Assembly: GCF_000014585.1 (NCBI RefSeq)
Contig: NC_008319.1
Coordinates: 2,294,001 to 2,358,000 of the forward strand
From: Synechococcus sp. CC9311
Lineage (GTDB): Bacteria; Cyanobacteriota; Cyanobacteriia; PCC-6307; Cyanobiaceae
Reading direction: 5' to 3'
DNA: 64,000 nucleotides
In this document: one piece after another, positions 1-64,000 of the stretch
How positions within the stretch are numbered: the stretch's first letter is position 1
How the letters are laid out: every line of letters starts with the position of its first letter
Notes under the pieces: generated by a model
The model's input: only the letters and a program-made list of their open reading frames with translations
Databases searched by the model: none
Told to the model about the DNA's origin: nothing
Position numbers and translations under genes: made by a program

Positions 1-71
1 TCTCTGCGAATGCGATTCAGACACTGAATCGCTCCTTAATTTTCAGACGCCTGTCGCACACTCTGTTCGCC

Positions 72-461
72 ATGCGTCAGATCAATTTCACGCTGATTTT
101 CATCTTTGGACTCGGCACGGTGTTTTTCACGTTGGAAAACACCAACCCCACCACGGTGAATGTGTTGCCGTGGATGCACTTCACCTTGCCTCTGGCCGCT
201 CTTCTGCTCCTATCAGGGGGTATCGGTGCTGTCGCAGCCTGGCTTTTTGCAAGCTGGAGCGGAATGCTCAACACGGTGGAGCGATTGGGCAAAGCCACTG
301 AATTCGAAGCCCAGCAGGTTCGCATTCAAGAATTGGAAACCGACCTCGATCGCTACCGCTCAACAGTGCAAACCCAGCTAGGGCTGCTGCCCTCAGGCAC
401 TAGTGAATCGGCCTCAACCTCAACGACGAATCCCACTGTCGACATCGATTCAAAGTCTTAA
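72..461 (+). CDS. LapA-domain (DUF1049-type) small membrane protein
   Basis: A 129-residue protein with two predicted membrane segments (about residues 5-20 and 38-62), followed by a charged, probably coiled-coil stretch (about 65-98) and a Ser/Thr-rich tail. This two-helix plus coiled-coil layout is typical of the LapA/DUF1049 family, which in E. coli works with LapB in envelope lipid control; in cyanobacteria the role is not known. It sits just upstream of scpA on the same strand with an intergenic gap of under 100 nt. The family call rests on architecture, not on catalytic residues. Confidence 0.7.
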   Translation: MRQINFTLIFIFGLGTVFFTLENTNPTTVNVLPWMHFTLPLAALLLLSGGIGAVAAWLFASWSGMLNTVERLGKATEFEAQQVRIQELETDLDRYRSTVQTQLGLLPSGTSESASTSTTNPTVDIDSKS

Positions 462-546
462 AAGGTGAAAGTCTGACGGCAACACAGGAGCGAATCTCCT
501 GTGGGGACTGGCATCCCCTGGATTGGACCGATACCTTTCCAACAGA

Positions 547-1461
547 ATGAGGTTGTTTTTGTCTGATGCCGGCCTGACCTCAAAAGCTGATGCCGGCGCC
601 CGTCTTGCGATTCGTCTGCTCCAAGATGCTGCCCAAAGTGGCACTCTCGATCCTTGGGACGTCGATGTCATTTCAGTGGTAGACGGTTTTTTAGATCAAC
701 TCAGACAACGCATTGAAGTCCCCCGACGGGTTGCTGCTCAGCTGGGCCAACAGGGAGGAAGCTACGAACGCGATCTAGCCGAGAGCAGCGAAGCGTTTCT
801 CGCTGCATCAGTGTTGGTGGGGCTCAAAGCGGAGGTGCTTGAAGCCAGCACCCTCCCTCCAGAACCAATGATGGAAGAGGCTTTTGACCCTGACTTCATG
901 GAACAGGGTTGGCTGGATCCCCGCTTCAATTTGCCGCGCCATCCTGAACGTCACCTTTTAAGGCGCCCTGTTGCTCCTCCTCCTTTGAGGCGGCCCGTCA
1001 CGCTTGGGGAATTGATCGAACAGCTGGAGACCATTGCTGAGCAATTAGAGACCGACGAACTAGACATGCGCCGGCGTCAGCGTCAGAAGCGCTTCAGCAA
1101 TCGTGAGGCAATCGCTCAAGTAGCTGCATTGGCCCACCGGGAAAAACTGCCAGAAACCACTGCCGCGTTAGGGGTGTTCTTAAAAGAGTGGGAACAGGCC
1201 TTGCACTGGGTTGATTTCGAGTTTCTGGTTAGGCGTTGGGCAGAGGCAGCTGAGCCTGACCTAGACACAGACCGCGTTGGGGTGTTCTGGGCTCTTTTAT
1301 TCCTGTCCTCTCAGAGTCAGGTCGAGCTGGAACAAGTTGGCTCGCTGCACGCACCCATTCGTTTAAAGCGTTTGCTCGTTGCCGGCGAAATCACTCAGCT
1401 ACCGATCAACAGTCTGGAAGTGCCAGATATCACGCCGACCTTGCCCGCAATTGCCGCCTAA
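547..1461 (+). CDS. scpA: Segregation and condensation protein A (ScpA kleisin)
   Basis: ScpA is the kleisin subunit that bridges SMC heads in the bacterial condensin complex and helps chromosome compaction and segregation. The N-terminal part contains the typical LDPWDVDVI segment, and a long charged middle (HREKLPETTAALGVFL region) leads to a winged-helix-like C-terminus with RVGVFWALLFLSSQ. The start is uncertain: an ATG at 547 is given, but a TTG at 523 in the same frame is possible and neither has a clear Shine-Dalgarno. Length is about 304 residues, normal for cyanobacterial ScpA. Confidence 0.85.
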   Translation: MRLFLSDAGLTSKADAGARLAIRLLQDAAQSGTLDPWDVDVISVVDGFLDQLRQRIEVPRRVAAQLGQQGGSYERDLAESSEAFLAASVLVGLKAEVLEASTLPPEPMMEEAFDPDFMEQGWLDPRFNLPRHPERHLLRRPVAPPPLRRPVTLGELIEQLETIAEQLETDELDMRRRQRQKRFSNREAIAQVAALAHREKLPETTAALGVFLKEWEQALHWVDFEFLVRRWAEAAEPDLDTDRVGVFWALLFLSSQSQVELEQVGSLHAPIRLKRLLVAGEITQLPINSLEVPDITPTLPAIAA

Positions 1462-1506
1462 TCACCCTCTTATGTTGATGACTACGTTTTCAAGCTTGGT
1501 ACGTCA

Positions 1507-2682
1507 ATGAAGGCCATGATCCTGGCCGCAGGCAAAGGAACCCGAGTGCAGCCGATCACGCATGTGATCCCGAAACCGATGATTCCGATCCTGCAGAAAC
1601 CGGTGATGGAGTTCCTGCTGGAGCTTCTCAAAGAGCATGGTTTCACTGAGGTCATGGTCAACGTGTCTCACTTGGCCGAAGAAATCGAAAACTATTTCCG
1701 CGATGGCCAGCGTTTCGGTGTCGAAATCGCTTATAGCTTTGAGGGCAGTATTCAGGACGGCGAACTGATCGGAGACGCCCTTGGTTCTGCAGGTGGTCTC
1801 AAAAAAATCCAAGATTTCCAGACCTTTTTTGATGACACCTTCGTGGTGTTGTGTGGTGATGCCCTGATCGACCTTGATCTAACCGAAGCCGTTAGGCGTC
1901 ATCGCGCAAAGGGAGCTCTAGCCAGTCTTGTCACCAAAACGGTCCCGAAGGACCAGGTGAGCAGCTACGGCGTGGTAGTGAGCGATGACGACGGCAAAAT
2001 CCAAGCCTTCCAAGAGAAGCCGAGTGTTGAGGAAGCTTTAAGCGACACCATTAACACCGGCATCTATCTCTTCGAGCCTGAGATTTTTGAACACATTCCC
2101 TCTGGGACATCCTTCGACATCGGTGCCGATCTCTTCCCGACGTTAGTGAAGCAGGGAGCTCCGTTTTATGCCCTACCCATGGATTTTGAATGGGTCGATA
2201 TCGGCAAAGTACCTGATTACTGGCAAGCCATTCGCAGCGTTCTCCAGGGAGAAGTTCGCCAAGTTGGCGTCCCTGGGAAAGAGGTCAAACCAGGAGTGTT
2301 TACGGGCCTAAATGTGGCGGCCAATTGGGACAAAATCAACGTTGAAGGTCCTGTCTACGTGGGAGGGATGACCAAAATTGAAGATGGTGCGACGTTGATC
2401 GGTCCAACGATGATTGGCCCTAGCTGCTACATCTGCGAAGGCGCAACCATCGACAACTCGATCATTTTTGATTACTCAAGGATCGGGGCGGGCGTGCAAC
2501 TGGTCGAGAAACTGGTGTTCGGCCGCTACTGCGTCGACAAAGAAGGTGATCACATTGATCTCCAAGAGGCTTCCCTCGATTGGTTGATCACCGATGCACG
2601 CCGCCAGGATTTGGTGGAGCCTTCTCCTCAACAGAAAGCCATGGCAGAGCTCTTGGGCACCGATCTCACCCAGGCAAGCTGA
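1507..2682 (+). CDS. Sugar-phosphate nucleotidyltransferase (mannose-1-phosphate guanylyltransferase type)
   Basis: The N-terminus has the nucleotidyltransferase signature LAAGKGTR (about residues 6-13) followed by the PKPM loop, and the catalytic-metal segment VLCGDALIDLD. The C-terminal third (after about residue 265) shows hexapeptide-like repeats with Gly/Ile spacing, as in left-handed beta-helix domains. The family transfers NMP to sugar-1-phosphates for polysaccharide or glycoconjugate synthesis. GDP-mannose is the usual annotation for this cyanobacterial clade, but glucose-1-phosphate cannot be excluded from sequence. The 3' end overlaps the convergent metF gene by 17 nt. Confidence 0.85.
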   Translation: MKAMILAAGKGTRVQPITHVIPKPMIPILQKPVMEFLLELLKEHGFTEVMVNVSHLAEEIENYFRDGQRFGVEIAYSFEGSIQDGELIGDALGSAGGLKKIQDFQTFFDDTFVVLCGDALIDLDLTEAVRRHRAKGALASLVTKTVPKDQVSSYGVVVSDDDGKIQAFQEKPSVEEALSDTINTGIYLFEPEIFEHIPSGTSFDIGADLFPTLVKQGAPFYALPMDFEWVDIGKVPDYWQAIRSVLQGEVRQVGVPGKEVKPGVFTGLNVAANWDKINVEGPVYVGGMTKIEDGATLIGPTMIGPSCYICEGATIDNSIIFDYSRIGAGVQLVEKLVFGRYCVDKEGDHIDLQEASLDWLITDARRQDLVEPSPQQKAMAELLGTDLTQAS

Positions 2683-3556
2683 CGCCTGCTCGCTTCAAAA
2701 TCGCTGGAATGCGTTCCTCTGCTTTGATTGCCATCAAATGCACGCCTTGAGCTACCCCTAGGTATTGCTGCACCTGTTCAGAAGCGATTTGAATTCCCTC
2801 TGCCGCAGGGTCTGGCGCGGCCTCCAAGCGAGCAATCAGGCTGTCGGGGATGCAGGCACCAGGCACCATCCGATTAATAAAAGCTGCGTTGCGCGCCGAT
2901 TTGAGCAAGAAAACACCCGCTAGGACCGGAAGCTCCATCGGCTCGGCTATTTCACGGCAAAACCGTTCCAATACAGCTGCATCCATCACCATCTGCGTCT
3001 GAACAAAACGTGCCCCTGCGGTTTTTTTTCGCTCCATACGGCGTGTCAAGCCTGACCAGCTCGCACACTGAGGGTCAGCCGCGGCTCCGGCGAAGATGGA
3101 GGTTGGACCATCAGCAAGCTCACCTTTCACCGGATCATCCCCCCGGTTGAAGGCCGTGACCTGCTGAAGCAATCGAACCGATTCCAGTTCATTCACAGGA
3201 CGCGCCTTGGGCTGATCACCAGCGCGAACAGGGTCACCTGTAAGGCAAAGGAGATTACGAATCCCCAAAGCATGGGCACCCAAGAGATCCGCTTGAATCG
3301 CAATGCGATTGCGATCGCGACAGGACATCTGCAGCACGGGCTCGATGCCCTCGTCCAAAAGGAGGCGAGCCACAGCAAGACTGCTCATCCGCATCACTGC
3401 GCGACTGCCATCCGTGACATTGACGGCATGGACAAGACCCTTCAAGGCCCTCGCCATCTCGAGAGCATGCGACGCGTCTCCACCCCGTGGAGGCATCACT
3501 TCAGCCGTAATGGTGACGGACCCAGCCTCGAGGCTGCTTTGCAGCGCTGAACTCAA
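2666..3556 (-). CDS. metF: Methylenetetrahydrofolate reductase
   Basis: A 296-residue MTHFR-family protein that reduces 5,10-methylene-THF to 5-methyl-THF, supplying methyl groups for methionine synthesis. Supporting segments are the early ITAEVMPPRG strand carrying the family Glu, NVTDGSRA, the CLTGDP motif, and FVQTQMV in the second half of the TIM barrel. Length matches bacterial MetF. It is convergent with the nucleotidyltransferase gene and divergent from the LuxR-type gene. Confidence 0.9.
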   Translation of the reverse strand: MSSALQSSLEAGSVTITAEVMPPRGGDASHALEMARALKGLVHAVNVTDGSRAVMRMSSLAVARLLLDEGIEPVLQMSCRDRNRIAIQADLLGAHALGIRNLLCLTGDPVRAGDQPKARPVNELESVRLLQQVTAFNRGDDPVKGELADGPTSIFAGAAADPQCASWSGLTRRMERKKTAGARFVQTQMVMDAAVLERFCREIAEPMELPVLAGVFLLKSARNAAFINRMVPGACIPDSLIARLEAAPDPAAEGIQIASEQVQQYLGVAQGVHLMAIKAEERIPAILKRAGVSLPG

Positions 3557-3663
3557 ACGAATGATCGCTTCTGCAGGCCACTATGGAAGATCAGGTTCTC
3601 TATACCTGCTTAAGATGCAAATCATGGTCCAAGAAGAATGGCCATCGGGAGGAGCCCTTTTCA

Positions 3664-3915
3664 ATGACTATTTCCCTCTCGAGCCGTGAAATCGAGATCA
3701 TCGAGCTGGTAGCCGAGGGGCTGACCAATCAAGAGATCGCTGAACGACTGACGATCAGTAAGCGCACGGTCGATAACCACGTCAGCAACGTATTCACAAA
3801 AACGGGCTCAAAAAATCGCGTTGCGCTGCTGAACTGGGCAATGGATCACGGAAAAATCTGTCGAGATGGCTTCAATTGCTGCACTCTTCCCCCTGACGCC
3901 TCCGACGCGACCTAA
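3664..3915 (+). CDS. Small LuxR/NarL-type HTH DNA-binding protein
   Basis: About 83 residues, consisting almost only of a LuxR/GerE helix-turn-helix: LSSREIEIIELVAEG, then LTNQEIAERL, then SKRTVDNHVSNV. There is no receiver domain. An ATG at 3664 is chosen because a strong Shine-Dalgarno (GGGAGGAG, 3647-3654) lies 9 nt upstream; a longer form from 3583 with a Cys-rich N-terminus is possible. The C-terminal CRDGFNCC segment contains three cysteines, which may be structural or redox active. It is likely a transcription regulator; targets are unknown. Confidence 0.8.
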   Translation: MTISLSSREIEIIELVAEGLTNQEIAERLTISKRTVDNHVSNVFTKTGSKNRVALLNWAMDHGKICRDGFNCCTLPPDASDAT

Positions 3916-4099
3916 CCGGAAGAGGGACAGGGAATGGGATCTCTGTTAGGGAGCAGCTCGCCCAAGAAAGACCAAACAAACTGGCGTAGGCGAGACAGGC
4001 TTCGCGATCTAATCCTGTAAAACGCAGGATTCCATCAGAGTCGTACAGACCGAGCATGCATCCCCTTGCGAACCATGCTCCAAATCTAAAGGAAATCAA
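3872..4099 (-). CDS. Conserved small hypothetical protein
   Basis: A 75-residue protein with a central LYDSDGILRFTGLDREACLAYASLFGL-type segment (quoted in part: GLDREACLAYASLFGL). This resembles a small protein seen across marine picocyanobacteria, recalled from experience and not searched. No known domain or catalytic motif is visible. The start overlaps the stop of the upstream CYTH gene by 4 nt, suggesting translational coupling, and the 3' end overlaps the convergent HTH gene. Function unknown. Confidence 0.6.
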   Translation of the reverse strand: MISFRFGAWFARGCMLGLYDSDGILRFTGLDREACLAYASLFGLSWASCSLTEIPFPVPLPVRSRRRRQGEECSN

Positions 4100-4611
4100 A
4101 AGATTTTTTTGCTTTGCAACCGATATTCGTCAATCCAATCTTGAGGCCAGGCTGAAAGCGGCTGATGCGCAAGCGCTGCATTGCTCCAGCGCTGATCCCC
4201 TGTGATTTCAACGCCACACCACTCGGGGACGGTTAAGGGGCTATCGGGGGAGTCGAGCTCGACCTCAGCCAGGATTAACGGTGCATTGCTTCCTTCAAAG
4301 CAATCAACGACCCAGTCGCCTCCTTCCAGTTGAAGGGGATAGCGCGTTTTAACAACGCGATGGGGGGCCAGTGCCCAAAGCTCCTCCGCATCCATCGCCG
4401 GAATGTCATATTCAAATTCGTGGCGAGCAATCCCTGAGGCAGGAGCCTTCAACGTCAGCCATGCCCTTCCATCTGCGCGCAAACGCATGCGCACAGTAAA
4501 TCCATCTGGCGAAGCTGACAAATACCCCTGTCGCAGCGGTTGAGGGGGGCCCGCCACAAGTTGCCATCCGGGGTTTGTCACCAAGAATCGCCGTTCAATC
4601 TCCAGTGCCAT
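4096..4611 (-). CDS. CYTH-domain protein (inorganic triphosphatase-like)
   Basis: The N-terminus MALEIERRFLV carries the CYTH EXEXK-type signature that binds triphosphate and metal inside a beta-tunnel. Downstream charged strands (RMRLRADG, WLTLKAP, EFEYDIP, KTRYPL, EVELDSP) fit the alternating Glu/Arg/Lys pattern of the tunnel wall. Members hydrolyse inorganic triphosphate or related compounds; the exact substrate is not shown by sequence. ATG 4611 is preferred; a start at 4632 would overlap nadK. It lies between nadK and a small hypothetical gene in a tight minus-strand run. Confidence 0.85.
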   Translation of the reverse strand: MALEIERRFLVTNPGWQLVAGPPQPLRQGYLSASPDGFTVRMRLRADGRAWLTLKAPASGIARHEFEYDIPAMDAEELWALAPHRVVKTRYPLQLEGGDWVVDCFEGSNAPLILAEVELDSPDSPLTVPEWCGVEITGDQRWSNAALAHQPLSAWPQDWIDEYRLQSKKIF

Positions 4612-4612
4612 C

Positions 4613-5557
4613 TCAGTTTGAGGAGGGGGCACTATCCAGCAAACTTCCCGCCCAGTGAAGCTTGCGGGACAGCGTTCGGTAGTAGGAGGGACTTTGCTCC
4701 AGCTGCACCATCAACGCGTGATGCGCAGCCTGCTGAATCACACAGCATTCACCTGGACCAAAAACCTCTCCAGCAGCCCCATCCTTCCAAAGTTTCACCT
4801 GCCGGCTGGCATCACCCAGAGGCCAAATCACAACCCTGGATCGAGGAGGCAACACCACGGTTCGACTCGACAAACTCATCGGACAAATCGGACTGACCAC
4901 AATCGCATCAATCCCTGGATGCAAGATCGGGCCGCCCGCCGCCATTGCATAACCCGTGGAGCCAGTAGGCGAGGCCAAAATCAAGCCATCTCCTCGGACT
5001 TGGTCAACAACCTCGCCATCAATCTCCATTTCAAGAATGCAGGTTGGAGACAAATCTTCGTGATAAGGCTTGAGGTAAAGGTCATTCAATGCCCAGTGAA
5101 TCTCCTGATGCTTGAGACTGTCGTCTGCGCCAAAGGCCTGCTCAGAACCATGGAGATCCCCCATGCGTTGGATCACAGCCTGCAACATCATTCGCCGTTC
5201 CAAAGCGAAACGATCTTCCAGCACGCGCTGCCATAGCCCTTCACTCCGCAGCAAACCGGGATCGTGGGTCAGAAAGCCGAGATGGCCTCCCACGTTGAAA
5301 CACAGAATCGGGACATCCAGAACCGCAAGATGTCGGGCAGCACCAAGCACAGTTCCATCACCGCCAAGCACCACCGCCAGATCCGGAAGCCGAGGCTCAG
5401 AAGCGAGCAGGCCGGGGAAAGGGTCTGCCGTCAGGCCACTCATCGCCAGGACAGTGGTCACACCAATCGTCTCAAGCTCATCGGCACAGCGACGAGCTTC
5501 TTTCAACGCGAGTGGGCTATCTGCGCGATAAATCAACCAAACCTGTTGAAGGCGCAT
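4613..5557 (-). CDS. nadK: NAD kinase
   Basis: NAD kinase phosphorylates NAD+ to NADP+, needed here for photosynthetic electron transfer and biosynthesis. The diagnostic GGDGT motif is at about residues 65-69, followed by NVGGHLGFL and the second conserved block [20 protein letters not shown]. The 314-residue length is usual for a cyanobacterial NadK. It is downstream of ndhE in the same direction with a short gap and is followed immediately by the CYTH gene. Confidence 0.93.
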
Positions 5558-5572
5558 AACAGCGTGTCGTCT

Positions 5573-5908
5573 TTACCAGCGCAACAGATTGAAGCGCTCC
5601 ATGTCCACAGTGACTCTGTTTCGATACAGCGACAACAAGATCGCCAGACCCACTGCAGCCTCAGCTGCTGCAACTGTGATCACAAACACTGAGAAAACCT
5701 GCCCACGAATGAGTTGGCCGTCGACGTAGGAAGAAAACGCCATCAGATTGATGTTCACTGCATTGAGCATCAACTCAATGCTCATCAACACCCGAACAGC
5801 ATTACGACTATTGATGAGACCCCAGACCCCAGTACAAAACAGGACTGCTGCTAACAGCAGGTAAGCCTGGAGAGGAACGGAACCGGAAAGAAGCTCAGAG
5901 AGCATCAC
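5573..5908 (-). CDS. ndhE: NAD(P)H-quinone oxidoreductase subunit 4L (NdhE/NuoK)
   Basis: A 111-residue membrane subunit of the NDH-1 complex in the thylakoid membrane, with three hydrophobic helices. The second helix contains the conserved [13 protein letters not shown] segment with the membrane-buried Glu typical of NuoK. It is the last ndh gene of a minus-strand ndhA-I-G-E run, 18 nt after ndhG. Role: respiratory and cyclic electron flow with proton pumping. Confidence 0.95.
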
Positions 5909-5926
5909 AAATAAAGGAGAAAGAAT

Positions 5927-6526
5927 TCAGGCGCGAGGCTGGTCAACAAGTAATGGAGTGCGTGCCTTTTCAATCAGTCCCTGATCAACCTCTTGACCAG
6001 TGACAGGATCCACGGATTGAACGTCACGACGGGCCAGAACAATCGCTCCAATCATGGCCATCAACAATAAAACGGATGCCAACTCAAAAGGCAGTAGGTA
6101 ATCGGTAAACAAATGCTCACCAATCCGTACGGTTGCATCCTCCCCTATCGGCGTTGGGCCCTCGGTCCAAGGAGTGGTGACCACAACACGGGTCAAAAGA
6201 GCAAACAGACCCACACACACACCACCAGATAAAAGACGGCGTATAGGAAGTCCCGGAATCGGAGCCAGATCCTCCTTCTTATTGACAAGCATGATCGCGA
6301 ACAGGATCAAGACGTTCACAGCACCCACATAGACCAGAACCTGGGCCGCAGCCACAAAACTGGCGTTGAGCAGGAGATAGAGACCTGCCACTGCCAGAAA
6401 GACTCCTCCGAGGAGGAAGGCCGAATAAACGATGTTGCTCAAGAGAACAACACCGAGGGCTCCAAGAACGATGACGGCACTCAGAGCCAAAAAACAAATG
6501 AGCTGCGTTGACGCGGCGATCGTCAT
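5927..6526 (-). CDS. ndhG: NAD(P)H-quinone oxidoreductase subunit 6 (NdhG/NuoJ)
   Basis: A 199-residue membrane subunit of NDH-1 with about five hydrophobic segments. The conserved [21 protein letters not shown] block of the third helix (quoted in part: [18 protein letters not shown]) is diagnostic of NuoJ/NdhG. The start overlaps the ndhI stop by 4 nt, consistent with a translationally coupled ndh operon. Confidence 0.95.
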
Positions 6527-7182
6527 CCTGCGCTCTCCTCCATATTGGAAGCTGATGAGGATGATTCTCTCTCATCCTCTGCAGCCTTCATGGATCCAGC
6601 TGCTTTGAGTTCCTCAAGGATTTGCTCAGGGAGCTTGCCTGCTCGGGGACGGTCAGGAGAAACGCCATGGGGCTGAACTTCGCCAGCCGGCAAATACACC
6701 AGTTCCCGCAACGGCTGAACCGATGGATCTGTCGTCACACTGGTAGGTAAGCGGCCTAACGCAACGTTGTCGTAATTCAGGCTATGGCGATCGAAGGCAG
6801 CCAATTCATATTCTTCGGTCATCGATAAGCAATTGGTGGGGCAGTACTCAACGCAGTTGCCACAGAAAATACAAACCCCAAAATCAATCGAGTAATTGCG
6901 TAGCTCTTTTTTCTTCGTTTCCTTGTTCATCACCCAATCAACCACTGGGAGATTGATGGGACACACCCTCACACAGACCTCACAAGCAATGCACTTATCG
7001 AACTCGTAATGAATGCGTCCTCGATAGCGCTCCGAGGGAATCAGCTTTTCGTAGGGGTATTGCACCGTGACCGGACGGCGCTTCATGTGATCGAAGGTGA
7101 CCGACAGGCCTTGCGTGAGATTACGGGCCGCATCCACTGCATCCCTGGTGTAATCACCAACCTGTTTAAGGAAGCCGAACAT
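6523..7182 (-). CDS. ndhI: NAD(P)H-quinone oxidoreductase subunit I (NdhI)
   Basis: A peripheral-arm subunit carrying two [4Fe-4S] clusters. The two cysteine motifs, [12 protein letters not shown] and [12 protein letters not shown], are complete. At 219 residues it is a normal cyanobacterial NdhI, with a variable acidic/Ser-rich C-terminal tail. It links the ferredoxin-side electron input to the membrane arm. It follows ndhA after an 81-nt gap and overlaps ndhG. Confidence 0.96.
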
Positions 7183-7263
7183 GGTTTGGAATCGGGGAAG
7201 TGAACGATCGAGGAATCAGAACCCGGCTCTCATGATGCCGCCGGGAAGGGGGAGGTGACGAGA

Positions 7264-8418
7264 TCAGCCGCCAAAAGCAACCGGGAAGGCCAGCTTGAGG
7301 GCTGCTGTGACCAAGAGGTTGACCAAGGCCAGAGGCAACAGGAATTTCCAGCCAAGGTCCAACAGCTGATCAATCCTGACCCGTGGAGTGGTCCAACGCA
7401 AAAGGATCGCGATAAAGACCAGCAAGTAGGCCTTCAAGACAGTCATCACAATGCCCACAGTGCCTGTGATCAACTGCACCAGAGGAGCATCAATGGGCTG
7501 ACCTAACCACGAAGCAAGCCACTCAACAGGAATTGGGAAGCCCCAACCACCTAAATAAAGGATGGAGACGAGGAGAGCCGAAAGAACGAGATTGATGTAG
7601 CTGCCCAAGTAGAAGAGGGCAAATTTCATCCCCGAGTATTCCGTCTGATAGCCAGCAACGAGCTCTTCCTCAGCTTCCGGAAGGTCAAAAGGCAGACGCT
7701 CACATTCGGCAAGCGCACAGATCCAGAAAATCAGGAAACCAACTGGCTGGCGCCAAATGTTCCAACTCAGAACCCCAGCGCCGGTTTGTTGATTAACGAT
7801 ATCGACGGTGCTTAGGGAATTGCTCATCATCACGACGGCCAATACGGCCAACGCGAGAGGGATTTCATAACTGATCGACTGGGCTGCGGCACGGAGACCA
7901 CCTAACAACGAATATTTGTTATTTGAGGCATAGCCACTCATTAGAAGCCCAATGGGCTGAACGCTGCTGAGCGAGATCCAAAGAAAAATGCCAACGCCCA
8001 CATCGCTGATCAACAGGTTCTGACCGAAGGGCACGATCAACCAGGACAAAATGACCGGAACCACCACCAGCACAGGGCCGAGAGTGAAAAGAATGCTGTC
8101 TGCACGATCCGGAATGATGTCTTCCTTGACGAGCAGCTTGAGCCCATCGGCAAGAGGCTGAAGAACGCCCAGCGCTCCGGCATATTCAGGTCCGACCCTT
8201 TGTTGCACGGCTGCAGAAATTTTTCGTTCGAGCCAAACCGTGACCAGAACCCCTACAACAGCGGCCACAAGGACCAGCAACATCGGGAAGGGAAGCCAGA
8301 GCATGCGTGCAGCCTGGGCTGAGAGCCCAAGCCCCTCCAGTGCCTGACTGAAGCTCTGCTCAAGATCAAGACCCGGGCTCACCAGAGCCGGCGCGGTGGT
8401 GGCGAGGGTAGTCACCAT
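7264..8418 (-). CDS. ndhA: NAD(P)H-quinone oxidoreductase subunit 1 (NdhA/NuoH)
   Basis: A 384-residue membrane subunit that forms the quinone-binding junction between the peripheral and membrane arms. Recognisable blocks are [20 protein letters not shown] near residue 70 and [19 protein letters not shown] in the second half (quoted in part), both hallmarks of NuoH. It is first in the ndhA-I-G-E order and lies 24 nt downstream of the citrate synthase gene on the same strand. Confidence 0.95.
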
Positions 8419-8442
8419 GGTCGGAGAAGAGATTGATGCAAC

Positions 8443-9639
8443 TTAAGCGCCCGCGGCATTCACACGCTCATCCGCAGGGACCCAATGACGCATGGATGTG
8501 CCGGTATAAATCTGAGAAGGGCGGAAAATTCGATTCGCACCGAGCTGCTCCCTCCAGTGAGCCAGCCAACCAGCGACGCGGGAAATCGCAAACACAGGGG
8601 TGAACAGATCTCTTGGAATCCCAAGCTTCCTGTACACAAGGCCTGAATAAAAATCAACGTTGGGATAAATCCCCTTAGGCCCCAGTCGAATAGCGGCAGC
8701 CGTCTCAAGGGCATGGGCCACGTCATAGAGCTCGTCGTGACCAAACCGAACAAACAACTCCTCCGCTAATGCCTGAAGAATCACCGCCCGCGGATCTTTG
8801 ACTTTGTACTCGCGATGGCCAAAACCCATTACCTTGCGTTTGCTCGCCACGGCTGACTCGAGGTAGGAGTCGGCTTGTTCCGGAGTCCCGATCTCTTCCA
8901 GCATCGCAAGGACATCTTCGTTGGCTCCACCGTGAAGAGGGCCCGCCAAGGTGCCTACTGCCGATGCCACAACGGCGTAGGGGTCCGTCAAAGTGCTTGC
9001 CGTCACCCTTGCGCTGAACGTGCTGGCATTGAGGCTGTGCTCAGCGTGAAGGATCAAGCAGCGATCAAAGATCCGAGAAGCGAGAGGATCGGGCTCTTGC
9101 TCCGTGAGCATGTACAAAAAGTTGGCTGAGTACGCCAAGTCATCCCGGGGCTGAATTGGATCCTGGCCTTTACGGATCAACTGGAAGGCCGCCACCATGG
9201 TTGGAATTTTGGCAATCAGCCTGACGACGGCGTCATAGATGTACTGAGGATCGTCGATGGCCCGACGGGAATAAAAGAGCCCCAAAGAGGCCGCGCTCGA
9301 TTGCAGAGCATCCATCGGATGCCCGTTGGCGGGGAAACACTTCATCATGTCGCGCACCCGAAAGCTGACGCGACGATGCATCTGCACTTCGTGCTCGAAA
9401 TCACGAAATTGCTGAGGTGTCGGCAATTCACCCCAAATCAACAGATACGTGGTCTCCAGAAAACTGCTGTGGACTGCAAGGTCACCGAGGGAGTAGCCCC
9501 GATAGGAGAGACGCCCCTGCAGGCCGTCAATATCGCAAATCGAAGATTGGGTTGCGGGGACACCCTCCAAACCAGGCCTGAACAACAACCCCGTGCGTTC
9601 ATGCCGGATTTCGTTACCACCCGTCTGACTCACCACCAC
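8443..9639 (-). CDS. gltA: Citrate synthase
   Basis: Condenses oxaloacetate with acetyl-CoA in the (cyanobacterial) TCA cycle, providing carbon skeletons for 2-oxoglutarate and ammonium assimilation. Conserved blocks are LYMLTEQEPD, the active-site HAEHSLNAST, GPLHGGANEDV, and MGFGHREYKVKDPRA with the catalytic His; the C-terminal NVDFYSGLVY carries the family Asp. The 398-residue length is typical of type II-like bacterial enzymes. It lies in a minus-strand run with ndhA downstream and sixA upstream. Confidence 0.95.
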   Translation of the reverse strand: MVVSQTGGNEIRHERTGLLFRPGLEGVPATQSSICDIDGLQGRLSYRGYSLGDLAVHSSFLETTYLLIWGELPTPQQFRDFEHEVQMHRRVSFRVRDMMKCFPANGHPMDALQSSAASLGLFYSRRAIDDPQYIYDAVVRLIAKIPTMVAAFQLIRKGQDPIQPRDDLAYSANFLYMLTEQEPDPLASRIFDRCLILHAEHSLNASTFSARVTASTLTDPYAVVASAVGTLAGPLHGGANEDVLAMLEEIGTPEQADSYLESAVASKRKVMGFGHREYKVKDPRAVILQALAEELFVRFGHDELYDVAHALETAAAIRLGPKGIYPNVDFYSGLVYRKLGIPRDLFTPVFAISRVAGWLAHWREQLGANRIFRPSQIYTGTSMRHWVPADERVNAAGA

Positions 9640-9665
9640 CCACCACTACAACTCATCAACGCAAC

Positions 9666-10187
9666 TTAAACGCAGCCCGGCAACAACAGACCTGGCCTTA
9701 GCAACCCCTGCAGCTGCGCCAAGCCGCGTGGATCTTGATGGGATGAGTCCCAACGGAGATGACAAAACCCTGCTTTACGCAAACGGAGGCCACTGGGTCG
9801 AGCCCCCATCAACAGCGCAGCCAGCCGACTCAAATCAGGTTCATGCCCCACAAGCAAACACGAGCCTTGCAAACGCTGAACCAAGGGCCACGGATCCCCA
9901 CCAGGCGCAAGACAACTGGTGAGCTCAACCTTTGGAGCCATGCCACTTTTCACGGCCAGTTCAGCCGTTTCACGCGCTCGACGATAAGGACTGCTGTACG
10001 AGCGGTCGGAGATGAGTCCGAGATCGCGCAGACGGCAGCACACCTTGAATGTGCGCTCTAACCCCAGAGGCGTCAGACAACGTTCTGGATGGTCCACACC
10101 TTGGTTGCGCTCAACCGCGATGCCGTGACGCAGGAGCAGTAGATCAGCCAAACCGCAGCTGAGCGCGGAGACGTAAGCGGTTGGCAC
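9666..10187 (-). CDS. sixA: SixA-type phosphohistidine phosphatase
   Basis: The histidine phosphatase signature LLLLRHGIA is near the N-terminus, and the second half has the partner histidine in LLVGHEPDLSRLA. SixA proteins remove phosphate from phosphohistidine residues of signalling or PTS proteins; the target here is unknown. The start is uncertain: a TTG at 10151, just before LADLLLLRHG, would give 161 residues and reduce the overlap with the upstream gene to a few nt, and is at least as likely as the ATG at 10187. Confidence 0.85.
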   Translation of the reverse strand: MPTAYVSALSCGLADLLLLRHGIAVERNQGVDHPERCLTPLGLERTFKVCCRLRDLGLISDRSYSSPYRRARETAELAVKSGMAPKVELTSCLAPGGDPWPLVQRLQGSCLLVGHEPDLSRLAALLMGARPSGLRLRKAGFCHLRWDSSHQDPRGLAQLQGLLRPGLLLPGCV

Positions 10188-11763
10188 CTACTCGGTCAGC
10201 AGCTTCCTCTGTCTCGACACCAGCGGCCAAAGCAAGCCCCTGCACCGCTGGAAGTAGCGGCCGTCCAGCCACCGACTGAATCAAGCTCCAGGGCCGCCAC
10301 CTTTGAAGCTGAGCGCGGCTGGGCTCGGTCGCCAATGCCAACTGTTGTGCCAAAGGTGCCGTCCCCTCATCCTGCAAGGCTTTTAGTTGATCCAAACGAG
10401 GCTCGAGGGCTGAATGATCCTGACGCGTTGTCAGAGCATCCAATGTCTGCCCCCACCAGTCTTGGCCAGATTCGCGTTCTAAGGCCACTGCAAGCTGGGC
10501 CTGGAGAGAGGCTTCACCGCGCTGCCGCTGCCGGGCTAACCGAGTCCACACCTCAATGGAAGCGCCATCAGAAGGCAGGGCCGAGCGCACGAGACCCTTG
10601 GACTGGAGGTCCGCATCCACGGCCTCCAAACCGGGCTGATCATTCGTTGTTCCCAACAGCCATCCCTCTTTGCCCTGCTTCCATAGCAGTGGGCCCGGAT
10701 CCAATCCCACCACAGTCGAAGCTCCCTCGGCCCCTAGCGTTTGGAGGGTCTCCTCAAGAACAGGCGCCAACCATCGAGCGACAGGGTCCTGACTATTTGG
10801 ACTTAGGAGATCGGCAGGATCCGAAAGCACAGCCAAGGCAGATGCTGATCCTCCAGCTGAACGCAGCAAAGACTGCGACAGCGGTACCCCATTCCCTGAA
10901 CTCCCGAGCGGCTGACGAAAACGCAACACAGCATCCAAATTGAGGGCAGTCCCTTTGGGTTCCAGTGCTGCCACTAGGCCAACAAGGTCATCGTGATCAG
11001 AGATGGAGCTGGGCATTCCAAGCCACCTCGCCATCGCAACGGGATCGGCGGTCAGCAGAGCCGCACCCCGACCCAGCTGCTGCAAATCCGCGACAAGAGC
11101 TTCGTCTCCAAGTTGGTGCAGAGCATCAAGCTGAGACACATCCAGGGACTGCTCCAGCACACCACGACTGGAGGCGATTAGAAGCAGGTCATCGTCGATC
11201 AAGGCTGTAGCGATTGGCTGTGGCTCTCGTCCGAGCAATGCTCCCCGGCCGCTAATCACCCCCATTCCCCGGTAACGACTGATTTGCAGATCAGTGCCAG
11301 CCAAACTGCGCGTTTGCCAAAAACGCTGGAGGAAGCGCTTTGCACCGTCTTGATCAAGGCTTGTGAGAGCAAGCACCCAACCCGATGGTGCATCGGCGAC
11401 GGGTCCAACCAAAGAAAGACTGACCTGGGGACCGATCCAATCCGCGAGTTCTCCCGCAAAGTCCAAGCCCGCTAACGCAAAAGCTCCATCCCGCAATTGC
11501 TGCGTACTGTCCCGCGCTTGGCGTCGGCGTGACACGGGAGCCACCGCCTGGGCATACGCAGGCATGCGCACAGGATCAGTGAGCCAATGCAAACTGAGAG
11601 ATGCGTCTCTCGGGACGAACCGAGCGGCTCGTGGCAACACGAGGGGTTGCCCAACCAGTTTGAGGGGACTCTGCTCTGCCATCGCCCACCACAAGCCCAA
11701 TGCGGTGGTTAGCAGCAACAACACCGCTGCAGCGACAGCTAATAGGAAGGAGCGCGCCTTCAT
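10144..11763 (-). CDS. DUF3352 domain protein
   Basis: A 539-residue protein with one N-terminal hydrophobic anchor (about residues 5-28) and a large exported domain starting with the ARFVPRDASLSLHWLTDP segment (quoted in part: VPRDASLSLHWLTDP). This fits the cyanobacterial DUF3352 family. No catalytic motif is visible. It is divergent from the rhodanese gene (12-nt gap) and overlaps sixA downstream. Function unknown; probably a periplasmic or thylakoid-lumen protein. Confidence 0.7.
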   Translation of the reverse strand: MKARSFLLAVAAAVLLLLTTALGLWWAMAEQSPLKLVGQPLVLPRAARFVPRDASLSLHWLTDPVRMPAYAQAVAPVSRRRQARDSTQQLRDGAFALAGLDFAGELADWIGPQVSLSLVGPVADAPSGWVLALTSLDQDGAKRFLQRFWQTRSLAGTDLQISRYRGMGVISGRGALLGREPQPIATALIDDDLLLIASSRGVLEQSLDVSQLDALHQLGDEALVADLQQLGRGAALLTADPVAMARWLGMPSSISDHDDLVGLVAALEPKGTALNLDAVLRFRQPLGSSGNGVPLSQSLLRSAGGSASALAVLSDPADLLSPNSQDPVARWLAPVLEETLQTLGAEGASTVVGLDPGPLLWKQGKEGWLLGTTNDQPGLEAVDADLQSKGLVRSALPSDGASIEVWTRLARQRQRGEASLQAQLAVALERESGQDWWGQTLDALTTRQDHSALEPRLDQLKALQDEGTAPLAQQLALATEPSRAQLQRWRPWSLIQSVAGRPLLPAVQGLALAAGVETEEAADRVGANRLRLRAQLRFG

Positions 11764-11775
11764 GAAGCAGCAGGC

Positions 11776-12162
11776 GTGGGTATGGCCTCATCTTTATTCA
11801 TGATGAATCCCATGACATCCTCTTCACCCCAATCCATCACCGCCAGAGACCTTCACGAGTGGCTGTCGAGCGGCACCTCCCTTCAGCTTGTTGATGTTCG
11901 AGAGCACTCCGAAGTGGAAATTGCTCCCTTCCCCGGACAGGTGGAACATTTACCGCTGAGCGAATCCAATCTCTGGCTCTCCGAGCTGCCCGCAAGGCTG
12001 ACGACCAGCAAGCCCATCGTGGTGATTTGTCACGCCGGGATCCGCAGCAGGAACTTTGGCTGCTGGCTCTTAGATCAGGGACAGGGTTACGACGTTTGGA
12101 ACTTAGAAGGTGGCATTCATGCCTGGAGCGTGGAGGTTGACCCCACCGTTCCCCGCTACTGA
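11776..12162 (+). CDS. Rhodanese-like domain protein
   Basis: A single rhodanese domain (about residues 20-125). The active-site loop CHAGIRSRN holds the catalytic cysteine, preceded by the LVDVREHSEVEIA start of the fold and followed by NLEGGIHAW. Such proteins transfer sulfane sulfur or act as sulfur carriers. The start is ambiguous among GTG 11776, ATG 11782 and ATG 11800; all leave the domain intact. It lies about 65 nt upstream of hrcA on the same strand. Confidence 0.88.
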   Translation: MGMASSLFMMNPMTSSSPQSITARDLHEWLSSGTSLQLVDVREHSEVEIAPFPGQVEHLPLSESNLWLSELPARLTTSKPIVVICHAGIRSRNFGCWLLDQGQGYDVWNLEGGIHAWSVEVDPTVPRY

Positions 12163-12227
12163 GCAGCGGTTCATGACAACGCCACCAATCCGAGAGGAAA
12201 CCTCCGTACGATCGAGATGCTGATTGT

Positions 12228-13226
12228 GTGCCTGTGCAGCCGCTGCCCCGCCGACAACAGGAGGTACTCAGGGCCACGGTGCACCACTACGTCGACACCA
12301 TTGAGCCAGTGGGAAGCCGCACACTGGTTCAAAGGTTCGATCTGCAAGCCAGTGCTGCCACAGTGCGTTCAGCCATGGGGGCCCTTGAGCAACGGGGTCT
12401 TCTGACCCAACCACACACGTCTGCGGGACGGGTTCCAAGCCCAAATGGATACCGACATTACGTGGACTGCTTGCTCCCTAGGCCCGGAGCAATCGCCCAA
12501 CATCTCGATCAAGAGCTCAACCAACTCAGCCTTCGCTGGGCAGCTCTTGATGACCTGCTCCAAAACATGGCTAGGAGGCTCACCGACTTCACGGGACTGA
12601 TGAGCCTGATCACTCACCCCACCCAAAGCCAACCCGCACTGGAAGCCATCCGACTGGTTCGCAGCGAGGAGCGGTTGCTGGTGATGTTGGTGAAGAATTC
12701 CAGCCAAGCCAGTCACCTCAACCTGCGGCTGCCACACGGCAGTGAACATCAAATCGAAGCGATGGATCAGTGGGCGCGCCGGCAGCTCGATGGCAACGGC
12801 AGTTTGAATTGGAACGCACTTCCAAGAGAACTGCAGGCCTGCGGCAGGGCCCTCCGGGATGCCATCGACAGCCATCAGACCTTGGAGACCGCTCAAGAGA
12901 CCAAGGCCTTATTTCACGGTGTATCTCGTCTCGTCGCCGAGCCCGAATTCAGCCAAAGCGCCAAGGTCAGACCACTCCTAGAACTGATGGATCAAAGTCC
13001 CGGAGCCGTGACCCTCTCCGCTCCCGGTCCTGGCTGCGGCGTCTGGATTGGCCAAGAACATCCTGAACAAGCTCTTCACCAATGCTCAGTGGTCCAAGCC
13101 ACCTACACGAGCGCCACTGATGGAGTCGGACACGTGGCACTTGTGGGTCCGATGCGCATGGCCTATGCCACAGCACTTGCTGCAGTGAAGAGTGCTGCAC
13201 ATCGTCTCGACTATCTCCTGAACTGA
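12228..13226 (+). CDS. hrcA: Heat-inducible transcription repressor HrcA
   Basis: The N-terminal winged helix (QQEVLRATVHHYVDTIEPVGS, quoted in part; then AATVRSAMGALEQRGLL and HTSAGRVPSPNGYRHYVD) is characteristic of HrcA, which represses groESL and related chaperone genes by binding CIRCE elements. The C-terminal part is the GAF-like HrcA domain. The start is a GTG at 12228. I did not find a CIRCE inverted repeat next to this gene, so any targets are elsewhere in the genome. The next gene follows after 1 nt. Confidence 0.93.
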   Translation: MPVQPLPRRQQEVLRATVHHYVDTIEPVGSRTLVQRFDLQASAATVRSAMGALEQRGLLTQPHTSAGRVPSPNGYRHYVDCLLPRPGAIAQHLDQELNQLSLRWAALDDLLQNMARRLTDFTGLMSLITHPTQSQPALEAIRLVRSEERLLVMLVKNSSQASHLNLRLPHGSEHQIEAMDQWARRQLDGNGSLNWNALPRELQACGRALRDAIDSHQTLETAQETKALFHGVSRLVAEPEFSQSAKVRPLLELMDQSPGAVTLSAPGPGCGVWIGQEHPEQALHQCSVVQATYTSATDGVGHVALVGPMRMAYATALAAVKSAAHRLDYLLN

Positions 13227-13227
13227 G

Positions 13228-14451
13228 ATGGCGCTCCAGGGGAGAACATTGAAAACGCGCCTCGCAATCGTCCTCGGACTCAGCATGACGGGGGCGTTGT
13301 TTGCCATTTGGGGGGGTGTCAATCAGACAACCAAACAGGATCAATTTGAGACCGCACAGACCACCACGATTGCTTCCAACGATGCAAATCGAAGCGTTGC
13401 TAGCGAGAACCTTGATTCACTTCTCGACGAAGAACCTCGCCCTTGGTTATTGGCACAATCACTGCCCCTAAAAGGCCCCTCTGGACTCATCGGAGAGCGC
13501 TTCGCCCTGGGAATCGACACCGTTTTACGGGAATTAAACAACCGCGGTGGCATCGCAGGACGACCCGTGAAAATCTGGCGAATCGATGATGGCTATGAGC
13601 CAGAAAATACCCTGCGTAATACCCGCTGGTTTGCCGCGGAACCCGATGTTTTGGCCCTGTTTGGCTTTTTTGGTACCCCCACGAGCAAGGCGGCTTTACC
13701 GATCGCCAAGAAGGCGGGACTCACGCTCGTTGCACCTCTCACAGGTGCTAGCGCCCTAAGAGCACAAGGCCAGACAGGGGTTTTGCACTTCCGTGCAAGC
13801 TATGGGGAGGAAGCCCGACGCATCGTCAACCACCTCGTCAACGACGGCTTCGTGAGAATTGCCGTGGCATATCAAAACGACGCCTATGGGAAAGATGTGC
13901 TTGCAAGCACGGAGAAAGCCTTGCAGAGCCACGATCTCCGCGCTGTCAGCACAGCGGCTCTGCCACGAAACTCAACGGAAACAACGCAAGCAGCCGACAC
14001 GATTGTCAAATCGAAACCCGATGCCCTCATCGTGATCTCGCTCAGCAAAACGATGGCCTCGCTGGTGAACAACGTGCATCGAAGTGGCAGCCGCCCGCAA
14101 TTGATGACGATCTCTCCAACAGGGACCAAAGCGCTCTTCCGGGATCTTCCTCAAGCAGCAGCCTTTGGCGTTGGTGTCACACAAGTCGTGCCGTTCCCGT
14201 GGGATGCACGGCATCCAGATGTCGCGAGCTATCAACGCCTTTTACGTCAACAGCAGCCGGATGGTGACGTTGATTTCGATTTTTACAGCCTCGAGGGCTT
14301 CATGGCAGCGCAATGGCTCGTAAAAGCAATGGAAGCGATCGCTCCCAATGTCACCCGAGAACGCCTTATGAAGGAGCTCAAGCGAACCACTCCGGGGCTA
14401 CATCGCAGCATTGATCTTGTGTTTCTCGGCAGTGATCCCTGGGAACCCTGA
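13228..14451 (+). CDS. Periplasmic binding protein type I, ABC/receptor substrate-binding family
   Basis: A 407-residue exported protein with an N-terminal signal or anchor (about residues 12-28). The Leu/Ile/Val-binding-type PBP-I fold begins near residue 72 with SLPLKGPSGLIGE, then RELNNRGGIAGRPV, GTPTSKAALPIAKKAGL, and VAYQNDAYGKD. It starts 1 nt after hrcA. No permease or ATPase gene is adjacent, so it is an orphan binding protein. Its convergent neighbour encodes a predicted ligand-gated ion channel, and PBP-I domains are known to be fused to bacterial members of that channel family, so a sensory role is possible. Confidence 0.85.
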   Translation: MALQGRTLKTRLAIVLGLSMTGALFAIWGGVNQTTKQDQFETAQTTTIASNDANRSVASENLDSLLDEEPRPWLLAQSLPLKGPSGLIGERFALGIDTVLRELNNRGGIAGRPVKIWRIDDGYEPENTLRNTRWFAAEPDVLALFGFFGTPTSKAALPIAKKAGLTLVAPLTGASALRAQGQTGVLHFRASYGEEARRIVNHLVNDGFVRIAVAYQNDAYGKDVLASTEKALQSHDLRAVSTAALPRNSTETTQAADTIVKSKPDALIVISLSKTMASLVNNVHRSGSRPQLMTISPTGTKALFRDLPQAAAFGVGVTQVVPFPWDARHPDVASYQRLLRQQQPDGDVDFDFYSLEGFMAAQWLVKAMEAIAPNVTRERLMKELKRTTPGLHRSIDLVFLGSDPWEP

Positions 14452-14460
14452 AATCCAATG

Positions 14461-15678
14461 TCAAATCAATAACCAGCTGGCTGCTGACAACAACACCATG
14501 ACAAGAAGAGAAATAGGAGGCCAGAATTGTTCATAGAAATGAATACGTTTCAAAATCGTTTTTTTTCGCTCACTTGGCCCCAAGCTGGCCTGCCTCTTAA
14601 GAGCTTCAAGATAAAGAACCAGAGCAAAACTCACAATCGAAAGAATGTACGCAATTGCATAAACTGAGTCCAGGAATGAAAGATAGGGAAGATTCGGGAG
14701 CTCTGATCGATATCCGTCCTGCAAAAAGATCAACGTCAACAGAACCGCAATCGGAATCTCAACACGGAATTCTGTTAGCACCCTAGTAATTAATACGATC
14801 GAGGCCATCACAACCACTAATGGCTGAATTAAAGTCCAAAAAGCAGACCACGATGACCGTTGATAGGAGACATCAAAGATAAGCTGGCTATATTCCTCAT
14901 CTTCCGTGCTAAATCCAAGGCCTGAGGCAAAATGATGTCTGAACTCACCAAAGGACCAACCGCGAGTTAGCCAGCCAAAGAGATCCGAATATTGACCAAT
15001 CCCACTATCTCTTAAATCAGGAATCAAGCGCAAGCTCTTATAGGTCAAATCCCCAACTGGGTCGTCAACCTCTAAAACAACCGGAAGACTAACCGAGTTA
15101 AAAGGAAACCTTCTTAAGTCTAAATTATCAATGTAAAAGTCCCCTGTATACAACAGGCCCTGCCCAAAAGTACCATCATCGAATTCTCGAACATTTCGCA
15201 AAGGAGTAATCAAAGAGGTTTCTGGATTGATGTCGTTCTCAAGCCCAATAACCTCGGAGATAGCTAGACCACGTTTTTCCAAATAATCTTGAAAAGACTT
15301 TCCCCAACGCATCCAAATGTATCCCTTGCTGGAAAAGCTAGGAATTTCAAGATCGAGGCTAAAATTATTTGCCACATAAATACCTGCATACACCTTATAT
15401 TTCGCGGCTTCTAGAAGTTCTGAATCACGCAGAATTTCGGCTCCTTTTAATGGCCTGCCACGAACCGCAGCATCAGGCGCTTCATTGCGAATATGAGGAG
15501 TACTTGTGAGCCGAAGCAATTCTCGAGAACTAATTACATCAAGATTTTCTCGTCCAAGAAACTGAACAAGGAAAATCCCGGAGACAACAACTACCAGGAT
15601 CAGCAGAAAGTCCCAAAAACCCAAGCTGACGCCCAACTTCTTGAGGTGCTTCAACAATCGCTGAAGCACAGTTTTCAA
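14461..15678 (-). CDS. Predicted pentameric ligand-gated ion channel (Cys-loop receptor superfamily)
   Basis: A 405-residue protein. After an extra N-terminal membrane segment (about 21-41) comes an all-beta-looking extracytoplasmic domain (about 85-270). It contains [14 protein letters not shown], resembling the loop D region, and [19 protein letters not shown] near residue 190, matching the FPFD-type Cys-loop region. Four membrane helices follow: M1 about 272-295 with its conserved Pro, M2 about 300-320, M3 about 331-355 after a [12 protein letters not shown] linker like that of ELIC, and M4 about 384-404. The protein has no cysteine at all, as expected for bacterial members without the disulfide. 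The start overlaps the trpB stop by 4 nt. Assignment is by pattern recognition; no profile search was run. Confidence 0.75.
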
Positions 15679-16931
15679 AGTTGATTTCCGAGTTTTTCTG
15701 CCACGGTGTTCACATCTTTATCTCCACGACCAGAACAATTAATCACTATTTCACTGCCGTTTGGAAGCGTTGGGCACAACATTTCCAGCCAAGCAAACGC
15801 ATGGGCTGTTTCCAACGCAGGAATGATTCCCTCCAACTCACTCACAAGCCGTAAAGCTGTGATCGCCTCATCGTCGGTCACAGCACCGTATTCCGCGCGG
15901 CCAATGTCCCGCAGATAACTGTGCTCTGGCCCCACCCCGGGGTAATCAAGCCCAGCACTGATGGAGTGCGCTTCCTGCACCTGACCGTCCTGATCTTGAA
16001 GCAGCAGGCTCATCGCTCCGTGCAGCACACCCACGCGACCCTCGGTAATCGTGGCCGCATGACGTCCGGTTGCCACTCCATCACCAGCAGCTTCAACTCC
16101 TATCAGGCGAACAGAGGTGTCTTGAACGAATGGATGGAAAAGACCCATCGCATTGGAACCTCCACCCACACAAGCCAACAAAACATCAGGGAGACGCCCA
16201 AAGGACTCCTTACATTGCTCACGGGCTTCATTGCCAATGACCGCATGGAAGTCACGCACCAACATGGGATAGGGATGCGGGCCTGCCACAGATCCAAGGA
16301 TGTAGTGGGTGGTTTCCACATTGGTCACCCAATCGCGGATGGCTTCGCTCGTGGCGTCTTTCAAGGTGGCCGTCCCTGCCGTTACCGCCTGAACGGTGGC
16401 TCCCAGTAAGCGCATTCGGAACACATTCAGCGCCTGGCGACGCATGTCTTCAGCGCCCATGTAAACGACACACTCCAGACCGAAACGTGCGCAGACCGTC
16501 GCTGTAGCAACGCCATGCTGACCCGCACCGGTTTCCGCAATGATCCGCTTCTTGCCCATGCGCAAGGCCAACAACGCCTGACCAAGGGCATTGTTGATTT
16601 TGTGCGCACCCGTGTGGTTGAGATCTTCCCGCTTCAACCAGATGCGTGGGCCACCATCGGAACGCCGATAATGAGCCGACAGACGCTCCGCTTCGTAAAG
16701 AGGAGTCGCACGACCTACATACGATTTCAACAACCGGTTCAGCTCAGTTGTGAAGGCTGAATCCTTCCAAGCCTCAGCGGCCGCTTGCTCAAGCTCCGCC
16801 AGCGCTGGCATCAACGTTTCAGGAACGTACTGACCTCCATAACGTCCGTACCGGCCATGTGCTTCAGGTCGAACCGAAGGCATCAGGCTGGCGGGATCGG
16901 GTGTGTTTGCAGTCGGCAGAGTGCTTGTCAC
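15675..16931 (-). CDS. trpB: Tryptophan synthase beta chain
   Basis: Catalyses the final step of tryptophan synthesis, joining indole and serine with PLP. The Schiff-base lysine lies in [13 protein letters not shown], the phosphate-binding loop is [13 protein letters not shown], and the C-terminal block is [13 protein letters not shown]. The 418-residue length includes a short N-terminal extension common in cyanobacteria. The stop overlaps the start of the predicted ion-channel gene by 4 nt (ATGA), so the two may be co-translated. Confidence 0.96.
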
Positions 16932-16969
16932 AGATCTTGCAGGCCGCTGAAACGGCGTCTTGCGATGCG

Positions 16970-17929
16970 TCAGCGTAAACAGGCAATTACACGATGTCGT
17001 GGATCACAGGCCGTAATACGAAGATCTCGAAACCCAGCCTTCAGGAGGGTGGCGCTCATATCGAGACCGAAATAGTCCTCGATATAAGGCTCCGTACTTT
17101 TCAGAAGGGTCGCAACGGCGGCTGGCAAGCGTTGCAACACCGATGAAGCTGGATCCTGATCAACCATCAGCAGCACGCCTCCAGGCTTAAGCAGACGCGC
17201 CGCTTCCTCCAGAACCTCACGGGTGGCCTTTTGGGGCAACTCATGACAAACAAACTGAAGACTGATGAAATCAAAGGTCTCGCTCGCCCAATCAGTGTGT
17301 TCGGCAGCGGCATGGTGCCACTCACTGATCAAACTGTCGCGATCTCTCACCCGTGCCACAGCCAGCATCTCCGGGGAGAGATCTAACCCGATCAGCCGCG
17401 GCCTCTTCAGTCCCTGTTGGTCTGCTCGATCATTCAGCCAATGGGCAAGCGCCTGGGTGCTGACGCCAACGGAACAACCCAAATCCAAAACCTCATGGAT
17501 CGAATCGCTTAAGAGCGGTTCCACCACCGCATGGATCGAATCACGAAGTCGTGTCTGAGCCTCAAGCGGTGCAAGCTTTTCCTCAGGCCAAATGCGCAGA
17601 GCCATCGCAGTGGTGGCTTGCTCAGCCTCCGCTGCTGCCTGCCAGCAAAGGTTGCCCTGCTCATAGGCATGGAAACGCGCTTGGTAATAGGAAGGAGGAA
17701 CCAGACCCTCGGTTCGGCTCTTGGCCAAAAGGGGCGCAGCAGCCTCCCGCAATTCAGACCGTCGCTTCCTCCAAGGGATTCCATTGCGCTCAGCTGTTCG
17801 GATGATCAGCTGTCGTGCCTGAAAAAACAATGGGCGACGCAACAGGCGAATGCCGATCAACCGTTCAATCCAGCGGCCGAGCCCCCGACTGGAATCAGCC
17901 CATTGAGGAGCTGGAGCGGACTCACTCAT
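16970..17929 (-). CDS. SAM-dependent methyltransferase (class I)
   Basis: A 319-residue protein whose central part has the class I motif [16 protein letters not shown], followed by [14 protein letters not shown] and [15 protein letters not shown]. The first 130 residues are a helical N-terminal extension of unknown role. The C-terminus ends with a probable beta-strand motif of the methyltransferase core. Substrate is not identifiable. It is divergent from the SUI1-family gene (38-nt gap) and upstream of trpB on the same strand. Confidence 0.8.
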
Positions 17930-17967
17930 CGTGAGAAGCGGCAGGATGGGGGGGTTGCGAATAGCTC

Positions 17968-18294
17968 ATGCGCAAGGGTGGCTGGCAAGAATTCAGCAAT
18001 GCAGACAGTCTGCAACGCCCAACTGCACCATCAGCGGGGCTCACACCTAAACAGGAGCAGGTCGTTCGCGTGCAGCCCACTCGAGGCGGGAAAGGAGGCA
18101 AGACCGTCACTGTGATCAGAGGTCTTGAGTTAGATCCAGATGGGCTTAAAGCCCTTTTGAAAAAGTTAAAAACACGGATTGGCAGCGGCGGCACTGCCAA
18201 AGATGGCGTGATCGAATTGCAAGGTGATCAGGTCGAGCTCAGTCTCGAGTACCTCAAAAAAGAGGGATATAAACCGAAGAGAGCAGGAGGCTGA
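17968..18294 (+). CDS. SUI1/eIF1-family translation factor (YciH-like)
   Basis: A 108-residue protein. The C-terminal 75 residues match the SUI1 fold: [21 protein letters not shown], quoted in part as [17 protein letters not shown], then [21 protein letters not shown] and a LKKEGYKPK end. Bacterial YciH-type proteins bind the small ribosomal subunit and may affect start-site fidelity or stress translation. It lies about 50 nt upstream of the cysC start on the same strand. Confidence 0.9.
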
Positions 18295-18346
18295 GACGTC
18301 AGCCCACTTTGTGCCACGAGACAATGCAATCTTTCGCGTTCCGTTC

Positions 18347-18973
18347 ATGGCCGCCGCCGACAATCCAAAAGCCACCAACATCGTTTGGCACCAGGCCTCG
18401 GTCGATCGCGACACTCGAGCTGAGCAACGCGGGCACCGCAGTTCGATTCTCTGGTTTACGGGCTTAAGCGGAGCGGGCAAGAGCACCTTGGCCAATGCCG
18501 TGAACGCTGCTTTGTTTGAACGCGGACTTGCCACTTACGTGTTGGACGGCGACAACGTTCGCCACGGCCTCTGCAAGGACTTGGGCTTTTCCGACGCCGA
18601 CCGAGAGGAGAACATCCGTCGCATTGGAGAGGTCGCCAAGCTGTTCCTCGATGCAGGCGTCATCGTTCTGACTGCGTTTGTATCCCCGTTTCGAGCTGAC
18701 CGCGATAAGGCCAGAGCCCTTGTGAACACTGGAGACTTCATCGAGATCCACTGCGCAGCCGATCTCAGCGTTTGCGAAGAACGCGACACCAAAGGGCTTT
18801 ATGCCAAAGCACGTGCAGGTGAAATCAAAGAATTCACAGGTATCTCCAGCCCCTATGAGGCACCCGAACAGCCTGAGCTCAACGTGAACACAGGCAACAG
18901 CAGCCTGGATAGCTGCGTTGATCAGGTCATCCGCTATCTGATCGACAAAAAAGTCATTCCTGCGCAGAGCTGA
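18347..18973 (+). CDS. cysC: Adenylyl-sulfate kinase (APS kinase)
   Basis: Phosphorylates APS to PAPS in sulfate assimilation. It has the P-loop [14 protein letters not shown], the [16 protein letters not shown] segment that binds APS, the [13 protein letters not shown] helix and the lid region [21 protein letters not shown] 18347 (208 residues) is preferred; an upstream in-frame ATG at 18224 would overlap the preceding gene by 71 nt. The 3' end overlaps the convergent AI-2E-type transporter gene by 20 nt. Confidence 0.94.
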
Positions 18974-20036
18974 TCGTTCTTGAAGGGAGATCAAAGCCCT
19001 GACGATCAGCCCAGGCGTCGATCAGGGTTTTGATGCAGCTCGCCACTGGCACGGCTAACAACAGTCCGAGAAGCTCTCCAAAACCGAAGAGAGCGCCCGC
19101 TCGCGCACCAAGGGGGAGCGCAATGAGCAGCCAAGCCGGCTGCAAGCCAACGATGCTCCCCATTAAGCGTGGCTGGATCACTTGATCCACGATCTGACCA
19201 ACGCCAATGGCTGCCGCCAGGATGGCTACGCCCATTCCCAGATCTTGCACTGCCAGCAAAACACTCACCGCCACAACAGTGAAAGCGCTGGCATAGGGGA
19301 TCAAGGTGGTTAAACCAATCAAGACAGCAAACAACACCCCATAAGGAATCTTCAGCAACGTGAACACCGCAATCTGACCAGCGCTCAAAATCAAAGCGAG
19401 CACGACTTGACCCGCGAAATAGCCCCGAAAAGTGCGCGTGATCGTAGTCACGACAAGCTGGCGCCATTCCTGCGGCAACCAACGAACCAACCCGGCAGAG
19501 ATGGAATCGCCTCCAAGCAGAAAAAACACCGCCAGCACCAGAACGATGACTGTGTTGATGGTGGTGCCGAGGGTCGCGCCAAGGATGCTGAGCAACTGTT
19601 GACTTAACTGGCTGGCTAGACGACTGGCTCGCGTCAGAACATCGCTGCTCAGATCACCAAATTCACTGGGCAAACCATGGGCCATGGCCCATCCCTGGAG
19701 ACGAGCGATCAGGCCTTGGGATGCTTCAAGCCAGCCTGGCAAGGCATTAATCAATTGCGCGAGTTGGTCAATCAGAAGAGGAACCAACGTGATCCCTGAG
19801 ATCACCAAGATTCCAACGGCTACAAAAAAAACGAGGGAAATTGCAAGCCAATCCGGAAGCCCCCTGGCACGAAGCCAACGGGAGGGAATGCTGAGAAGGA
19901 AGGCGATCAAGGCAGCCGTCAAGAACAACCCCGGGAAGGGCGCTAGCGGCACAAGCAACTGACGCAACACAAATAAGTTGAGCGTCAAAAGAGGTAGGGC
20001 TAGTCCCCAACGCAGCCAGACAGGACCGAACATCAA
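18954..20036 (-). CDS. AI-2E/PerM-family membrane transporter
   Basis: A 360-residue protein with about eight hydrophobic segments and the long amphipathic middle ([16 protein letters not shown] region) typical of the PerM/AI-2E superfamily; the C-terminal half has the [21 protein letters not shown] block (quoted in part: [14 protein letters not shown]) diagnostic of the family. Members export small molecules or ions; the substrate is unknown and an autoinducer-2 role should not be assumed. Confidence 0.87.
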
Positions 20037-20087
20037 ACGTTCCGTTGAGAGTGAATTGTGAAACGGACCAGGGCCGAAGCTGTGTGA

Positions 20088-20642
20088 TCAGCTACTCGAC
20101 ATTGAATCCAGATACGCGTCAGCACCGAGATCTTTGAGGCGGGCATCCTTGGCAACCACCATGTCGTGGAGTTGCTGGCGGTACGCCTCCAGTCGTTCAG
20201 ACAGGGACGAATCACTGATCGCCAGAATCTGAGCGGCCAGCAAACCAGCGTTTAAACCTCCGCCAATCGCAACCGTGGCCACAGGAATTCCACCAGGCAT
20301 CTGCACAATGGAATGCAAGGAGTCCACTCCAGAGAGAGCTCGACTCTTCACAGGGACACCGATCACGGGAAGCGTGGTGAGTGAGGCGACCATTCCTGGG
20401 AGATGAGCAGCGCCACCGGCACCAGCAACGATCACCCGGAATCCCAGCTGTTTGGCCTGACGTGCAAAGTCCACCATTTCCAGTGGAGTGCGATGGGCCG
20501 AAAGCACACGCACCTCAACGCTGACGCCTAATTCTTCGAGAGCCGAAACCGCTGGCGTCAGGGTCGGTAAGTCAGAATCACTTCCCATGATCACTGCAAC
20601 AAGGGGAGTCGCGACGATCGTGGGCTCCGATGGCTTGGACAC
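20088..20642 (-). CDS. purE: N5-carboxyaminoimidazole ribonucleotide mutase
   Basis: PurE class I rearranges N5-CAIR to CAIR in purine synthesis. Motifs are VIMGSDSDLPTL at the N-terminus, SAHRTPLEMVDFA with the catalytic His, AGAGGAAHLPGM and GGGLNAGLLAAQIL. The start is taken as the GTG at 20642 (MSKPSEPTIVATPL), leaving 57 nt to the divergent nagA start; an ATG at 20717 would overlap nagA. The usual length of about 180 residues supports the shorter form. Confidence 0.92.
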   Translation of the reverse strand: MSKPSEPTIVATPLVAVIMGSDSDLPTLTPAVSALEELGVSVEVRVLSAHRTPLEMVDFARQAKQLGFRVIVAGAGGAAHLPGMVASLTTLPVIGVPVKSRALSGVDSLHSIVQMPGGIPVATVAIGGGLNAGLLAAQILAISDSSLSERLEAYRQQLHDMVVAKDARLKDLGADAYLDSMSSS

Positions 20643-20699
20643 AGCAAGCTTGCAGCGAGACTGCCATCGTCCCGCATTGGCTTCTGAGGACCATTCCCC

Positions 20700-21851
20700 A
20701 TGCGCCGGATCACACACGTTCGTCTAGCCCACAGCGCGGCCAAAGACGGGCACGCTCAGCAGTGGTGGCTTCAAGTCGATCAGCAAGACCGCATTGTTGA
20801 TCTGGGGCTCATGCCTGAGGGATCTGCCATGGCAGGTGAAAACTGGCGCGGAGATGTGCTCAGCCCGATGGGCATCGACCTCCAGATCAATGGGGGCTTT
20901 GGACTGCCGTTCCCAGAGCTGACAGAAGCTGAATTGCCGCAACTCCTGCAGCTCCTCGATCAGCTCTGGCGCGATGGCGTGGAAGCGATCAGTCCCACTC
21001 TTGTGACTTGCGGCGTCGAGCCCTTGCGCCGAGCCCTTGCAGTGCTCAGACAGGCACGTAGCGCTCACCAGCCGTATCGCTGCCAGCTGCTTGGTGCCCA
21101 CTTGGAAGGCCCTTTTCTTGCCGATGCAAGGCGGGGAGCCCATCCACGCCAACATCTCGCCACCCCAACCATGACCGAACTCAAAGCACGGATTAACGGC
21201 TTTGAGAATGAGATTGCCCTGGTCACGCTCGCTCCAGAACTCGATGGGGCCGCAACCTTGATCGAACACCTTTGCGGCCTGGGCATTCGTGTGGCCCTTG
21301 GTCACAGCACAGCAGATGCAACCACAGCCAACGAAGCGTTTACTAGAGGCGTAACGATGCTGACCCATAGCTTCAATGCGATGCCGGGGTTGCATCACCG
21401 CAATCCCGGCCCCATCGGAGCCGCCTGCCAACGCGATGACATTGCTCTCGGCCTCATCGCTGACGGGGTTCACGTGGATCCCACGATGGCGGTGCTCTTG
21501 CAGCGGCTGGCGGGCGATCAACTCGTGCTTGTCAGCGACGCACTCGCCCCCTACGGATTAGAAGACGGAGTTCACCACTGGGATGAGCGTGCGCTGCTTG
21601 TTAAAGACGGCACCTGCCGGCTTGAAGATGGAACTCTTGCAGGCGTGACCTTGCCACTCCTTGAGGGAGTGAAGCGACTCGCGAGCTGGGGCTCCAATCC
21701 AGTTGCAGCGATTCATGCCGCAACCGTTGCACCCAGGAAGGTCCTGAACTCAAAGGCAACGTTCCAGCTGATGGGACGCCCTCTAAACGAACTGTTGCGC
21801 TGGCATTGGGATAGCGAAACCAAAATCCTTAGCTGGCAACACGCTGACTAA
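20700..21851 (+). CDS. nagA: N-acetylglucosamine-6-phosphate deacetylase
   Basis: An amidohydrolase-superfamily enzyme that removes acetate from GlcNAc-6-P in amino-sugar or cell-wall recycling. It has GIDLQINGGFG near residue 60, the metal-ligand region GAHLEGPFLADARRGAH, ALGHSTADATTANEAF, THSFNAMPGLHHRNPG, and LVSDALAPYGLEDG with the catalytic Asp. The 383-residue length fits the family. It is divergent from purE and 27 nt upstream of chlM. Confidence 0.9.
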   Translation: MRRITHVRLAHSAAKDGHAQQWWLQVDQQDRIVDLGLMPEGSAMAGENWRGDVLSPMGIDLQINGGFGLPFPELTEAELPQLLQLLDQLWRDGVEAISPTLVTCGVEPLRRALAVLRQARSAHQPYRCQLLGAHLEGPFLADARRGAHPRQHLATPTMTELKARINGFENEIALVTLAPELDGAATLIEHLCGLGIRVALGHSTADATTANEAFTRGVTMLTHSFNAMPGLHHRNPGPIGAACQRDDIALGLIADGVHVDPTMAVLLQRLAGDQLVLVSDALAPYGLEDGVHHWDERALLVKDGTCRLEDGTLAGVTLPLLEGVKRLASWGSNPVAAIHAATVAPRKVLNSKATFQLMGRPLNELLRWHWDSETKILSWQHAD

Positions 21852-21878
21852 GATTTCGCGACCTTTCCCCCTAACCCC

Positions 21879-22592
21879 ATGTCACCCGAGCCACTGCTGG
21901 ACGACAAGCAAGCTGAAAAGCAGGTGGTCAAGGGGTACTTCGAAACCACAGGGTTCGAACGCTGGAATCGCATCTACAGCGAAACAGATGATGTCAACAA
22001 AGTGCAGCGCAACATTCGCATCGGTCACCAGAAGACCGTGGATGAGGTGTTGACCTGGATTGAGGGAAGTGATGCGCTCAGCGATGTGAGCTTTTGTGAT
22101 GCGGGGTGCGGTGTGGGCAGCCTCAGCTTGCCCTTAGCGGAAATGGGAGCAGGCTCCATCGATGCAAGCGACATTTCTGAGGCGATGGCGAAGGAGGCTC
22201 AGCGCCGGGCCGAGGAGGCAGGCTTGAACATGAGCAAACTGAATTTCTTTGCCAGTGATCTCGAGAGCCTCAGCGGCTCATTTCACACCGTGTGCTGCCT
22301 GGATGTGTTCATTCACTACCCACAAACAGCAGCAGAGGAGATGGTTCGCCACCTCTGCAGCCTCACCGAACAGAGGCTGATCGTGAGCTTTGCTCCCTAC
22401 ACCCCTTTGCTGGCATTGCTCAAAGGCATCGGCCAACTCTTCCCTGGCCCCAGTAAAACCACCCGGGCTTACACCCTGAAAGAAACGGGCATCGTGCAAG
22501 CCGCTGAGTCCTGTGGATTCAAATTGGTGCGCCGCAGCTTGAACAAGGCACCGTTTTACTTTTCGCGCCTTTTGGAATTCCAAAAGAACTGA
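21879..22592 (+). CDS. chlM: Magnesium protoporphyrin IX methyltransferase
   Basis: Methylates Mg-protoporphyrin IX with SAM in chlorophyll synthesis. The protein has the ChlM/BchM N-terminal signature YFETTGFERWNRIYSETDDV, quoted in part as GFERWNRIYSE, followed by the SAM motif FCDAGCGVGSLSLPLAEMG and the late FAPYTPLLALLKGIGQLFPG (part: LKGIGQLFPG). Length 237 is usual. It lies downstream of nagA and ends 21 nt before the convergent RluA-type gene. Confidence 0.95.
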   Translation: MSPEPLLDDKQAEKQVVKGYFETTGFERWNRIYSETDDVNKVQRNIRIGHQKTVDEVLTWIEGSDALSDVSFCDAGCGVGSLSLPLAEMGAGSIDASDISEAMAKEAQRRAEEAGLNMSKLNFFASDLESLSGSFHTVCCLDVFIHYPQTAAEEMVRHLCSLTEQRLIVSFAPYTPLLALLKGIGQLFPGPSKTTRAYTLKETGIVQAAESCGFKLVRRSLNKAPFYFSRLLEFQKN

Positions 22593-22613
22593 TCTCACTC
22601 AGCGCGAATCCCT

Positions 22614-23600
22614 TCAAGGCCCGGCACCGTCTCGGTCTCTCAACAACTTGGGCGGCTGAGCCTTGAGCGATAGCCACTTGGACGTCGGCCAACACAAACC
22701 CTCCAGGCGCCAAGCGTGCAAGTGGTATCCACCATCCCCTGGCGTTGCGGTTGCACAGAGCCCCTGATCGGATTGATACAAGGGATCTCCGAGTAAGGGG
22801 AATCCCAGTTGGGCAAGATGAATACGAATCTGATGGGGGCGGCCTGTATGGATCTGTACTTCCAAGAGGTCTTCCCTCTCCCCTCGCTCCCGCAGTTGCA
22901 CTTCAGAGTGAGCCGATAGGCGCCTACGCAATGGCTCCGGAGTCGATGGCTCTGGTCCCCAAACCCAACCGAGCAAAGGATGTTGCCTCTCCACAACATC
23001 GGTTTGGATCACAAGCGTCTGACCTTGTTGGAGGCTCTCCAAGCGATGCGTTAAGCCCAGGTACGTTTTTCGGCAATCGCCCTCAGGTCGAAATTGCTTC
23101 GACAACGCAGCCCGGGTTTCGGGCCGACGGGCGCAAACCTGAAGGCCAGACGTGAACCTTCCGAGGCGATGAATAGGCTTTGGCACCAAGACCTCTCCAA
23201 CAGAACGGCTACTCCGCTCCAACAAGGACGTCAGCGTGTGTACAAGGAAGCCGCCACCTGGCATCACCGGCAATCCTGAGGGCTTATTCACGACCAGCAC
23301 ATCCCCGTCATCGTGAATGACCTCCAATTGATCCGGAACCGCAGCCTCTACCCAGGGCGGACGCGCCCAACGAATCCAATCGCCCGCCTTGACCTCGACG
23401 TCATCGGAACAAGCCAGACCATTCAGAGTGATTTCCCCGCTGGCCAAGCGCTGCTGCCACGTCGCCGGACAGGAGTGGCGATGGCGCAGCGCCAGCACAG
23501 CACTCAATCGGGTGGACTGTTCCCCTGGCTGAACCCGATCGCAGTAGGTCCAGCCGTTGTTCAACGCCGCCGGCCGCCATCCCGCCGGCTCAGCCATCAA
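22614..23600 (-). CDS. RluA-family pseudouridine synthase-like protein with variant HRLG motif
   Basis: A 328-residue protein with an N-terminal S4-like RNA-binding part (about 25-80, LASGEITLNG) and an RluA-type catalytic fold (VVNKPSGLPVMPGGG, then GRPHQIRIHLAQLGFPLLGDPLY). The active-site segment reads IHRLGRFTSGL, so the catalytic Asp of the family motif HRLDxxTSG is Gly here; the DNA codon is GGA. A similar HRLGRGTSG motif exists in some plant organellar RluA homologues, so this may be a natural subfamily and not an inactive enzyme. The start overlaps the response-regulator stop by 4 nt. Confidence 0.85.
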   Translation of the reverse strand: MMAEPAGWRPAALNNGWTYCDRVQPGEQSTRLSAVLALRHRHSCPATWQQRLASGEITLNGLACSDDVEVKAGDWIRWARPPWVEAAVPDQLEVIHDDGDVLVVNKPSGLPVMPGGGFLVHTLTSLLERSSRSVGEVLVPKPIHRLGRFTSGLQVCARRPETRAALSKQFRPEGDCRKTYLGLTHRLESLQQGQTLVIQTDVVERQHPLLGWVWGPEPSTPEPLRRRLSAHSEVQLRERGEREDLLEVQIHTGRPHQIRIHLAQLGFPLLGDPLYQSDQGLCATATPGDGGYHLHAWRLEGLCWPTSKWLSLKAQPPKLLRDRDGAGP

Positions 23601-24310
23601 TTCACAAGGTGATGTTGGAGGGCATAACGCACGAGCTCCGTGCGGCTAGAGGTTTCCGTTTTGATGAAAAGCCGGCTCACGTACTTCTCCACATTGCGAA
23701 TCGAGGTCTCGAGCTGCCGCGCGATCTCCTTATTCATTAAGCCCTCAGCCACAAGCTGCAACACACTTGCCTCCCTTGGCGTGAAATTGTGCTGAACGGG
23801 GTCCTGATTGGGTAGGGCATCAGCCTGGGCAAGAAGCGAGCGGATCTCTGTGATCTGCTTGGCCATCTGACCCATATCGGTGTCAGCGAACCGTGCTGCC
23901 TCCTGCAACAACCGCTGCTGCCGCTGGGCAACATTTCTGACCCTGGCGACGAGTTCATCAGGGTCAAATGGTTTAGGGATGTAGTCATCCACGCCCGCGA
24001 GATAACCCTGAGTACGATCCGCCGTCATCCCTTTGGCAGTGAGAAAAATCACCGGCGTTCCGCCAAGCCGCTCGTCTTCACGCAGCTTGCGCAGCAACCC
24101 AAATCCATCAAGCCTAGGCATCATCACGTCGCTGATCACCAGATCAGGAAGCATCTGCTGGGCCTTGATGAAGCCCTCTTCACCATCCTCAGCCGTTGTG
24201 ACATCAAATCCCTCATCCTCTAAGTAGGCCTGAACGGCAGTACGCAAACCAGGTTCGTCATCTACGAGCAGCAACCGTGGGGTCAGAACCTCGCTGGGAG
24301 TCTCCGTCAT
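23597..24310 (-). CDS. NarL/LuxR-type response regulator (Ycf29-like)
   Basis: A 237-residue two-domain regulator. The receiver domain (about 12-125) has the acidic DDEP pocket, the phosphorylation Asp in DLVISDVMMPRLDGFG and the KPFDPDEL lysine. The C-terminal LuxR HTH (about 172-235) reads FTPREASVLQLVAEGLMNKEIARQL then SIRNVEKYVSRLFIKT. The architecture and the NKEIARQLETSIRNVEKY segment resemble the cyanobacterial and algal-plastid Ycf29 regulators. The partner kinase is not in this window. Confidence 0.88.
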   Translation of the reverse strand: MTETPSEVLTPRLLLVDDEPGLRTAVQAYLEDEGFDVTTAEDGEEGFIKAQQMLPDLVISDVMMPRLDGFGLLRKLREDERLGGTPVIFLTAKGMTADRTQGYLAGVDDYIPKPFDPDELVARVRNVAQRQQRLLQEAARFADTDMGQMAKQITEIRSLLAQADALPNQDPVQHNFTPREASVLQLVAEGLMNKEIARQLETSIRNVEKYVSRLFIKTETSSRTELVRYALQHHLVN

Positions 24311-24344
24311 GGACCTGACGCATCTAACGCGAAATCTAGAGGCG

Positions 24345-24860
24345 CTATTGGCTTGGCAACCGCAAAATCTCTTGAGATTCCTTCTGCAGCGTGGAGAAAC
24401 CCAACGCCTTGGCCTTCTCAGTCAAAGCAGAGGGATCTTCACCAGCAAGCTCTGGCTCACAGGCAGCCCACCACACCAGATGGTTTTCCCGATTCGCCGA
24501 GGTGACCAAACCACCAGGATTGAGCCGCTGAAGATAAATCGCATTCTGATCGCGTGTGACACGCATGGGATCAGTCCGACTGCAACTCACCGATTCCGTT
24601 GGGATGATCAGATTCTCAGGCGATTCCCTCCAAAGCTTGTATTGCCTTAAATCAGGATCAGTCGAATCCAACTGGATGGCAAAAATTCCGAGAAGGGAAG
24701 TGCCACCTAGCTCACGCGTCTCGAGCACGACCAAGTCGGCAGGCCTCGACGCCCGCATCTGTTCAAGGACCTTCTCGCGCAGAGATGGCTCTGCCAAGCA
24801 GGGCTGCAGAACACTGATCGCGAGCAGACTCAAGCTGGTCATGCAATAAGCCGTACGCAT
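24345..24860 (-). CDS. Exported hypothetical protein
   Basis: About 171 residues from ATG 24860, beginning with a probable signal peptide (hydrophobic core about residues 8-20, cleavage near CLAEPS). The mature part has several cysteines and a CSRTDPMRVTRDQNAIYLQRLNPGG segment (part quoted: MRVTRDQNAIYLQRLNPGG), with no domain I recognise. A longer form from 25079 would overlap the divergent desulfurase gene and is less likely. Function unknown. Confidence 0.6.
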   Translation of the reverse strand: MRTAYCMTSLSLLAISVLQPCLAEPSLREKVLEQMRASRPADLVVLETRELGGTSLLGIFAIQLDSTDPDLRQYKLWRESPENLIIPTESVSCSRTDPMRVTRDQNAIYLQRLNPGGLVTSANRENHLVWWAACEPELAGEDPSALTEKAKALGFSTLQKESQEILRLPSQ

Positions 24861-24884
24861 CAGATAGGACGACAGACTCACACC

Positions 24885-26066
24885 ATGCTGCCAAGCCCCG
24901 AAGCCGTCTTGACTCAATCGGCACCAATTGCCCTCGACCATCAAGCCACAACGCCGTGTCACCAGGATGTGGTGAAGGCCATGGAGCCTTGGTGGACTGA
25001 ACAGTGGGGAAATCCTTCTAGCCGGCAACATCGACTCGGACTGACGGCCGCCGCCGCCGTTCAAATGGCCCGAGAACAAATAAGCGATTGCCTGAACTGC
25101 TCAGCTGAACAGCTGATCTTCACCAGCGGAGCCACGGAGGCCAACAACATTGCTCTGCTCGGACATGCACGCGCCATCGCTCGCGAGAGGGGAAAACCGG
25201 GGCATCTGATCAGCATGGTCAGTGAACATCATGCTGTTCTCGACCCCCTGCGGCAGCTTCAGCGCGAAGGCTTTCGCATCACCCTTCTCTCACCAGAGTC
25301 GGATGGTCTCCTCGAGCTCAAAAAGCTTGAGGCCGCCATCACTGAAGACACCCAATTGGTGAGTGTGATGCTGGCCAACAACGAAATCGGCGTCATCCAG
25401 CCACTCCCTGAAGTCGCGGCCATTTGCAGAGATCAGGGTGTGACTCTGCACAGCGATGTCGCTCAAGCCTTCGGCCACATCCCCTTAGATAGCAAAGGGC
25501 TTGGCGCCGATTTTCTCAGCCTGAGCGCCCACAAACTGAACGGGCCAAAGGGGGTTGGCGCTCTGATCAGCAACCCAGACTTAAAGGTCGAGCCGCTGCA
25601 ATGGGGAGGGGGGCAAGAACGGGGGTTGAGACCTGGCACCTTGCCGGTGCCGCTCATCATCGGATTTGCCAAAGCGGCAGAGTTGGCACAAAGCGATCTC
25701 GCTAGCCGCAGTCAACGCATCGAACGTTTGCGCAATCGGCTTTGGGAGGGCCTGAAGCAAAGGCAGCCAGAGCTAATGCTCAACGGCCATGCCACAGCTC
25801 GACTGCCGCACAATCTCAACATCACCATTCCAGGCGTCTCGGGAAACAAGCTGCATCGAGCGCTGCGATCCCGAGTGGCCTGTAGCAGTGGTTCGGCCTG
25901 CAGTCGCGGCGAACCCTCCCATGTGCTGATGGCCTTAGGTCGAAGCCGACAAGAAGCTGAAGCATCCCTGCGGCTCAGCCTGGGGCGCAGCACCTCGGAC
26001 CGCGACATCGACCTAGCTATTCAGGCCATTAACGACGTCGTACACCAATTACGTCATAAAGCGTGA
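24885..26066 (+). CDS. Cysteine desulfurase (NifS/IscS type)
   Basis: A PLP enzyme that takes sulfur from cysteine for Fe-S cluster and cofactor assembly. It has DHQATTPCHQDVV at the N-terminus, FTSGATEANNIAL, SEHHAVLDPL with the PLP-stacking His, SAHKLNGPKGVGAL with the Schiff-base Lys, and the mobile-loop active cysteine in CSSGSACSRGEPSHVL. The 393-residue length is a class I desulfurase. It is divergent from the exported hypothetical gene with a 24-nt gap. Confidence 0.92.
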   Translation: MLPSPEAVLTQSAPIALDHQATTPCHQDVVKAMEPWWTEQWGNPSSRQHRLGLTAAAAVQMAREQISDCLNCSAEQLIFTSGATEANNIALLGHARAIARERGKPGHLISMVSEHHAVLDPLRQLQREGFRITLLSPESDGLLELKKLEAAITEDTQLVSVMLANNEIGVIQPLPEVAAICRDQGVTLHSDVAQAFGHIPLDSKGLGADFLSLSAHKLNGPKGVGALISNPDLKVEPLQWGGGQERGLRPGTLPVPLIIGFAKAAELAQSDLASRSQRIERLRNRLWEGLKQRQPELMLNGHATARLPHNLNITIPGVSGNKLHRALRSRVACSSGSACSRGEPSHVLMALGRSRQEAEASLRLSLGRSTSDRDIDLAIQAINDVVHQLRHKA

Positions 26067-26121
26067 AATTAATAGTGCGCGTCGCTACTTTCCGGCCAAG
26101 CCTTTTAATCAACATCTGGCA

Positions 26122-26880
26122 ATGAGCGACACCACGGAGAGCAGCAGGCTCCAAGTCCTGCAAGCGATTGAAGATGGCTGGTCAGGCTTCGCCAAAGCGC
26201 CATTGCCCTTTGTTCTTTTCACACTTTTATCGGGCGCGCTGGGGCTGATCTTTCAAGTGATCAGCCATTCAGCCGCCATGAGATCCTCAGCAGGGTCAGG
26301 ATTTGATCCAGGCACCGTCCTGCTGATGATTATCTCCGTGATTGGCAGCACCGTGATCAGCCTGTGGGCGGTCACAGGCCTGATTCGCGGAGCATGGAAG
26401 GCCCTTAGTGGCCATAAGCCGTCTTTTGGAGACCTCACTCGCTGGGATGGTCAAGCGGCAGGTCGCCTGTTCATCAACCAGTTAGTGCTAGCCATTGTTC
26501 TGGTGATCATTTTGTTCATCGCCGTTGCCATCGGCACTGGCCTTTTCCAAATCAATCAGGCTTTGGCCGTGATCCCTGGCCTGGTGGCCGGCATCGTGTT
26601 TCTTTATCTGGGGGTGAATCAAAAGTTCCTTCCCTTCATTGCGATCGCGGAAGAAGGCAATCCTCTTCAAAAAATTCAGCGTGGCAGAGCCGTCGTGGAT
26701 CCCAGCTGGTGGTGGATGCTCCTGCTCCTGATCGTGGAAGTTGTGATCCTGGGGATTGGACTCCTGCTCAACGGAGTTGGCCTCCTGGTTGCTAGCCCCT
26801 TGGTGATCTGCATCTCAACAGCGGCCTACCGCCAACTGTTTGGCACAGAAGATCAAACCGGTTTTCTTAGCGAGAACTGA
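26122..26880 (+). CDS. Multi-pass integral membrane protein of unknown function
   Basis: A 252-residue protein with about five or six hydrophobic helices and a short cytoplasmic N-terminus (QVLQAIEDGWSGFAKAPLPF). The pattern resembles bacterial membrane proteins of the glycerophosphoryl-diester-phosphodiesterase-membrane-domain or DUF975 type, but no signature is decisive. It is 55 nt after the desulfurase gene on the same strand and overlaps the convergent DUF456 gene by 14 nt. Function unknown. Confidence 0.65.
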   Translation: MSDTTESSRLQVLQAIEDGWSGFAKAPLPFVLFTLLSGALGLIFQVISHSAAMRSSAGSGFDPGTVLLMIISVIGSTVISLWAVTGLIRGAWKALSGHKPSFGDLTRWDGQAAGRLFINQLVLAIVLVIILFIAVAIGTGLFQINQALAVIPGLVAGIVFLYLGVNQKFLPFIAIAEEGNPLQKIQRGRAVVDPSWWWMLLLLIVEVVILGIGLLLNGVGLLVASPLVICISTAAYRQLFGTEDQTGFLSEN

Positions 26881-27415
26881 GTCCGATAAAGGCCACTACG
26901 CCGAGCAGTGCCAAAACCAGCTGAGCCAGACGACTCACAAGCAGTCCGGCCACCACCGCTAACCCCACGACTGCTCCTTGCCGTAATGATTCGAGCCACC
27001 CGAGATTCAAGGGTGGCTTTTTTTTAACCCAGGTTTCCACCACCAGGGCCCCAAGCCAGGGGCCGAACAAGGCCCCAAGCAATGGACCTCCAAACGGAAG
27101 GGCGGGTAGGAGGCCGAACACCCCCAAGAGCAGACCCACCCCGGCCCCTGCTGCTGACCAACGGCTGGCCTTCAGGCGCATCGAGGCCAGGCCTAAAGCC
27201 AAGAGGTCGGCAACGAGCCCCAGACCAAACAACAGCAAAGCGACAACGAGCTCAGGCCAGGCCTGTTGCCATCCGACAGCAACGATCCAAATCAATCCAC
27301 CCACAGGAAGCCAGATCAAACCTGGGAGCAAGGGCAAGAGCGTGCCTGGAATGGCCAGCAGCTGCACAAACAGCGCCATCCACCAGAACAAGTCGAGAGA
27401 CAATGGGACATTCAT
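26867..27415 (-). CDS. DUF456 family membrane protein
   Basis: A 182-residue hydrophobic protein. The [20 protein letters not shown] segment (part: [19 protein letters not shown]) and the Gly-rich [21 protein letters not shown] segment (part: [19 protein letters not shown]) are typical of the DUF456 family, whose function is unknown. ATG 27415 overlaps the rsmH stop by 4 nt and is preferred over an upstream ATG at 27628 that would lie deep in rsmH. Confidence 0.8.
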
Positions 27416-28344
27416 GGCCCAGACCGAGCGGTGTCGGGCCTCCGTCTGGCAATTCTTAGTTTTGCGCTGCGACTGCGCGGGTTGTCTGCCTGTTCCTGTT
27501 CTGAGGCCATGAACGGTTTGCGCGTGACCCGCTCGAGCCGCTCCTCTTGGAGGAAAGCGGTTTTGACACGACGATCTTCCAACGAATGAAAACTGATGAT
27601 CGCCAGCACACCCCCTGGCTTCAGCCATCCAGGCGCTGTCTGAAGCAATCGGTCCAGCACCCCCAGTTCATCGTTCACGGCAATCCGCAGCGCCTGAAAG
27701 GTGCGCGTGGCGGGATGAATCCTTCCCCGTCGTGCTTTGGGGGGGTAACAACCAGCCACGGCATAAGCCAATGCCGCCGTGCCTGCATAGGCGCCTTCCG
27801 CCTCCAAATCCGCCTTAATCCGTCGAGCAATCCTGCGAGACAAGCGTTCCTCTCCAAAGGCGTAAATCAAGTCAGCAAGGGCATTCACATCCAGCCGCGC
27901 AATCATCTCCTCTGCCGTTTCACCTCCAGCCACTGGGTTCATGCGCATATCTAAGGGACCGTCCAGCCGGAAGCTGAATCCTCTGGAGGCCACATCCAAT
28001 TGGGGACTGCTCACCCCCAGGTCTGCCAGCACCAGCGACACCGGTTCCGGTGGTTCAAACGCGGCAAAGTTCACCGGAACGATCTGCACGCGATCAAGGA
28101 AGGGCTCCAGCCTGGAAGCAGCAGCAGCCCTAGCGGAGGGGTCCTGATCCAAGCCAACCAAACGCACGCCAGGAAAGCGTTCCAGGATGAGTTTGCTATG
28201 ACCACCACCGCCAAGCGTGGCGTCAATGACAGCTGTGTTCTGCCAAAGGATTGGGGGCTGCTCAGACAAAACCTGCATCAGCGTTTCAGCCAATACGGGC
28301 ACGTGGCTGAACGCCACACCAGAAGACAGCGGGTGATCGGGCAT
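27412..28344 (-). CDS. rsmH: 16S rRNA m4C1402 methyltransferase
   Basis: RsmH (MraW) methylates the base N4 of C1402 in 16S rRNA. Motifs include [28 protein letters not shown] with the SAM-binding loop, [12 protein letters not shown], and near the C-terminus [13 protein letters not shown]. The 310-residue length is normal. It overlaps the downstream DUF456 gene by 4 nt and is divergent from ndhH. Confidence 0.94.
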
Positions 28345-28389
28345 CGGTCCTTCCTAAGATCCCGATAACGCAATGAATCTCGGCTCATC

Positions 28390-29574
28390 ATGACGCAGCT
28401 GGAAACGCGCACCGAGCCGATGGTGGTCAACTTCGGCCCCCATCACCCCTCCATGCATGGGGTGCTGAGGCTCGTCGTGACCCTGGACGGTGAAGACGTT
28501 GTGGATTGCGAGCCAGTGATCGGCTATCTCCACCGCGGCATGGAGAAGATCGCCGAGAACCGCACCAACGTGATGTACGTGCCGTACGTGAGCCGTATGG
28601 ACTACGCAGCGGGCATGTTTTACGAAGCGATCGTGGTGAACGCTCCAGAGCGCCTCGCCAACATCCCTGTGCCAAAGAGGGCTAGCTATATCCGGGTCTT
28701 GATGTTGGAGCTCAACCGGATCGCCAACCACCTGCTCTGGCTTGGCCCCTTCCTCGCTGATGTTGGTGCTCAAACACCGTTCTTTTACATCTTCCGTGAA
28801 CGGGAGATGATTTATGACCTCTGGGAAGCGGCCACGGGTCAGCGACTGATCAACAACAACTATTTCCGCATCGGTGGTGTTGCCGCCGACTTGCCCTGGG
28901 GCTGGTTGGAGAAATGTAAGGATTTTTGCGATTGGTTCGGTCCAAAAATTGATGAGTACGAAAAACTCATCACCAACAACCCCATTTTCCGTCGCCGCAT
29001 TGAAGGACTCGGCGTCATCGGCCGAGAAGAGGCGATAAATTGGAGCTTGTCAGGTCCAATGTTGCGGGCCTCCGGTGTGCCTTGGGATCTCCGCAAGGTG
29101 GATCACTACGAGTGTTACGACGATTTCGATTGGGATGTGGCCAGCGAGAAGGAGGGTGACTGCTTTGCTCGCTATCGCGTGCGCATTGAAGAGATGCGTC
29201 AATCGCTGAAAATCCTGCGCCAAGCTTGCGACATGATCCCCGGCGGCCCTACAGAAAATCTCGAAGCCCACCGCATGGCAGAAGGCAAAGACAGTGCCTT
29301 TGCCGGATTCGACTACCAATACGTGGCCAAAAAAGTGGCGCCTACGTTCAAGATTCCCAATGGGGAGCTCTACTCCCGGCTGGAATCAGGCAAGGGTGAA
29401 ATCGGAGTATTCATCCAGGGCAACAACGATGTCACCCCCTGGCGCTTCAAGATCAGGGCGGCTGACAGCAACAATCTCCAGATCCTTCCTCACATCCTGA
29501 AGGGACACAAAGTTGCCGACATCATGGCGATCCTGGGCTCGATCGACGTGATCATGGGATCCGTTGATCGCTGA
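28390..29574 (+). CDS. ndhH: NAD(P)H-quinone oxidoreductase subunit H (NdhH)
   Basis: The 49-kDa-type peripheral subunit of NDH-1 that lines the quinone pocket. Clear blocks are [18 protein letters not shown] near the start, [38 protein letters not shown] and the C-terminal [21 protein letters not shown] (part: [19 protein letters not shown]). It is separate from the ndhA-I-G-E run, as usual in cyanobacteria, and is followed after 17 nt by a DUF2752 gene. Confidence 0.96.
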
Positions 29575-29591
29575 ACGATCTGAACCTCATT

Positions 29592-29993
29592 GTGCGCCAA
29601 CTTCGCCGGTCAGGGTTCTTCATCCCAAGCGCCCTGACCGCCGCTCTGTGGTTGAAAGGACGCCACCCACAAGTTCCTGGCTGGGGCTGCCCTTTTCGAG
29701 CCCTTACAGGGATTCCCGGTCCGGGGTGTTACCTCACTAGAGCCACCTCAGCCGCTCTCAACGGCGACTTTCAACTTTCCTTGGGCTTCCATCTGTTTGG
29801 ACCAATCGTGGCGGCAGCGTTGCTTGGCTGGAGCCTCATGGCTCTACGCAAGCGACGGCTGATCCCGGTGCGTGTCGCTCTTGCACCGATGAGCATCATC
29901 ACCTCAGCCTTCGTTCTCTATTGGCTGCTTCGGCTAGTGCTCAGCTATGGCTTCGGAGTCGTTGGTTCGCCAGGCTTTCCAGCAACAGGCTGA
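29592..29993 (+). CDS. DUF2752 membrane protein
   Basis: A 133-residue protein with GCPFRALTGIPGPGCYLTRA, the Cys/Pro/Gly pattern of DUF2752, followed by hydrophobic helices (about 74-93 and 102-123). The family is widespread and of unknown function. It lies between ndhH and the DHNA-CoA thioesterase gene; the next gene starts 38 nt after its stop. Co-transcription with ndhH is likely from the 17-nt gap. Confidence 0.75.
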   Translation: MRQLRRSGFFIPSALTAALWLKGRHPQVPGWGCPFRALTGIPGPGCYLTRATSAALNGDFQLSLGFHLFGPIVAAALLGWSLMALRKRRLIPVRVALAPMSIITSAFVLYWLLRLVLSYGFGVVGSPGFPATG

Positions 29994-30031
29994 GCCCATC
30001 TACTGCGCTTCTCCGTCGCCTTCTCCATCAC

Positions 30032-30490
30032 GTGCCATCCTCCGACCACTGGCTTCAGCTCCAACGCAACGTGCGTTTTGGGGAAACCGATGCCGCCGGC
30101 GTCGTGCATTTTTACCAGCTATTTCGCTGGTGCCACGAAGCCTGGGAAGAGAGCCTGGCTCGTTATGGCATCGCCGCGGCCGCCATCTTCCCAGGCTGTC
30201 GAGATATCTGTCAGGTGCCAACCGTGGCCCTACCAGTGGTGCATTGCGAAGCCGATTTCCAACGGCCAGTGCATGGCGGCGATGACCTGCGGATCCTTCT
30301 CGAACCTCAACGGCTCAACCCCGGCTGCTTCGAGGTGAAATACCGCTTCCAGCTCGAGGATATGGATGTTGCTCGTGGTCTCATTCGGCACCTAGCCATC
30401 GAGTCTGAAAGTCGCAGGCGTTGCGCCTTGCCGGAACCCATCGATCTCTGGCTGGAGGCTTCAACCGTAGGGAGACTCGAACCGATCTAA
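30032..30490 (+). CDS. 1,4-dihydroxy-2-naphthoyl-CoA hydrolase (hot-dog thioesterase)
   Basis: A hot-dog thioesterase that releases 1,4-dihydroxy-2-naphthoate from its CoA ester in phylloquinone synthesis. The signature RFGETDAAGVVHFYQLFRWCHEAWEE (part: GETDAAGVVHFYQLFRW) contains the Asp expected for catalysis in this family, of which Synechocystis Slr0204 is a characterised member. The start is taken as GTG 30032; longer forms would read through a low-complexity stretch. The men genes lie just downstream on the opposite strand, supporting the assignment. Confidence 0.87.
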   Translation: MPSSDHWLQLQRNVRFGETDAAGVVHFYQLFRWCHEAWEESLARYGIAAAAIFPGCRDICQVPTVALPVVHCEADFQRPVHGGDDLRILLEPQRLNPGCFEVKYRFQLEDMDVARGLIRHLAIESESRRRCALPEPIDLWLEASTVGRLEPI

Positions 30491-30693
30491 GGGCAGCGTC
30501 GTTGCGAAGACACAACAGTGATCGCCCACACCAATCCAGCAACCTGGAGCGGCAGCATGCAAGCCGCAATCACCAAAGGATGAAAGCCATCATGCGCATG
30601 AGTGGATAAGGCTGTTCCGCTGACGCCAGCTGCCATGGCTAGCAGCAAGGTGGTCACTGATGGCCAAGCACGGGGCATTGCCATCAGAACCAA
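30487..30693 (-). CDS. Small hydrophobic protein
   Basis: About 68 residues with two hydrophobic stretches (about 13-27 and 40-60) around a His-containing turn. It begins inside the stop region of the TM2 gene (10-nt overlap, or exactly adjoining if ATG 30684 is used) and ends overlapping the thioesterase stop by 4 nt. It is plausible as a third member of the menE-TM2 run, but has no recognised domain. Confidence is limited because of size. Confidence 0.45.
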   Translation of the reverse strand: MVLMAMPRAWPSVTTLLLAMAAGVSGTALSTHAHDGFHPLVIAACMLPLQVAGLVWAITVVSSQRRCP

Positions 30694-30962
30694 GCCTTTT
30701 GCTGCTCGAGATACATCTCCCGGAATTCGTCTGTGGATTTTGTGAGATAGATGATGCCTTCAATCATTCCAATGACTGACATCACACCAGTCGCGATGCC
30801 GCATGTCACAACACCGCCCGCCAAACTCACCACCAACATGATGATTCCGGCGTTGTTGTATCCCAATACAAACTTGTGAATTCCGAATGAGCCCAAAAAA
30901 ACGCCCAACAGACCTGCTGCCAGCTTTTTGTTGCTGATTTCAGTTTCCGACAGCACGGTCAT
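30684..30962 (-). CDS. TM2 domain membrane protein
   Basis: A 92-residue protein with the TM2 layout: KKLAAGLLGVFLGSFGIHKFVLG, quoted in part as GVFLGSFGIHKFVLGY, then a second helix and GMIEGIIYLTKSTDEF at the end. TM2 proteins are two-helix membrane proteins of unclear function. It overlaps the menE stop by 23 nt on the same strand. Confidence 0.85.
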   Translation of the reverse strand: MTVLSETEISNKKLAAGLLGVFLGSFGIHKFVLGYNNAGIIMLVVSLAGGVVTCGIATGVMSVIGMIEGIIYLTKSTDEFREMYLEQQKAWF

Positions 30963-32250
30963 GGACGTAGCGCAGAAGACTTGATTCTTGCGACTCCAAC
31001 CAGTCCTGCCAACGGCCCCGTTCCCATTTGCCCTCTAACGAAGGTTCAAGAACCGCGCATTCCAGCCATTGCATGGGCTGCTCGGCCGGTAGCCAGCCTG
31101 AGGTCATCGAGCGCAGGCTGGCTTGAACAGAAGCCCAGCCCTCGGACTCGATCCAGCCATCACGGCAACGCACCAACGCCACCAAACGCTGCCCCCATTC
31201 CTGACTGGCAATCGGAAGCAGCAGCACCGCTTCCAACGGCAGTCCCTGCTCCTGGGCTTGATGCAGCAGGCGTTGACTGAGCTGCTCAGGGAACACCGTT
31301 TCACCACCGGAATGGATTGCACCATCGATCCGACCTTGTATCTGAACGTTTAGAGCCCCATCTCCTGCGGTGATCAAAGCGGCCGCATCTCCGCTGCTCC
31401 ACCAGCCCTCGGCATCCACAAGAGGGGCCAGCCGACCATCAAGCCAGCGCGCGAGCGCCAAACGCCGCGTCCGCACCCTCAACACACCATCCCGATCCAG
31501 GTGCAGTTCCACATCATCGAGGGGCGCACCACAGCCCAGCTCGCCCTGAAGAAAGCGTTCGGGCGCCTGCGCCACCACCATCGCAGCTGTTTCGGTAGCT
31601 CCATAACAAGGAGCAAGGCGAATCCCTAACTCGCGAGCACGCTCAGCCAGGGGTCCAGCCAGGCCGGCTCCTCCCACCCAAACCAGCGCCAAATGCTGCA
31701 ACCACGCCATCCCCTCTGGGTGATCCAGCAACCGTTTGAGCTGTGTGGGCACCAAAGACACCACAGCCTGTTTCTGGCCCCAACGAGGTAAGTCCAAACA
31801 GGTCGCCAGCAAGGACGGCGGATCTTTCATCAAGGGAGGCGGAAGCGACACGTGCTGTGCGCCCCAAAGACGACCTCGCCACCAGGGCATCAGGCCACTG
31901 ATGTGATGAAGCGGCAGGGGGTTGAGCAAGATCAACCCCTCGGGGCTGAGCCCAATCCCCTCCAGCCACCGACCACACGCTGCAGCAGAGCGATCCAAGT
32001 GGGTCCAGGGCTGGAGGCACAAGCTGCGCCCCCCCTGGCTGCCACCACTGGCCAACACCACACCTCCGCCAAGCGGCCAATCAAAGGCAGGGCTTGAAAG
32101 GTCCCCAGCGACTGGACGCCCGCCAGCCTGCACCGCTTGTAGGTGCAACCAATGCCCGGCCTCCACCGCTTGCTGCAGGGCAGCGAAGGTCTCCCTGCCT
32201 CCCCCGGGTTGCACCACCAATGGCACCAGTGCCTGGAAGTCGGAGCTCAC
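30940..32250 (-). CDS. menE: o-Succinylbenzoate-CoA ligase
   Basis: Activates o-succinylbenzoate to its CoA thioester for phylloquinone synthesis. It is a short AMP-forming ligase (436 residues) with LASGGSQGGRSLCLQPWTHL, part of the P-loop-like A3 region; LNPLPLHHISGLMPWWRGRLWG; CYGATETAAMVV (A5 motif); and a C-terminal GRIDGAIHSGGETVFPEQL (A8). The start overlaps the menC stop by 4 nt. The men context makes the substrate assignment secure. Confidence 0.92.
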   Translation of the reverse strand: MSSDFQALVPLVVQPGGGRETFAALQQAVEAGHWLHLQAVQAGGRPVAGDLSSPAFDWPLGGGVVLASGGSQGGRSLCLQPWTHLDRSAAACGRWLEGIGLSPEGLILLNPLPLHHISGLMPWWRGRLWGAQHVSLPPPLMKDPPSLLATCLDLPRWGQKQAVVSLVPTQLKRLLDHPEGMAWLQHLALVWVGGAGLAGPLAERARELGIRLAPCYGATETAAMVVAQAPERFLQGELGCGAPLDDVELHLDRDGVLRVRTRRLALARWLDGRLAPLVDAEGWWSSGDAAALITAGDGALNVQIQGRIDGAIHSGGETVFPEQLSQRLLHQAQEQGLPLEAVLLLPIASQEWGQRLVALVRCRDGWIESEGWASVQASLRSMTSGWLPAEQPMQWLECAVLEPSLEGKWERGRWQDWLESQESSLLRYVHDRAVGN

Positions 32251-33242
32251 CCGCTCACCTCAGCTGCGGCCCACACCTCTGACGGATCGGAACTAAATAA
32301 TGGGCCAGCCGGACACCACCCTGGGGCCAGCCCAGGAGCCGCCGGTGTTTCCCCTTGAGCCTGGAGAGCCGATAGGTGCGCCAACCAGCGGCCACCAATC
32401 CCGGTTTCAAACGATGTACTCAGCATGAGGCGAGGCTTACCCCGAAGCAGATCCCGCAGGAGAGGCCTTGGGTCTCCCTCCAACAACGGTCGGCGCACCT
32501 GCCAGCCCTCCCACTGATCGCGCCAGGCGGGATGGGCCTGCAAAGACTCATCCAGAGCAACCGGAACCACTGCAGCGATGGCCTGAAGGCCCTCCCAGTC
32601 ATCGGCCGCAAGCGGTTGCTCCAACCACTGCAAGCGTGGATCCCCGCGAAGCTGCTCCACCCATCGCCAAGCCTGAAGCCTGTCCCAGCCGCCATTGGCA
32701 TCGAGCCGCACTCGGGCGGAAAACGGAAGTTTGTCGAGCAGCCCCTGAAGCAAGCACCATTCCTCCTCGAGGTTGCAGACCGCCACCTTCCACTTGAGAG
32801 TGAAAGGCAAGTTGGAATCCACTGAGGACAACAAGCGATCCAGTGCATCCCGCATCGCGACTCCTGCCGGCAACAAGAACGCCGACGTTGGCGCCTGTAG
32901 CCAACCAGCAGGGGAGGCACTCCCCAGCTCGCCATCCAGCTCAGCCAGGGCAGCACCAAGGGCGAAAGCCAACGCTGCTGGCACTGTTGCGAGCAAGTGT
33001 TCAAGGCTGCTGAAAGTCCAGACCACCCCAAGCTCCATCATCCGAACCAAGGCGACCTGGCAAGCCTCATACTGATCAGCCTCCAAGGGCGACACCTCTC
33101 CCCATCCGAGACGGCCGGCCGAGTCCTCCAAGCGCAACAACCACCCCCGACGGTGCTGCAACAAACCTGCGGCCGTCAGCAGCGGCTGGCTGAGCTGAAA
33201 CACATAGGGCTTGATCTGCAACCGAAGCTCCATGCCTTTCAA
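32247..33242 (-). CDS. menC: o-Succinylbenzoate synthase
   Basis: An enolase-superfamily enzyme that dehydrates SHCHC to o-succinylbenzoate. It shows the KxK-type catalytic motif FTLKWKVA (about residue 180), the metal-ligand segments VRLDANGGWDR, WLEQPLA and VALDESLQAHP. The position of the usual second catalytic lysine appears as VRRPLLEGDP (Arg). The 331-residue length fits. It overlaps both menE and menA by 4 nt, so the three form a coupled unit. Confidence 0.9.
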   Translation of the reverse strand: MKGMELRLQIKPYVFQLSQPLLTAAGLLQHRRGWLLRLEDSAGRLGWGEVSPLEADQYEACQVALVRMMELGVVWTFSSLEHLLATVPAALAFALGAALAELDGELGSASPAGWLQAPTSAFLLPAGVAMRDALDRLLSSVDSNLPFTLKWKVAVCNLEEEWCLLQGLLDKLPFSARVRLDANGGWDRLQAWRWVEQLRGDPRLQWLEQPLAADDWEGLQAIAAVVPVALDESLQAHPAWRDQWEGWQVRRPLLEGDPRPLLRDLLRGKPRLMLSTSFETGIGGRWLAHLSALQAQGETPAAPGLAPGWCPAGPLFSSDPSEVWAAAEVSG

Positions 33243-34183
33243 CTCAGGAGGGGGCCCAGCGCTAATCCCGCACTTAAGCCAAGACCATTGAGAGCCTGAA
33301 AACGGAGCGCCAAAAATTTGCTGCCAGTGATTCGATCCGGTTCGGCATGGTGATCACGCAGCAAACGAATCAGCGCCGCTGCCGCTGGAAGGCCAATCGC
33401 ACTAAATAAGGCCGTGAGAGGCCAATCACCGTGAAGAACTGGCACCCATTCGAGCGCGAGGGTGCCTGCCACAAACCCGGGCACCAAGCTGGCCGCTTTG
33501 GCCGTACCTAAACGCACCACCGGGGAGCATTTGCCGTGGGCTGCGTCCTCATCGACCTGATGAAAGTGGGAGCAAAACAACACCAGAGACGTTGCAAGTG
33601 CAGGGCCTGAGCCAAGCATCAGAGCGAGTTGCCAAGGCACTGCAGCTTGATCAGCAGGAGCCAACACAAGCAACGCTGCTGCGGTAGCAAACGGCCCAAA
33701 CGCCAGCCAACAGAGAGGCTCCCCCAATCCCCGATACCCCAACCGGAAGGGTGGACCTTGATACAGGTATCCCATCCCACAGCTCACGAGCACCAGAGGA
33801 AGCACGGCGAACGAACTTCGCAACGCGAGCGTCAACATCAAGGCCAGGCCTGAAAGCAACGCAAGACAAGCCCAACGACGTACAGGCCGGCGTTGCCCTA
33901 CAAGCGCCACGATCGAATGAGGTTTGCCGGCCACATCAACGCCTGTTTCTGCATCAAACAAGTCATTGCTGAGGTTCTCCCAAAGGAGAAGAAGCACCGC
34001 CGCGAGCAAAAACCCCAAAAAGTGATCCCAGCGCACCGACGCCTGGACACCCAGTCGCCAGCCCGCTGCTAACACCACGGGCATCACAGCAACCGAATAC
34101 ATCCGCCACTTGATTGCGGCCTTCCAGAGGCGTTGACGATCGGACATGGCGTAACGGGTTGCGACAGCCTGGGGATCTGGCAT
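33239..34183 (-). CDS. menA: 1,4-dihydroxy-2-naphthoate phytyltransferase
   Basis: A membrane prenyltransferase that adds the phytyl chain to DHNA. The prenyl-diphosphate binding motif is NLSNDLFDAETGVD (first Asp-rich loop, about residue 70), and the second loop is CSHFHQVDEDAAHGK. There are about eight hydrophobic helices. Length 314 is normal. It is first of the menA-menC-menE run and divergent from menF (25 nt). Confidence 0.92.
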   Translation of the reverse strand: MPDPQAVATRYAMSDRQRLWKAAIKWRMYSVAVMPVVLAAGWRLGVQASVRWDHFLGFLLAAVLLLLWENLSNDLFDAETGVDVAGKPHSIVALVGQRRPVRRWACLALLSGLALMLTLALRSSFAVLPLVLVSCGMGYLYQGPPFRLGYRGLGEPLCWLAFGPFATAAALLVLAPADQAAVPWQLALMLGSGPALATSLVLFCSHFHQVDEDAAHGKCSPVVRLGTAKAASLVPGFVAGTLALEWVPVLHGDWPLTALFSAIGLPAAAALIRLLRDHHAEPDRITGSKFLALRFQALNGLGLSAGLALGPLLS

Positions 34184-34208
34184 GGGCTAGATCCAGACAC
34201 GCCGCGAC

Positions 34209-35684
34209 ATGGCTCATACATTTGAACAGGATGCTGCACTGATTCGCCCGCGCATGACAGCCGCTTTCAAACAACCAACGGCTGCTCAATCTTTCGGCAC
34301 CCTGCTGGAGAGGGCTCAACGCGCCTGGAATCAGCGCCAAGTCGAGGAGGGCACCTTCAGCATCGCCCTGCCGATAGCCCCTCAGGATCCTCTCAAACAG
34401 TTGCCATGCCTGGCGGCAGACAGCTCTTTTCGTTTCCTATGGGACAGCGCCCCAGGCCTCTGCCTCGCTGCGGCTGGTCAATGCCAACACCTTGAGCTGG
34501 CAGGTCCGCGGCGATTTGAGATTGCTCAACGGTTCAGCGACACCACCCTGCAACGCTTAATTGATGCCAGCCCTGAAGCACCTTGCCAGGCCCGTTCAAG
34601 GGTCTTGCTGGCCTTCAGCTTCTTTGAACAAAGCAAGGAGCAGCAGGAAAATATTGACGCCGTTCCCTGCTTGCAGGCGCTGCTCCCACGCTGGCAATTG
34701 AGTCGGCATGGCCAACAAAGCTGGTTGCGGATGCATGGCCATGCCTGCGATGACTCCGATGTTCGTGTTTTAACGGAAGCGCTATGGCAGATGGCCGAAG
34801 TGCTCAACGCAACCTCGCCACTCGCTGAGCAAGACGATGCAATGGTTCTGGGCACCCCAGTGGGTTGCTGGAAAGAGCGCTATCAACCAGCTCTCGAGCA
34901 AGGGCTGAAATTAGTGAACGATGGAGCGCTGCACAAATTGGTGCTGGCAGTGCGTCAATCGATCGAACTCACCACACCTCTCTCTCCCTTACCTCTGTTG
35001 CGACGGCTGCGGCATCAGCAGACGGGCAGCTGCCGTTTCCTCTGGCAACGAGGAAGCAACGATGCTTTTTTTGGAGCTTCCCCTGAGCGACTGCTCAATC
35101 TGCGTAACGGGCGATTGCGCAGTGATGCCCTCGCTGGGACTGCAGGACGAGGGGAAGGCGGCGACACCCTGATGCAGTCGAGTAAGGACCGTCATGAGCA
35201 TGAACTAGTGGTCAAGGCGATCAGCGACAGCCTTGGCGAAAAGGGACTCACCCCCCAAAGGCCTCGGCGTCCCCAACTGGCACGACATGGGCATTTGATC
35301 CACCTTCATACCCCTATTTGTGCCGATGCCACAGGGCATCAGGCCCTTGCCCTCGCCGCCGCACTCCACCCCACTCCAGCGGTAGCGGGCTTGCCGAGGA
35401 GGGAGGCGATGCATTGGCTGCAAACACTGGAACCATTCGAACGCGGTGGTTATGCAGCGCCCATCGGCTGGATCGACCAAGCCGGTGATGCGGAATTGCG
35501 GGTTGCCATCCGCTGCGGACACCTGCGCGGAAACCAACTTGATCTCACCGCAGGAGCTGGCCTTGTGCGGGGATCCATTGCCGAACGGGAGCTTCAGGAG
35601 GTCAGCCAAAAGCTGGCCGTCTTGGCCGACCAGCTTGATCTTCACTCAGGGAATAGGGGGCGAACGCAGACGCCACTCCAGTGA
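34209..35684 (+). CDS. menF: Isochorismate synthase
   Basis: Converts chorismate to isochorismate, the entry step to phylloquinone. The C-terminal chorismate-binding fold has LHKLVLAVRQSIEL, FFGASPERLLNLRNGRLRSDALAGTAGRG (part: GASPERLLNLRNGRLRSDAL), LHPTPAVAGLPRREA and YAAPIGWIDQAGDAELRVAIR (part: APIGWIDQAGDAELRVAIR). The 491-residue length includes the usual variable N-terminal part. It is divergent from menA. Confidence 0.92.
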   Translation: MAHTFEQDAALIRPRMTAAFKQPTAAQSFGTLLERAQRAWNQRQVEEGTFSIALPIAPQDPLKQLPCLAADSSFRFLWDSAPGLCLAAAGQCQHLELAGPRRFEIAQRFSDTTLQRLIDASPEAPCQARSRVLLAFSFFEQSKEQQENIDAVPCLQALLPRWQLSRHGQQSWLRMHGHACDDSDVRVLTEALWQMAEVLNATSPLAEQDDAMVLGTPVGCWKERYQPALEQGLKLVNDGALHKLVLAVRQSIELTTPLSPLPLLRRLRHQQTGSCRFLWQRGSNDAFFGASPERLLNLRNGRLRSDALAGTAGRGEGGDTLMQSSKDRHEHELVVKAISDSLGEKGLTPQRPRRPQLARHGHLIHLHTPICADATGHQALALAAALHPTPAVAGLPRREAMHWLQTLEPFERGGYAAPIGWIDQAGDAELRVAIRCGHLRGNQLDLTAGAGLVRGSIAERELQEVSQKLAVLADQLDLHSGNRGRTQTPLQ

Positions 35685-35713
35685 TGACGGCTTGAAGCTT
35701 CTCCTTCCTGAGA

Positions 35714-36640
35714 TCAGGACGAAGAACCACTCAGGCGAGCAATCACCATGTCGGCCAGGGGCACATTCATCAGTCGCTCAACCTCGCGAATACCCGTTGG
35801 ACTGGTGACGTTGATTTCACTCAGCATCCCGCCGATCACATCGATACCCACAAAGAACAAACCCTCCGAGCGCAAAGCCGGGGCCAAGGCCTCACAGATC
35901 AAGCGTTCACGCTCCGTGAGCTCCGTGGCCTCCGGAAAGCCGCCAACGGCGAGATTGCTTCGAAACTCCCCCTCTTTGGGCTTGCGGTTCACGGCGCCCA
36001 GGGGTTCTCCATCCACGAGCAAAATTCGCTTATCGCCCTCGGTGACGGCAGGCAGAAAGCGTTGAGCCATCACCGGAAGGGAGCCCTGTTCCGTGACCAG
36101 TTCAAGCAACGCCCCAAGTCCTGGCGCGGACGCTGAAACGCGCACAACACCTAAGCCAGCCCTTCCCCCGAGGGGCTTCAAAACCACTTCTTCTTGTTCA
36201 AGAGCAAAGGCCGACAGCTCCGAAACACGTCCCGATACCAGTGTGGGAGCCATCCAGCGGCTGAAGCGCAGGGCTCCAAGCTTTTCATTCCAACTACGCA
36301 GCGATGCCGGACGATTCAGCACCAAGGCACCCGCTCGCTCGGCCACATCGAGCAAGTGGGTTGCATAGAGATAAGCCTCATCAACGGGAGGATCTTTCCG
36401 CATCCAGATCGCTCCAAAGCGATTGAGCGGACAGCGCTCTGGTTCGCCGATCTCAATCCAGGGATCGGGCTGCACTGGCACAGCAACCGCTAAGGGCTCA
36501 TCACCCAGAGCAATCAAATCTGCAGGCGTAGCCGCCCAGACCTCATGGCCGGCGCGCTGAGCCGCCTGCATCAAGGCGGCTGTGGAATCTTTTGCAGGGT
36601 TGATCCGATCCAGCGGATCCAACACGAAGAGGTGGCGCAT
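35714..36640 (-). CDS. gshB: Glutathione synthetase
   Basis: An ATP-grasp ligase that joins gamma-Glu-Cys and glycine. It starts at ATG 36640 with [20 protein letters not shown]. Motifs are [20 protein letters not shown] (part: [19 protein letters not shown]), [16 protein letters not shown], and near the end [24 protein letters not shown] (part: [19 protein letters not shown]). Upstream codons to 36679 are possible but atypical. It follows grxC on the same strand with a 13-nt gap, linking two glutathione functions. Confidence 0.93.
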
Positions 36641-36653
36641 GGCTGACACCTCT

Positions 36654-36917
36654 TCAGGCCTGACCGGCGAGCAGGCCATCTAGTTTCCCCGCCCGCTCCA
36701 GGCCATGCAGTTCATCGCAGCCTCCTACGTGCTGGTCATTGATAAAGATCTGAGGAACGCTGCGCTTGCCGTTGCCACGAGCGGCCATCGCATCACGTCC
36801 AGGCTCATCCCCATCAACCGAGACTTCGGAGTAGGCCACACCCTTGCGGTCCAGCAAACCCTTGGCGCGCACGCAAAACGGACAGGTGCTCCAGGTGTAG
36901 ATCTCAACCTTGGCCAT
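36654..36917 (-). CDS. grxC: Glutaredoxin 3-type
   Basis: An 87-residue dithiol glutaredoxin. The active site is [15 protein letters not shown] (CPFC), the cis-Pro segment is [18 protein letters not shown]. It reduces disulfides and glutathione mixed disulfides in the cytoplasm. It precedes gshB in the same transcript direction and is divergent from prfB. Confidence 0.94.
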
Positions 36918-36998
36918 CGAACTGCCGCATACAAAGGCTGAATCTTATGCAGGACGACCGCGCTGATAGCGTCGAGTCCACAAGACTCCCTTGCACCA

Positions 36999-38127
36999 TT
37001 GCTGGATCTCACAGACTTCAAACGCGATCTCTCCGAGCTCACTGACCGCCTGGGCCATGCCCAGGACTGTCTTTGACGTACCTGCACTGAATGCCAAGCA
37101 GCAGGATCTAGAGCAACTCGCCGCTCAACCCGACTTTTGGAACGATCAGCAAAACGCGCAGAAGCAGATGCGGCGCCTTGATGAAGTCAAGGCACAGCTC
37201 CAGCAACTTGTGGATTGGCGTGGAGCGATCGACGATGGTCAAGCCACCCTTGAGCTGCATGAATTAGAGCCTGACGAAGACCTCCTGGGTGAGGCTCAAC
37301 AGGGACTCAACCAGCTGCGACAAGCTCTGGATCGTTGGGAGCTGGAACGTCTTCTCAGCGGCGAATACGACAAAGAAGGGGCTGTTTTAAGCATCAACGC
37401 CGGTGCCGGGGGTACCGATGCCCAGGACTGGGCCCAGATGCTGCTACGCATGTACACCCGCTGGGCCGAAGACCAAGGGATGAGCGTGAGCGTCAATGAG
37501 CTATCGGAGGGAGAAGAGGCCGGCATCAAAAGCACCACGATTGAGATCGAAGGCCGCTACGCCTACGGCTATTTACGCAACGAAAAGGGCACCCATCGAC
37601 TGGTGCGGATCTCGCCATTCAATGCCAATGACAAACGGCAAACGAGCTTCGCGGGGGTGGAAGTGATGCCCAAGCTGGATGAAGAAGTTGAGCTCGATAT
37701 TCCTGAAAAAGATCTCGAGGTCACGACCTCCCGCTCCGGCGGGGCAGGTGGTCAGAACGTCAACAAAGTGGAAACAGCCGTTCGCATCCTCCACGTGCCC
37801 ACTGGCCTAGCTGTGCGCTGCACCCAAGAACGCTCTCAGCTTCAGAACAAGGAGAAGGCCATGGCTCTGCTCAAGGCGAAATTACTGGTGATTGCCCAGG
37901 AGCAGCGTGCAGCAGAAATTGCCGACATTCGCGGCGACATCGTTGAAGCAGCCTGGGGGAATCAGATCCGCAACTACGTCTTTCACCCCTATCAAATGGT
38001 GAAAGACCTGCGCACCCAAGAGGAGACAACAGATGTGCAAGGCGTGATGGATGGAGATCTCAACCCCTTCATCCAGGCGTTATTGCGCCAAGGTGTGGAC
38101 CGCCCAGGCAGCGACGACGACAGCTGA
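36999..38127 (+). CDS. prfB: Peptide chain release factor 2, programmed +1 frameshift
   Basis: RF2 terminates translation at UGA and UAA. The gene is split by an in-frame TGA at 37074-37076; a short first frame ([19 protein letters not shown]..., ending at CTT 37071-37073) is joined by a +1 shift to the long frame that reads on as GAC GTA (D V P A). The second frame contains the SPF tripeptide (RISPFNAND) that reads the stop codon and the universal GGQ loop ([17 protein letters not shown]). Joined length is about 375 residues. The start is tentatively TTG 36999, with no ATG in the first frame nearby. Confidence 0.9.
37063..37077 (+). promoter_or_regulatory. prfB programmed +1 frameshift site
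   Basis: The sequence AGGA-CTGT-CTT-TGA-C matches the classic prfB autoregulatory shift site: a Shine-Dalgarno-like AGGA (37063-37066), the slippery CTT codon (37071-37073), and the UGAC stop context. When RF2 is scarce, ribosomes pause at UGA and slip +1 onto GAC, making full RF2. This is established for E. coli prfB; here it is read directly from the sequence. Confidence 0.9.
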
Positions 38128-38157
38128 CCGACGTGCACCCATCACGATGATTCCTTC

Positions 38158-38367
38158 ATGACTCAGGCTCCCGAAAACGACAGCGCCCCCTCCACCGCCC
38201 AAAGCGACGAGAAGGGAGCACCACCGCCGAGTTTCGTGAAATTGGCCATGCGCAACATGGTGCGCAAAGGCGGGCAGAGCCTGTTCCATTTCGGCCTGAC
38301 CGCTGCAGGCTTTATTGGTTTCATTCTTGTTGTGGCCTGGTTGGGGCGACCAACACTCCCGCAATGA
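38158..38367 (+). CDS. DUF3285 small membrane protein
   Basis: A 69-residue protein with a polar N-terminus, then VKLAMRNMVRKGGQSLFHFGLT and one membrane helix (about 46-62). This matches the DUF3285 family found in cyanobacteria. Function unknown. The stop overlaps the ybeY start by 4 nt, so it is probably co-translated with ybeY. Confidence 0.8.
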   Translation: MTQAPENDSAPSTAQSDEKGAPPPSFVKLAMRNMVRKGGQSLFHFGLTAAGFIGFILVVAWLGRPTLPQ

Positions 38368-38897
38368 TCACGATCGACCTGGCCTTCAGCCCTGCATCCG
38401 CTGACCTCATCGATGCAGCGGATGACGAAGGCACGCGCTCCAGGCTGCAAGAAGCCGGCGACTGGGAGTGTGAATTAAGCGCTTGGATTGAAGCCCTTCG
38501 TCAGGACCACGGCAATCACTGTCCCGAAGTCGTGAGGACCTGCGACTCGCTCAGTCTGGGTATCTCGCTGCTCGATGACGCCAGCATCGCCGAACTCAAT
38601 CTCCACTGGCGCCAGAAACCCACTCCAACAGATGTGCTCTCCTTTGCTGCTCTTGAGAGTGAGATGCCGATGGTTGCAGGCCAGGAGCTTGAGCTAGGAG
38701 ACATCGTCGTGTCGGTGCCCACCGCCCGTCGTCAAGCTCTGGAACAGAAGCATGGCCTGGAGCGGGAACTGCGCTGGTTGGTCAGTCACGGGCTTCTGCA
38801 CTTACTGAGCTGGGATCATCCCGATGAAGACGCCCTCGCTGCGATGCTGCAAAAACAGGAGCACCTACTTGGCATGGGCAGTAACGTTCGTTCCTAA
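38364..38897 (+). CDS. ybeY: Endoribonuclease YbeY
   Basis: A metal-dependent RNase needed for 16S rRNA 3'-end maturation and ribosome quality control. The three-histidine zinc motif is present as VSHGLLHLLSWDHPDED. The family segment PTDVLSFAALE also fits, and GDIVVSVPTARRQA follows. The 177-residue length is usual. It is followed directly by dgkA at the next nucleotide. Confidence 0.93.
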   Translation: MITIDLAFSPASADLIDAADDEGTRSRLQEAGDWECELSAWIEALRQDHGNHCPEVVRTCDSLSLGISLLDDASIAELNLHWRQKPTPTDVLSFAALESEMPMVAGQELELGDIVVSVPTARRQALEQKHGLERELRWLVSHGLLHLLSWDHPDEDALAAMLQKQEHLLGMGSNVRS

Positions 38898-39395
38898 GTG
38901 AGATCAACTTTGAATCAGCAGATGAAGTCACTGCTGACCCCTGAAGACGGAGCACCGGTGTCGGAGGAGATCAGCCAGCTCAGCACCAAGCGTGCTCATC
39001 GTGCCGCCAAACGGGGTGCCTGGAGGATCGCGGGGGATCTGCCCTCCAGCTTCCGCTACGCGGCCCAAGGCCTTGGCTACGGCTTCTTGAGCCAGAGGAA
39101 CTTCCGTATCCACGTTTGTACGGGAGCGTTGGTCTTAGGGATGGGGATTTGGCTCCAGCTTCCCGCCATCCAGCTGGCGATTTTGGTTCTCACGGTAGCT
39201 GGCGTGTTGGTGCTGGAACTGCTTAATACGGCTATCGAGGCGGTGGTGGACTTGGCGATCGGCCGCCGGTTTCATCCCCTCGCCAGAATTGCCAAGGATT
39301 GTGCAGCAGCCGCTGTTCTCGTCTCTGCGATCAGCTCCATGCTGATTGCGCTCCTTCTTCTCCTACCACCCCTAATTCTGCGCCTGGGCCTCTAA
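38898..39395 (+). CDS. dgkA: Diacylglycerol kinase (prokaryotic DgkA type)
   Basis: A small integral membrane kinase with three helices. It has the family block SFRYAAQGLGYGFLSQRNFRIH and the catalytic ELLNTAIEAVVDLAIG segment. The first 45 residues are a polar extension. The start is GTG 38898, directly abutting the ybeY stop; ATG 38922 is an alternative. It precedes the trpG gene by 3 nt. Confidence 0.9.
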   Translation: MRSTLNQQMKSLLTPEDGAPVSEEISQLSTKRAHRAAKRGAWRIAGDLPSSFRYAAQGLGYGFLSQRNFRIHVCTGALVLGMGIWLQLPAIQLAILVLTVAGVLVLELLNTAIEAVVDLAIGRRFHPLARIAKDCAAAAVLVSAISSMLIALLLLLPPLILRLGL

Positions 39396-39398
39396 ACC

Positions 39399-39995
39399 AT
39401 GCTCCTGGTCATCGATAACTACGACAGTTTCACGTTCAACCTCGTGCAATACCTGGGGGAACTTGCCAGCCAGTTCCCGGTTGCGTCCGACTTACGCGTG
39501 GAGCGAAACGACGCCCTGAGTCTTGAGGAGATTCGCGACCTCAACCCATCAGCCATATTGCTTTCACCTGGTCCAGGAGATCCAGATCAAGCCGGCGTTT
39601 GCCTCGAGGTCTTACGCCAACTTTCACCCACCATCCCAACCCTTGGTGTGTGCCTCGGGCATCAATCGCTCGCGCAGGCCTATGGCGGTCGCGTTGTGAG
39701 AGCCAGCGAACTGATGCATGGGAAAACATCTCCTGTTCAGCATGGCGGGGAAGGCGTCTTCGCCGGGCTTCCCCAACCGCTTACCGCAACCCGTTACCAC
39801 AGCTTGATTGCTGAACGAGACACCCTTCCGAACTGCCTTGAAGTCACTGCCTGGCTGGACGACGGAACGATCATGGGGCTGCGCCATCGCGACTACCCCC
39901 AACTACAGGGAGTGCAGTTCCATCCTGAGAGTGTGCTCACAGAAGCTGGGCACCAGCTGCTGGCCAACTTCCTGCGTCAAGCAGAACAGCCGTGA
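39399..39995 (+). CDS. trpG: Anthranilate/aminodeoxychorismate synthase glutamine amidotransferase
   Basis: A class I glutamine amidotransferase that feeds ammonia to TrpE or PabB. It starts [19 protein letters not shown] (part), has the oxyanion [11 protein letters not shown], the nucleophile in [15 protein letters not shown], and the catalytic His-Glu in [13 protein letters not shown]. The 198-residue length is standard. A dual role in tryptophan and folate is common for such single-copy genes. Confidence 0.92.
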
Positions 39996-40033
39996 CATCA
40001 CTGCTAGCTTCCTGAGCAAGAAGACGATCAACA

Positions 40034-40771
40034 ATGTCGGTCCACGAACGCGTTCAGAGTCTTTGCCGCATTGTTTTGAGTGGTTCGGCACTCGTGGCGA
40101 TCGGAACTGGTGCTCCAGTTCGGGCCGCAGGGGTCACCGTGACCAATTACGGCCACAGCGCCTTACTCATCCGCGGAGGTGGCCAATCCGTGATGGTGAA
40201 TCCGTTTCGAGCCGTGGGCTGCGCCAAAGGACTGGCTGAGCCACGCGTGAACGCAACGGTGATTCTTGCTAGTTCGGAATTACCAGATGAAGGGGCCCGC
40301 ATCGGTGGCGGTACCTATTTGGCCAAACCAGGCTCTTATCGCGTCGGAGGCCTCAGAATCGAAGGGTTCGCCGCTCCCCATGACCGAGTGGGGGGCCGTC
40401 GTTTTGGCCAAGCCACTGTCTGGCGCTGGCAACAGGCAGGTCTCAACTTTGCCCATCTCGGAGGCACCGCCGCCAAACTCAGCGGTGAGGACAAAGTGCT
40501 TCTCGGTCGCCCCGACGTCTTAATCATCGGCGTCGGCGGTGGCGGCAAGGTCTACAACGGAGAGGAGGCTGCCGAAGTCGTGCGCGCACTCAATCCCCGC
40601 AGGGTGATTCCTGTTCAATACGTGAATGGCGAGGCTCCCTCCGGATGTGACCAGGGAGGAGTCCAACCTTTCCTGGATGCGATGTCCGGTATGAAGGTGC
40701 GCAACGTGGGGCCAAACCTCAACCTGCCTGGAAACCTCGGTGACAACACCGTGATCGAAGTCATGCGTTGA
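40034..40771 (+). CDS. Exported metallo-beta-lactamase-fold protein (UlaG-like)
   Basis: A 245-residue protein with a probable signal peptide (about 1-32, ending VRAAG) and the UlaG-type MBL core: TNYGHSALLIRGGGQSVMVNPFRAV, where the Asp of the usual DP motif is Asn. A GGGGKVYNGEEAAEVVRALNPRRVIPVQY segment (part: GEEAAEVVRALNPRRVIPV) follows. Canonical HxHxDH zinc motif is not seen, so hydrolase activity is uncertain. It could be an inactive or variant member. Confidence 0.75.
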   Translation: MSVHERVQSLCRIVLSGSALVAIGTGAPVRAAGVTVTNYGHSALLIRGGGQSVMVNPFRAVGCAKGLAEPRVNATVILASSELPDEGARIGGGTYLAKPGSYRVGGLRIEGFAAPHDRVGGRRFGQATVWRWQQAGLNFAHLGGTAAKLSGEDKVLLGRPDVLIIGVGGGGKVYNGEEAAEVVRALNPRRVIPVQYVNGEAPSGCDQGGVQPFLDAMSGMKVRNVGPNLNLPGNLGDNTVIEVMR

Positions 40772-40784
40772 TCGGGGTCTGCAC

Positions 40785-41804
40785 TCACCCCACATTCATC
40801 GACATCGTCACCAACAGCGCTGACAGTTCGGCTCGTTCCATCCCAGCAATCAAGGCCAAGAGGAGAAGAATCCTCGCCTTCTGAGGGTTGAGGGTTCCTG
40901 CCGGCAACAAGCCAAGCTCATCCTGAAGCGCACAGGGATGGACAGGACCCCTACCGCAACGATTCGCGCGCAACATCAGGGGCAACACACCAGGCCAGGT
41001 TTTGATGGCCTCACGTTCCCCTGCAGATAACTGGCCGGCCCCGGTGCCAGTCCAGACCATCCCCTTCACGCCTGCCTGAAAGAGGGACGAAACCAAAGCC
41101 AACGAAGGATTCACACAGCCGTAAAGGATGGCCACTTCGGGCCACTGGTCTGGCAATGCAAGCGTGGCGAAAGGAACGGATCGGAACCCGGATGCCACCG
41201 GCAGGTGCACTCCGCTGTCATCCACCCAACCCAGGGGGCCCAAATCTGGACTTTGAAACGCACCTACACCTTGTGTTGCCACTTTGGTGACAGCCCTGGC
41301 TCCATGGATCTGGCCATCCATCACGACAAGCACCCCATGCCCGCAGGCCTGAGGGCTAGCTGCCACTTGCACGGCTTGAAAAAGATTCAGCGGACCATCA
41401 GCACTGAGGGCTGTGGCCGGACGCATCGCTCCCACCAACACCACTGGCCGCGGATCATCAATGAGTAACTCCAACAACCAGGCGGTTTCTTCCAAGGTGT
41501 TGGTGCCGTGGGTGATCACGACTCCCGCCAACTCGCAGGACTCGGCAAAAGCCTCACGGATTCGCGTCGCCAGACGCTTCCAATGCTGAAACTGCAAATC
41601 AGCACTATCCAAATTGACCAGTTGTTCCACCTGAATCTGGGCCGCTTCTTGCAGCTGCGGCAGCTCCTGAAGGAGCTCCGATCCAGACATCGCCCCCGCG
41701 GTGTAGGAGCTGAGAGAGGTGCTGGTGACACCACGGCCGGCGATCGTGCCACCCGTGGCAAGCAGGAGCAAGCTCGGGGGTGGGGTGGGCTGCTCGACCC
41801 TCAA
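40785..41804 (-). CDS. L-asparaginase family protein
   Basis: A 339-residue asparaginase with both catalytic threonine motifs: LATGGTIAGRGV near the start and VITHGTNTLEETAWLLELL in the middle. Also DGPLNLFQAVQVA and a GTGAGQLSAGE segment. It hydrolyses asparagine to aspartate and ammonia. The start overlaps the stop of the aminotransferase gene by 4 nt. Confidence 0.9.
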   Translation of the reverse strand: MRVEQPTPPPSLLLLATGGTIAGRGVTSTSLSSYTAGAMSGSELLQELPQLQEAAQIQVEQLVNLDSADLQFQHWKRLATRIREAFAESCELAGVVITHGTNTLEETAWLLELLIDDPRPVVLVGAMRPATALSADGPLNLFQAVQVAASPQACGHGVLVVMDGQIHGARAVTKVATQGVGAFQSPDLGPLGWVDDSGVHLPVASGFRSVPFATLALPDQWPEVAILYGCVNPSLALVSSLFQAGVKGMVWTGTGAGQLSAGEREAIKTWPGVLPLMLRANRCGRGPVHPCALQDELGLLPAGTLNPQKARILLLLALIAGMERAELSALLVTMSMNVG

Positions 41805-42928
41805 AGCTCTGAATCAATCGCTTGATAAGCCTGCCAAAAGCGCTGCATCTGCTCAGTGGTACCAATGCTGATGCGCAGCGAACGATCGATCTGGGGCTTC
41901 CCCGCCATCGATCTCACCAAAATCCCTGCCGCCCGCAGCTCGGCTTCAACGATTTCAGACGAACGATTAGGCCAAAGCAACAGATAATTACCACCGGCTA
42001 CATGGCAGACGGCACGCCGACGCGTCAGTTGAGATACGATCCAGTTACGCGCCCGTAACACTTCCTCAACATAAGCGTCGGTATAGGGCTGATCGTTTAA
42101 GGCCGCCATCGCCGCCGTGACGGCCAAACTATTGACGTCATAGGGGCCCGTGACCCTGCCTACTCTGTCGACGACATCGGGATGGCCAAGGGCAAACCCG
42201 ATCCGCAAGCCGGCAAGACCAGCGGTTTTCGCCAATGACCGGAGCACGAGCAGGTTGGGAACCGCACGAAAATCAATTGACGGCAAGACGCTGTCTCCCG
42301 TGAAGGCCTCATACAACTCGTCCACCACCACAAGCGTTTCAGGCGCCGCGGCGGCCAGATCCAACACTTGATCCGCCGGCAAACGCGTTCCTGTGGGGTT
42401 GTTGGGATTGCACAACATCAAGATGCGCGGTGTCCGCAACAAGGCCGCTCGTATCGCCTCCATCGGGAACGCAAACCCGGGCATCTCGTGGGGCACAGCT
42501 TCAATCGCCATCCCCTGCATGCCCGCGCAGGGGGCGTAGTACCCAAAGGTGGGACTGGTGGTCAGCAGCGTGTCGCCGGCCGCGCCATAGGCATGAATCA
42601 CGGCATGGATCGCAGCATCCACCCCGTTGAACACCCCAACGTGCGCAGGCGTCAACGCACAGGCCAAGCCTGCCGGGGAAGACTCAAGATTGGCAATCAG
42701 GGCTTCGCGAAGGCCGTCGTACTCGGGATAAATCGCGATTTGATCGGCCGGGTAGGCGCGAATCGCCTCCGCGACCCTGGGGCTGGGACCCATCGTGTTT
42801 TCGTTGAAGTCGAGCCGCAACAAGTTGCGTCGCCCTTCGAGAGGGGCGCTGTAGGCCTTGAGCTGCTCAACCTCAGGCCGGGCGCGGGGTGCTTTGCGTT
42901 GAGGGTGTCCGTTCACAGCAAATCCCAC
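41801..42928 (-). CDS. hisC: Histidinol-phosphate aminotransferase-type PLP enzyme
   Basis: A fold-type I aminotransferase of 375 residues. Motifs: LRLDFNENTMGPSP, the NPNNPTG segment (MLCNPNNPTGTRL), VVDELYEAF and the Schiff-base Lys in LRSLAKTAGLAGLRIGFALG (part: SLAKTAGLAGLRIG). It best fits HisC in histidine synthesis, though relaxed aminotransferases share the pattern. It is the first gene of a two-gene run with the asparaginase. Confidence 0.82.
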   Translation of the reverse strand: MGFAVNGHPQRKAPRARPEVEQLKAYSAPLEGRRNLLRLDFNENTMGPSPRVAEAIRAYPADQIAIYPEYDGLREALIANLESSPAGLACALTPAHVGVFNGVDAAIHAVIHAYGAAGDTLLTTSPTFGYYAPCAGMQGMAIEAVPHEMPGFAFPMEAIRAALLRTPRILMLCNPNNPTGTRLPADQVLDLAAAAPETLVVVDELYEAFTGDSVLPSIDFRAVPNLLVLRSLAKTAGLAGLRIGFALGHPDVVDRVGRVTGPYDVNSLAVTAAMAALNDQPYTDAYVEEVLRARNWIVSQLTRRRAVCHVAGGNYLLLWPNRSSEIVEAELRAAGILVRSMAGKPQIDRSLRISIGTTEQMQRFWQAYQAIDSEL

Positions 42929-42997
42929 GTCACGAAACGATCAGAACGTGAAAGTGAATTCGAACCACAGCTCCTGAACTGGCCCGGAATGGTGTCA

Positions 42998-44770
42998 CTA
43001 CATTCGCTCCAACGTGGCAATGCCCAATAATCCCAAACCTGACTTCAGGGTATCGGCGGTGAGACGGCACAACGCCAAACGGGATGGCAGGGACTGGCCC
43101 TCAGCCTTGAGCACTGGGACCTGGTCATAAAAACGATTGAACACTTGCGATAACTCGAATAAATAACTGCAGAGGCGATTGGGCAGCAACTCCTCCTCCA
43201 CCTCGGCGATCACCGCATCGAACTTCAGCAGCTCACGCACCAGGGACCATTCCTGTGGCTCGCTGAACTGCAGCATTCCCGCTTCTGCCTCAAGATCTCC
43301 ACCCTTGCGCGCAATTCCAGCAATGCGCACCACCGCATACAGCAAATAGGGGGCTGTGTTCCCTTGCAAGGCCAGCATCCGATCGAAGCTGAACTGGTAA
43401 TTCGTGATCCGGTTTTGACTGAGGTCGGCGTACTTCACCGCCGCGAGCCCCACCGTGCCAGCCACATGCTCAATGAACTGGTCGTCCTCGCTACGCCCCT
43501 CCTCCTCCAAGCGCCGGCGTAAATCGGCTTCTGCCCGTTCCACCGCTTCGTCGAGCAGATCCCGCAACCGAACCGTGTCACCCGAACGGGTTTTGAGTTT
43601 CTTGCCGTCCTCGCCCTGGACCAGCCCGAAGGGAACATGCTCCAGCCGGCCGTGCTCTGGAATCCAATTCGCCCGTTTCGCCACTTGAAACACACCAGCA
43701 AAATGATTGGCCTGACCCGCATCGGTGACGTAAATCACGCGGCGCGCACCATCGCCATCCGGAGCCAGCGCAAAGCGATAGCGAATCGCAGCTAGGTCGG
43801 TCGTTGCGTAATTGAAACCACCATCACTTTTCCGAACAATCACAGGCAAGGGCTTGCCATCCTTCCCGTTCACACCCTCAAGGAAGACACACTCCGCACC
43901 GTCATCGGTGACGAGCAAATCAGCCTCCTTCAAGCCACTGAGGACTGACGCCAAATACGGGTTGTAAAACGATTCGCCTCGTTCGCTTAGACGAATATCG
44001 AGCCGGTCGTAAATCTTCTGAAACTCACGCCGCGACTGATCACAGAGCAATCCCCACGCCTTGAGAGACACCGGATCCCCGCCTTGAAGCTTCACCACCT
44101 CCTCTCGAGACGTGGCCTGAAAAGCTTCGTCTTCGTCGAAACGCTTCTTGGCCTCGCGATAAAAGGCCACCAAATCTCCAAGGTCAACCGCATCGGCCCT
44201 GTTGAGGGTCTCGGGAGCCACCTGTTTGAGATGGGTGATCAGCATCCCGAACTGAGTTCCCCAATCACCCACATGGTTGAGGCGCAGCACCCGATGACCA
44301 CGGAACTCGAGCACTCGAGCCAGAGAGTCGCCAATGATCGTGGAGCGCAGATGGCCAACGTGCATCTCCTTGGCGATGTTGGGGCTGGAAAAATCCACAA
44401 CCACCGCTGCATCGCTCTGCACCTCTGGTACCCCCAGGCGCGGATCACCCAGCCGTGCTGACACTTCAGCCGCTAAGCGCTCTGGCCGGATGGTGAGATT
44501 AATGAAACCAGGACCAGCAATCTGGGGTTCCAGACACAGGGCGGCAAAGGCTGGATCAGCCTGAAGCGCCTCCACAATCGCCCCGGCAATAAGGCGTGGA
44601 GCCTGCTTGAGAGGCTTGGCCAAGGGCAAGGCGCCATTGGCCTGAAAATCACCAAATTCCGGCTTGTTTGCAGGCGCCAACTGGGGATCCAGCAGAGCAT
44701 CCACGTCGGGGAAGGCCCGCTGCATCGCCTCACGCAACTGGGTGTCTAAAGCCTGGGCGATGCGCAGCAT
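42998..44770 (-). CDS. argS: Arginyl-tRNA synthetase
   Basis: A class I aminoacyl-tRNA synthetase of 590 residues. The HIGH box appears as [15 protein letters not shown], preceded by [10 protein letters not shown]. The class KMSKS region is the variant [13 protein letters not shown] usual for ArgRS. The N-terminal Add-1 domain and C-terminal anticodon-binding helices (DALVP-like [13 protein letters not shown]) are present. No break seen. Confidence 0.96.
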
Positions 44771-44921
44771 GGAAAGCAGCGGTGAACGAATTCAGATCCT
44801 GATCATCTCCCGGCGCGGTAGTCCCTTCAGGCCCCGACCAACCCAGCAGCAGCTGAGAAGGGAACGCCATGCCGGCAACAGACAGTCCGACTAGTCTCCG
44901 GCCTCGTGAAAGGGAAGACGA

Positions 44922-45572
44922 TTGGACCGCAAGATCTTCTACGACTGCATTCGAGATGATCTGTTCAACGGGGTGCTGAGGCAGCAGAACGTGAATGGAA
45001 TGGAGGCCATCCTGAACTTCTGGGACGCTCCAGCCAACCCACCCACAGGCGCGTTCAAAACCAACTGGGACATCCGCTCAATCGGGTGGCTGGCTTACAT
45101 GCTCGCCACCACAAAACATGAAACAGCTTCCACGATGCAACCGATTGATGAATACGGAGATACAGCCTATTTCACACAGATGTACGAGAATCGCTCTGAC
45201 CTTGGCAATACTGAACCTGGTGATGGAGCCAGGTTTCATGGGCGAGGCTTTGTGCAGCTCACAGGCCGAACCAACTACACAAAAATGAGCGGCGTGGTGC
45301 AATCAATCTTCCCCGAAGCGCCTGATTTCACTGAACACCCAGATGCGGTTAAAGATGATCGCTATGCGGCAGTGATCATGTTTGACGGCATGTTTTGTGG
45401 AGTTTTCACAGGATGGGCTCTGAAGAACTTCATCGGAGATCCACACAAGGGGCAAATCGTGGACTACTTTCACGCCCGCAAAATCATCAACGGCATGGAC
45501 AAAGCCGATCTGATTGAAAGTTATGCCAAAAAATTCTCCGCCGCACTCGACAAGGCAGGTGCAAGCGCATGA
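44922..45572 (+). CDS. GH19-type lysozyme/chitinase-like protein
   Basis: A 216-residue single-domain protein with a clear GH19 core: ATTKHETASTMQPIDEYGD (first catalytic Glu near residue 66) and DGARFHGRGFVQLTGRTNY (about 103-120). Such domains occur in phage endolysins and bacterial muramidases or chitinases. No signal peptide is visible, so release would need lysis or another route. The start is TTG 44922 with an AAAGGGAAG Shine-Dalgarno upstream. It may be a prophage remnant or a toxin. A fragment of its 3' end is repeated at 56089-56121. Confidence 0.87.
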   Translation: MDRKIFYDCIRDDLFNGVLRQQNVNGMEAILNFWDAPANPPTGAFKTNWDIRSIGWLAYMLATTKHETASTMQPIDEYGDTAYFTQMYENRSDLGNTEPGDGARFHGRGFVQLTGRTNYTKMSGVVQSIFPEAPDFTEHPDAVKDDRYAAVIMFDGMFCGVFTGWALKNFIGDPHKGQIVDYFHARKIINGMDKADLIESYAKKFSAALDKAGASA

Positions 45573-46757
45573 TTAAAGCCTTATTTCCAGCAATGTCTTG
45601 ATTTCTGATGGTGTAAGCGCAATTGGATTATTGCGGTTGCTTGCTGCGCCAACGATTCGATCCAGATCTCCATGGGTGATGCCGTAGTCGCTCAAGCGAG
45701 GAATCTTGAGCTCATCCACCCATTGCCCCAGGCAGGCCGTGAGGTGATCCACTGCTGACGTGTTCTGAGTGAGGTGGCAGCCACCAGGCATCAAACGGCC
45801 AACACGGGCCATCCGTTCAACCGCAGGATTGTGGGGATCGCGTTGTTTTAGAGCACGCCAATTTTGTTGTTGAGCTGCAGCCATCAACGTTCCGCAAATC
45901 ACGCCGTGGGGCATCGGGAACCAACCCCCAATCGGCCCCGCCAACCCATGAACAATTCCCAGGCCGGCATTTGCCAATCCGATCCCTGAACAGAGAGAGC
46001 CATAGGCCATGTTCAGGCGAACTTGCGGGTCGGCTGATCCCTCTCCACAGGCACGACGCAAATTCGGCACTAAATGTTGAAGCCCGCTCCAGACAATCGC
46101 ATCACTCAGAGGTGATGCCGTTGGGGAGAAAAAGGGCTCAAGAAGCTGCGTGAAGGCATCCATCCCGCACGCTGCCGTCACATCGACAGCGGCACCGGTC
46201 AGGAGAGCCCCGTCCAAGATCACTGCGCTTGGAACAAAGTTGTCATGGCGCAACGACTTTTTGTAGCCATCAGTGCCCACATGGCTCAGCACTGCATTTT
46301 TAGACACTTCTCCACCCGTTCCTGATGTGGTGGGTATCGCAAGAAAAGGCAGGGTGATTCCGCTATGAGCCAGACCACGGCCAACCCCCTCCAGGTGATC
46401 CAGCACAGAGTTTCCATGGGGAATCATCGCGGCAATCGCTTTGCCGAAATCGATCACGCTGCCGCCGCCGATGCCAATCACAGCATCAATGCCATGGTTA
46501 AAAAACTGCTGCGTGGTTCGATCCACCAGCTCTGTACTGGGTTCACCAGCACACACCACATGGTCATGCTTGGCTGCGGCATCAGCGATCAAGCTCGTCA
46601 CCACGCTCAGCTGCCCCATCTCCTCCAGCGAAGCCCGGCCTGTGACCAGAAGAACAGATTCAGCTTTAAGTGAGCGCAGCCAGGCTGTGATCTCTTTCAG
46701 CGTTCCGGTTCCGCAGTGAATCGGTGGGACGCGCGCAAAAGAAAACGAGACCGTCAT
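45573..46757 (-). CDS. Iron-containing alcohol dehydrogenase family protein
   Basis: A 394-residue group III ADH. It has the nucleotide-binding IGIGGGSVIDFGKAIA, PTTSGTGGEVSKNAVL, CGMDAFTQLLEPFFSP and HGLAGPIGGWFPMPHGVICG. In the metal site the Asp and both later His residues are present, while the second canonical ligand (His in MDALTH) is Gln (MDAFTQ); this variant is seen in one branch of the family. Substrate unknown. The start overlaps the monooxygenase stop by 4 nt; the stop abuts the convergent lysozyme gene. Confidence 0.88.
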   Translation of the reverse strand: MTVSFSFARVPPIHCGTGTLKEITAWLRSLKAESVLLVTGRASLEEMGQLSVVTSLIADAAAKHDHVVCAGEPSTELVDRTTQQFFNHGIDAVIGIGGGSVIDFGKAIAAMIPHGNSVLDHLEGVGRGLAHSGITLPFLAIPTTSGTGGEVSKNAVLSHVGTDGYKKSLRHDNFVPSAVILDGALLTGAAVDVTAACGMDAFTQLLEPFFSPTASPLSDAIVWSGLQHLVPNLRRACGEGSADPQVRLNMAYGSLCSGIGLANAGLGIVHGLAGPIGGWFPMPHGVICGTLMAAAQQQNWRALKQRDPHNPAVERMARVGRLMPGGCHLTQNTSAVDHLTACLGQWVDELKIPRLSDYGITHGDLDRIVGAASNRNNPIALTPSEIKTLLEIRL

Positions 46758-47044
46758 GGTGCAACGGATTCGTAGGGAACCCCCTTCCGCGGTTCAGCCA
46801 TCCAATCCGCGACGGTTTCCCTCCACTTGAGGTAATGCGCTGTGCTCTTGTGGGCTGCAGCTGCGGCCTCGGATTCGTACGCCTCGTACAGCAAAAAAAG
46901 ACTGGAGTCGTCTTTGCTTTGGAGGATGTCAAAGCGTTGATTGCCAGATTCCTGGATGGATTGCTTGTGATTCAGGATGGAGGCCTGACGAAACTCCTCG
47001 ATCCGTTCGGGTTTCACGCGGACGTGAACGCAGGTGACGTACAT
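46754..47044 (-). CDS. Antibiotic-biosynthesis-monooxygenase fold protein (LsrG/YgiN-like)
   Basis: A 96-residue ABM-domain protein from ATG 47044. The order MYVTCVHVRVKPERIEEF, then NQRFDILQSKDDSSLFLLYEAY, AAHKSTAHYLKWRE and EPRKG closely follows E. coli LsrG, an isomerase in autoinducer-2 breakdown, and YgiN-type quinol monooxygenases. Which reaction occurs here is not clear. It is upstream of and overlaps the Fe-ADH gene by 4 nt, so the two probably act together on a small carbonyl compound. Its 5' part is duplicated at 55947-56086. Confidence 0.85.
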   Translation of the reverse strand: MYVTCVHVRVKPERIEEFRQASILNHKQSIQESGNQRFDILQSKDDSSLFLLYEAYESEAAAAAHKSTAHYLKWRETVADWMAEPRKGVPYESVAP

Positions 47045-47058
47045 CGAAGACCTGTGTA

Positions 47059-47253
47059 ATGGTGACTTCCAATCCAACCATCCAGCGAGCAGGCTTCCTT
47101 GCGGCCACACAGGCCTCAGTGAAGTTCAGTTGCCCATTGCATCTCGACCCATTGGATATCAGGGCCTTGGCGCCTGATCATCCACAACGAGAGTTGCTGG
47201 AACGAATGCTCAGCTCCAGCCAGCGGCTGCGCGTGAGCGGCGAACTGGCGTGA
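47059..47253 (+). CDS. Possible small hypothetical protein
   Basis: A 64-residue open frame divergent from the monooxygenase gene (14-nt gap). The second half LDPLDIRALAPDHPQRELLERML looks protein-like with a helix-forming end, but no domain is recognised. It could also be the decayed end of another gene, since the next 130 nt contain a pseudogene remnant. Confidence 0.3.
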   Translation: MVTSNPTIQRAGFLAATQASVKFSCPLHLDPLDIRALAPDHPQRELLERMLSSSQRLRVSGELA

Positions 47254-47305
47254 AGGGGTGATGTGCGCTCGTCAATGGAAGTGAGCGTGAGGCCGGAGGC
47301 TGTAT

Positions 47306-47382
47306 TGGAGGAAGCGCTCTGGCGATTGACGGCCGTCGCACAGCGAGGCGGAGATGCTCAGTTTCGAGGAGATGAAAACACT
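47306..47382 (+). pseudogene. Remnant of an isocitrate lyase/PEP mutase family gene
   Basis: Positions 47306-47324 are identical (19 of 19 nt) to 58439-58457, and 47352-47382 match 58724-58754 (29 of 31 nt by hand), both inside the intact gene at 57913-58797 and in the same order and orientation. The roughly 266 nt between them in the intact gene are replaced here by 27 nt. This is a small internally deleted copy, without coding capacity. Confidence 0.7.
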
Positions 47383-47493
47383 CGAAAACTTTGAGAACAA
47401 TTCAACAACCACCGAGCAATCCTTAAATATCAACCGTTGAGACTGCAAACAAGAGAAAGTGATCAAGAGGAATCAAGGCACTCTCATAGACAA

Positions 47494-49308
47494 TTACACA
47501 GAATCACCATCAGAAGGTGCAGAAAAGAGGGCAGACTTTTGGGCTTGATTTCCCAAGAGATCACAATAATCGGCAAATTCCAATGGCCTGGAGAAATAAT
47601 ATCCCTGGAAGAATTGGTAGCCCATACGGCGAAGGGCATCGAACTGACGGAAATCCTCAACCCCTTCAACAATCGCTTCAGCACCAATCGACGAAGACAG
47701 AGCAAGGCTCGCCTTCAAAATAGCAAAAGAGGGAACAGATTCAAGGTTGCTGGAATCAAAAGAATGAAGCTGAGCAACAAAGCTCTGATCCAACTTCAAA
47801 GAATAGATCGGCAAAGAAAGAAGACTTGAAAGGCTTGCAAAACCTGTTCCAAAATCGTCGATATGAAGACAGATACCTGCCTCATGAAGGCCATTCAGCC
47901 GACGAATAGCAAGGTCGTCTAAGAATCCAGATTCTGTAATCTCTACATGGATAGATTTAGGCGAGACCCGAAAACGTTGCAGATTCACCAACAATGTTTC
48001 CACGAGATCATACTGCCGAGAAGAAAGCTGACTGGCCGAAATATTAATTGACAGCGGAGGTATTTTATCAACACCTCTATGGAACGAAGAAAGAGCGCGG
48101 CAAGCAGCTTCTATGACCCACTCACCAATTAAATGGATTTGACCAGTTTGCTCAGCAAGTGGAATAAAAACTCCCGGACTGACAGGGCCAAGTCTTGCGC
48201 TATCCCAGCGTAATAAAGCCTCAGCACCAACAATCTGCCCTGAGACATTCCATTGTGGCTGGAAAACAAGTCGAAATTCATCATTGACAACAGCTTGACG
48301 CAGGCTGAGTTCAAGATTCAATAATTCGGCCGTTCTCGTTGTAATGTCGTCTCCAAAGATGACAATTGGTTCTGATACAGAATTAATTCGCCGTGCCTGA
48401 TCCAAGGCAGATGCTGCATTGGAAAGGATGGAATCTTCATTGTCTCCATGGTCCGGAAATGAACTGATGCCTGCGTGAAAACCGAGACCATAAAAACCAT
48501 CAACATGCAATTCCAATAGAGATGGCAAATGCTCGACAAGATGAAGAGCAGCAGAATGCGCAGCCTTGGAATCGCGTCCATTTAAAATAATCAGAAACTC
48601 GTCAGAGTCAGGCCTAATTAAATAGTCACCATCCTGAAGCCAATCCTTTAAAACGTCGGCAGTGGCACGTAGAATTTCGTCACCCTTTGCTCGGCCAAGA
48701 TAAGTATTGAGGCGACCAAAACCCTTCAAATCGAGCCATACAAGAGAAACAGGCAACCCAGTGGAGATAATATCTTTCAAGAGTGCATAGGCACTTTTTA
48801 AATTCCCCAAACCAGTAAGCTGATCACACAAGAGACTTGACTGCAGTGAAAGCGATGACTTCTGTTGAACATCGACATTAACCATTAGTCCCTCGCAGAT
48901 CAGGAGATCTTTCTGGCGAGTAACAGTCATCCTCACCTCGTACCACGACCAACGACCCTCGGGAGAAACACCACGAAATGGCCGGCTAGTGATGTCATTA
49001 CCAAAACCATCACTTTCCAACAGCCGCTGAGCAACACTAGACATATATTCCCGATCGTCTGGATGTACATCTTGTAAAAATGATTGCAAGAGAAAGAGCG
49101 CAGAACCTGACTCCAATATTTCCGGGGACGTAAACTGACAATGAATATAATCATCCGACTTGAAGTATTCCTGCATTGCCTCACCCTCAGGAGACAGAGG
49201 GAATCGAAAGAATTCCACACCAGCGCGCCTAAGCAAATCAACCACATCAGAGCGAATCGGAAGACGATCTGTCGAAAGATGATTTTTTGGCCGCTCAGAA
49301 TAAGTCAT
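47494..49308 (-). CDS. PAS-like/GGDEF/EAL cyclic-di-GMP protein
   Basis: A 604-residue signalling protein: an N-terminal PAS-like region (about 15-150), a GGDEF domain (about 160-320) and an EAL domain (about 345-595). The GGDEF signature is degenerate (IRPDSDEFLII, about residue 232), so diguanylate cyclase activity is doubtful. The EAL domain looks intact: GAEALLRWD, NISASQLS, HVEITESGF, HIDDFGTGFASL and LKLDQSFV; a phosphodiesterase is therefore expected. It starts 20 nt after the P450 stop and is the last gene of the minus-strand cluster, with A+T-rich composition like its neighbours. Confidence 0.88.
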   Translation of the reverse strand: MTYSERPKNHLSTDRLPIRSDVVDLLRRAGVEFFRFPLSPEGEAMQEYFKSDDYIHCQFTSPEILESGSALFLLQSFLQDVHPDDREYMSSVAQRLLESDGFGNDITSRPFRGVSPEGRWSWYEVRMTVTRQKDLLICEGLMVNVDVQQKSSLSLQSSLLCDQLTGLGNLKSAYALLKDIISTGLPVSLVWLDLKGFGRLNTYLGRAKGDEILRATADVLKDWLQDGDYLIRPDSDEFLIILNGRDSKAAHSAALHLVEHLPSLLELHVDGFYGLGFHAGISSFPDHGDNEDSILSNAASALDQARRINSVSEPIVIFGDDITTRTAELLNLELSLRQAVVNDEFRLVFQPQWNVSGQIVGAEALLRWDSARLGPVSPGVFIPLAEQTGQIHLIGEWVIEAACRALSSFHRGVDKIPPLSINISASQLSSRQYDLVETLLVNLQRFRVSPKSIHVEITESGFLDDLAIRRLNGLHEAGICLHIDDFGTGFASLSSLLSLPIYSLKLDQSFVAQLHSFDSSNLESVPSFAILKASLALSSSIGAEAIVEGVEDFRQFDALRRMGYQFFQGYYFSRPLEFADYCDLLGNQAQKSALFSAPSDGDSV

Positions 49309-49328
49309 TGCAGAAAAATCGGTTTCAC

Positions 49329-51242
49329 TTAATCAGCAGAGCCACGGGGGCGGACAAGCACATCAAATCCCGAAACCATGATTCCATGTTTTACGGGATA
49401 TCCACGCGCACCAGGGATCCTAAACAACTCATAACGAGAGAGAAGTTCCTGAACAATAGCCGGTATGACTGACATAACAATGTATTTACCAGCACAAACA
49501 TGATACATATGGCCAAAGTGCAAGTAATCTCTGGGTGGCCTAGTTGGATTGAATTGCCACGGTTGATCCACATATTTTGGATCAAACATCGCAGAAGAAT
49601 TCCAGGCCATCACCAGAGTATTTGCTGAGACCGATGAGCGGCAAGAAGCACTCACCAACTCAGTTCGCGTCTTGCAGTGACGATAAATCACAGGATCACC
49701 TGGGGAAAATCGAAGTGCCTCCAACACAAATCCTTGTAACGGATTCAAAAACGATTGCCCCCCCTCCGTCGCAGACGTAGCAGTGCTTACAGCTTGTTCA
49801 AGAATGCGAGGACGAGAGATCAACTCGTCAATGACCTGGCATATCGTATTGATCAAGGGCAGGACTGCTCCAACAAGAAATCCCGTCAGGTTGATCCGAA
49901 TTGCAAGATCATCCATGCCTGGGGTACCGGACTCTTGGAGCCTGAGGCACCGAGCAAGCACGGTATTGGCAGGCTCTAAGTGTTTACTGGATTGTTGCTT
50001 TACAGCAGCGATCTGACGATCAAGATCCTGATTCAGCAAGACTGCAGAAGCCAAGGCAGCCTCACGACTATCGTCACCATTAAGGTCGTAAAAAATATAG
50101 TTGAAGAGATGTGAGAACCAAACAAAGTTGAAATCGATCTCGGTTGTTCCGTCGGCATTCTCAGCCTGAAGCGGAAGACGTACACCGAAATATTGTTCAA
50201 TAAATGATTTAATAACAGGTAGAACAAGATCTTTTGGCAAACTCAAAACCTTCGAGCCATCGAGATCGCGAAGAACATCGACTCGCGATTCGAATGCAAG
50301 AAAACTATCAACAGATGCATCGGCAGCAATCCTGCGACATCGATGCACATCATCGCGACGAAAAATTAATCTCATATTAGAAATATCACGGATATAGGTT
50401 GGTGATGTGGATTGCATGCCAAGAAGAAAATTTCCAGATGAATGACCGTTCTGCGTGACATCACACATTCTCGGTCCATAAACAACGCGAAAATCCTCGG
50501 AACGTTCCAACACTTCTTCCACATCGTGTCGCTTCAAGAGATGAAGTTGTCGCATGACAGGAAACTCATCACCATGACTGTTTTCCTTGATGTTGACGCC
50601 TGGAAACCATGCGGGCAGAGTAAAGCGATGTACAAATAGACGCATCATCGATAAGAAAAAATAAACCGTGATGTGCTTATTTTTTATGACCAACAACCGC
50701 TGCAGCAGAGAAGGATAAAATGCTGTTTTTCTGTAGTGTTTACTTTCAGTAAGTGGATCCGGGCCAAAAACACCGTTAATGCCTAGTGAGCGAATCCAAT
50801 CAATAGGGAGCAACAAGACTTCCTTGACAAAACGAGCAAAAATAGAAACCAGGGTAAAGCTCGTATCGGAACGATAGCTGAATTCACGATTGATACGAAA
50901 ACGGGGATTTACCCAAAACAACTCAGACAGCAAATCGCCTACGAAGCGAAGCACGCGTACAACAAATTCGATCAACTGCAGACTATACAAAAACAGCATG
51001 CGCAACGAACGCACGAAAAAATAGAGAAGTACCGCCGCAAACAAAACAAACTCATAATGCGACAACAATGCATCAAGAAAAGGTTCGGTTCGTTGACCAG
51101 ATAACTCAATCCATTTTCCAACACTCCCCAAAGCGACATCTACAAATGAGGACAGATCCTCTGAGATCGTGAGGAAAAGAATGGTGAAAGATGGCACCAA
51201 CACGAAAGCAAGAGAGTGAATCGGATAACTAGCCATGAACAT
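49329..51242 (-). CDS. Membrane-anchored cytochrome P450
   Basis: A 637-residue heme-thiolate protein. The N-terminus has hydrophobic segments (about 5-25 and 62-100) and the P450 domain fills the rest. The ExxR motif is EALR (about 508-511) and the heme loop is YLHFGHMYHVCAGKYI, with Cys about 583. In the I-helix (about 454-466) the sequence is GFLVGAVLPLINT, lacking the usual (A/G)Gx(D/E)T acid-alcohol pair used for O2 activation. P450s that isomerise hydroperoxides (CYP74, fungal diol-synthase P450 domains) also depart from this motif. The start overlaps the DyP stop by 1 nt (ATGA). Confidence 0.87.
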   Translation of the reverse strand: MFMASYPIHSLAFVLVPSFTILFLTISEDLSSFVDVALGSVGKWIELSGQRTEPFLDALLSHYEFVLFAAVLLYFFVRSLRMLFLYSLQLIEFVVRVLRFVGDLLSELFWVNPRFRINREFSYRSDTSFTLVSIFARFVKEVLLLPIDWIRSLGINGVFGPDPLTESKHYRKTAFYPSLLQRLLVIKNKHITVYFFLSMMRLFVHRFTLPAWFPGVNIKENSHGDEFPVMRQLHLLKRHDVEEVLERSEDFRVVYGPRMCDVTQNGHSSGNFLLGMQSTSPTYIRDISNMRLIFRRDDVHRCRRIAADASVDSFLAFESRVDVLRDLDGSKVLSLPKDLVLPVIKSFIEQYFGVRLPLQAENADGTTEIDFNFVWFSHLFNYIFYDLNGDDSREAALASAVLLNQDLDRQIAAVKQQSSKHLEPANTVLARCLRLQESGTPGMDDLAIRINLTGFLVGAVLPLINTICQVIDELISRPRILEQAVSTATSATEGGQSFLNPLQGFVLEALRFSPGDPVIYRHCKTRTELVSASCRSSVSANTLVMAWNSSAMFDPKYVDQPWQFNPTRPPRDYLHFGHMYHVCAGKYIVMSVIPAIVQELLSRYELFRIPGARGYPVKHGIMVSGFDVLVRPRGSAD

Positions 51243-53152
51243 CAGAAACGGTTCTCAGCTAACAAGCGGATCGCTGAAAGGCTCGGTACAAAGAAATAAG
51301 CTCCACCTCTACACACAACTGGCTGTGGTGAAGTTCTGGCAACAAAAGGAAGCGAGCATGAACCATCTGGCCGTTCAGACGAGATCATCACTTTTGTACT
51401 ATTCCTGTCACTCACATCAGAAGGATGGAGTGCTCCAGCGATAGGACAGATGTCATTACCTAAATTGAAATCAGATCCATAGTTCAACCACTGCTGCTGC
51501 ATAAACTCAAACTGTCTTGCAAGATCTGCACAAATAGCGACAAAAAAAGTACCTCGTTCTGAATCAGCTGGAGTGGATTGATCATGATCAATGGGATTCT
51601 CGTGCTTCAGCTCCGAAGGTGGTCCATAGGTCATACCACGCCTTAATATCCGTCGTCGATTCACAAGCAGAGAGCTTGCTTGAGATGTTTCTGACGGATC
51701 AGAATCATTGCGCACTGAAGGATCACCACTATCTCGAGGATTACTCCGACGTATATGTGAGGCAAATGGGCACCTTCTGCCTTTTGTATCATCAGACTCA
51801 AAGGTAAAGCGAGTAAATTTAGTTTTGAATTGTTTCCAAGCTTCTTTTGCAGCAGGTCCACCCTTTCTAGCCTCGCCTGCCAATGTCAGAAGACGTTCTC
51901 GAAAGCTCAGCCATAGTTCATACGTTGGAGCATGCACTAAAGGCGTGCCATCATCCCAACGCCCAACAAGTTTCGCACGAAGAATTTTTAACGCTTTGGT
52001 GAATTGATAAGTAGTGGAAGGCTGCTTAGAAGATGTAGAGCATTCAACCTGATCAAGCCAATGCTCCATCAATGGAGTCTGATTCAGCAAGGCGTTATGA
52101 AACGCGGTGACATTCTGCTCTAATTTACGAACAGCCATGAATGTTCCATTTCTGCTGAAGGTATAGGGCATTGGATGGCACGTGGTTTCCTGAGCTTCAT
52201 TGGGATAACCCAAGAGGAATTCTCCTGGGGCGATTGGTCTCCACTGACCACAAGAAAGATGACCTTGCCCTTGTGCCATCTCAGCTTGAAAAGAAGCTGG
52301 GTATTGACCATTAAAAACAGGATCTCCAATTCCATCAAAGAATCCAAAGTGTTCATATTCGCTATATCGCAAATCTGTAAGATCTGCTGATGATGCAACA
52401 TGCCGGCGCTTCTTTTGGTTATCTAAATCAGCTAAATACTGATCTTCACTGATGCCGGCAATTGCAAGATCCTGGAGTCGCGAGTGGCACAATGATTCAC
52501 ACTCAAGCCATTTCGATTCAGGATCAGCACTGGAGTGTCCTGTCAAAGCAACCAAACTGTGCCGTTCAGCCTGTTCCAGTAAGTGCCTGGACACTTGATC
52601 CAGATTTTCAATCATCATGGATCGGGCTAACTTAAAAGTCTCTTGAGAGTGATAATCAGACTTCGAGAAGGAATCACCACTACGCAGACAGACCTCTTTC
52701 AAACAAGAATTAAATGCAACACGCAAGCTGATCATTATATGAGTAATTTTATCGTGCTCACTATCTTTCCAGGCGTTATTCCAATCGAGTCGATTATCAT
52801 TCAACATTTCAGCTCTTTCCCACATTCCATCTAAGAAAGCATCTGGGAATTGACGAAGCACTGAATTGGGAACTCCTAGAGCATTAAGGCCAGATGCAGT
52901 AAAAGCAATATTAAGCAGAACCTCTGGAATATCCTTTCTCAGCTGATCCGCAGGAATCTGCATTTGATCAGATCGCTTTGACGGGAAAAATTGAGCTGTC
53001 GTGATTTGAGGCTGAATCCAACTCAGAAATTTTCGAGCTTCGTCTTGATCACGAACATTAAAAATGAAGTGACGTGCAACAGGGTAGGAAGATCGACCAT
53101 AGGGGAGCAAGATATTTCCCTGGATATCAAGACGATCAAAAATTAGTGTCAT
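51242..53152 (-). CDS. DyP-type heme peroxidase
   Basis: A 636-residue dye-decolorizing peroxidase. It begins DRLDIQGNILLPYGR; the distal GxxDG motif with catalytic Asp is HFGFFDGIGDPVF (about residue 268-275), the proximal heme-ligand region is ASHIRRSNPRDSGD (about 463-475), followed by RRILRRGMTYG with the conserved Arg, and ADLARQFEFMQQQWLNYG. All key residues are present, so it should be active with H2O2. No signal peptide is evident. It is longer than the common 300-450 residues, matching the long DyP subclasses. It is preceded by two unknown genes and followed by the P450. Confidence 0.92.
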   Translation of the reverse strand: MTLIFDRLDIQGNILLPYGRSSYPVARHFIFNVRDQDEARKFLSWIQPQITTAQFFPSKRSDQMQIPADQLRKDIPEVLLNIAFTASGLNALGVPNSVLRQFPDAFLDGMWERAEMLNDNRLDWNNAWKDSEHDKITHIMISLRVAFNSCLKEVCLRSGDSFSKSDYHSQETFKLARSMMIENLDQVSRHLLEQAERHSLVALTGHSSADPESKWLECESLCHSRLQDLAIAGISEDQYLADLDNQKKRRHVASSADLTDLRYSEYEHFGFFDGIGDPVFNGQYPASFQAEMAQGQGHLSCGQWRPIAPGEFLLGYPNEAQETTCHPMPYTFSRNGTFMAVRKLEQNVTAFHNALLNQTPLMEHWLDQVECSTSSKQPSTTYQFTKALKILRAKLVGRWDDGTPLVHAPTYELWLSFRERLLTLAGEARKGGPAAKEAWKQFKTKFTRFTFESDDTKGRRCPFASHIRRSNPRDSGDPSVRNDSDPSETSQASSLLVNRRRILRRGMTYGPPSELKHENPIDHDQSTPADSERGTFFVAICADLARQFEFMQQQWLNYGSDFNLGNDICPIAGALHPSDVSDRNSTKVMISSERPDGSCSLPFVARTSPQPVVCRGGAYFFVPSLSAIRLLAENRF

Positions 53153-53156
53153 GGCG

Positions 53157-54332
53157 TTAACGGATAGAAAAATATTTGCCAGGTTGCAAGGAAGGGGAGT
53201 GAATATCGGAAGGCTTGTGGTCGTCTAAAAAACTTGAAAAGCGCTGGCGAATTCTGCCCTTATCAAACCGATCGCTTTCCTGCCAATCGCCATACATTTC
53301 AAGAAGCTTTCCTTGAAGATACAATGATTTTGCAATTGACTTTAAATCAACACCATCAATTTGAGGCAGAGGCATATTTGCACTCTTGATAAAATAACGC
53401 CATGCAAACATAAATAAAACCAAGGATGCGACAGAGAGCCCGCCAAAACCTATGAGCCACCATTGATTCAATGCTTGGTAAACATCACTCAGATTCACTT
53501 GCGATAATGCTGTGTCATATAAAAGATTCAAGAACAAACTTCCTAAACAAATAGCCAGCATGAGAAGAGCCATAACAACTAAAATGAAGGGCAAAATTCC
53601 TATAATGATCAGAGCCCATCGATTTTTAAATTCAGAAGGTGATACTTGATCTGTTGATGGGTTCCAACGTTGCACTTTGTCGGCAACCCAAAAGTAGGCA
53701 GAAAATGGATATGTCGTCTCAACTTCATGAGACAGGAGCAATCGCTCTACCGTGTGATAAGCATGCCAATACTGAGGATATGACTCCAAAGTCTTCTGAT
53801 TTTGAGGAGGAGATGGAAGAGAAAATCCCTCACAATGATGAAAAATTTTAGTCAACTCATAGCTCGCGTAGGGCCATAACTCAGATAAATAGTCTTGGAC
53901 ACACGACGTCGAACTGGGATGACAATCGAAATCAATAGCTATTAGGAGATAGGGCGACTCAAGTTTGTCGATTCTGTCTTTTTTTGAGAGAAGATCCTTA
54001 TTTCCAAGCAAAACCCTAAAAAAATCAATCAGGGAGTCATTCCTGCGGCGACCATTGTAGAAGAGCTGATCAACAACAACGAATCTGGCAAAATGTGTAC
54101 AGCGCGTATGATCAAATAAATGCAACTTATACAATTCTGACAGCTGAGGATCAATATTTTTCAGGAACGAATCAGATAGTTGATTCAAATAGGCTTTAAG
54201 GTGATGAGCATACGATTGAGTACCATCACACGGGCCAGAAACATTCTCTTGGCATGGCAAACTAGTATATAGACCAGACTTGATCGGCAACAATGCCGTC
54301 AACTGATAAAACCCTGCCTCATGGCTCGGCAT
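53157..54332 (-). CDS. Membrane protein of unknown function associated with DyP peroxidase
   Basis: A 391-residue protein. The soluble N-terminal part starts with YQLTALLPIKSGLYTSL and contains THFARFVVVDQLFYNG followed by SPYLLIAIDFDCHPSS and DYLSELWPY. The same order, xHFARxVV then YLL(x)3-4(N/D)F(N/D), occurs in the 218-residue protein upstream. Two strong membrane helices are at about 243-275 and 294-316. I recognise no catalytic site. I infer a ferredoxin-like fold related to the DyP and Cld group, but this needs a structure prediction. It lies 4 nt before the DyP start. Confidence 0.7.
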   Translation of the reverse strand: MPSHEAGFYQLTALLPIKSGLYTSLPCQENVSGPCDGTQSYAHHLKAYLNQLSDSFLKNIDPQLSELYKLHLFDHTRCTHFARFVVVDQLFYNGRRRNDSLIDFFRVLLGNKDLLSKKDRIDKLESPYLLIAIDFDCHPSSTSCVQDYLSELWPYASYELTKIFHHCEGFSLPSPPQNQKTLESYPQYWHAYHTVERLLLSHEVETTYPFSAYFWVADKVQRWNPSTDQVSPSEFKNRWALIIIGILPFILVVMALLMLAICLGSLFLNLLYDTALSQVNLSDVYQALNQWWLIGFGGLSVASLVLFMFAWRYFIKSANMPLPQIDGVDLKSIAKSLYLQGKLLEMYGDWQESDRFDKGRIRQRFSSFLDDHKPSDIHSPSLQPGKYFSIR

Positions 54333-54333
54333 A

Positions 54334-54990
54334 TTAAAGACTCTCCGTTGAAAATTGAGTTAGAGAGTTGTCGAGTGAGTGCGGAGGTGGCTTACCGGTG
54401 GAAGGGAAATGATTGGCCAAATTCGCCATGACAGACTGAAAGTGTTGAAAAAACAAATCATCCTTCGTTGCATCAGTCTTATCTTGATCTGTATTAATGT
54501 CAGACAGCTGCTCCTCTAAATAATTAATTGCCTTGCGTACTCTCAAGGCACTAGCAACATCTCGCAGCGAATATCCCGGAAGGGCGTTGTAATAGTAAGA
54601 ACACTCTATTGAATTGTCGTCGATGTAAGATTTGAATGGGCTGCTTGGGATCGACTTTGGATAGCCAATACTGCGATACCACATGGTGTCCATCCCCAAT
54701 GAGATCACATCCGAAAACTCATCCAAATAGACATCCCAGGTCCCATTGAAATTTGAGGCAAACAAAAGGTACGAATAACGCGTTTTAAACTTTTCGGAGC
54801 ACCCGGGCCATCGATCCTTCGGCAAAATCACCCATCTTGCAAAATGGATCATTTGAAGATTCACCAGCGGGAAAAACTGAGCAGGAAGGGATCGATATAA
54901 AGCAAACAAAAAACGGTTAATCCAAGAACACCACAGCGGGGTAACGACCGTCAAGGCAGATGATTTACCAACGATGTCGCCTAATGGCAT
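54334..54990 (-). CDS. Protein of unknown function, first gene of the DyP/P450 cluster
   Basis: About 218 residues from ATG 54990 (a TTG at 55002 in frame is an alternative). Contains MIHFARWVILPKDRW then YSYLLFASNFNGTWDVYLDEF, quoted in part as LLFASNFNGTWDVYLDEF, a pattern shared with the 391-residue protein that follows 1 nt later. The C-terminus is Asp/Lys-rich and then Pro/Ser-rich. No signal peptide or catalytic motif. Likely a partner of the peroxidase; function unknown. Confidence 0.7.
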   Translation of the reverse strand: MPLGDIVGKSSALTVVTPLWCSWINRFLFALYRSLPAQFFPLVNLQMIHFARWVILPKDRWPGCSEKFKTRYSYLLFASNFNGTWDVYLDEFSDVISLGMDTMWYRSIGYPKSIPSSPFKSYIDDNSIECSYYYNALPGYSLRDVASALRVRKAINYLEEQLSDINTDQDKTDATKDDLFFQHFQSVMANLANHFPSTGKPPPHSLDNSLTQFSTESL

Positions 54991-55005
54991 GCCAACAAGC
55001 AAGAG

Positions 55006-55026
55006 TCCTTAAATGGAATTTAAGGA
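55006..55026. repeat. Perfect inverted repeat upstream of the DyP/P450 cluster
   Basis: TCCTTAAAT-GGA-ATTTAAGGA: 9-bp arms with a 3-nt spacer. On the minus strand the proximal arm ends AAGGA, which is also the likely Shine-Dalgarno of the first gene. It could be an operator or an mRNA hairpin that hides the ribosome site. Confidence 0.6.
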
Positions 55027-55108
55027 ACACCGAGAAAAACACAACATTTGCTCATTAAAACTACAAGATTAATATTTGCTGAGAATAGACTTAAAACCTG
55101 GTGAAGCA

Positions 55109-55138
55109 CATATAGCAAATCAGTCGACGTACTGTTAA
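55109..55138 (-). promoter_or_regulatory. Candidate sigma70-type promoter for the DyP/P450 cluster
   Basis: On the minus strand TTAACA is followed after 18 nt by TATATG, five of six and four of six matches to the -35 and -10 consensus. It lies about 110 nt upstream of the first gene. Such matches arise by chance in A+T-rich DNA, so this is weak. Confidence 0.25.
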
Positions 55139-55468
55139 GACGTAGTTTTATCAACATTGCAGAGGACCTTGCCTCAATAGACAATCAAGTTTTTGAATGC
55201 ATTTACAGTCCTAAATTGACTAGCGACAAGGATGATGCGATCTCTGTGCTGGGAAGGCGAATGTCCGTTCCAAGTAACGAATAGATGCCATGGAGCACGA
55301 TTTACATCTTTGTGCTCTTATTGATTTCTGGCTATCAGGCCCGTGATCCATGACTAAGATTTGGACGTCCAAGCCTACGTAGCATGCACCACAAAAAATT
55401 CTGAATCTGCTCGGAGGTCGTTGCCGGAAACCTCCAATCAATCGTTCAATTGTTCAGAAAGCATTCAA

Positions 55469-55801
55469 ATGAAAGTTATTCACCTAGCGATCGCCACCAA
55501 TGAAATAGAAAAAAGTGTAAGAGATTACACAGAAAGGCTGGGCGTAGAGCAAAGCATTGTTGTTCCAGATGAATATGCATTATGGAGAACAGAGCAAATC
55601 AATTTATCAATAAGGCAAGACGCTAGCTGCAATCCAGGCGAGCTAAGGCATCTTGGCTTTGAAGATTCAAATGCAAAAGCTTTTACAGCATCAAAGGATG
55701 TTAACGGGATTCTTTGGGAGTCATTTAACGCAGAGCAACAAGCAGAAGAGATAAATAAAGCCTGGCCAAACGCAAACTATCAGCCAAGCGAAGCTGGTTA
55801 A
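55469..55801 (+). CDS. VOC/glyoxalase-fold protein
   Basis: A 110-residue single-module protein: VIHLAIATNEIEKSVRDYTERLG is the typical first strand-helix unit (part: IHLAIATNEIEKSVRDY), with a metal-type His at the start and RHLGFED later. VOC proteins include glyoxalases, dioxygenases and resistance proteins; at this size it would act as a dimer. ATG 55469 is chosen since it begins directly with the fold. Low-G+C like the cluster to its left. Substrate unknown. Confidence 0.75.
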   Translation: MKVIHLAIATNEIEKSVRDYTERLGVEQSIVVPDEYALWRTEQINLSIRQDASCNPGELRHLGFEDSNAKAFTASKDVNGILWESFNAEQQAEEINKAWPNANYQPSEAG

Positions 55802-55946
55802 ATATTATTTCTTGCCCATGCGACCGGCGAGTAGCGTATAAGTTGCCAAGAATCTCAAATTAAACAAACGCATGCATAGGGACTAATTTCTGATAGAAAA
55901 ACTAACGACTGGATCGATATCACTTGAACAATTTGCACCCGGCTGA

Positions 55947-56086
55947 GATGTCAAAGCATTGATTGCCAGGTTTCTGTATGGATTCCTCTTGATTGAGGAT
56001 GGAGGTCTGAGGAAACTCCCCAATCCGTTCGGATTTCAAGTGGACGTGAACGCAGGTGACGTACATCGAAGACCTATGCAACGGTG
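55947..56086 (-). pseudogene. Truncated duplicate of the ABM/LsrG-like gene 5' end
   Basis: These 140 nt align without gaps to 46925-47064, about 122 of 140 identical by hand count, including a 34-nt perfect block and about 20 nt upstream of the start codon. The copy keeps the frame MYVTCVHVHLKSERIGEF for about 40 codons and then diverges, so it lacks more than half the domain. Confidence 0.85.
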
Positions 56087-56088
56087 GA

Positions 56089-56121
56089 ATCATCAACGGC
56101 ATGGACAACTCGACAAGGCAG
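56089..56121 (+). pseudogene. Fragment of the GH19 lysozyme 3' end
   Basis: 19 nt (56089-56107) are identical to 45483-45501 and the next 14 nt (56108-56121) to 45545-45558, so a 43-nt stretch is deleted between them. It directly follows the monooxygenase fragment and overlaps nothing functional before the hydrolase stop at 56128. Confidence 0.65.
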
Positions 56122-56127
56122 CCCCCC

Positions 56128-57744
56128 TTAATCGAATCCAGGCTGATGGCTTGGAATCGCGATCCAGCTGATCTGATGTTGACGCAGCTTGTCGTCTGTA
56201 CCGACGAGTGGCTGTTCTGAATTGCTATCTCCATAAAGAGCCAACTCGTAGAGGAGATTCATGCAGAACTTGCCCTGAAAATAACCACCATGGCCATCGA
56301 TCTTGCTGAGTTTCAACGACCCAGCGAGCATCGCCATGAGCGTGGCGGTGTAGTTGAAAAACCTCTGCGCGGCATTGCGAGCCGTGAACACACTGAGATA
56401 GCGCCCGCCATCGTCGTAGTCGGTGCAGTCGATCACATTGAGCGGGTAGCCGATCCATCGCTGACAGCGGAATGTGCTCTCATCACAGAGGCTTTGCGTC
56501 CGCAACGCGCCATGGAGTTCAAGCTCACTCAGGTCGCCGACACGCTTGCCGTAACCCTGCAATCGTGTACGCCCTTTGATGCTCAGATTGCCGAGGCGAT
56601 AGCCACCAATGCGCGTGCCCGAGGGAAACACGAAGTAATTGGCCAGGGTTGAGGCGAGCCGCAACACCATATCTGCATCATTGACGAACAAAAATGTCTG
56701 GCGAAAACGGCGCAAGCAACTGCGCAGGTAATTGGACCGTCCTGTGGTGATTGTCCAGACAGGAATGTCGGCAGCAACGAGGATCAGACGATCAAGGCTG
56801 AACAGATCGCCAATCTGCGCGAGCTGTTCTCGCTGTCGTTCGTTCGCTTGCTCATCGAAGGACGGCGGGCAGCTTGGACCACCAAAGGGACCTGACTGGG
56901 TATTAGCCGACCAGAGGTGAGAATCCGCTTCGGGATCGAAGACATTGGTGAGAACACGGATGAGCATGGTTGTCAGGAACGTGCCCATGCTGTGGCCCAG
57001 GAAACTGAGGCTGATCCGCGGCTCCTTACCGCTCTGAAGATCAGACAAATAGCTGCGATCGGGGATGACCTCCTTGACCAGGTGGTGGAGAGCTCTAACC
57101 ATCTCAACGGCATCGAACACACCAAACGTGCTGGCGCGTTCACGGTCGCGGAAGTACGTGACCATGCGCAGCAGCATCAGTGTGATTCCGATCCCCAGAC
57201 ACAATTGACCGATGGCTGCGAGCCAACCTGCAGCCAAGAACGCGAGCAGGCTGCCGAGCGCGAACAGCAACCAAAGGCCCATCGGCATGGCACGGATCCA
57301 GCGCAAGGGGCCTCCGGCACCAATCCGCTCGGACGGCCAGGCGTAGTGCAAAAACAACACATAATCATCAGGTGGTGATTCAGTGAGCCGACAGGCGTCG
57401 TCTCTGAACTTGCGTTCCGCCTGCTTGTATTCCTCCCTCACACTCTTCAAGGGAACGTTGTAGCCGTGGATGCGAACCACCACGCGCACACGCTGAGACT
57501 TGCCGTTGCTCTGCTGCCGTTGGAAGTAATCGAAGAGATGAGTGCGCAGCTGCGCGAAGTTCTGGGCGTTGTTGTCAAAATCCGCTCGAAAATCGGGTTG
57601 CGTCAGAGCCAAGCGAAAGGGCCTCTCAGCCTCCAGGGGTGCGGTGCTGCAAACCAGCATGTGGCTGAAGCAAGGGTTCTGCGCTGAGGGGAAAGGCTGG
57701 TATTTGAGAAGGGCGAGTTCAGGTTGCCGCGTGGTGATTGTCAT
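56128..57744 (-). CDS. Alpha/beta hydrolase-like membrane protein (DUF900 type)
   Basis: About 538 residues from ATG 57744 (a TTG at 57795 is an alternative). The family features are VVVRIHGYNVPLKSV near the start and the nucleophile elbow SFLGHSMGTFLTT (about residue 248). Two adjacent membrane helices (about residues 155-195) interrupt the early domain. The C-terminal half includes ILVAADIPVW and a late GHGGYF segment that could supply a His. Substrate unknown. The last codons run into sequence next to the lysozyme fragment, so its 3' end may have been altered. Confidence 0.75.
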   Translation of the reverse strand: MTITTRQPELALLKYQPFPSAQNPCFSHMLVCSTAPLEAERPFRLALTQPDFRADFDNNAQNFAQLRTHLFDYFQRQQSNGKSQRVRVVVRIHGYNVPLKSVREEYKQAERKFRDDACRLTESPPDDYVLFLHYAWPSERIGAGGPLRWIRAMPMGLWLLFALGSLLAFLAAGWLAAIGQLCLGIGITLMLLRMVTYFRDRERASTFGVFDAVEMVRALHHLVKEVIPDRSYLSDLQSGKEPRISLSFLGHSMGTFLTTMLIRVLTNVFDPEADSHLWSANTQSGPFGGPSCPPSFDEQANERQREQLAQIGDLFSLDRLILVAADIPVWTITTGRSNYLRSCLRRFRQTFLFVNDADMVLRLASTLANYFVFPSGTRIGGYRLGNLSIKGRTRLQGYGKRVGDLSELELHGALRTQSLCDESTFRCQRWIGYPLNVIDCTDYDDGGRYLSVFTARNAAQRFFNYTATLMAMLAGSLKLSKIDGHGGYFQGKFCMNLLYELALYGDSNSEQPLVGTDDKLRQHQISWIAIPSHQPGFD

Positions 57745-57912
57745 GGTGAATGGCTCTGCACGCTGGTCTCCCCTGAGGTAGCCATCTCCGATCAATCAGC
57801 GCCCGAATCGAACCGCTTCCTTCCAATTCATCAGCAGCGTTGCTGGCCTGAACGATCGATCAGGCGCTGATCGTTGAAGATGGTGAGCCAGAACCACGAT
57901 TGATCGCACACC

Positions 57913-58797
57913 GTGCCCCAAAGAGCAGGATCAGCTGAGCAGCTCCACACCTTGCTGGAGCAGGACACCTGCCATCTGATGCCCTGCTGTTTTGATGCCT
58001 TGTCAGCACGGCTGGTGGAGCAGGCCGGTTGTGCGCTCACTTTCATGAGTGGCTTCTCCGTGGCGGCAGCCCGCGCCGGCCTGCCGGACACGGGCCTGCT
58101 CACGGTGACGGAGATGCTCGATCAGGGTCGCTCGATCTGCGATGCCGTATCGATTCCGGTGATCGGTGATGGCGACACCGGCCACGGCAATGCCGCCAAT
58201 GTGCAGCGCACGATGCACCAGTTTGCAAAAGCGGGCTTTGCCGGAATCATGCTGGAAGATCAGGTGGCTCCCAAGCGCTGCGGCCACACCGGAGTGAAAG
58301 CTGTCGTCGATCGAGAGTCGGCGATCGCCAGGATTCAGGCAGCCGTTGATGCCCGCAACCAGGGCGCCGATCTGGTGATCGTGGCGCGCACCGATGCGCG
58401 ATCGGCGCTGGCAACCAGCCACGGTGATGAGGCCGCCCTGGAGGAAGCGCTCTGGCGCTTGAAGACCTTTGCTGAGCTTGGTGCAGATGTGCTGTTTCTA
58501 GAGGCACCCCGGAACGAGCAGGAAATGCTCAGATTCTGCGACGAAGTATCAGGGAAACGCATGGCGAACATGCTGGAAGGAGGCATCACACCGTTGTTGT
58601 CGACCGAGCGTCTGGGGGCAATGGGCTTTGCACTGGCGGCCTACCCACTCACCCTGCTCTCATCGGCCGCCTTCGCGATGCGGCAGGCACTGGTTGATCT
58701 CCAATCAGGCAAAACTCCCGAGCAGATGCTCAGCTTTGAGGAGATGAAAACACTGGTGGGGTTTGACTGCTACCTGGAGAGAGCTGATCCAGCCTGA
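57913..58797 (+). CDS. Isocitrate lyase/PEP mutase superfamily protein
   Basis: A 294-residue TIM-barrel enzyme with MPCCFDALSARLVEQAG, FMSGFSVAAA, the metal-binding IGDGDTGHGNA, EDQVAPKRCGH (about 115-125, with the lyase-type catalytic Cys) and ARTDAR. The KRCGH loop favours C-C lyases such as methylisocitrate or dimethylmalate lyase over phosphonate mutases, which lack that Cys. The start is GTG 57913. Part of its sequence is found as a remnant at 47306-47382. Specific substrate not known. Confidence 0.88.
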   Translation: MPQRAGSAEQLHTLLEQDTCHLMPCCFDALSARLVEQAGCALTFMSGFSVAAARAGLPDTGLLTVTEMLDQGRSICDAVSIPVIGDGDTGHGNAANVQRTMHQFAKAGFAGIMLEDQVAPKRCGHTGVKAVVDRESAIARIQAAVDARNQGADLVIVARTDARSALATSHGDEAALEEALWRLKTFAELGADVLFLEAPRNEQEMLRFCDEVSGKRMANMLEGGITPLLSTERLGAMGFALAAYPLTLLSSAAFAMRQALVDLQSGKTPEQMLSFEEMKTLVGFDCYLERADPA

Positions 58798-58906
58798 AGA
58801 AGTAGATGGCTCGCTTACGCGTTAAAAATCTTCTTTGTGAAAACTTCTACGGACCGCCGAAACACTGTTATGCCCAACTCAACATCATCACTATCTCAGG
58901 GCTTCC

Positions 58907-59038
58907 ATGACCGATTCCAGACCAGACCTATCCAAAGAGCCGGCGGAGCCTCCGCGGAGGTCCTTCATTGCTCTGGCTCTTGCGGGGGTAGTTGGGTCTC
59001 TGGCGTTCGGATCGACGGATTCGAGCGAACATGAGTAA
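58907..59038 (+). CDS. Possible 43-residue Tat-leader-like peptide
   Basis: A short open frame from ATG 58907 whose residues 16-35 read PRRSFIALALAGVVGSLAFG: a twin arginine followed by a hydrophobic stretch, as in Tat signal peptides or small one-helix proteins. It ends 8 nt inside the amidase start (ATGAGTAA), an arrangement that allows translational coupling. There is no mature domain. It may be a real small protein or the cut-off N-terminus of a lost exported protein. Confidence 0.35.
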   Translation: MTDSRPDLSKEPAEPPRRSFIALALAGVVGSLAFGSTDSSEHE

Positions 59039-60446
59039 GGGAGAAGAACTAACCACACTGACGCTGCAAGACGCTTCGGAGCAGCTTCGGAGTAAACGTC
59101 TCTCACCTGTCGACCTAACGCACGCATGTCTCAGCAGGATCGAAAGATTGAATCCCTTGCTGAATGCGTTCATCACCGTATCCGCCGAGTCCGCCTTGGC
59201 AAGCGCACGAACCGCTGAAGCGGAAATTCAGCGAGGCCACTGGCGCGGACCGCTCCACGGAATTCCTATCGCATTGAAAGACTTGTTCGACACCGCCGAT
59301 GTGCGAACGACCGCGGCAAGTGCGCTCTTCAAGGATCGGGTTCCTAAGGAGGACGCAGAGGTCGTGAAGAAATTGAAGGATGCCGGTGCCGTGCTCCTGG
59401 GCAAGACGAACATGCAAGAGTTCGCGTACGGCGCCACATCCGCTGGGAGCTACTTCGGCGCTGTCCGGAACCCGTGGGACGCCACCCGAATTTCAGGGGG
59501 ATCATCTGGCGGGTCGGCCGTCGCTGTCGCTGCTGGCCTGTGTTTTGCAGCGCTTGGATCCGATACCGCGGCTTCGATCAGGCAACCGGCAGCCTATTGC
59601 GGGATCGTCGGGTTGAAACCGACCTATGGCCTTGTGAGCGCGCGTGGGGTGATTCCGTTGTCCTGGACCTTCGATCACGTCGGCCCGCTCGCTCGCACTG
59701 TCACCGATTCGGCCCTGCTGCTCCAAGCCATAGCCGGAAACGATCATGCCGATATCGGCGGCCGGTCGATGCCGATTCCTGACTACGGTGCCGCCCTTCT
59801 CGACAAGGCGTCGCCTCTTCGCGTCGGCGTTGCTCGAGCGTTCTTCTTTGAGGACCTCGATCCTGAGATCGACCAGGCGGTCACCGAGGCGCTTCGGGTG
59901 CTCAAGCGGCTCGCGGCGAGCCTCAGTGATGTGGTGTTGCCGGGAACCGCACAAGCCTTGCTCGACCTGCGGGCAACGGTGAGAGCCGGGGAGGCGTACG
60001 CGTACCACGAGGCGTTTGTCCAGAAGAGCCCTGAGCTTTACCAGCCTGAGACCTTGAGGCGGTTACGCGCTGATGCCGCGGTGAACACTGCTTCGTACGT
60101 CCGCGGACGGCAGGAAGTGGAGCTTATCCGTCGAACCTCTGGCGAGGCGTTCAAGTCAGTCGATGTGATTGTCACACCGACCACACCTATTCCGCCTCCT
60201 CTGCTGGCCGAGGTCGGCAAGGATGTCGAGACGTCGATGACTCTCGGAACCCGAACCATACGAAATACCGCACCCTTCAATCTCCTGGGGTGGCCGACCA
60301 TATCTGTGCAGTGCGGCTTCACGAGCGCGGGGCTCCCCATCGGCTTGCAGATCTCCGGGCCGAGTGGGGCGGACACAAGCGTCTTGAAGCTCGCACGTGC
60401 GTATGAGCAAGTCACCGACTGGCACAAGCGACGTGCTCCGGTGTAG
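59031..60446 (+). CDS. Amidase signature family enzyme
   Basis: A 471-residue amidase. The Ser-cisSer-Lys catalytic set is visible: Lys in IALKDLFDTA (about residue 80), RISGGSSGGSAVAVAAG (about 153-169), and the nucleophile loop GSDTAASIRQPAAYCG (about 173-188), which keeps the Ser but has AA in place of the usual GG. It is not GatA by length and ending (DWHKRRAP) and is probably a catabolic amidase. The base composition is higher in G+C with a proteobacterial feel, suggesting transfer. Substrate unknown. Confidence 0.88.
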   Translation: MSKGEELTTLTLQDASEQLRSKRLSPVDLTHACLSRIERLNPLLNAFITVSAESALASARTAEAEIQRGHWRGPLHGIPIALKDLFDTADVRTTAASALFKDRVPKEDAEVVKKLKDAGAVLLGKTNMQEFAYGATSAGSYFGAVRNPWDATRISGGSSGGSAVAVAAGLCFAALGSDTAASIRQPAAYCGIVGLKPTYGLVSARGVIPLSWTFDHVGPLARTVTDSALLLQAIAGNDHADIGGRSMPIPDYGAALLDKASPLRVGVARAFFFEDLDPEIDQAVTEALRVLKRLAASLSDVVLPGTAQALLDLRATVRAGEAYAYHEAFVQKSPELYQPETLRRLRADAAVNTASYVRGRQEVELIRRTSGEAFKSVDVIVTPTTPIPPPLLAEVGKDVETSMTLGTRTIRNTAPFNLLGWPTISVQCGFTSAGLPIGLQISGPSGADTSVLKLARAYEQVTDWHKRRAPV

Positions 60447-60584
60447 CCATGGTTGAGGCGCATTGGCAACATCAACAGCGGCATAACGCCGACACAAGCG
60501 GCCTACTCGCGCGCACCTGCGTGTGCGGCTTATTTGCGACCCTCAGAGGTACGGGAAGAAGCTCAACTATCGCGATTACAGTAA

Positions 60585-61325
60585 TTACGCCCCCCCGCAC
60601 GAGTGCTGGGTTGCTGGCATGATCCAAGACCTTTGATTACGGAGATTTGTTGCTGAGTAGACCTTGCCGCGATCATCACCAGGCGGGCAATTTTGGGGAA
60701 TAGATACCAGGCAGAAAACAACTTGATCACCAATTCGTGATGCCGCCACATCGGAGTTAAATTCATATGAGACTTGAACGCCTCCATTGGCATATTGAAT
60801 GGTTGTTCCTTCGTCTTGCGTGTAATCCTTAGGCGGGATGACCATCGGTCGGTCATGAAACCGTGTACCGATTGCTTTGATCTTGGTTCGAGAGCAAGTC
60901 CCGACTCTCTCAGGCACGCCACTCACCATGGGTGTCTTACCGTTTTCGATAAGAGAAAGCCTGAACGCACCAATCCATGGCGGATTAGAAACATGTGCTC
61001 CAAACTCACTAAGTCCGTCAATAACCTGAGTCTGAGTGTCAAGAATGCAGAGCTTATTACTCCCGCAAGCATGGCGAGCACGCAAGGACGATAAAAGAAA
61101 ATCTTGCGCGATGGATCGCCTTTCTCCCTTGATTTGGCTATAACCGCGCGAGACTATTTGATCAAGCTCAGACAACTTGCGGTCACTGCAAATTGTGATT
61201 TCATCTGGATAATGTGCACGGCTACAATCAAAGCTTGGCGCAAAGCTCTTAGCGCTAGCTTCCGGTGCACCAAAAGGTTCAAATAGGCTTAGCAAGACTT
61301 TCATCCAAAGTGCGATTTGAATCAT
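60585..61325 (-). CDS. Exported LprI-like protein
   Basis: About 246 residues (239 from ATG 61304) with an N-terminal signal-like segment. The LprI/DUF1311-type module FDCSRAHYPDEITICSDRKLSELDQ (part: HYPDEITICSDRKLSELD) with paired cysteines follows. LprI of Mycobacterium inhibits lysozyme. The C-terminal 130 residues have two cysteine pairs and no recognised domain. It is convergent with the amidase and divergent from the bromoperoxidase gene. Confidence 0.7.
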   Translation of the reverse strand: MIQIALWMKVLLSLFEPFGAPEASAKSFAPSFDCSRAHYPDEITICSDRKLSELDQIVSRGYSQIKGERRSIAQDFLLSSLRARHACGSNKLCILDTQTQVIDGLSEFGAHVSNPPWIGAFRLSLIENGKTPMVSGVPERVGTCSRTKIKAIGTRFHDRPMVIPPKDYTQDEGTTIQYANGGVQVSYEFNSDVAASRIGDQVVFCLVSIPQNCPPGDDRGKVYSATNLRNQRSWIMPATQHSCGGA

Positions 61326-61481
61326 GGGTTTTCAGAGAAGTTGATTATCATTGTCTATTAATAAGGCTTTACGGCACTGGTCAAGCAACGATTGACATCA
61401 GGCTTTTGGCCCCAGAGCCTATGGATTCCAGGCTGAGTTTTGGGAGCCATCGGCTCTGTGAGCAAGATCACAATCTCCGCT

Positions 61482-61511
61482 GATTCAGATCATCGAGTGA
61501 TCAGTTGAATC
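61482..61511. repeat. Imperfect dyad upstream of the bromoperoxidase gene
   Basis: GATTCA...TTGAATC arms enclose GATCA-TCGAG-TGATC, giving a near-palindrome interrupted by 2 extra nt. It lies about 60 nt before the bromoperoxidase start, in the shared divergent region with the LprI-like gene. A regulator site is possible, not shown. Confidence 0.3.
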
Positions 61512-61573
61512 CGGCAATGGTGAATGAATCGGAGCATGAACTCCGCTGAAATCATCCATTTGTATTTTTGAAA

Positions 61574-63442
61574 ATGACAGATCAACGCAAACTCACGGCT
61601 CAACGCGTCCGAGAAGATGCCAATGCTTTAGCTGCCGGTCGCATTCACCCGCGCCATCAAGCCAATGGCGACGAACAGCGCTACGAATCCGCGAATTACG
61701 CGATGAGCTTCACCAAGGGGCTTGATCACAACACAACCACTGGCTTGATTGAGCAGTCAGGAGACTTTGAGGCGTTCCGTTCCGCCATTGACAATGGCTT
61801 TGCCGAGGACTTCACCCGGCATGTAGCGGTTCCGCGTGCTGAGCCCCGCCGTAAATGGGAGGCCCCGACTGCTGGCACGGTCTACGAACTGCAGGGACCT
61901 GATCCGCAGGCCGTCACCATTCCACCCGCTCCTGCTCTCTGCAGTGACGAACTGACCTTTGAAATGGCTGAGGTTTACGAACTGGCGCTGTTGCGTGATC
62001 TGCCCTTCAACGCCTTTGTTGCGGGCGGTGGCTCAGCAGCACTAGCTGATTCGACCGCTCGCCTCAACAGTCTTGCCTATGCCCAAGACGGCTTCAACAG
62101 ACGGCCGCGTACCACCAACAGCAGCAATCAACTCGACGCGCAGACGGTCTTTCGTGGTTCCAGTCCGGGAGTTGATCAAGGCCCCTATCTCTCGCAATTC
62201 ATGCTCATCGGCAATGCCAGTCCGAGCGAGGGCATCACGCCAGAGCAAGGCTTCATCAACTTCGGTGCCCAGAGGATTGACCAGCGTGTGCTGGAGGCGA
62301 GGCAGCAAGACGACTACATGATGAAGTGGGATGACTGGCACCGAGTTCAGCAGGGCTATGAAGTCCGAGCGGATCGTTTCGATCCCTGCAAGTCTTCGGG
62401 GCCGGGGCAGGCCTTCACCGGCCAGCGGCGATTTATCCATACACCTCGTGATCTAGCGACCTACGTCCATGTGGATGCGCTGTATCAGGCCTATCTCAAT
62501 GCCTGCCTGCTGTTGCTAGGCAACGGCACCGCGTTTGATCCTGGGTTCGATCTGCTCTCAGGTGGAGGCGAAGGCCTGCTCCATGACCCTGCCGGTGGGC
62601 AGAAAGTGCCCTTGAATGCTGGTGGCTTTGCACTCTGGGGCGGCCCCCATGTGCTCAGCCTGGTAACGGAGGTGGCAACGCGTGGTCTCAAGGCCGTGCG
62701 CTACCAAAAGTTCAATAACCATCTGCGCCTTCGCCCTGAGGCCCTGGCTGCACGGATTGAAAAAGCGCAGGAGATCGAATCCCGCTTCCCCACGATCTGC
62801 GGTTGTTTCAGCGAGATGGCCAGCGACCTCCAACAAGTCGTCGATTTAATTCGCAATCACAATCAGTCGCTTGCGGGGGAAGCCACGGCTCTGCTGCCGA
62901 TGGCTTTCGCGGAAGGTTCGCCGATGCACCCTGCCTATGGCGCCGGACACGCCACCGTTGCCGGCGCATGTGTGACCATTCTCAAAGCCTTTTTCAACAC
63001 CTCAGCACTCTTCGTCAAGATCAACGATGTAGCTGGTTTCCACAGCAAGCAGCACATCTTGGCTCGCCTTAAGTGTGGTGATTCTGTTGAAGCCGGGGCC
63101 TACCAGGAGACCGACTGCGGCAAGAGGCTGGAGTTCGAACGATGTGGTTCCTTCCACTTAATTGAGGGGAAGTACGCCACATTCAAGCCAGATGGAAAAA
63201 CAAACCAATCTTGCTGTCCCCTGACGCTGGAAGGTGAACTCAACAAGCTGGCTGCGAACATCTCGATTGGTCGCAATATGGCGGGCGTGCATTATTTCTC
63301 GGACTACTACGACAGCCTTCGTATGGGCGAGGAAATAGCCATAGGCATCCTCGAAGAGCAGGCTCTCTGCTACAAAACGGATCCCTTCGTACTCAGCGTG
63401 CCCACATTCGATGGTGATGTGCGTCGCATCGGTCAGCGATAG
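61574..63442 (+). CDS. Vanadium-dependent bromoperoxidase
   Basis: A 622-residue haloperoxidase that oxidises bromide with H2O2. Active-site regions of the vanadate pocket: QKFNNHLRLRPEAL (Lys and Arg, about 378-391), MHPAYGAGHATVAGA (His, about 451-465), and ISIGRNMAGVHYFSDYY (Arg and His, about 563-579). The length and motifs match the red-algal type enzymes; a functional one has been characterised in Synechococcus sp. CC9311. ATG 61574 is chosen over an upstream TTG. No signal peptide is obvious. A hairpin terminator follows. Confidence 0.93.
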   Translation: MTDQRKLTAQRVREDANALAAGRIHPRHQANGDEQRYESANYAMSFTKGLDHNTTTGLIEQSGDFEAFRSAIDNGFAEDFTRHVAVPRAEPRRKWEAPTAGTVYELQGPDPQAVTIPPAPALCSDELTFEMAEVYELALLRDLPFNAFVAGGGSAALADSTARLNSLAYAQDGFNRRPRTTNSSNQLDAQTVFRGSSPGVDQGPYLSQFMLIGNASPSEGITPEQGFINFGAQRIDQRVLEARQQDDYMMKWDDWHRVQQGYEVRADRFDPCKSSGPGQAFTGQRRFIHTPRDLATYVHVDALYQAYLNACLLLLGNGTAFDPGFDLLSGGGEGLLHDPAGGQKVPLNAGGFALWGGPHVLSLVTEVATRGLKAVRYQKFNNHLRLRPEALAARIEKAQEIESRFPTICGCFSEMASDLQQVVDLIRNHNQSLAGEATALLPMAFAEGSPMHPAYGAGHATVAGACVTILKAFFNTSALFVKINDVAGFHSKQHILARLKCGDSVEAGAYQETDCGKRLEFERCGSFHLIEGKYATFKPDGKTNQSCCPLTLEGELNKLAANISIGRNMAGVHYFSDYYDSLRMGEEIAIGILEEQALCYKTDPFVLSVPTFDGDVRRIGQR

Positions 63443-63489
63443 TTCTTGCGCTATGAGAATCGCGAAGGATTCCTACTAACACAGCCATT

Positions 63490-63525
63490 CAGCGGCACGC
63501 GCTAAAGGCGCGTCCGCTGATTTTT
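63490..63525 (+). terminator. Rho-independent terminator after the bromoperoxidase gene
   Basis: CAGCGGCACGCGC and GGCGCGTCCGCTG form a G+C-rich stem (one bulge) around a TAAA loop, followed by ATTTTT. It lies 48 nt after the stop codon. Confidence 0.75.
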
Positions 63526-63563
63526 CGCAATAGTCCACACACAACAACCGAGCTCACATTGCA

Positions 63564-64000
63564 ATGAACGTACGCGAAAGATTGAAGGCAGGCCCTACTA
63601 CGACAAAAGACGCTTTCGAGTTGTTCGATTTACTTGAGCCCGTGGATGTTGATTTCATGCTTGGCAATTGGAAGGGCGAAGGCTTTCATACCAACCACCC
63701 AATGGATGGCCTTCTTGAGACCTATCACTGGTATGGAAAATGCTTTGAAAGTATCGAAGATGTTCATCCGTTGGTGTTTTCAACACTTCGCGGAGGCGTT
63801 GCCAATGTCAACCCCGGCTTGATGGGTTCGGCGTTGAATCTGCCCATGCCAAAGTCAGCCGTGGTGGGTCGTATCTTCCAAGCACTTCTGCCTTTTCTCA
63901 AAACATCCCGGTCCAGGGCTCGGTTGCGCATGACAACCTATCGGGGCAAGTCGAGCGCGACCATGATTTACGACCAGCTGCCGATTAACGACGTGTTTCG
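63564..64000 (+). CDS. GXWXG/DUF4334-type protein, truncated by the window end
   Basis: An open frame from ATG 63564 with no stop before the window ends (145 complete codons). It has FMLGNWKGEGFHTNHPMDGLLE (part: LGNWKGEGFHTNHP), the GXWXG signature, and later RLRMTTYRGKSSATMIYDQLPI (part: MTTYRGKSSATMIYDQLPI), the DUF4334 start. These domains commonly occur together in a family of unknown function. It lies downstream of the bromoperoxidase and its terminator. Only a few codons should be missing. Confidence 0.8.
   Translation, partial: MNVRERLKAGPTTTKDAFELFDLLEPVDVDFMLGNWKGEGFHTNHPMDGLLETYHWYGKCFESIEDVHPLVFSTLRGGVANVNPGLMGSALNLPMPKSAVVGRIFQALLPFLKTSRSRARLRMTTYRGKSSATMIYDQLPINDVF

What the first reader, a model, noticed from the sequence alone, without database searches (positions are those of the whole stretch)
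47494..54990. Compact DyP peroxidase - P450 - c-di-GMP gene cluster with two unknown partners
Five minus-strand genes with gaps of 1, 4, -1 and 20 nt encode two related unknown proteins, a complete DyP-type peroxidase, a membrane P450 and a GGDEF/EAL protein, in A+T-rich DNA set in a G+C-richer genome. Pairing a peroxidase with a P450 is the logic of fungal psi-factor/diol synthases (a heme peroxidase domain fused to a P450), where the peroxidase makes a hydroperoxide and the P450 rearranges it. Here the peroxidase is of a different family and the parts are separate genes. The sequence shows the gene order and motifs; the oxylipin-like function is inference.
Basis: partly seen in the sequence, partly recalled or inferred. 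Interest (0 to 1): 0.85.

Follow-up and report, generated by a model that had tools for sequence, protein, structure and literature searches.

The report
Bacterial peroxidase–P450 lipid-signal gene cassette
A tightly packed set of bacterial genes pairs a peroxidase with a P450 and an unnamed partner protein, recurs in distant bacteria even fused into one giant protein, and probably makes oxidised-lipid signals much as animals and fungi do but from unrelated enzymes; no experiment has yet shown this.

Summary
It is not a local accident. The unnamed protein U1 and its distant relative U2 belong to a domain family not found in Pfam or NCBIfam. In 66 of 66 loci read, a DyP peroxidase lies in the same cluster. 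A P450 is there in 41, a catalase-like heme protein in 15, both in none, neither in 10 (Fisher p about 1e-6 after de-replication). Ten of the 66 loci encode P450, U2-like, U1 and DyP as one polypeptide of 1408-1535 residues. Some operons add a patatin phospholipase, FadL, or a cyclic-nucleotide or c-di-GMP enzyme. The closest P450s found outside this family sit beside COX-like peroxidases (rhizobia) or a RoxA-like diheme protein. Most likely it oxygenates a lipid and rearranges the hydroperoxide: the logic of COX/P450 or fungal DOX-P450, built from other families. Pairing is shown; substrate, product and the role of U1/U2 are inferred. Structure predictions of U1 and U2 failed (pLDDT 44 and 49).

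The parts
54334..54990 (-). U1: partner protein of an unnamed family, 218 aa; core motif HFARWV..LLFxSNFNGTWDxYxDxF
   Evidence: of 31 members scanned none has an NCBIfam match and one has a chance-like Pfam match (DOG1, 7.7e-4); dN/dS 0.05-0.11
53157..54332 (-). U2: distant relative of U1 plus two hydrophobic segments, 391 aa
   Evidence: no Pfam family over its cut-off; dN/dS 0.13-0.19
51242..53152 (-). DyP-type peroxidase, 636 aa, catalytic Asp, His and Arg motifs present
49329..51242 (-). Membrane-anchored cytochrome P450, 637 aa; ExxR and Cys loop intact; I-helix VGAVLPLINT lacks the acid-Thr pair
47494..49308 (-). PAS-like-GGDEF-EAL protein, 604 aa; GGDEF motif degenerate (DSDEF), EAL motifs intact: probable c-di-GMP phosphodiesterase; a homologue follows the P450 in G006 and G296 too
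46925..47064 (+). Left copy of a 140-bp direct repeat (87% identical) that brackets the cluster; lies in the ABM-domain gene
55947..56086 (+). Right copy of the same direct repeat (ABM gene remnant)
45573..56127 (.). Insertion of about 10.5 kb (Fe-ADH, ABM, the five-gene cluster, VOC-like gene) between a GH19-like gene and a hydrolase-like gene that are 42 bp apart in relative G015

Best explanation
A conserved bacterial cassette for making an oxygenated lipid signal. The DyP heme peroxidase, working with the U1/U2 domain proteins, oxygenates an unsaturated lipid to a hydroperoxide (or otherwise supplies an organic peroxide). A P450 that lost the usual O2-activating I-helix acid rearranges that peroxide without redox partners. 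In sister clusters a catalase-like heme protein takes the P450's place. U2 (two hydrophobic segments) and the P450's N-terminal anchor hold the complex at the membrane. The adjacent second-messenger enzyme (here a c-di-GMP phosphodiesterase; elsewhere a class III cyclase or a GGDEF protein) ties production to, or reads it into, cell signalling. Shown: gene order, conservation, fusions, heme-site residues, mutual exclusion, co-located lipid genes in some clusters, low dN/dS. Inferred: lipid substrate, order of reactions, hydroperoxide intermediate, independence from redox partners, role of U1/U2, link to c-di-GMP.
For: (1) DyP lies in the same cluster in 66 of 66 loci, next to or fused with a U1-family gene in all but L123, where one gene lies between. 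In the evenly drawn Pseudomonadota set all 27 hit genomes of 398 were read: DyP 27, P450 17 (G813 by a weak match), catalase-like 7, neither 3. (2) P450-U2like-U1-DyP as one polypeptide in 10 of 66 loci, plus Novosphingobium aromaticivorans pNL2 and Sulfitobacter pontiacus. (3) P450 41, catalase-like 15, both 0, neither 10 (p 1.2e-8; 1.1e-6 to 7.8e-6 de-replicated); a further locus read last (L152) has U1, DyP and catalase-like, no P450; one DyP-catalase-like fusion (L125). P450s of the CYP74 clan and catalase-related hemoproteins are two known alternatives for fatty-acid hydroperoxides (PMC10813956, passages). (4) Lipid genes inside operons: patatin in 4 loci of the Sphingomonas order; U1-U2-DyP-patatin-P450-FadL in 2 near-identical loci. 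(5) The nearest outside P450s found adjoin COX-like peroxidases (phmmer best PGHS-2, 4.7e-57; YRWH in the two looked at) or a RoxA-like diheme protein, the group of P. aeruginosa 10S-DOX (PMC4496055 passages); they score 1e-83 to 1e-97 against the cluster P450 profile, six ordinary P450s 1e-33 to 1e-41. (6) I-helix acid absent in 41 of 42 rows; present in 5 of 6 ordinary controls, two of which are near-identical. (7) Class III cyclase domains found with profiles grown from two cluster cyclases: 13 in all loci, 12 within 300 bp of the cluster, all 12 beside P450-type clusters, 0 in 660,522 flank bases beyond 1.5 kb.
Against: No substrate or product is known; DyPs are not established fatty-acid dioxygenases (recalled). 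By sequence the P450 lies nearest ordinary bacterial CYPs in solved structures; none of the 30 hits at E 1e-10 is labelled CYP74 or CYP152. The COX- and RoxA-linked P450s whose I-helix I read (R. etli, Bradyrhizobium) keep the E-T pair, so loss of the acid is not needed beside a COX-type partner, and one ordinary control (L140) lacks it too. Patatin or FadL occur in only 6 of 66 loci, none in the cyanobacterial clusters. 10 of 66 loci have neither P450 nor catalase-like gene in the stretch read, and 25 of 66 work without a P450 there. Single loci have other metabolic neighbours: CoA-transferase (L064), ketoacyl synthase III (L054), acyl-CoA dehydrogenase (L136). The relation of U1-linked to COX-linked P450s is unresolved in the tree. 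U1 and U2 models are too poor to use, and U1-U2 kinship is weak without bridging sequences.
Confidence: 0.52

Rival explanations
1. A biosynthetic module for a non-lipid metabolite: DyP oxidises a small aromatic or other substrate with H2O2, and the P450 acts as a peroxide-driven tailoring enzyme. U1 and U2 are substrate-handling partners.
For: DyPs usually take aromatic substrates (recalled); several clusters lie on plasmids or in an insertion; the P450 resembles bacterial CYPs, some of them biosynthetic (PikC, erythromycin hydroxylase).
Against: No typical biosynthetic family is among the six neighbour families shared by 3 or more of the 30 loci compared (cyclase-AAA, patatin, cyclase/regulator-TPR, histidine kinase, GGDEF; one ABC-ATPase-like by my reading); patatin and FadL appear inside operons; the swap of P450 for a catalase-like protein points to peroxide chemistry.
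Confidence: 0.2
2. A peroxide-defence module: DyP with a catalase-like protein or P450 removes H2O2 or lipid peroxides formed by stress; no signal is made.
For: Peroxidase and catalase-like proteins together in 15 of 66 loci; KatG gene about 4 kb from the Granulicella cluster.
Against: P450 and catalase-like protein exclude each other rather than add up; the distal His seems replaced by Asn in some of the catalase-like proteins (read: L063, L102, L112); adjacency of nucleotide cyclases; covalent fusion of all parts.
Confidence: 0.13
3. A catabolic module that opens a hydrophobic compound (terpenoid, alkane, rubber-like or aromatic), with FadL/TodX as its importer and P450 as an ordinary monooxygenase.
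For: FadL/TodX family also takes up hydrocarbons (recalled); a RoxA-like protein beside a related P450; Fe-ADH near the window cluster; acyl-CoA genes near single loci (L064, L136).
Against: No catabolic family is among the six neighbour families shared by 3 or more of 30 loci; I-helix acid missing; Fe-ADH not found in the stretches L003 and L061.
Confidence: 0.1
4. Chance neighbours on an A+T-rich genomic island without a shared function.
For: Low G+C, insertion with flanking repeats, 2 of 31 genomes of the genus, own genome included.
Against: Same set in distant phyla and as single polypeptides; low dN/dS.
Confidence: 0.01

Closest known systems
Fungal DOX-CYP (psi-factor producing oxygenase / linoleate diol synthase)
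   Same: Heme peroxidase coupled to a P450, fused in one polypeptide in 10 of 66 relatives; likely hydroperoxide hand-over; HxC in the heme loop
   Different: Peroxidase is DyP, not the animal-type peroxidase; P450 domain lies at the N-terminus; extra U2-like and U1 domains; separate genes in the window; activity unknown
Animal COX plus prostacyclin/thromboxane synthase with phospholipase
   Same: Phospholipase, oxygenating peroxidase and P450 isomerase are mirrored by patatin, DyP and P450 in six loci
   Different: Peroxidase family, partner domains and fusion state all differ; products unknown
CYP74 clan and catalase-related allene oxide synthase / hydroperoxide lyase
   Same: P450 and catalase-like proteins replace each other; P450 lacks the I-helix acid
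   Different: P450 is not CYP74 by sequence and shows no extra residues in the heme loop; lipoxygenase is not among the recurrent neighbour families (not searched for on its own)
Pseudomonas aeruginosa oxylipin system (PA2077/PA2078 diheme proteins)
   Same: A bacterial oxylipin system tied to motility and biofilm; a RoxA-group protein adjoins a related P450 in Bradyrhizobium
   Different: Diheme cytochrome c enzymes; no DyP, U1/U2 or P450 is part of it (recalled)
Rhizobial P450 - COX-like peroxidase operons (R. etli, R. gallicum, S. medicae; seen here)
   Same: P450s are among the closest found outside the U1 family and sit next to a COX-like peroxidase
   Different: Other peroxidase family; the R. 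etli I-helix keeps E-T; no U1 or DyP in the roughly 9-kb stretches

Membership tests
DyP-type peroxidase superfamily | DyP domains with distal Asp (GxxDG), distal Arg and proximal His | tested here: met
   PF21105 and PF20628; all three motifs in the window protein; the Asp is kept in all aligned rows that reach it, some with A or S after it. The NCBIfam superfamily model is below its cut-off
Cytochrome P450 superfamily | ExxR and the Cys heme loop | tested here: met
   EALR and FGHMYHVCAG; PF00067 1.3e-9
Fungal DOX-CYP (Ppo/LDS) | Peroxidase of the animal-type/COX family (PF03098) | tested here: not met
   Window peroxidase hits only DyP families
Fungal DOX-CYP (Ppo/LDS) | Peroxidase and P450 in one polypeptide | tested here: inconclusive
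   Not in the window (separate genes); met in 10 of 66 relatives with the P450 first
Fungal DOX-CYP (Ppo/LDS) | Dioxygenation and isomerisation of C18 fatty acids | not testable with these tools
   Needs biochemistry
CYP74 clan | CYP74 sequence kinship and nine extra residues in the heme-binding domain (PMC10813956, passages) | tested here: not met
   None of the 30 solved-structure hits at 1e-10 is labelled CYP74; heme loop of the same length as in ordinary controls' kin
CYP152 peroxygenases | Sequence kinship to CYP152 | tested here: inconclusive
   None of the 30 hits is labelled CYP152; which entries are CYP152 is recalled, so a weak test
Classical P450 monooxygenase | I-helix (A/G)Gx(D/E)T acid-alcohol pair | tested here: not met
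   Window VGAVLPLINT; acid absent in 41 of 42 cluster rows, 4 of them unsure; one of six controls lacks it too
EAL c-di-GMP phosphodiesterase | EAL motif and DDFGTG loop | tested here: met
   GAEALLRW and DDFGTG; PF00563 8.6e-59
GGDEF diguanylate cyclase | Intact GG(D/E)EF motif | tested here: not met
   DSDEF in window and G006; no match to the motif pattern in G296
P. aeruginosa diheme oxylipin enzymes | Diheme cytochrome c (RoxA group) oxygenase | tested here: not met
   No cytochrome c family in the ten window proteins scanned

The most novel reading that the evidence does not exclude
A widespread bacterial lipid-mediator system that reinvented the eicosanoid/psi-factor logic from other enzyme families: an unnamed U1/U2 domain plus DyP makes the hydroperoxide, an acid-less P450 or, alternatively, a catalase-like protein converts it, and a co-located c-di-GMP or cyclic-nucleotide enzyme makes it a signal. 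It is fused into one 1.4-1.5-thousand-residue 'oxylipin synthase' in several lineages and moves between phyla, here into a picocyanobacterium.
Probability: 0.42. Interest if true: 0.92.

Novelty: categorically new. Interest (0 to 1): 0.82.

Why it matters
Bacterial oxylipin signalling is described mainly from P. aeruginosa (passages of PMC5155153), with a report in Xylella (search listing). A second, unrelated and apparently widespread system would show that coupling a peroxidase to a P450 for lipid signals was invented several times, would give DyP peroxidases, whose natural role is debated (recalled), a concrete physiological task, and would link lipid oxidation to second messengers. The single-polypeptide versions make the hypothesis directly testable with one purified protein.

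Tried and rejected
Chance neighbourhood: rejected by 66 of 66 loci with DyP and by fusions. Structure of U1 and U2: two AlphaFold jobs with only four sequences each gave pLDDT 43.6 and 49.0, so no fold search was made; a ferredoxin-like beta-alpha-beta-beta-alpha reading of U2 is only a hint. U1 as a DyP-derived half barrel: profile comparison gave nothing. U1 in known libraries: Pfam, NCBIfam, solved structures, nothing credible; PADLOC only a chance-level hit (BovA, 0.0024). CYP74 or CYP152 membership: not supported. Asn in the I-helix as in plant AOS, PGIS and LDS (PMC13049297, passages): many relatives read PTN and the window reads LIN, but the positions do not align and some rows lack it, so I do not rest on it. 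The Thr-His mark of catalase-related proteins was not used: L020 reads SVH, others vary. Promoter and terminator scan: no more than in shuffles. The second fusion order in L126 (U1-DyP-P450) is weak: P450 part E 1e-9 and no ExxR at the aligned place. SARP-like/OmpR-like TPR regulators beside 7 P450 loci came up with the cyclase-TPR proteins and were taken out of the cyclase count because their N-terminus does not align as a cyclase. Two further places of hit genomes were read last and are not in the counts: L152 (G679) agrees (U1, DyP, catalase-like), L153 (G943) holds only a short U1 fragment at a contig end with no partner in view. Literature: nine searches of an open-access library; 50, 55 and 99, which joined DyP with oxylipin or fatty acid hydroperoxide, returned 0 papers; one listed 5 and 111 listed 2, none opened; 51 and 110 listed 20 of 170 and 10 of 3,856. 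Nothing listed describes a DyP-P450-oxylipin system; subscription papers are not covered. Word searches inside three P450 surveys found 'peroxidase' and 'fused' 0 times each (PMC8197338, PMC7014017, PMC9148083).
Full report
WHAT IS THERE. The window lies in a 2.6-Mb single-contig genome, by its gene content a picocyanobacterium of the Synechococcus kind (my reading). They sit in 44.1% G+C DNA (window 55.0%). In relative G015 a GH19-like gene and a hydrolase-like gene are 42 bp apart; in the window about 10.5 kb lies between them, holding an Fe-ADH gene, an ABM-domain gene, the cluster and a VOC-like gene. A 140-bp direct repeat at 87% identity (part of the ABM gene and a remnant of it) brackets the cluster. 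In the genus 2 of 31 genomes, the window's own included, carry the DyP gene. All five genes show dN/dS of 0.05-0.22 against G006 and L003 (the fifth gene in L003 over 56 codons only), so they appear to be maintained.

A CONSERVED SYSTEM. I searched mainly with U1, not with DyP or P450, in order not to bias the neighbours. Hits: 5 of 386 cyanobacterial genomes, own included, 28 of 296 of the order of the Sphingomonas MAG, 27 of 398 Pseudomonadota drawn evenly, 15 plasmid records (of which I read 6 and left 9). With L003, L004 and L005 from a DyP search and overlaps removed this gives 66 loci from 65 genomes or records as far as the handles tell (G813 twice); the window is not counted, its close relative L006 is. 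Every hit genome was read at its best place; two second places (L152, L153) were read last and are not in the counts. Result: a DyP gene or domain in 66 of 66, next to or fused with a U1-family gene in all but L123; P450 in 41; a catalase-like protein in 15; both in 0; neither in 10, within stretches of mostly 18 kb. Fisher p is 1.2e-8, and 1.1e-6, 4.5e-6 and 7.8e-6 after grouping loci by DyP identity of 70, 60 and 50% (56, 50 and 32 groups). In the evenly drawn set alone (27 genomes): DyP 27, P450 17 (one of them, G813, by a weak match), catalase-like 7, neither 3. For comparison 115 of the same number of genomes, drawn the same way, have any Dyp_perox_C match, so DyP itself is far commoner than U1; that Pfam model recognises the U1-linked DyPs only weakly or not at all (G407 is listed without a match). 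Not every locus is clean: DyP is split in L016 and L056 and short in L062, and the P450s of L069, L121, L126 and L135 are very divergent. Of the late places, L152 has U1, DyP and a catalase-like gene; L153 has only a U1 fragment at a contig end.

FUSIONS. In ten loci (L019, L065, L101, L107, L109, L110, L118, L124, L127, L128) P450, a U2-like domain, U1 and DyP form one open frame of 1408-1535 residues in that order; N. aromaticivorans plasmid pNL2 and Sulfitobacter pontiacus have the same type. Five more loci fuse U1 domains with DyP (L016, L064, L068, L069, L135), and L125 fuses DyP with the catalase-like protein. So the window's four separate genes are the parts of one machine.

U1 AND U2. 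Profile comparison of four U1 with four U2 sequences is weak (probability 20, E 0.0012); with 31 U1-like rows, including bridging second copies, it is strong (probability 98, E 1.1e-13). None of the 31 has an NCBIfam match, one has a chance-like Pfam match, and no solved structure is a relative by sequence. Structure prediction failed. Their role is unknown. That every locus pairs them with DyP suggests that they serve the peroxidase, for example as substrate-presenting or electron-handling subunits (inference).

THE P450. Heme loop and ExxR are intact in the window protein. The I-helix acid of (A/G)Gx(D/E)T is missing in 41 of 42 aligned cluster P450s, often with Pro in its place (GFVPT); L068 alone keeps it, and four rows align unsurely. 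Five of six ordinary P450s used as controls have E-T-T (two of them near-identical); L140 does not. By sequence the nearest solved structures are ordinary bacterial P450s. The nearest P450s without a U1 neighbour in the plasmid collection (40 of 108 records listed) adjoin COX-like peroxidases in R. etli, R. gallicum and S. medicae and a RoxA-like diheme cytochrome in Bradyrhizobium; no U1 or DyP was found in those stretches. P. aeruginosa 10S-DOX belongs to the RoxA group (PMC4496055, passages). These four P450s form one clade (100/98), the six controls another (100/99); the deeper order is unresolved. Against the cluster profile they score 1e-83 to 1e-97, the controls 1e-33 to 1e-41. Against a simple story, the R. 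etli and Bradyrhizobium P450s keep E-T.

CONTEXT. Four loci of the Sphingomonas order (L057-L060) carry a patatin phospholipase gene directly before P450-U1-U1'-DyP, three of them also a GGDEF gene, of the 7TM-DISM type in L059. L114 and the near-identical L115 read U1-U2-DyP-patatin-P450-FadL with overlaps or tiny gaps. Class III cyclase domains, sought with profiles grown from two cluster cyclases, occur 13 times in all loci: 12 within 300 bp of the cluster, all 12 beside P450-type clusters, one at 1.1 kb beside a catalase-type cluster, none in 660,522 bases of flank beyond 1.5 kb. GGDEF genes lie within 1 kb of 6 of 41 P450 clusters, and one lies 5.6 kb from a catalase-type cluster. The order P450-GGDEF/EAL recurs in G006 and G296, and L003 ends inside such a gene. 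The window's protein has a degenerate GGDEF (DSDEF) and intact EAL motifs. The window genome has three EAL proteins, and 5 of 31 genomes of the genus have any over the cut-off, so EAL enzymes are scarce in this genus.

MECHANISM. Most likely, DyP with U1/U2 oxygenates an unsaturated lipid, the membrane-held P450 isomerises the hydroperoxide, and the c-di-GMP phosphodiesterase couples it to lifestyle control. The exchange of P450 for a catalase-like protein matches two known enzyme kinds for fatty-acid hydroperoxides (PMC10813956, passages). In P. aeruginosa oxylipins change motility and promote biofilm (PMC5155153, passages), a natural meeting point with c-di-GMP. Steps not shown: substrate, whether DyP makes or uses a peroxide, products, direction of signalling.

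KNOWN OR NEW. It works like, but is not, fungal DOX-CYP: the peroxidase family differs. It is not CYP74 by sequence, nor the P. aeruginosa diheme system. Nine literature searches in an open-access library listed no description; long lists were seen only in part and no hit of 101 or 111 was opened. I rate it categorically new as a system because its core partner domain has no name and its set of parts matches no described system I could find, while its supposed chemistry resembles known chemistry.

Noticed in passing
L139:3938-6840, L147:3944-6861, L146:3983-6897: Rhizobial operons of a P450 and a COX-like peroxidase (YRWH motif in L139 and L147; best solved relative of L139 is PGHS-2, 4.7e-57): a possible bacterial COX-P450 pair.
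   Followed up: partly
L138:1880-5239: Bradyrhizobium plasmid: a RoxA-like diheme cytochrome gene directly before a P450 of the same kin; RoxA-group proteins include P. aeruginosa 10S-DOX.
   Followed up: partly
L125:9688-12390: 900-aa fusion of a DyP with a catalase-like protein, next to a two-U1-domain protein.
   Followed up: no
L063:494-1678, L102:5347-6618, L112:10833-12029: Catalase-like proteins beside U1-DyP in which the usual distal His seems replaced by Asn (GNTK), while others keep HAK.
   Followed up: no
window 46925-47064 and 55947-56086; 45482-45502 and 56088-56108: Direct repeats (140 bp at 87%, 21 bp perfect) bracket the cluster and the insertion, suggesting entry or duplication by recombination; G006 keeps a shorter trace.
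   Followed up: partly
L003:26-472: Contig binned as a proteobacterium carries the window-type cluster (68-86% identity) and an ORF ending in an ArgS-like C-terminus: probably a mis-binned cyanobacterial contig.
   Followed up: partly
L065:4782-6485, L118:4158-5909, L124:5453-7114, L133:11434-13071: TPR regulators beside P450 clusters share a C-terminal part but swap the N-terminus: class III cyclase in some loci (L019, L101, L109), SARP-like or OmpR-like DNA-binding domain (my reading) in these.
   Followed up: partly
window 45573-47110: Fe-ADH and ABM-domain (LsrG-like) genes overlap by 4 nt inside the same insertion and are kept in G006.
   Followed up: no
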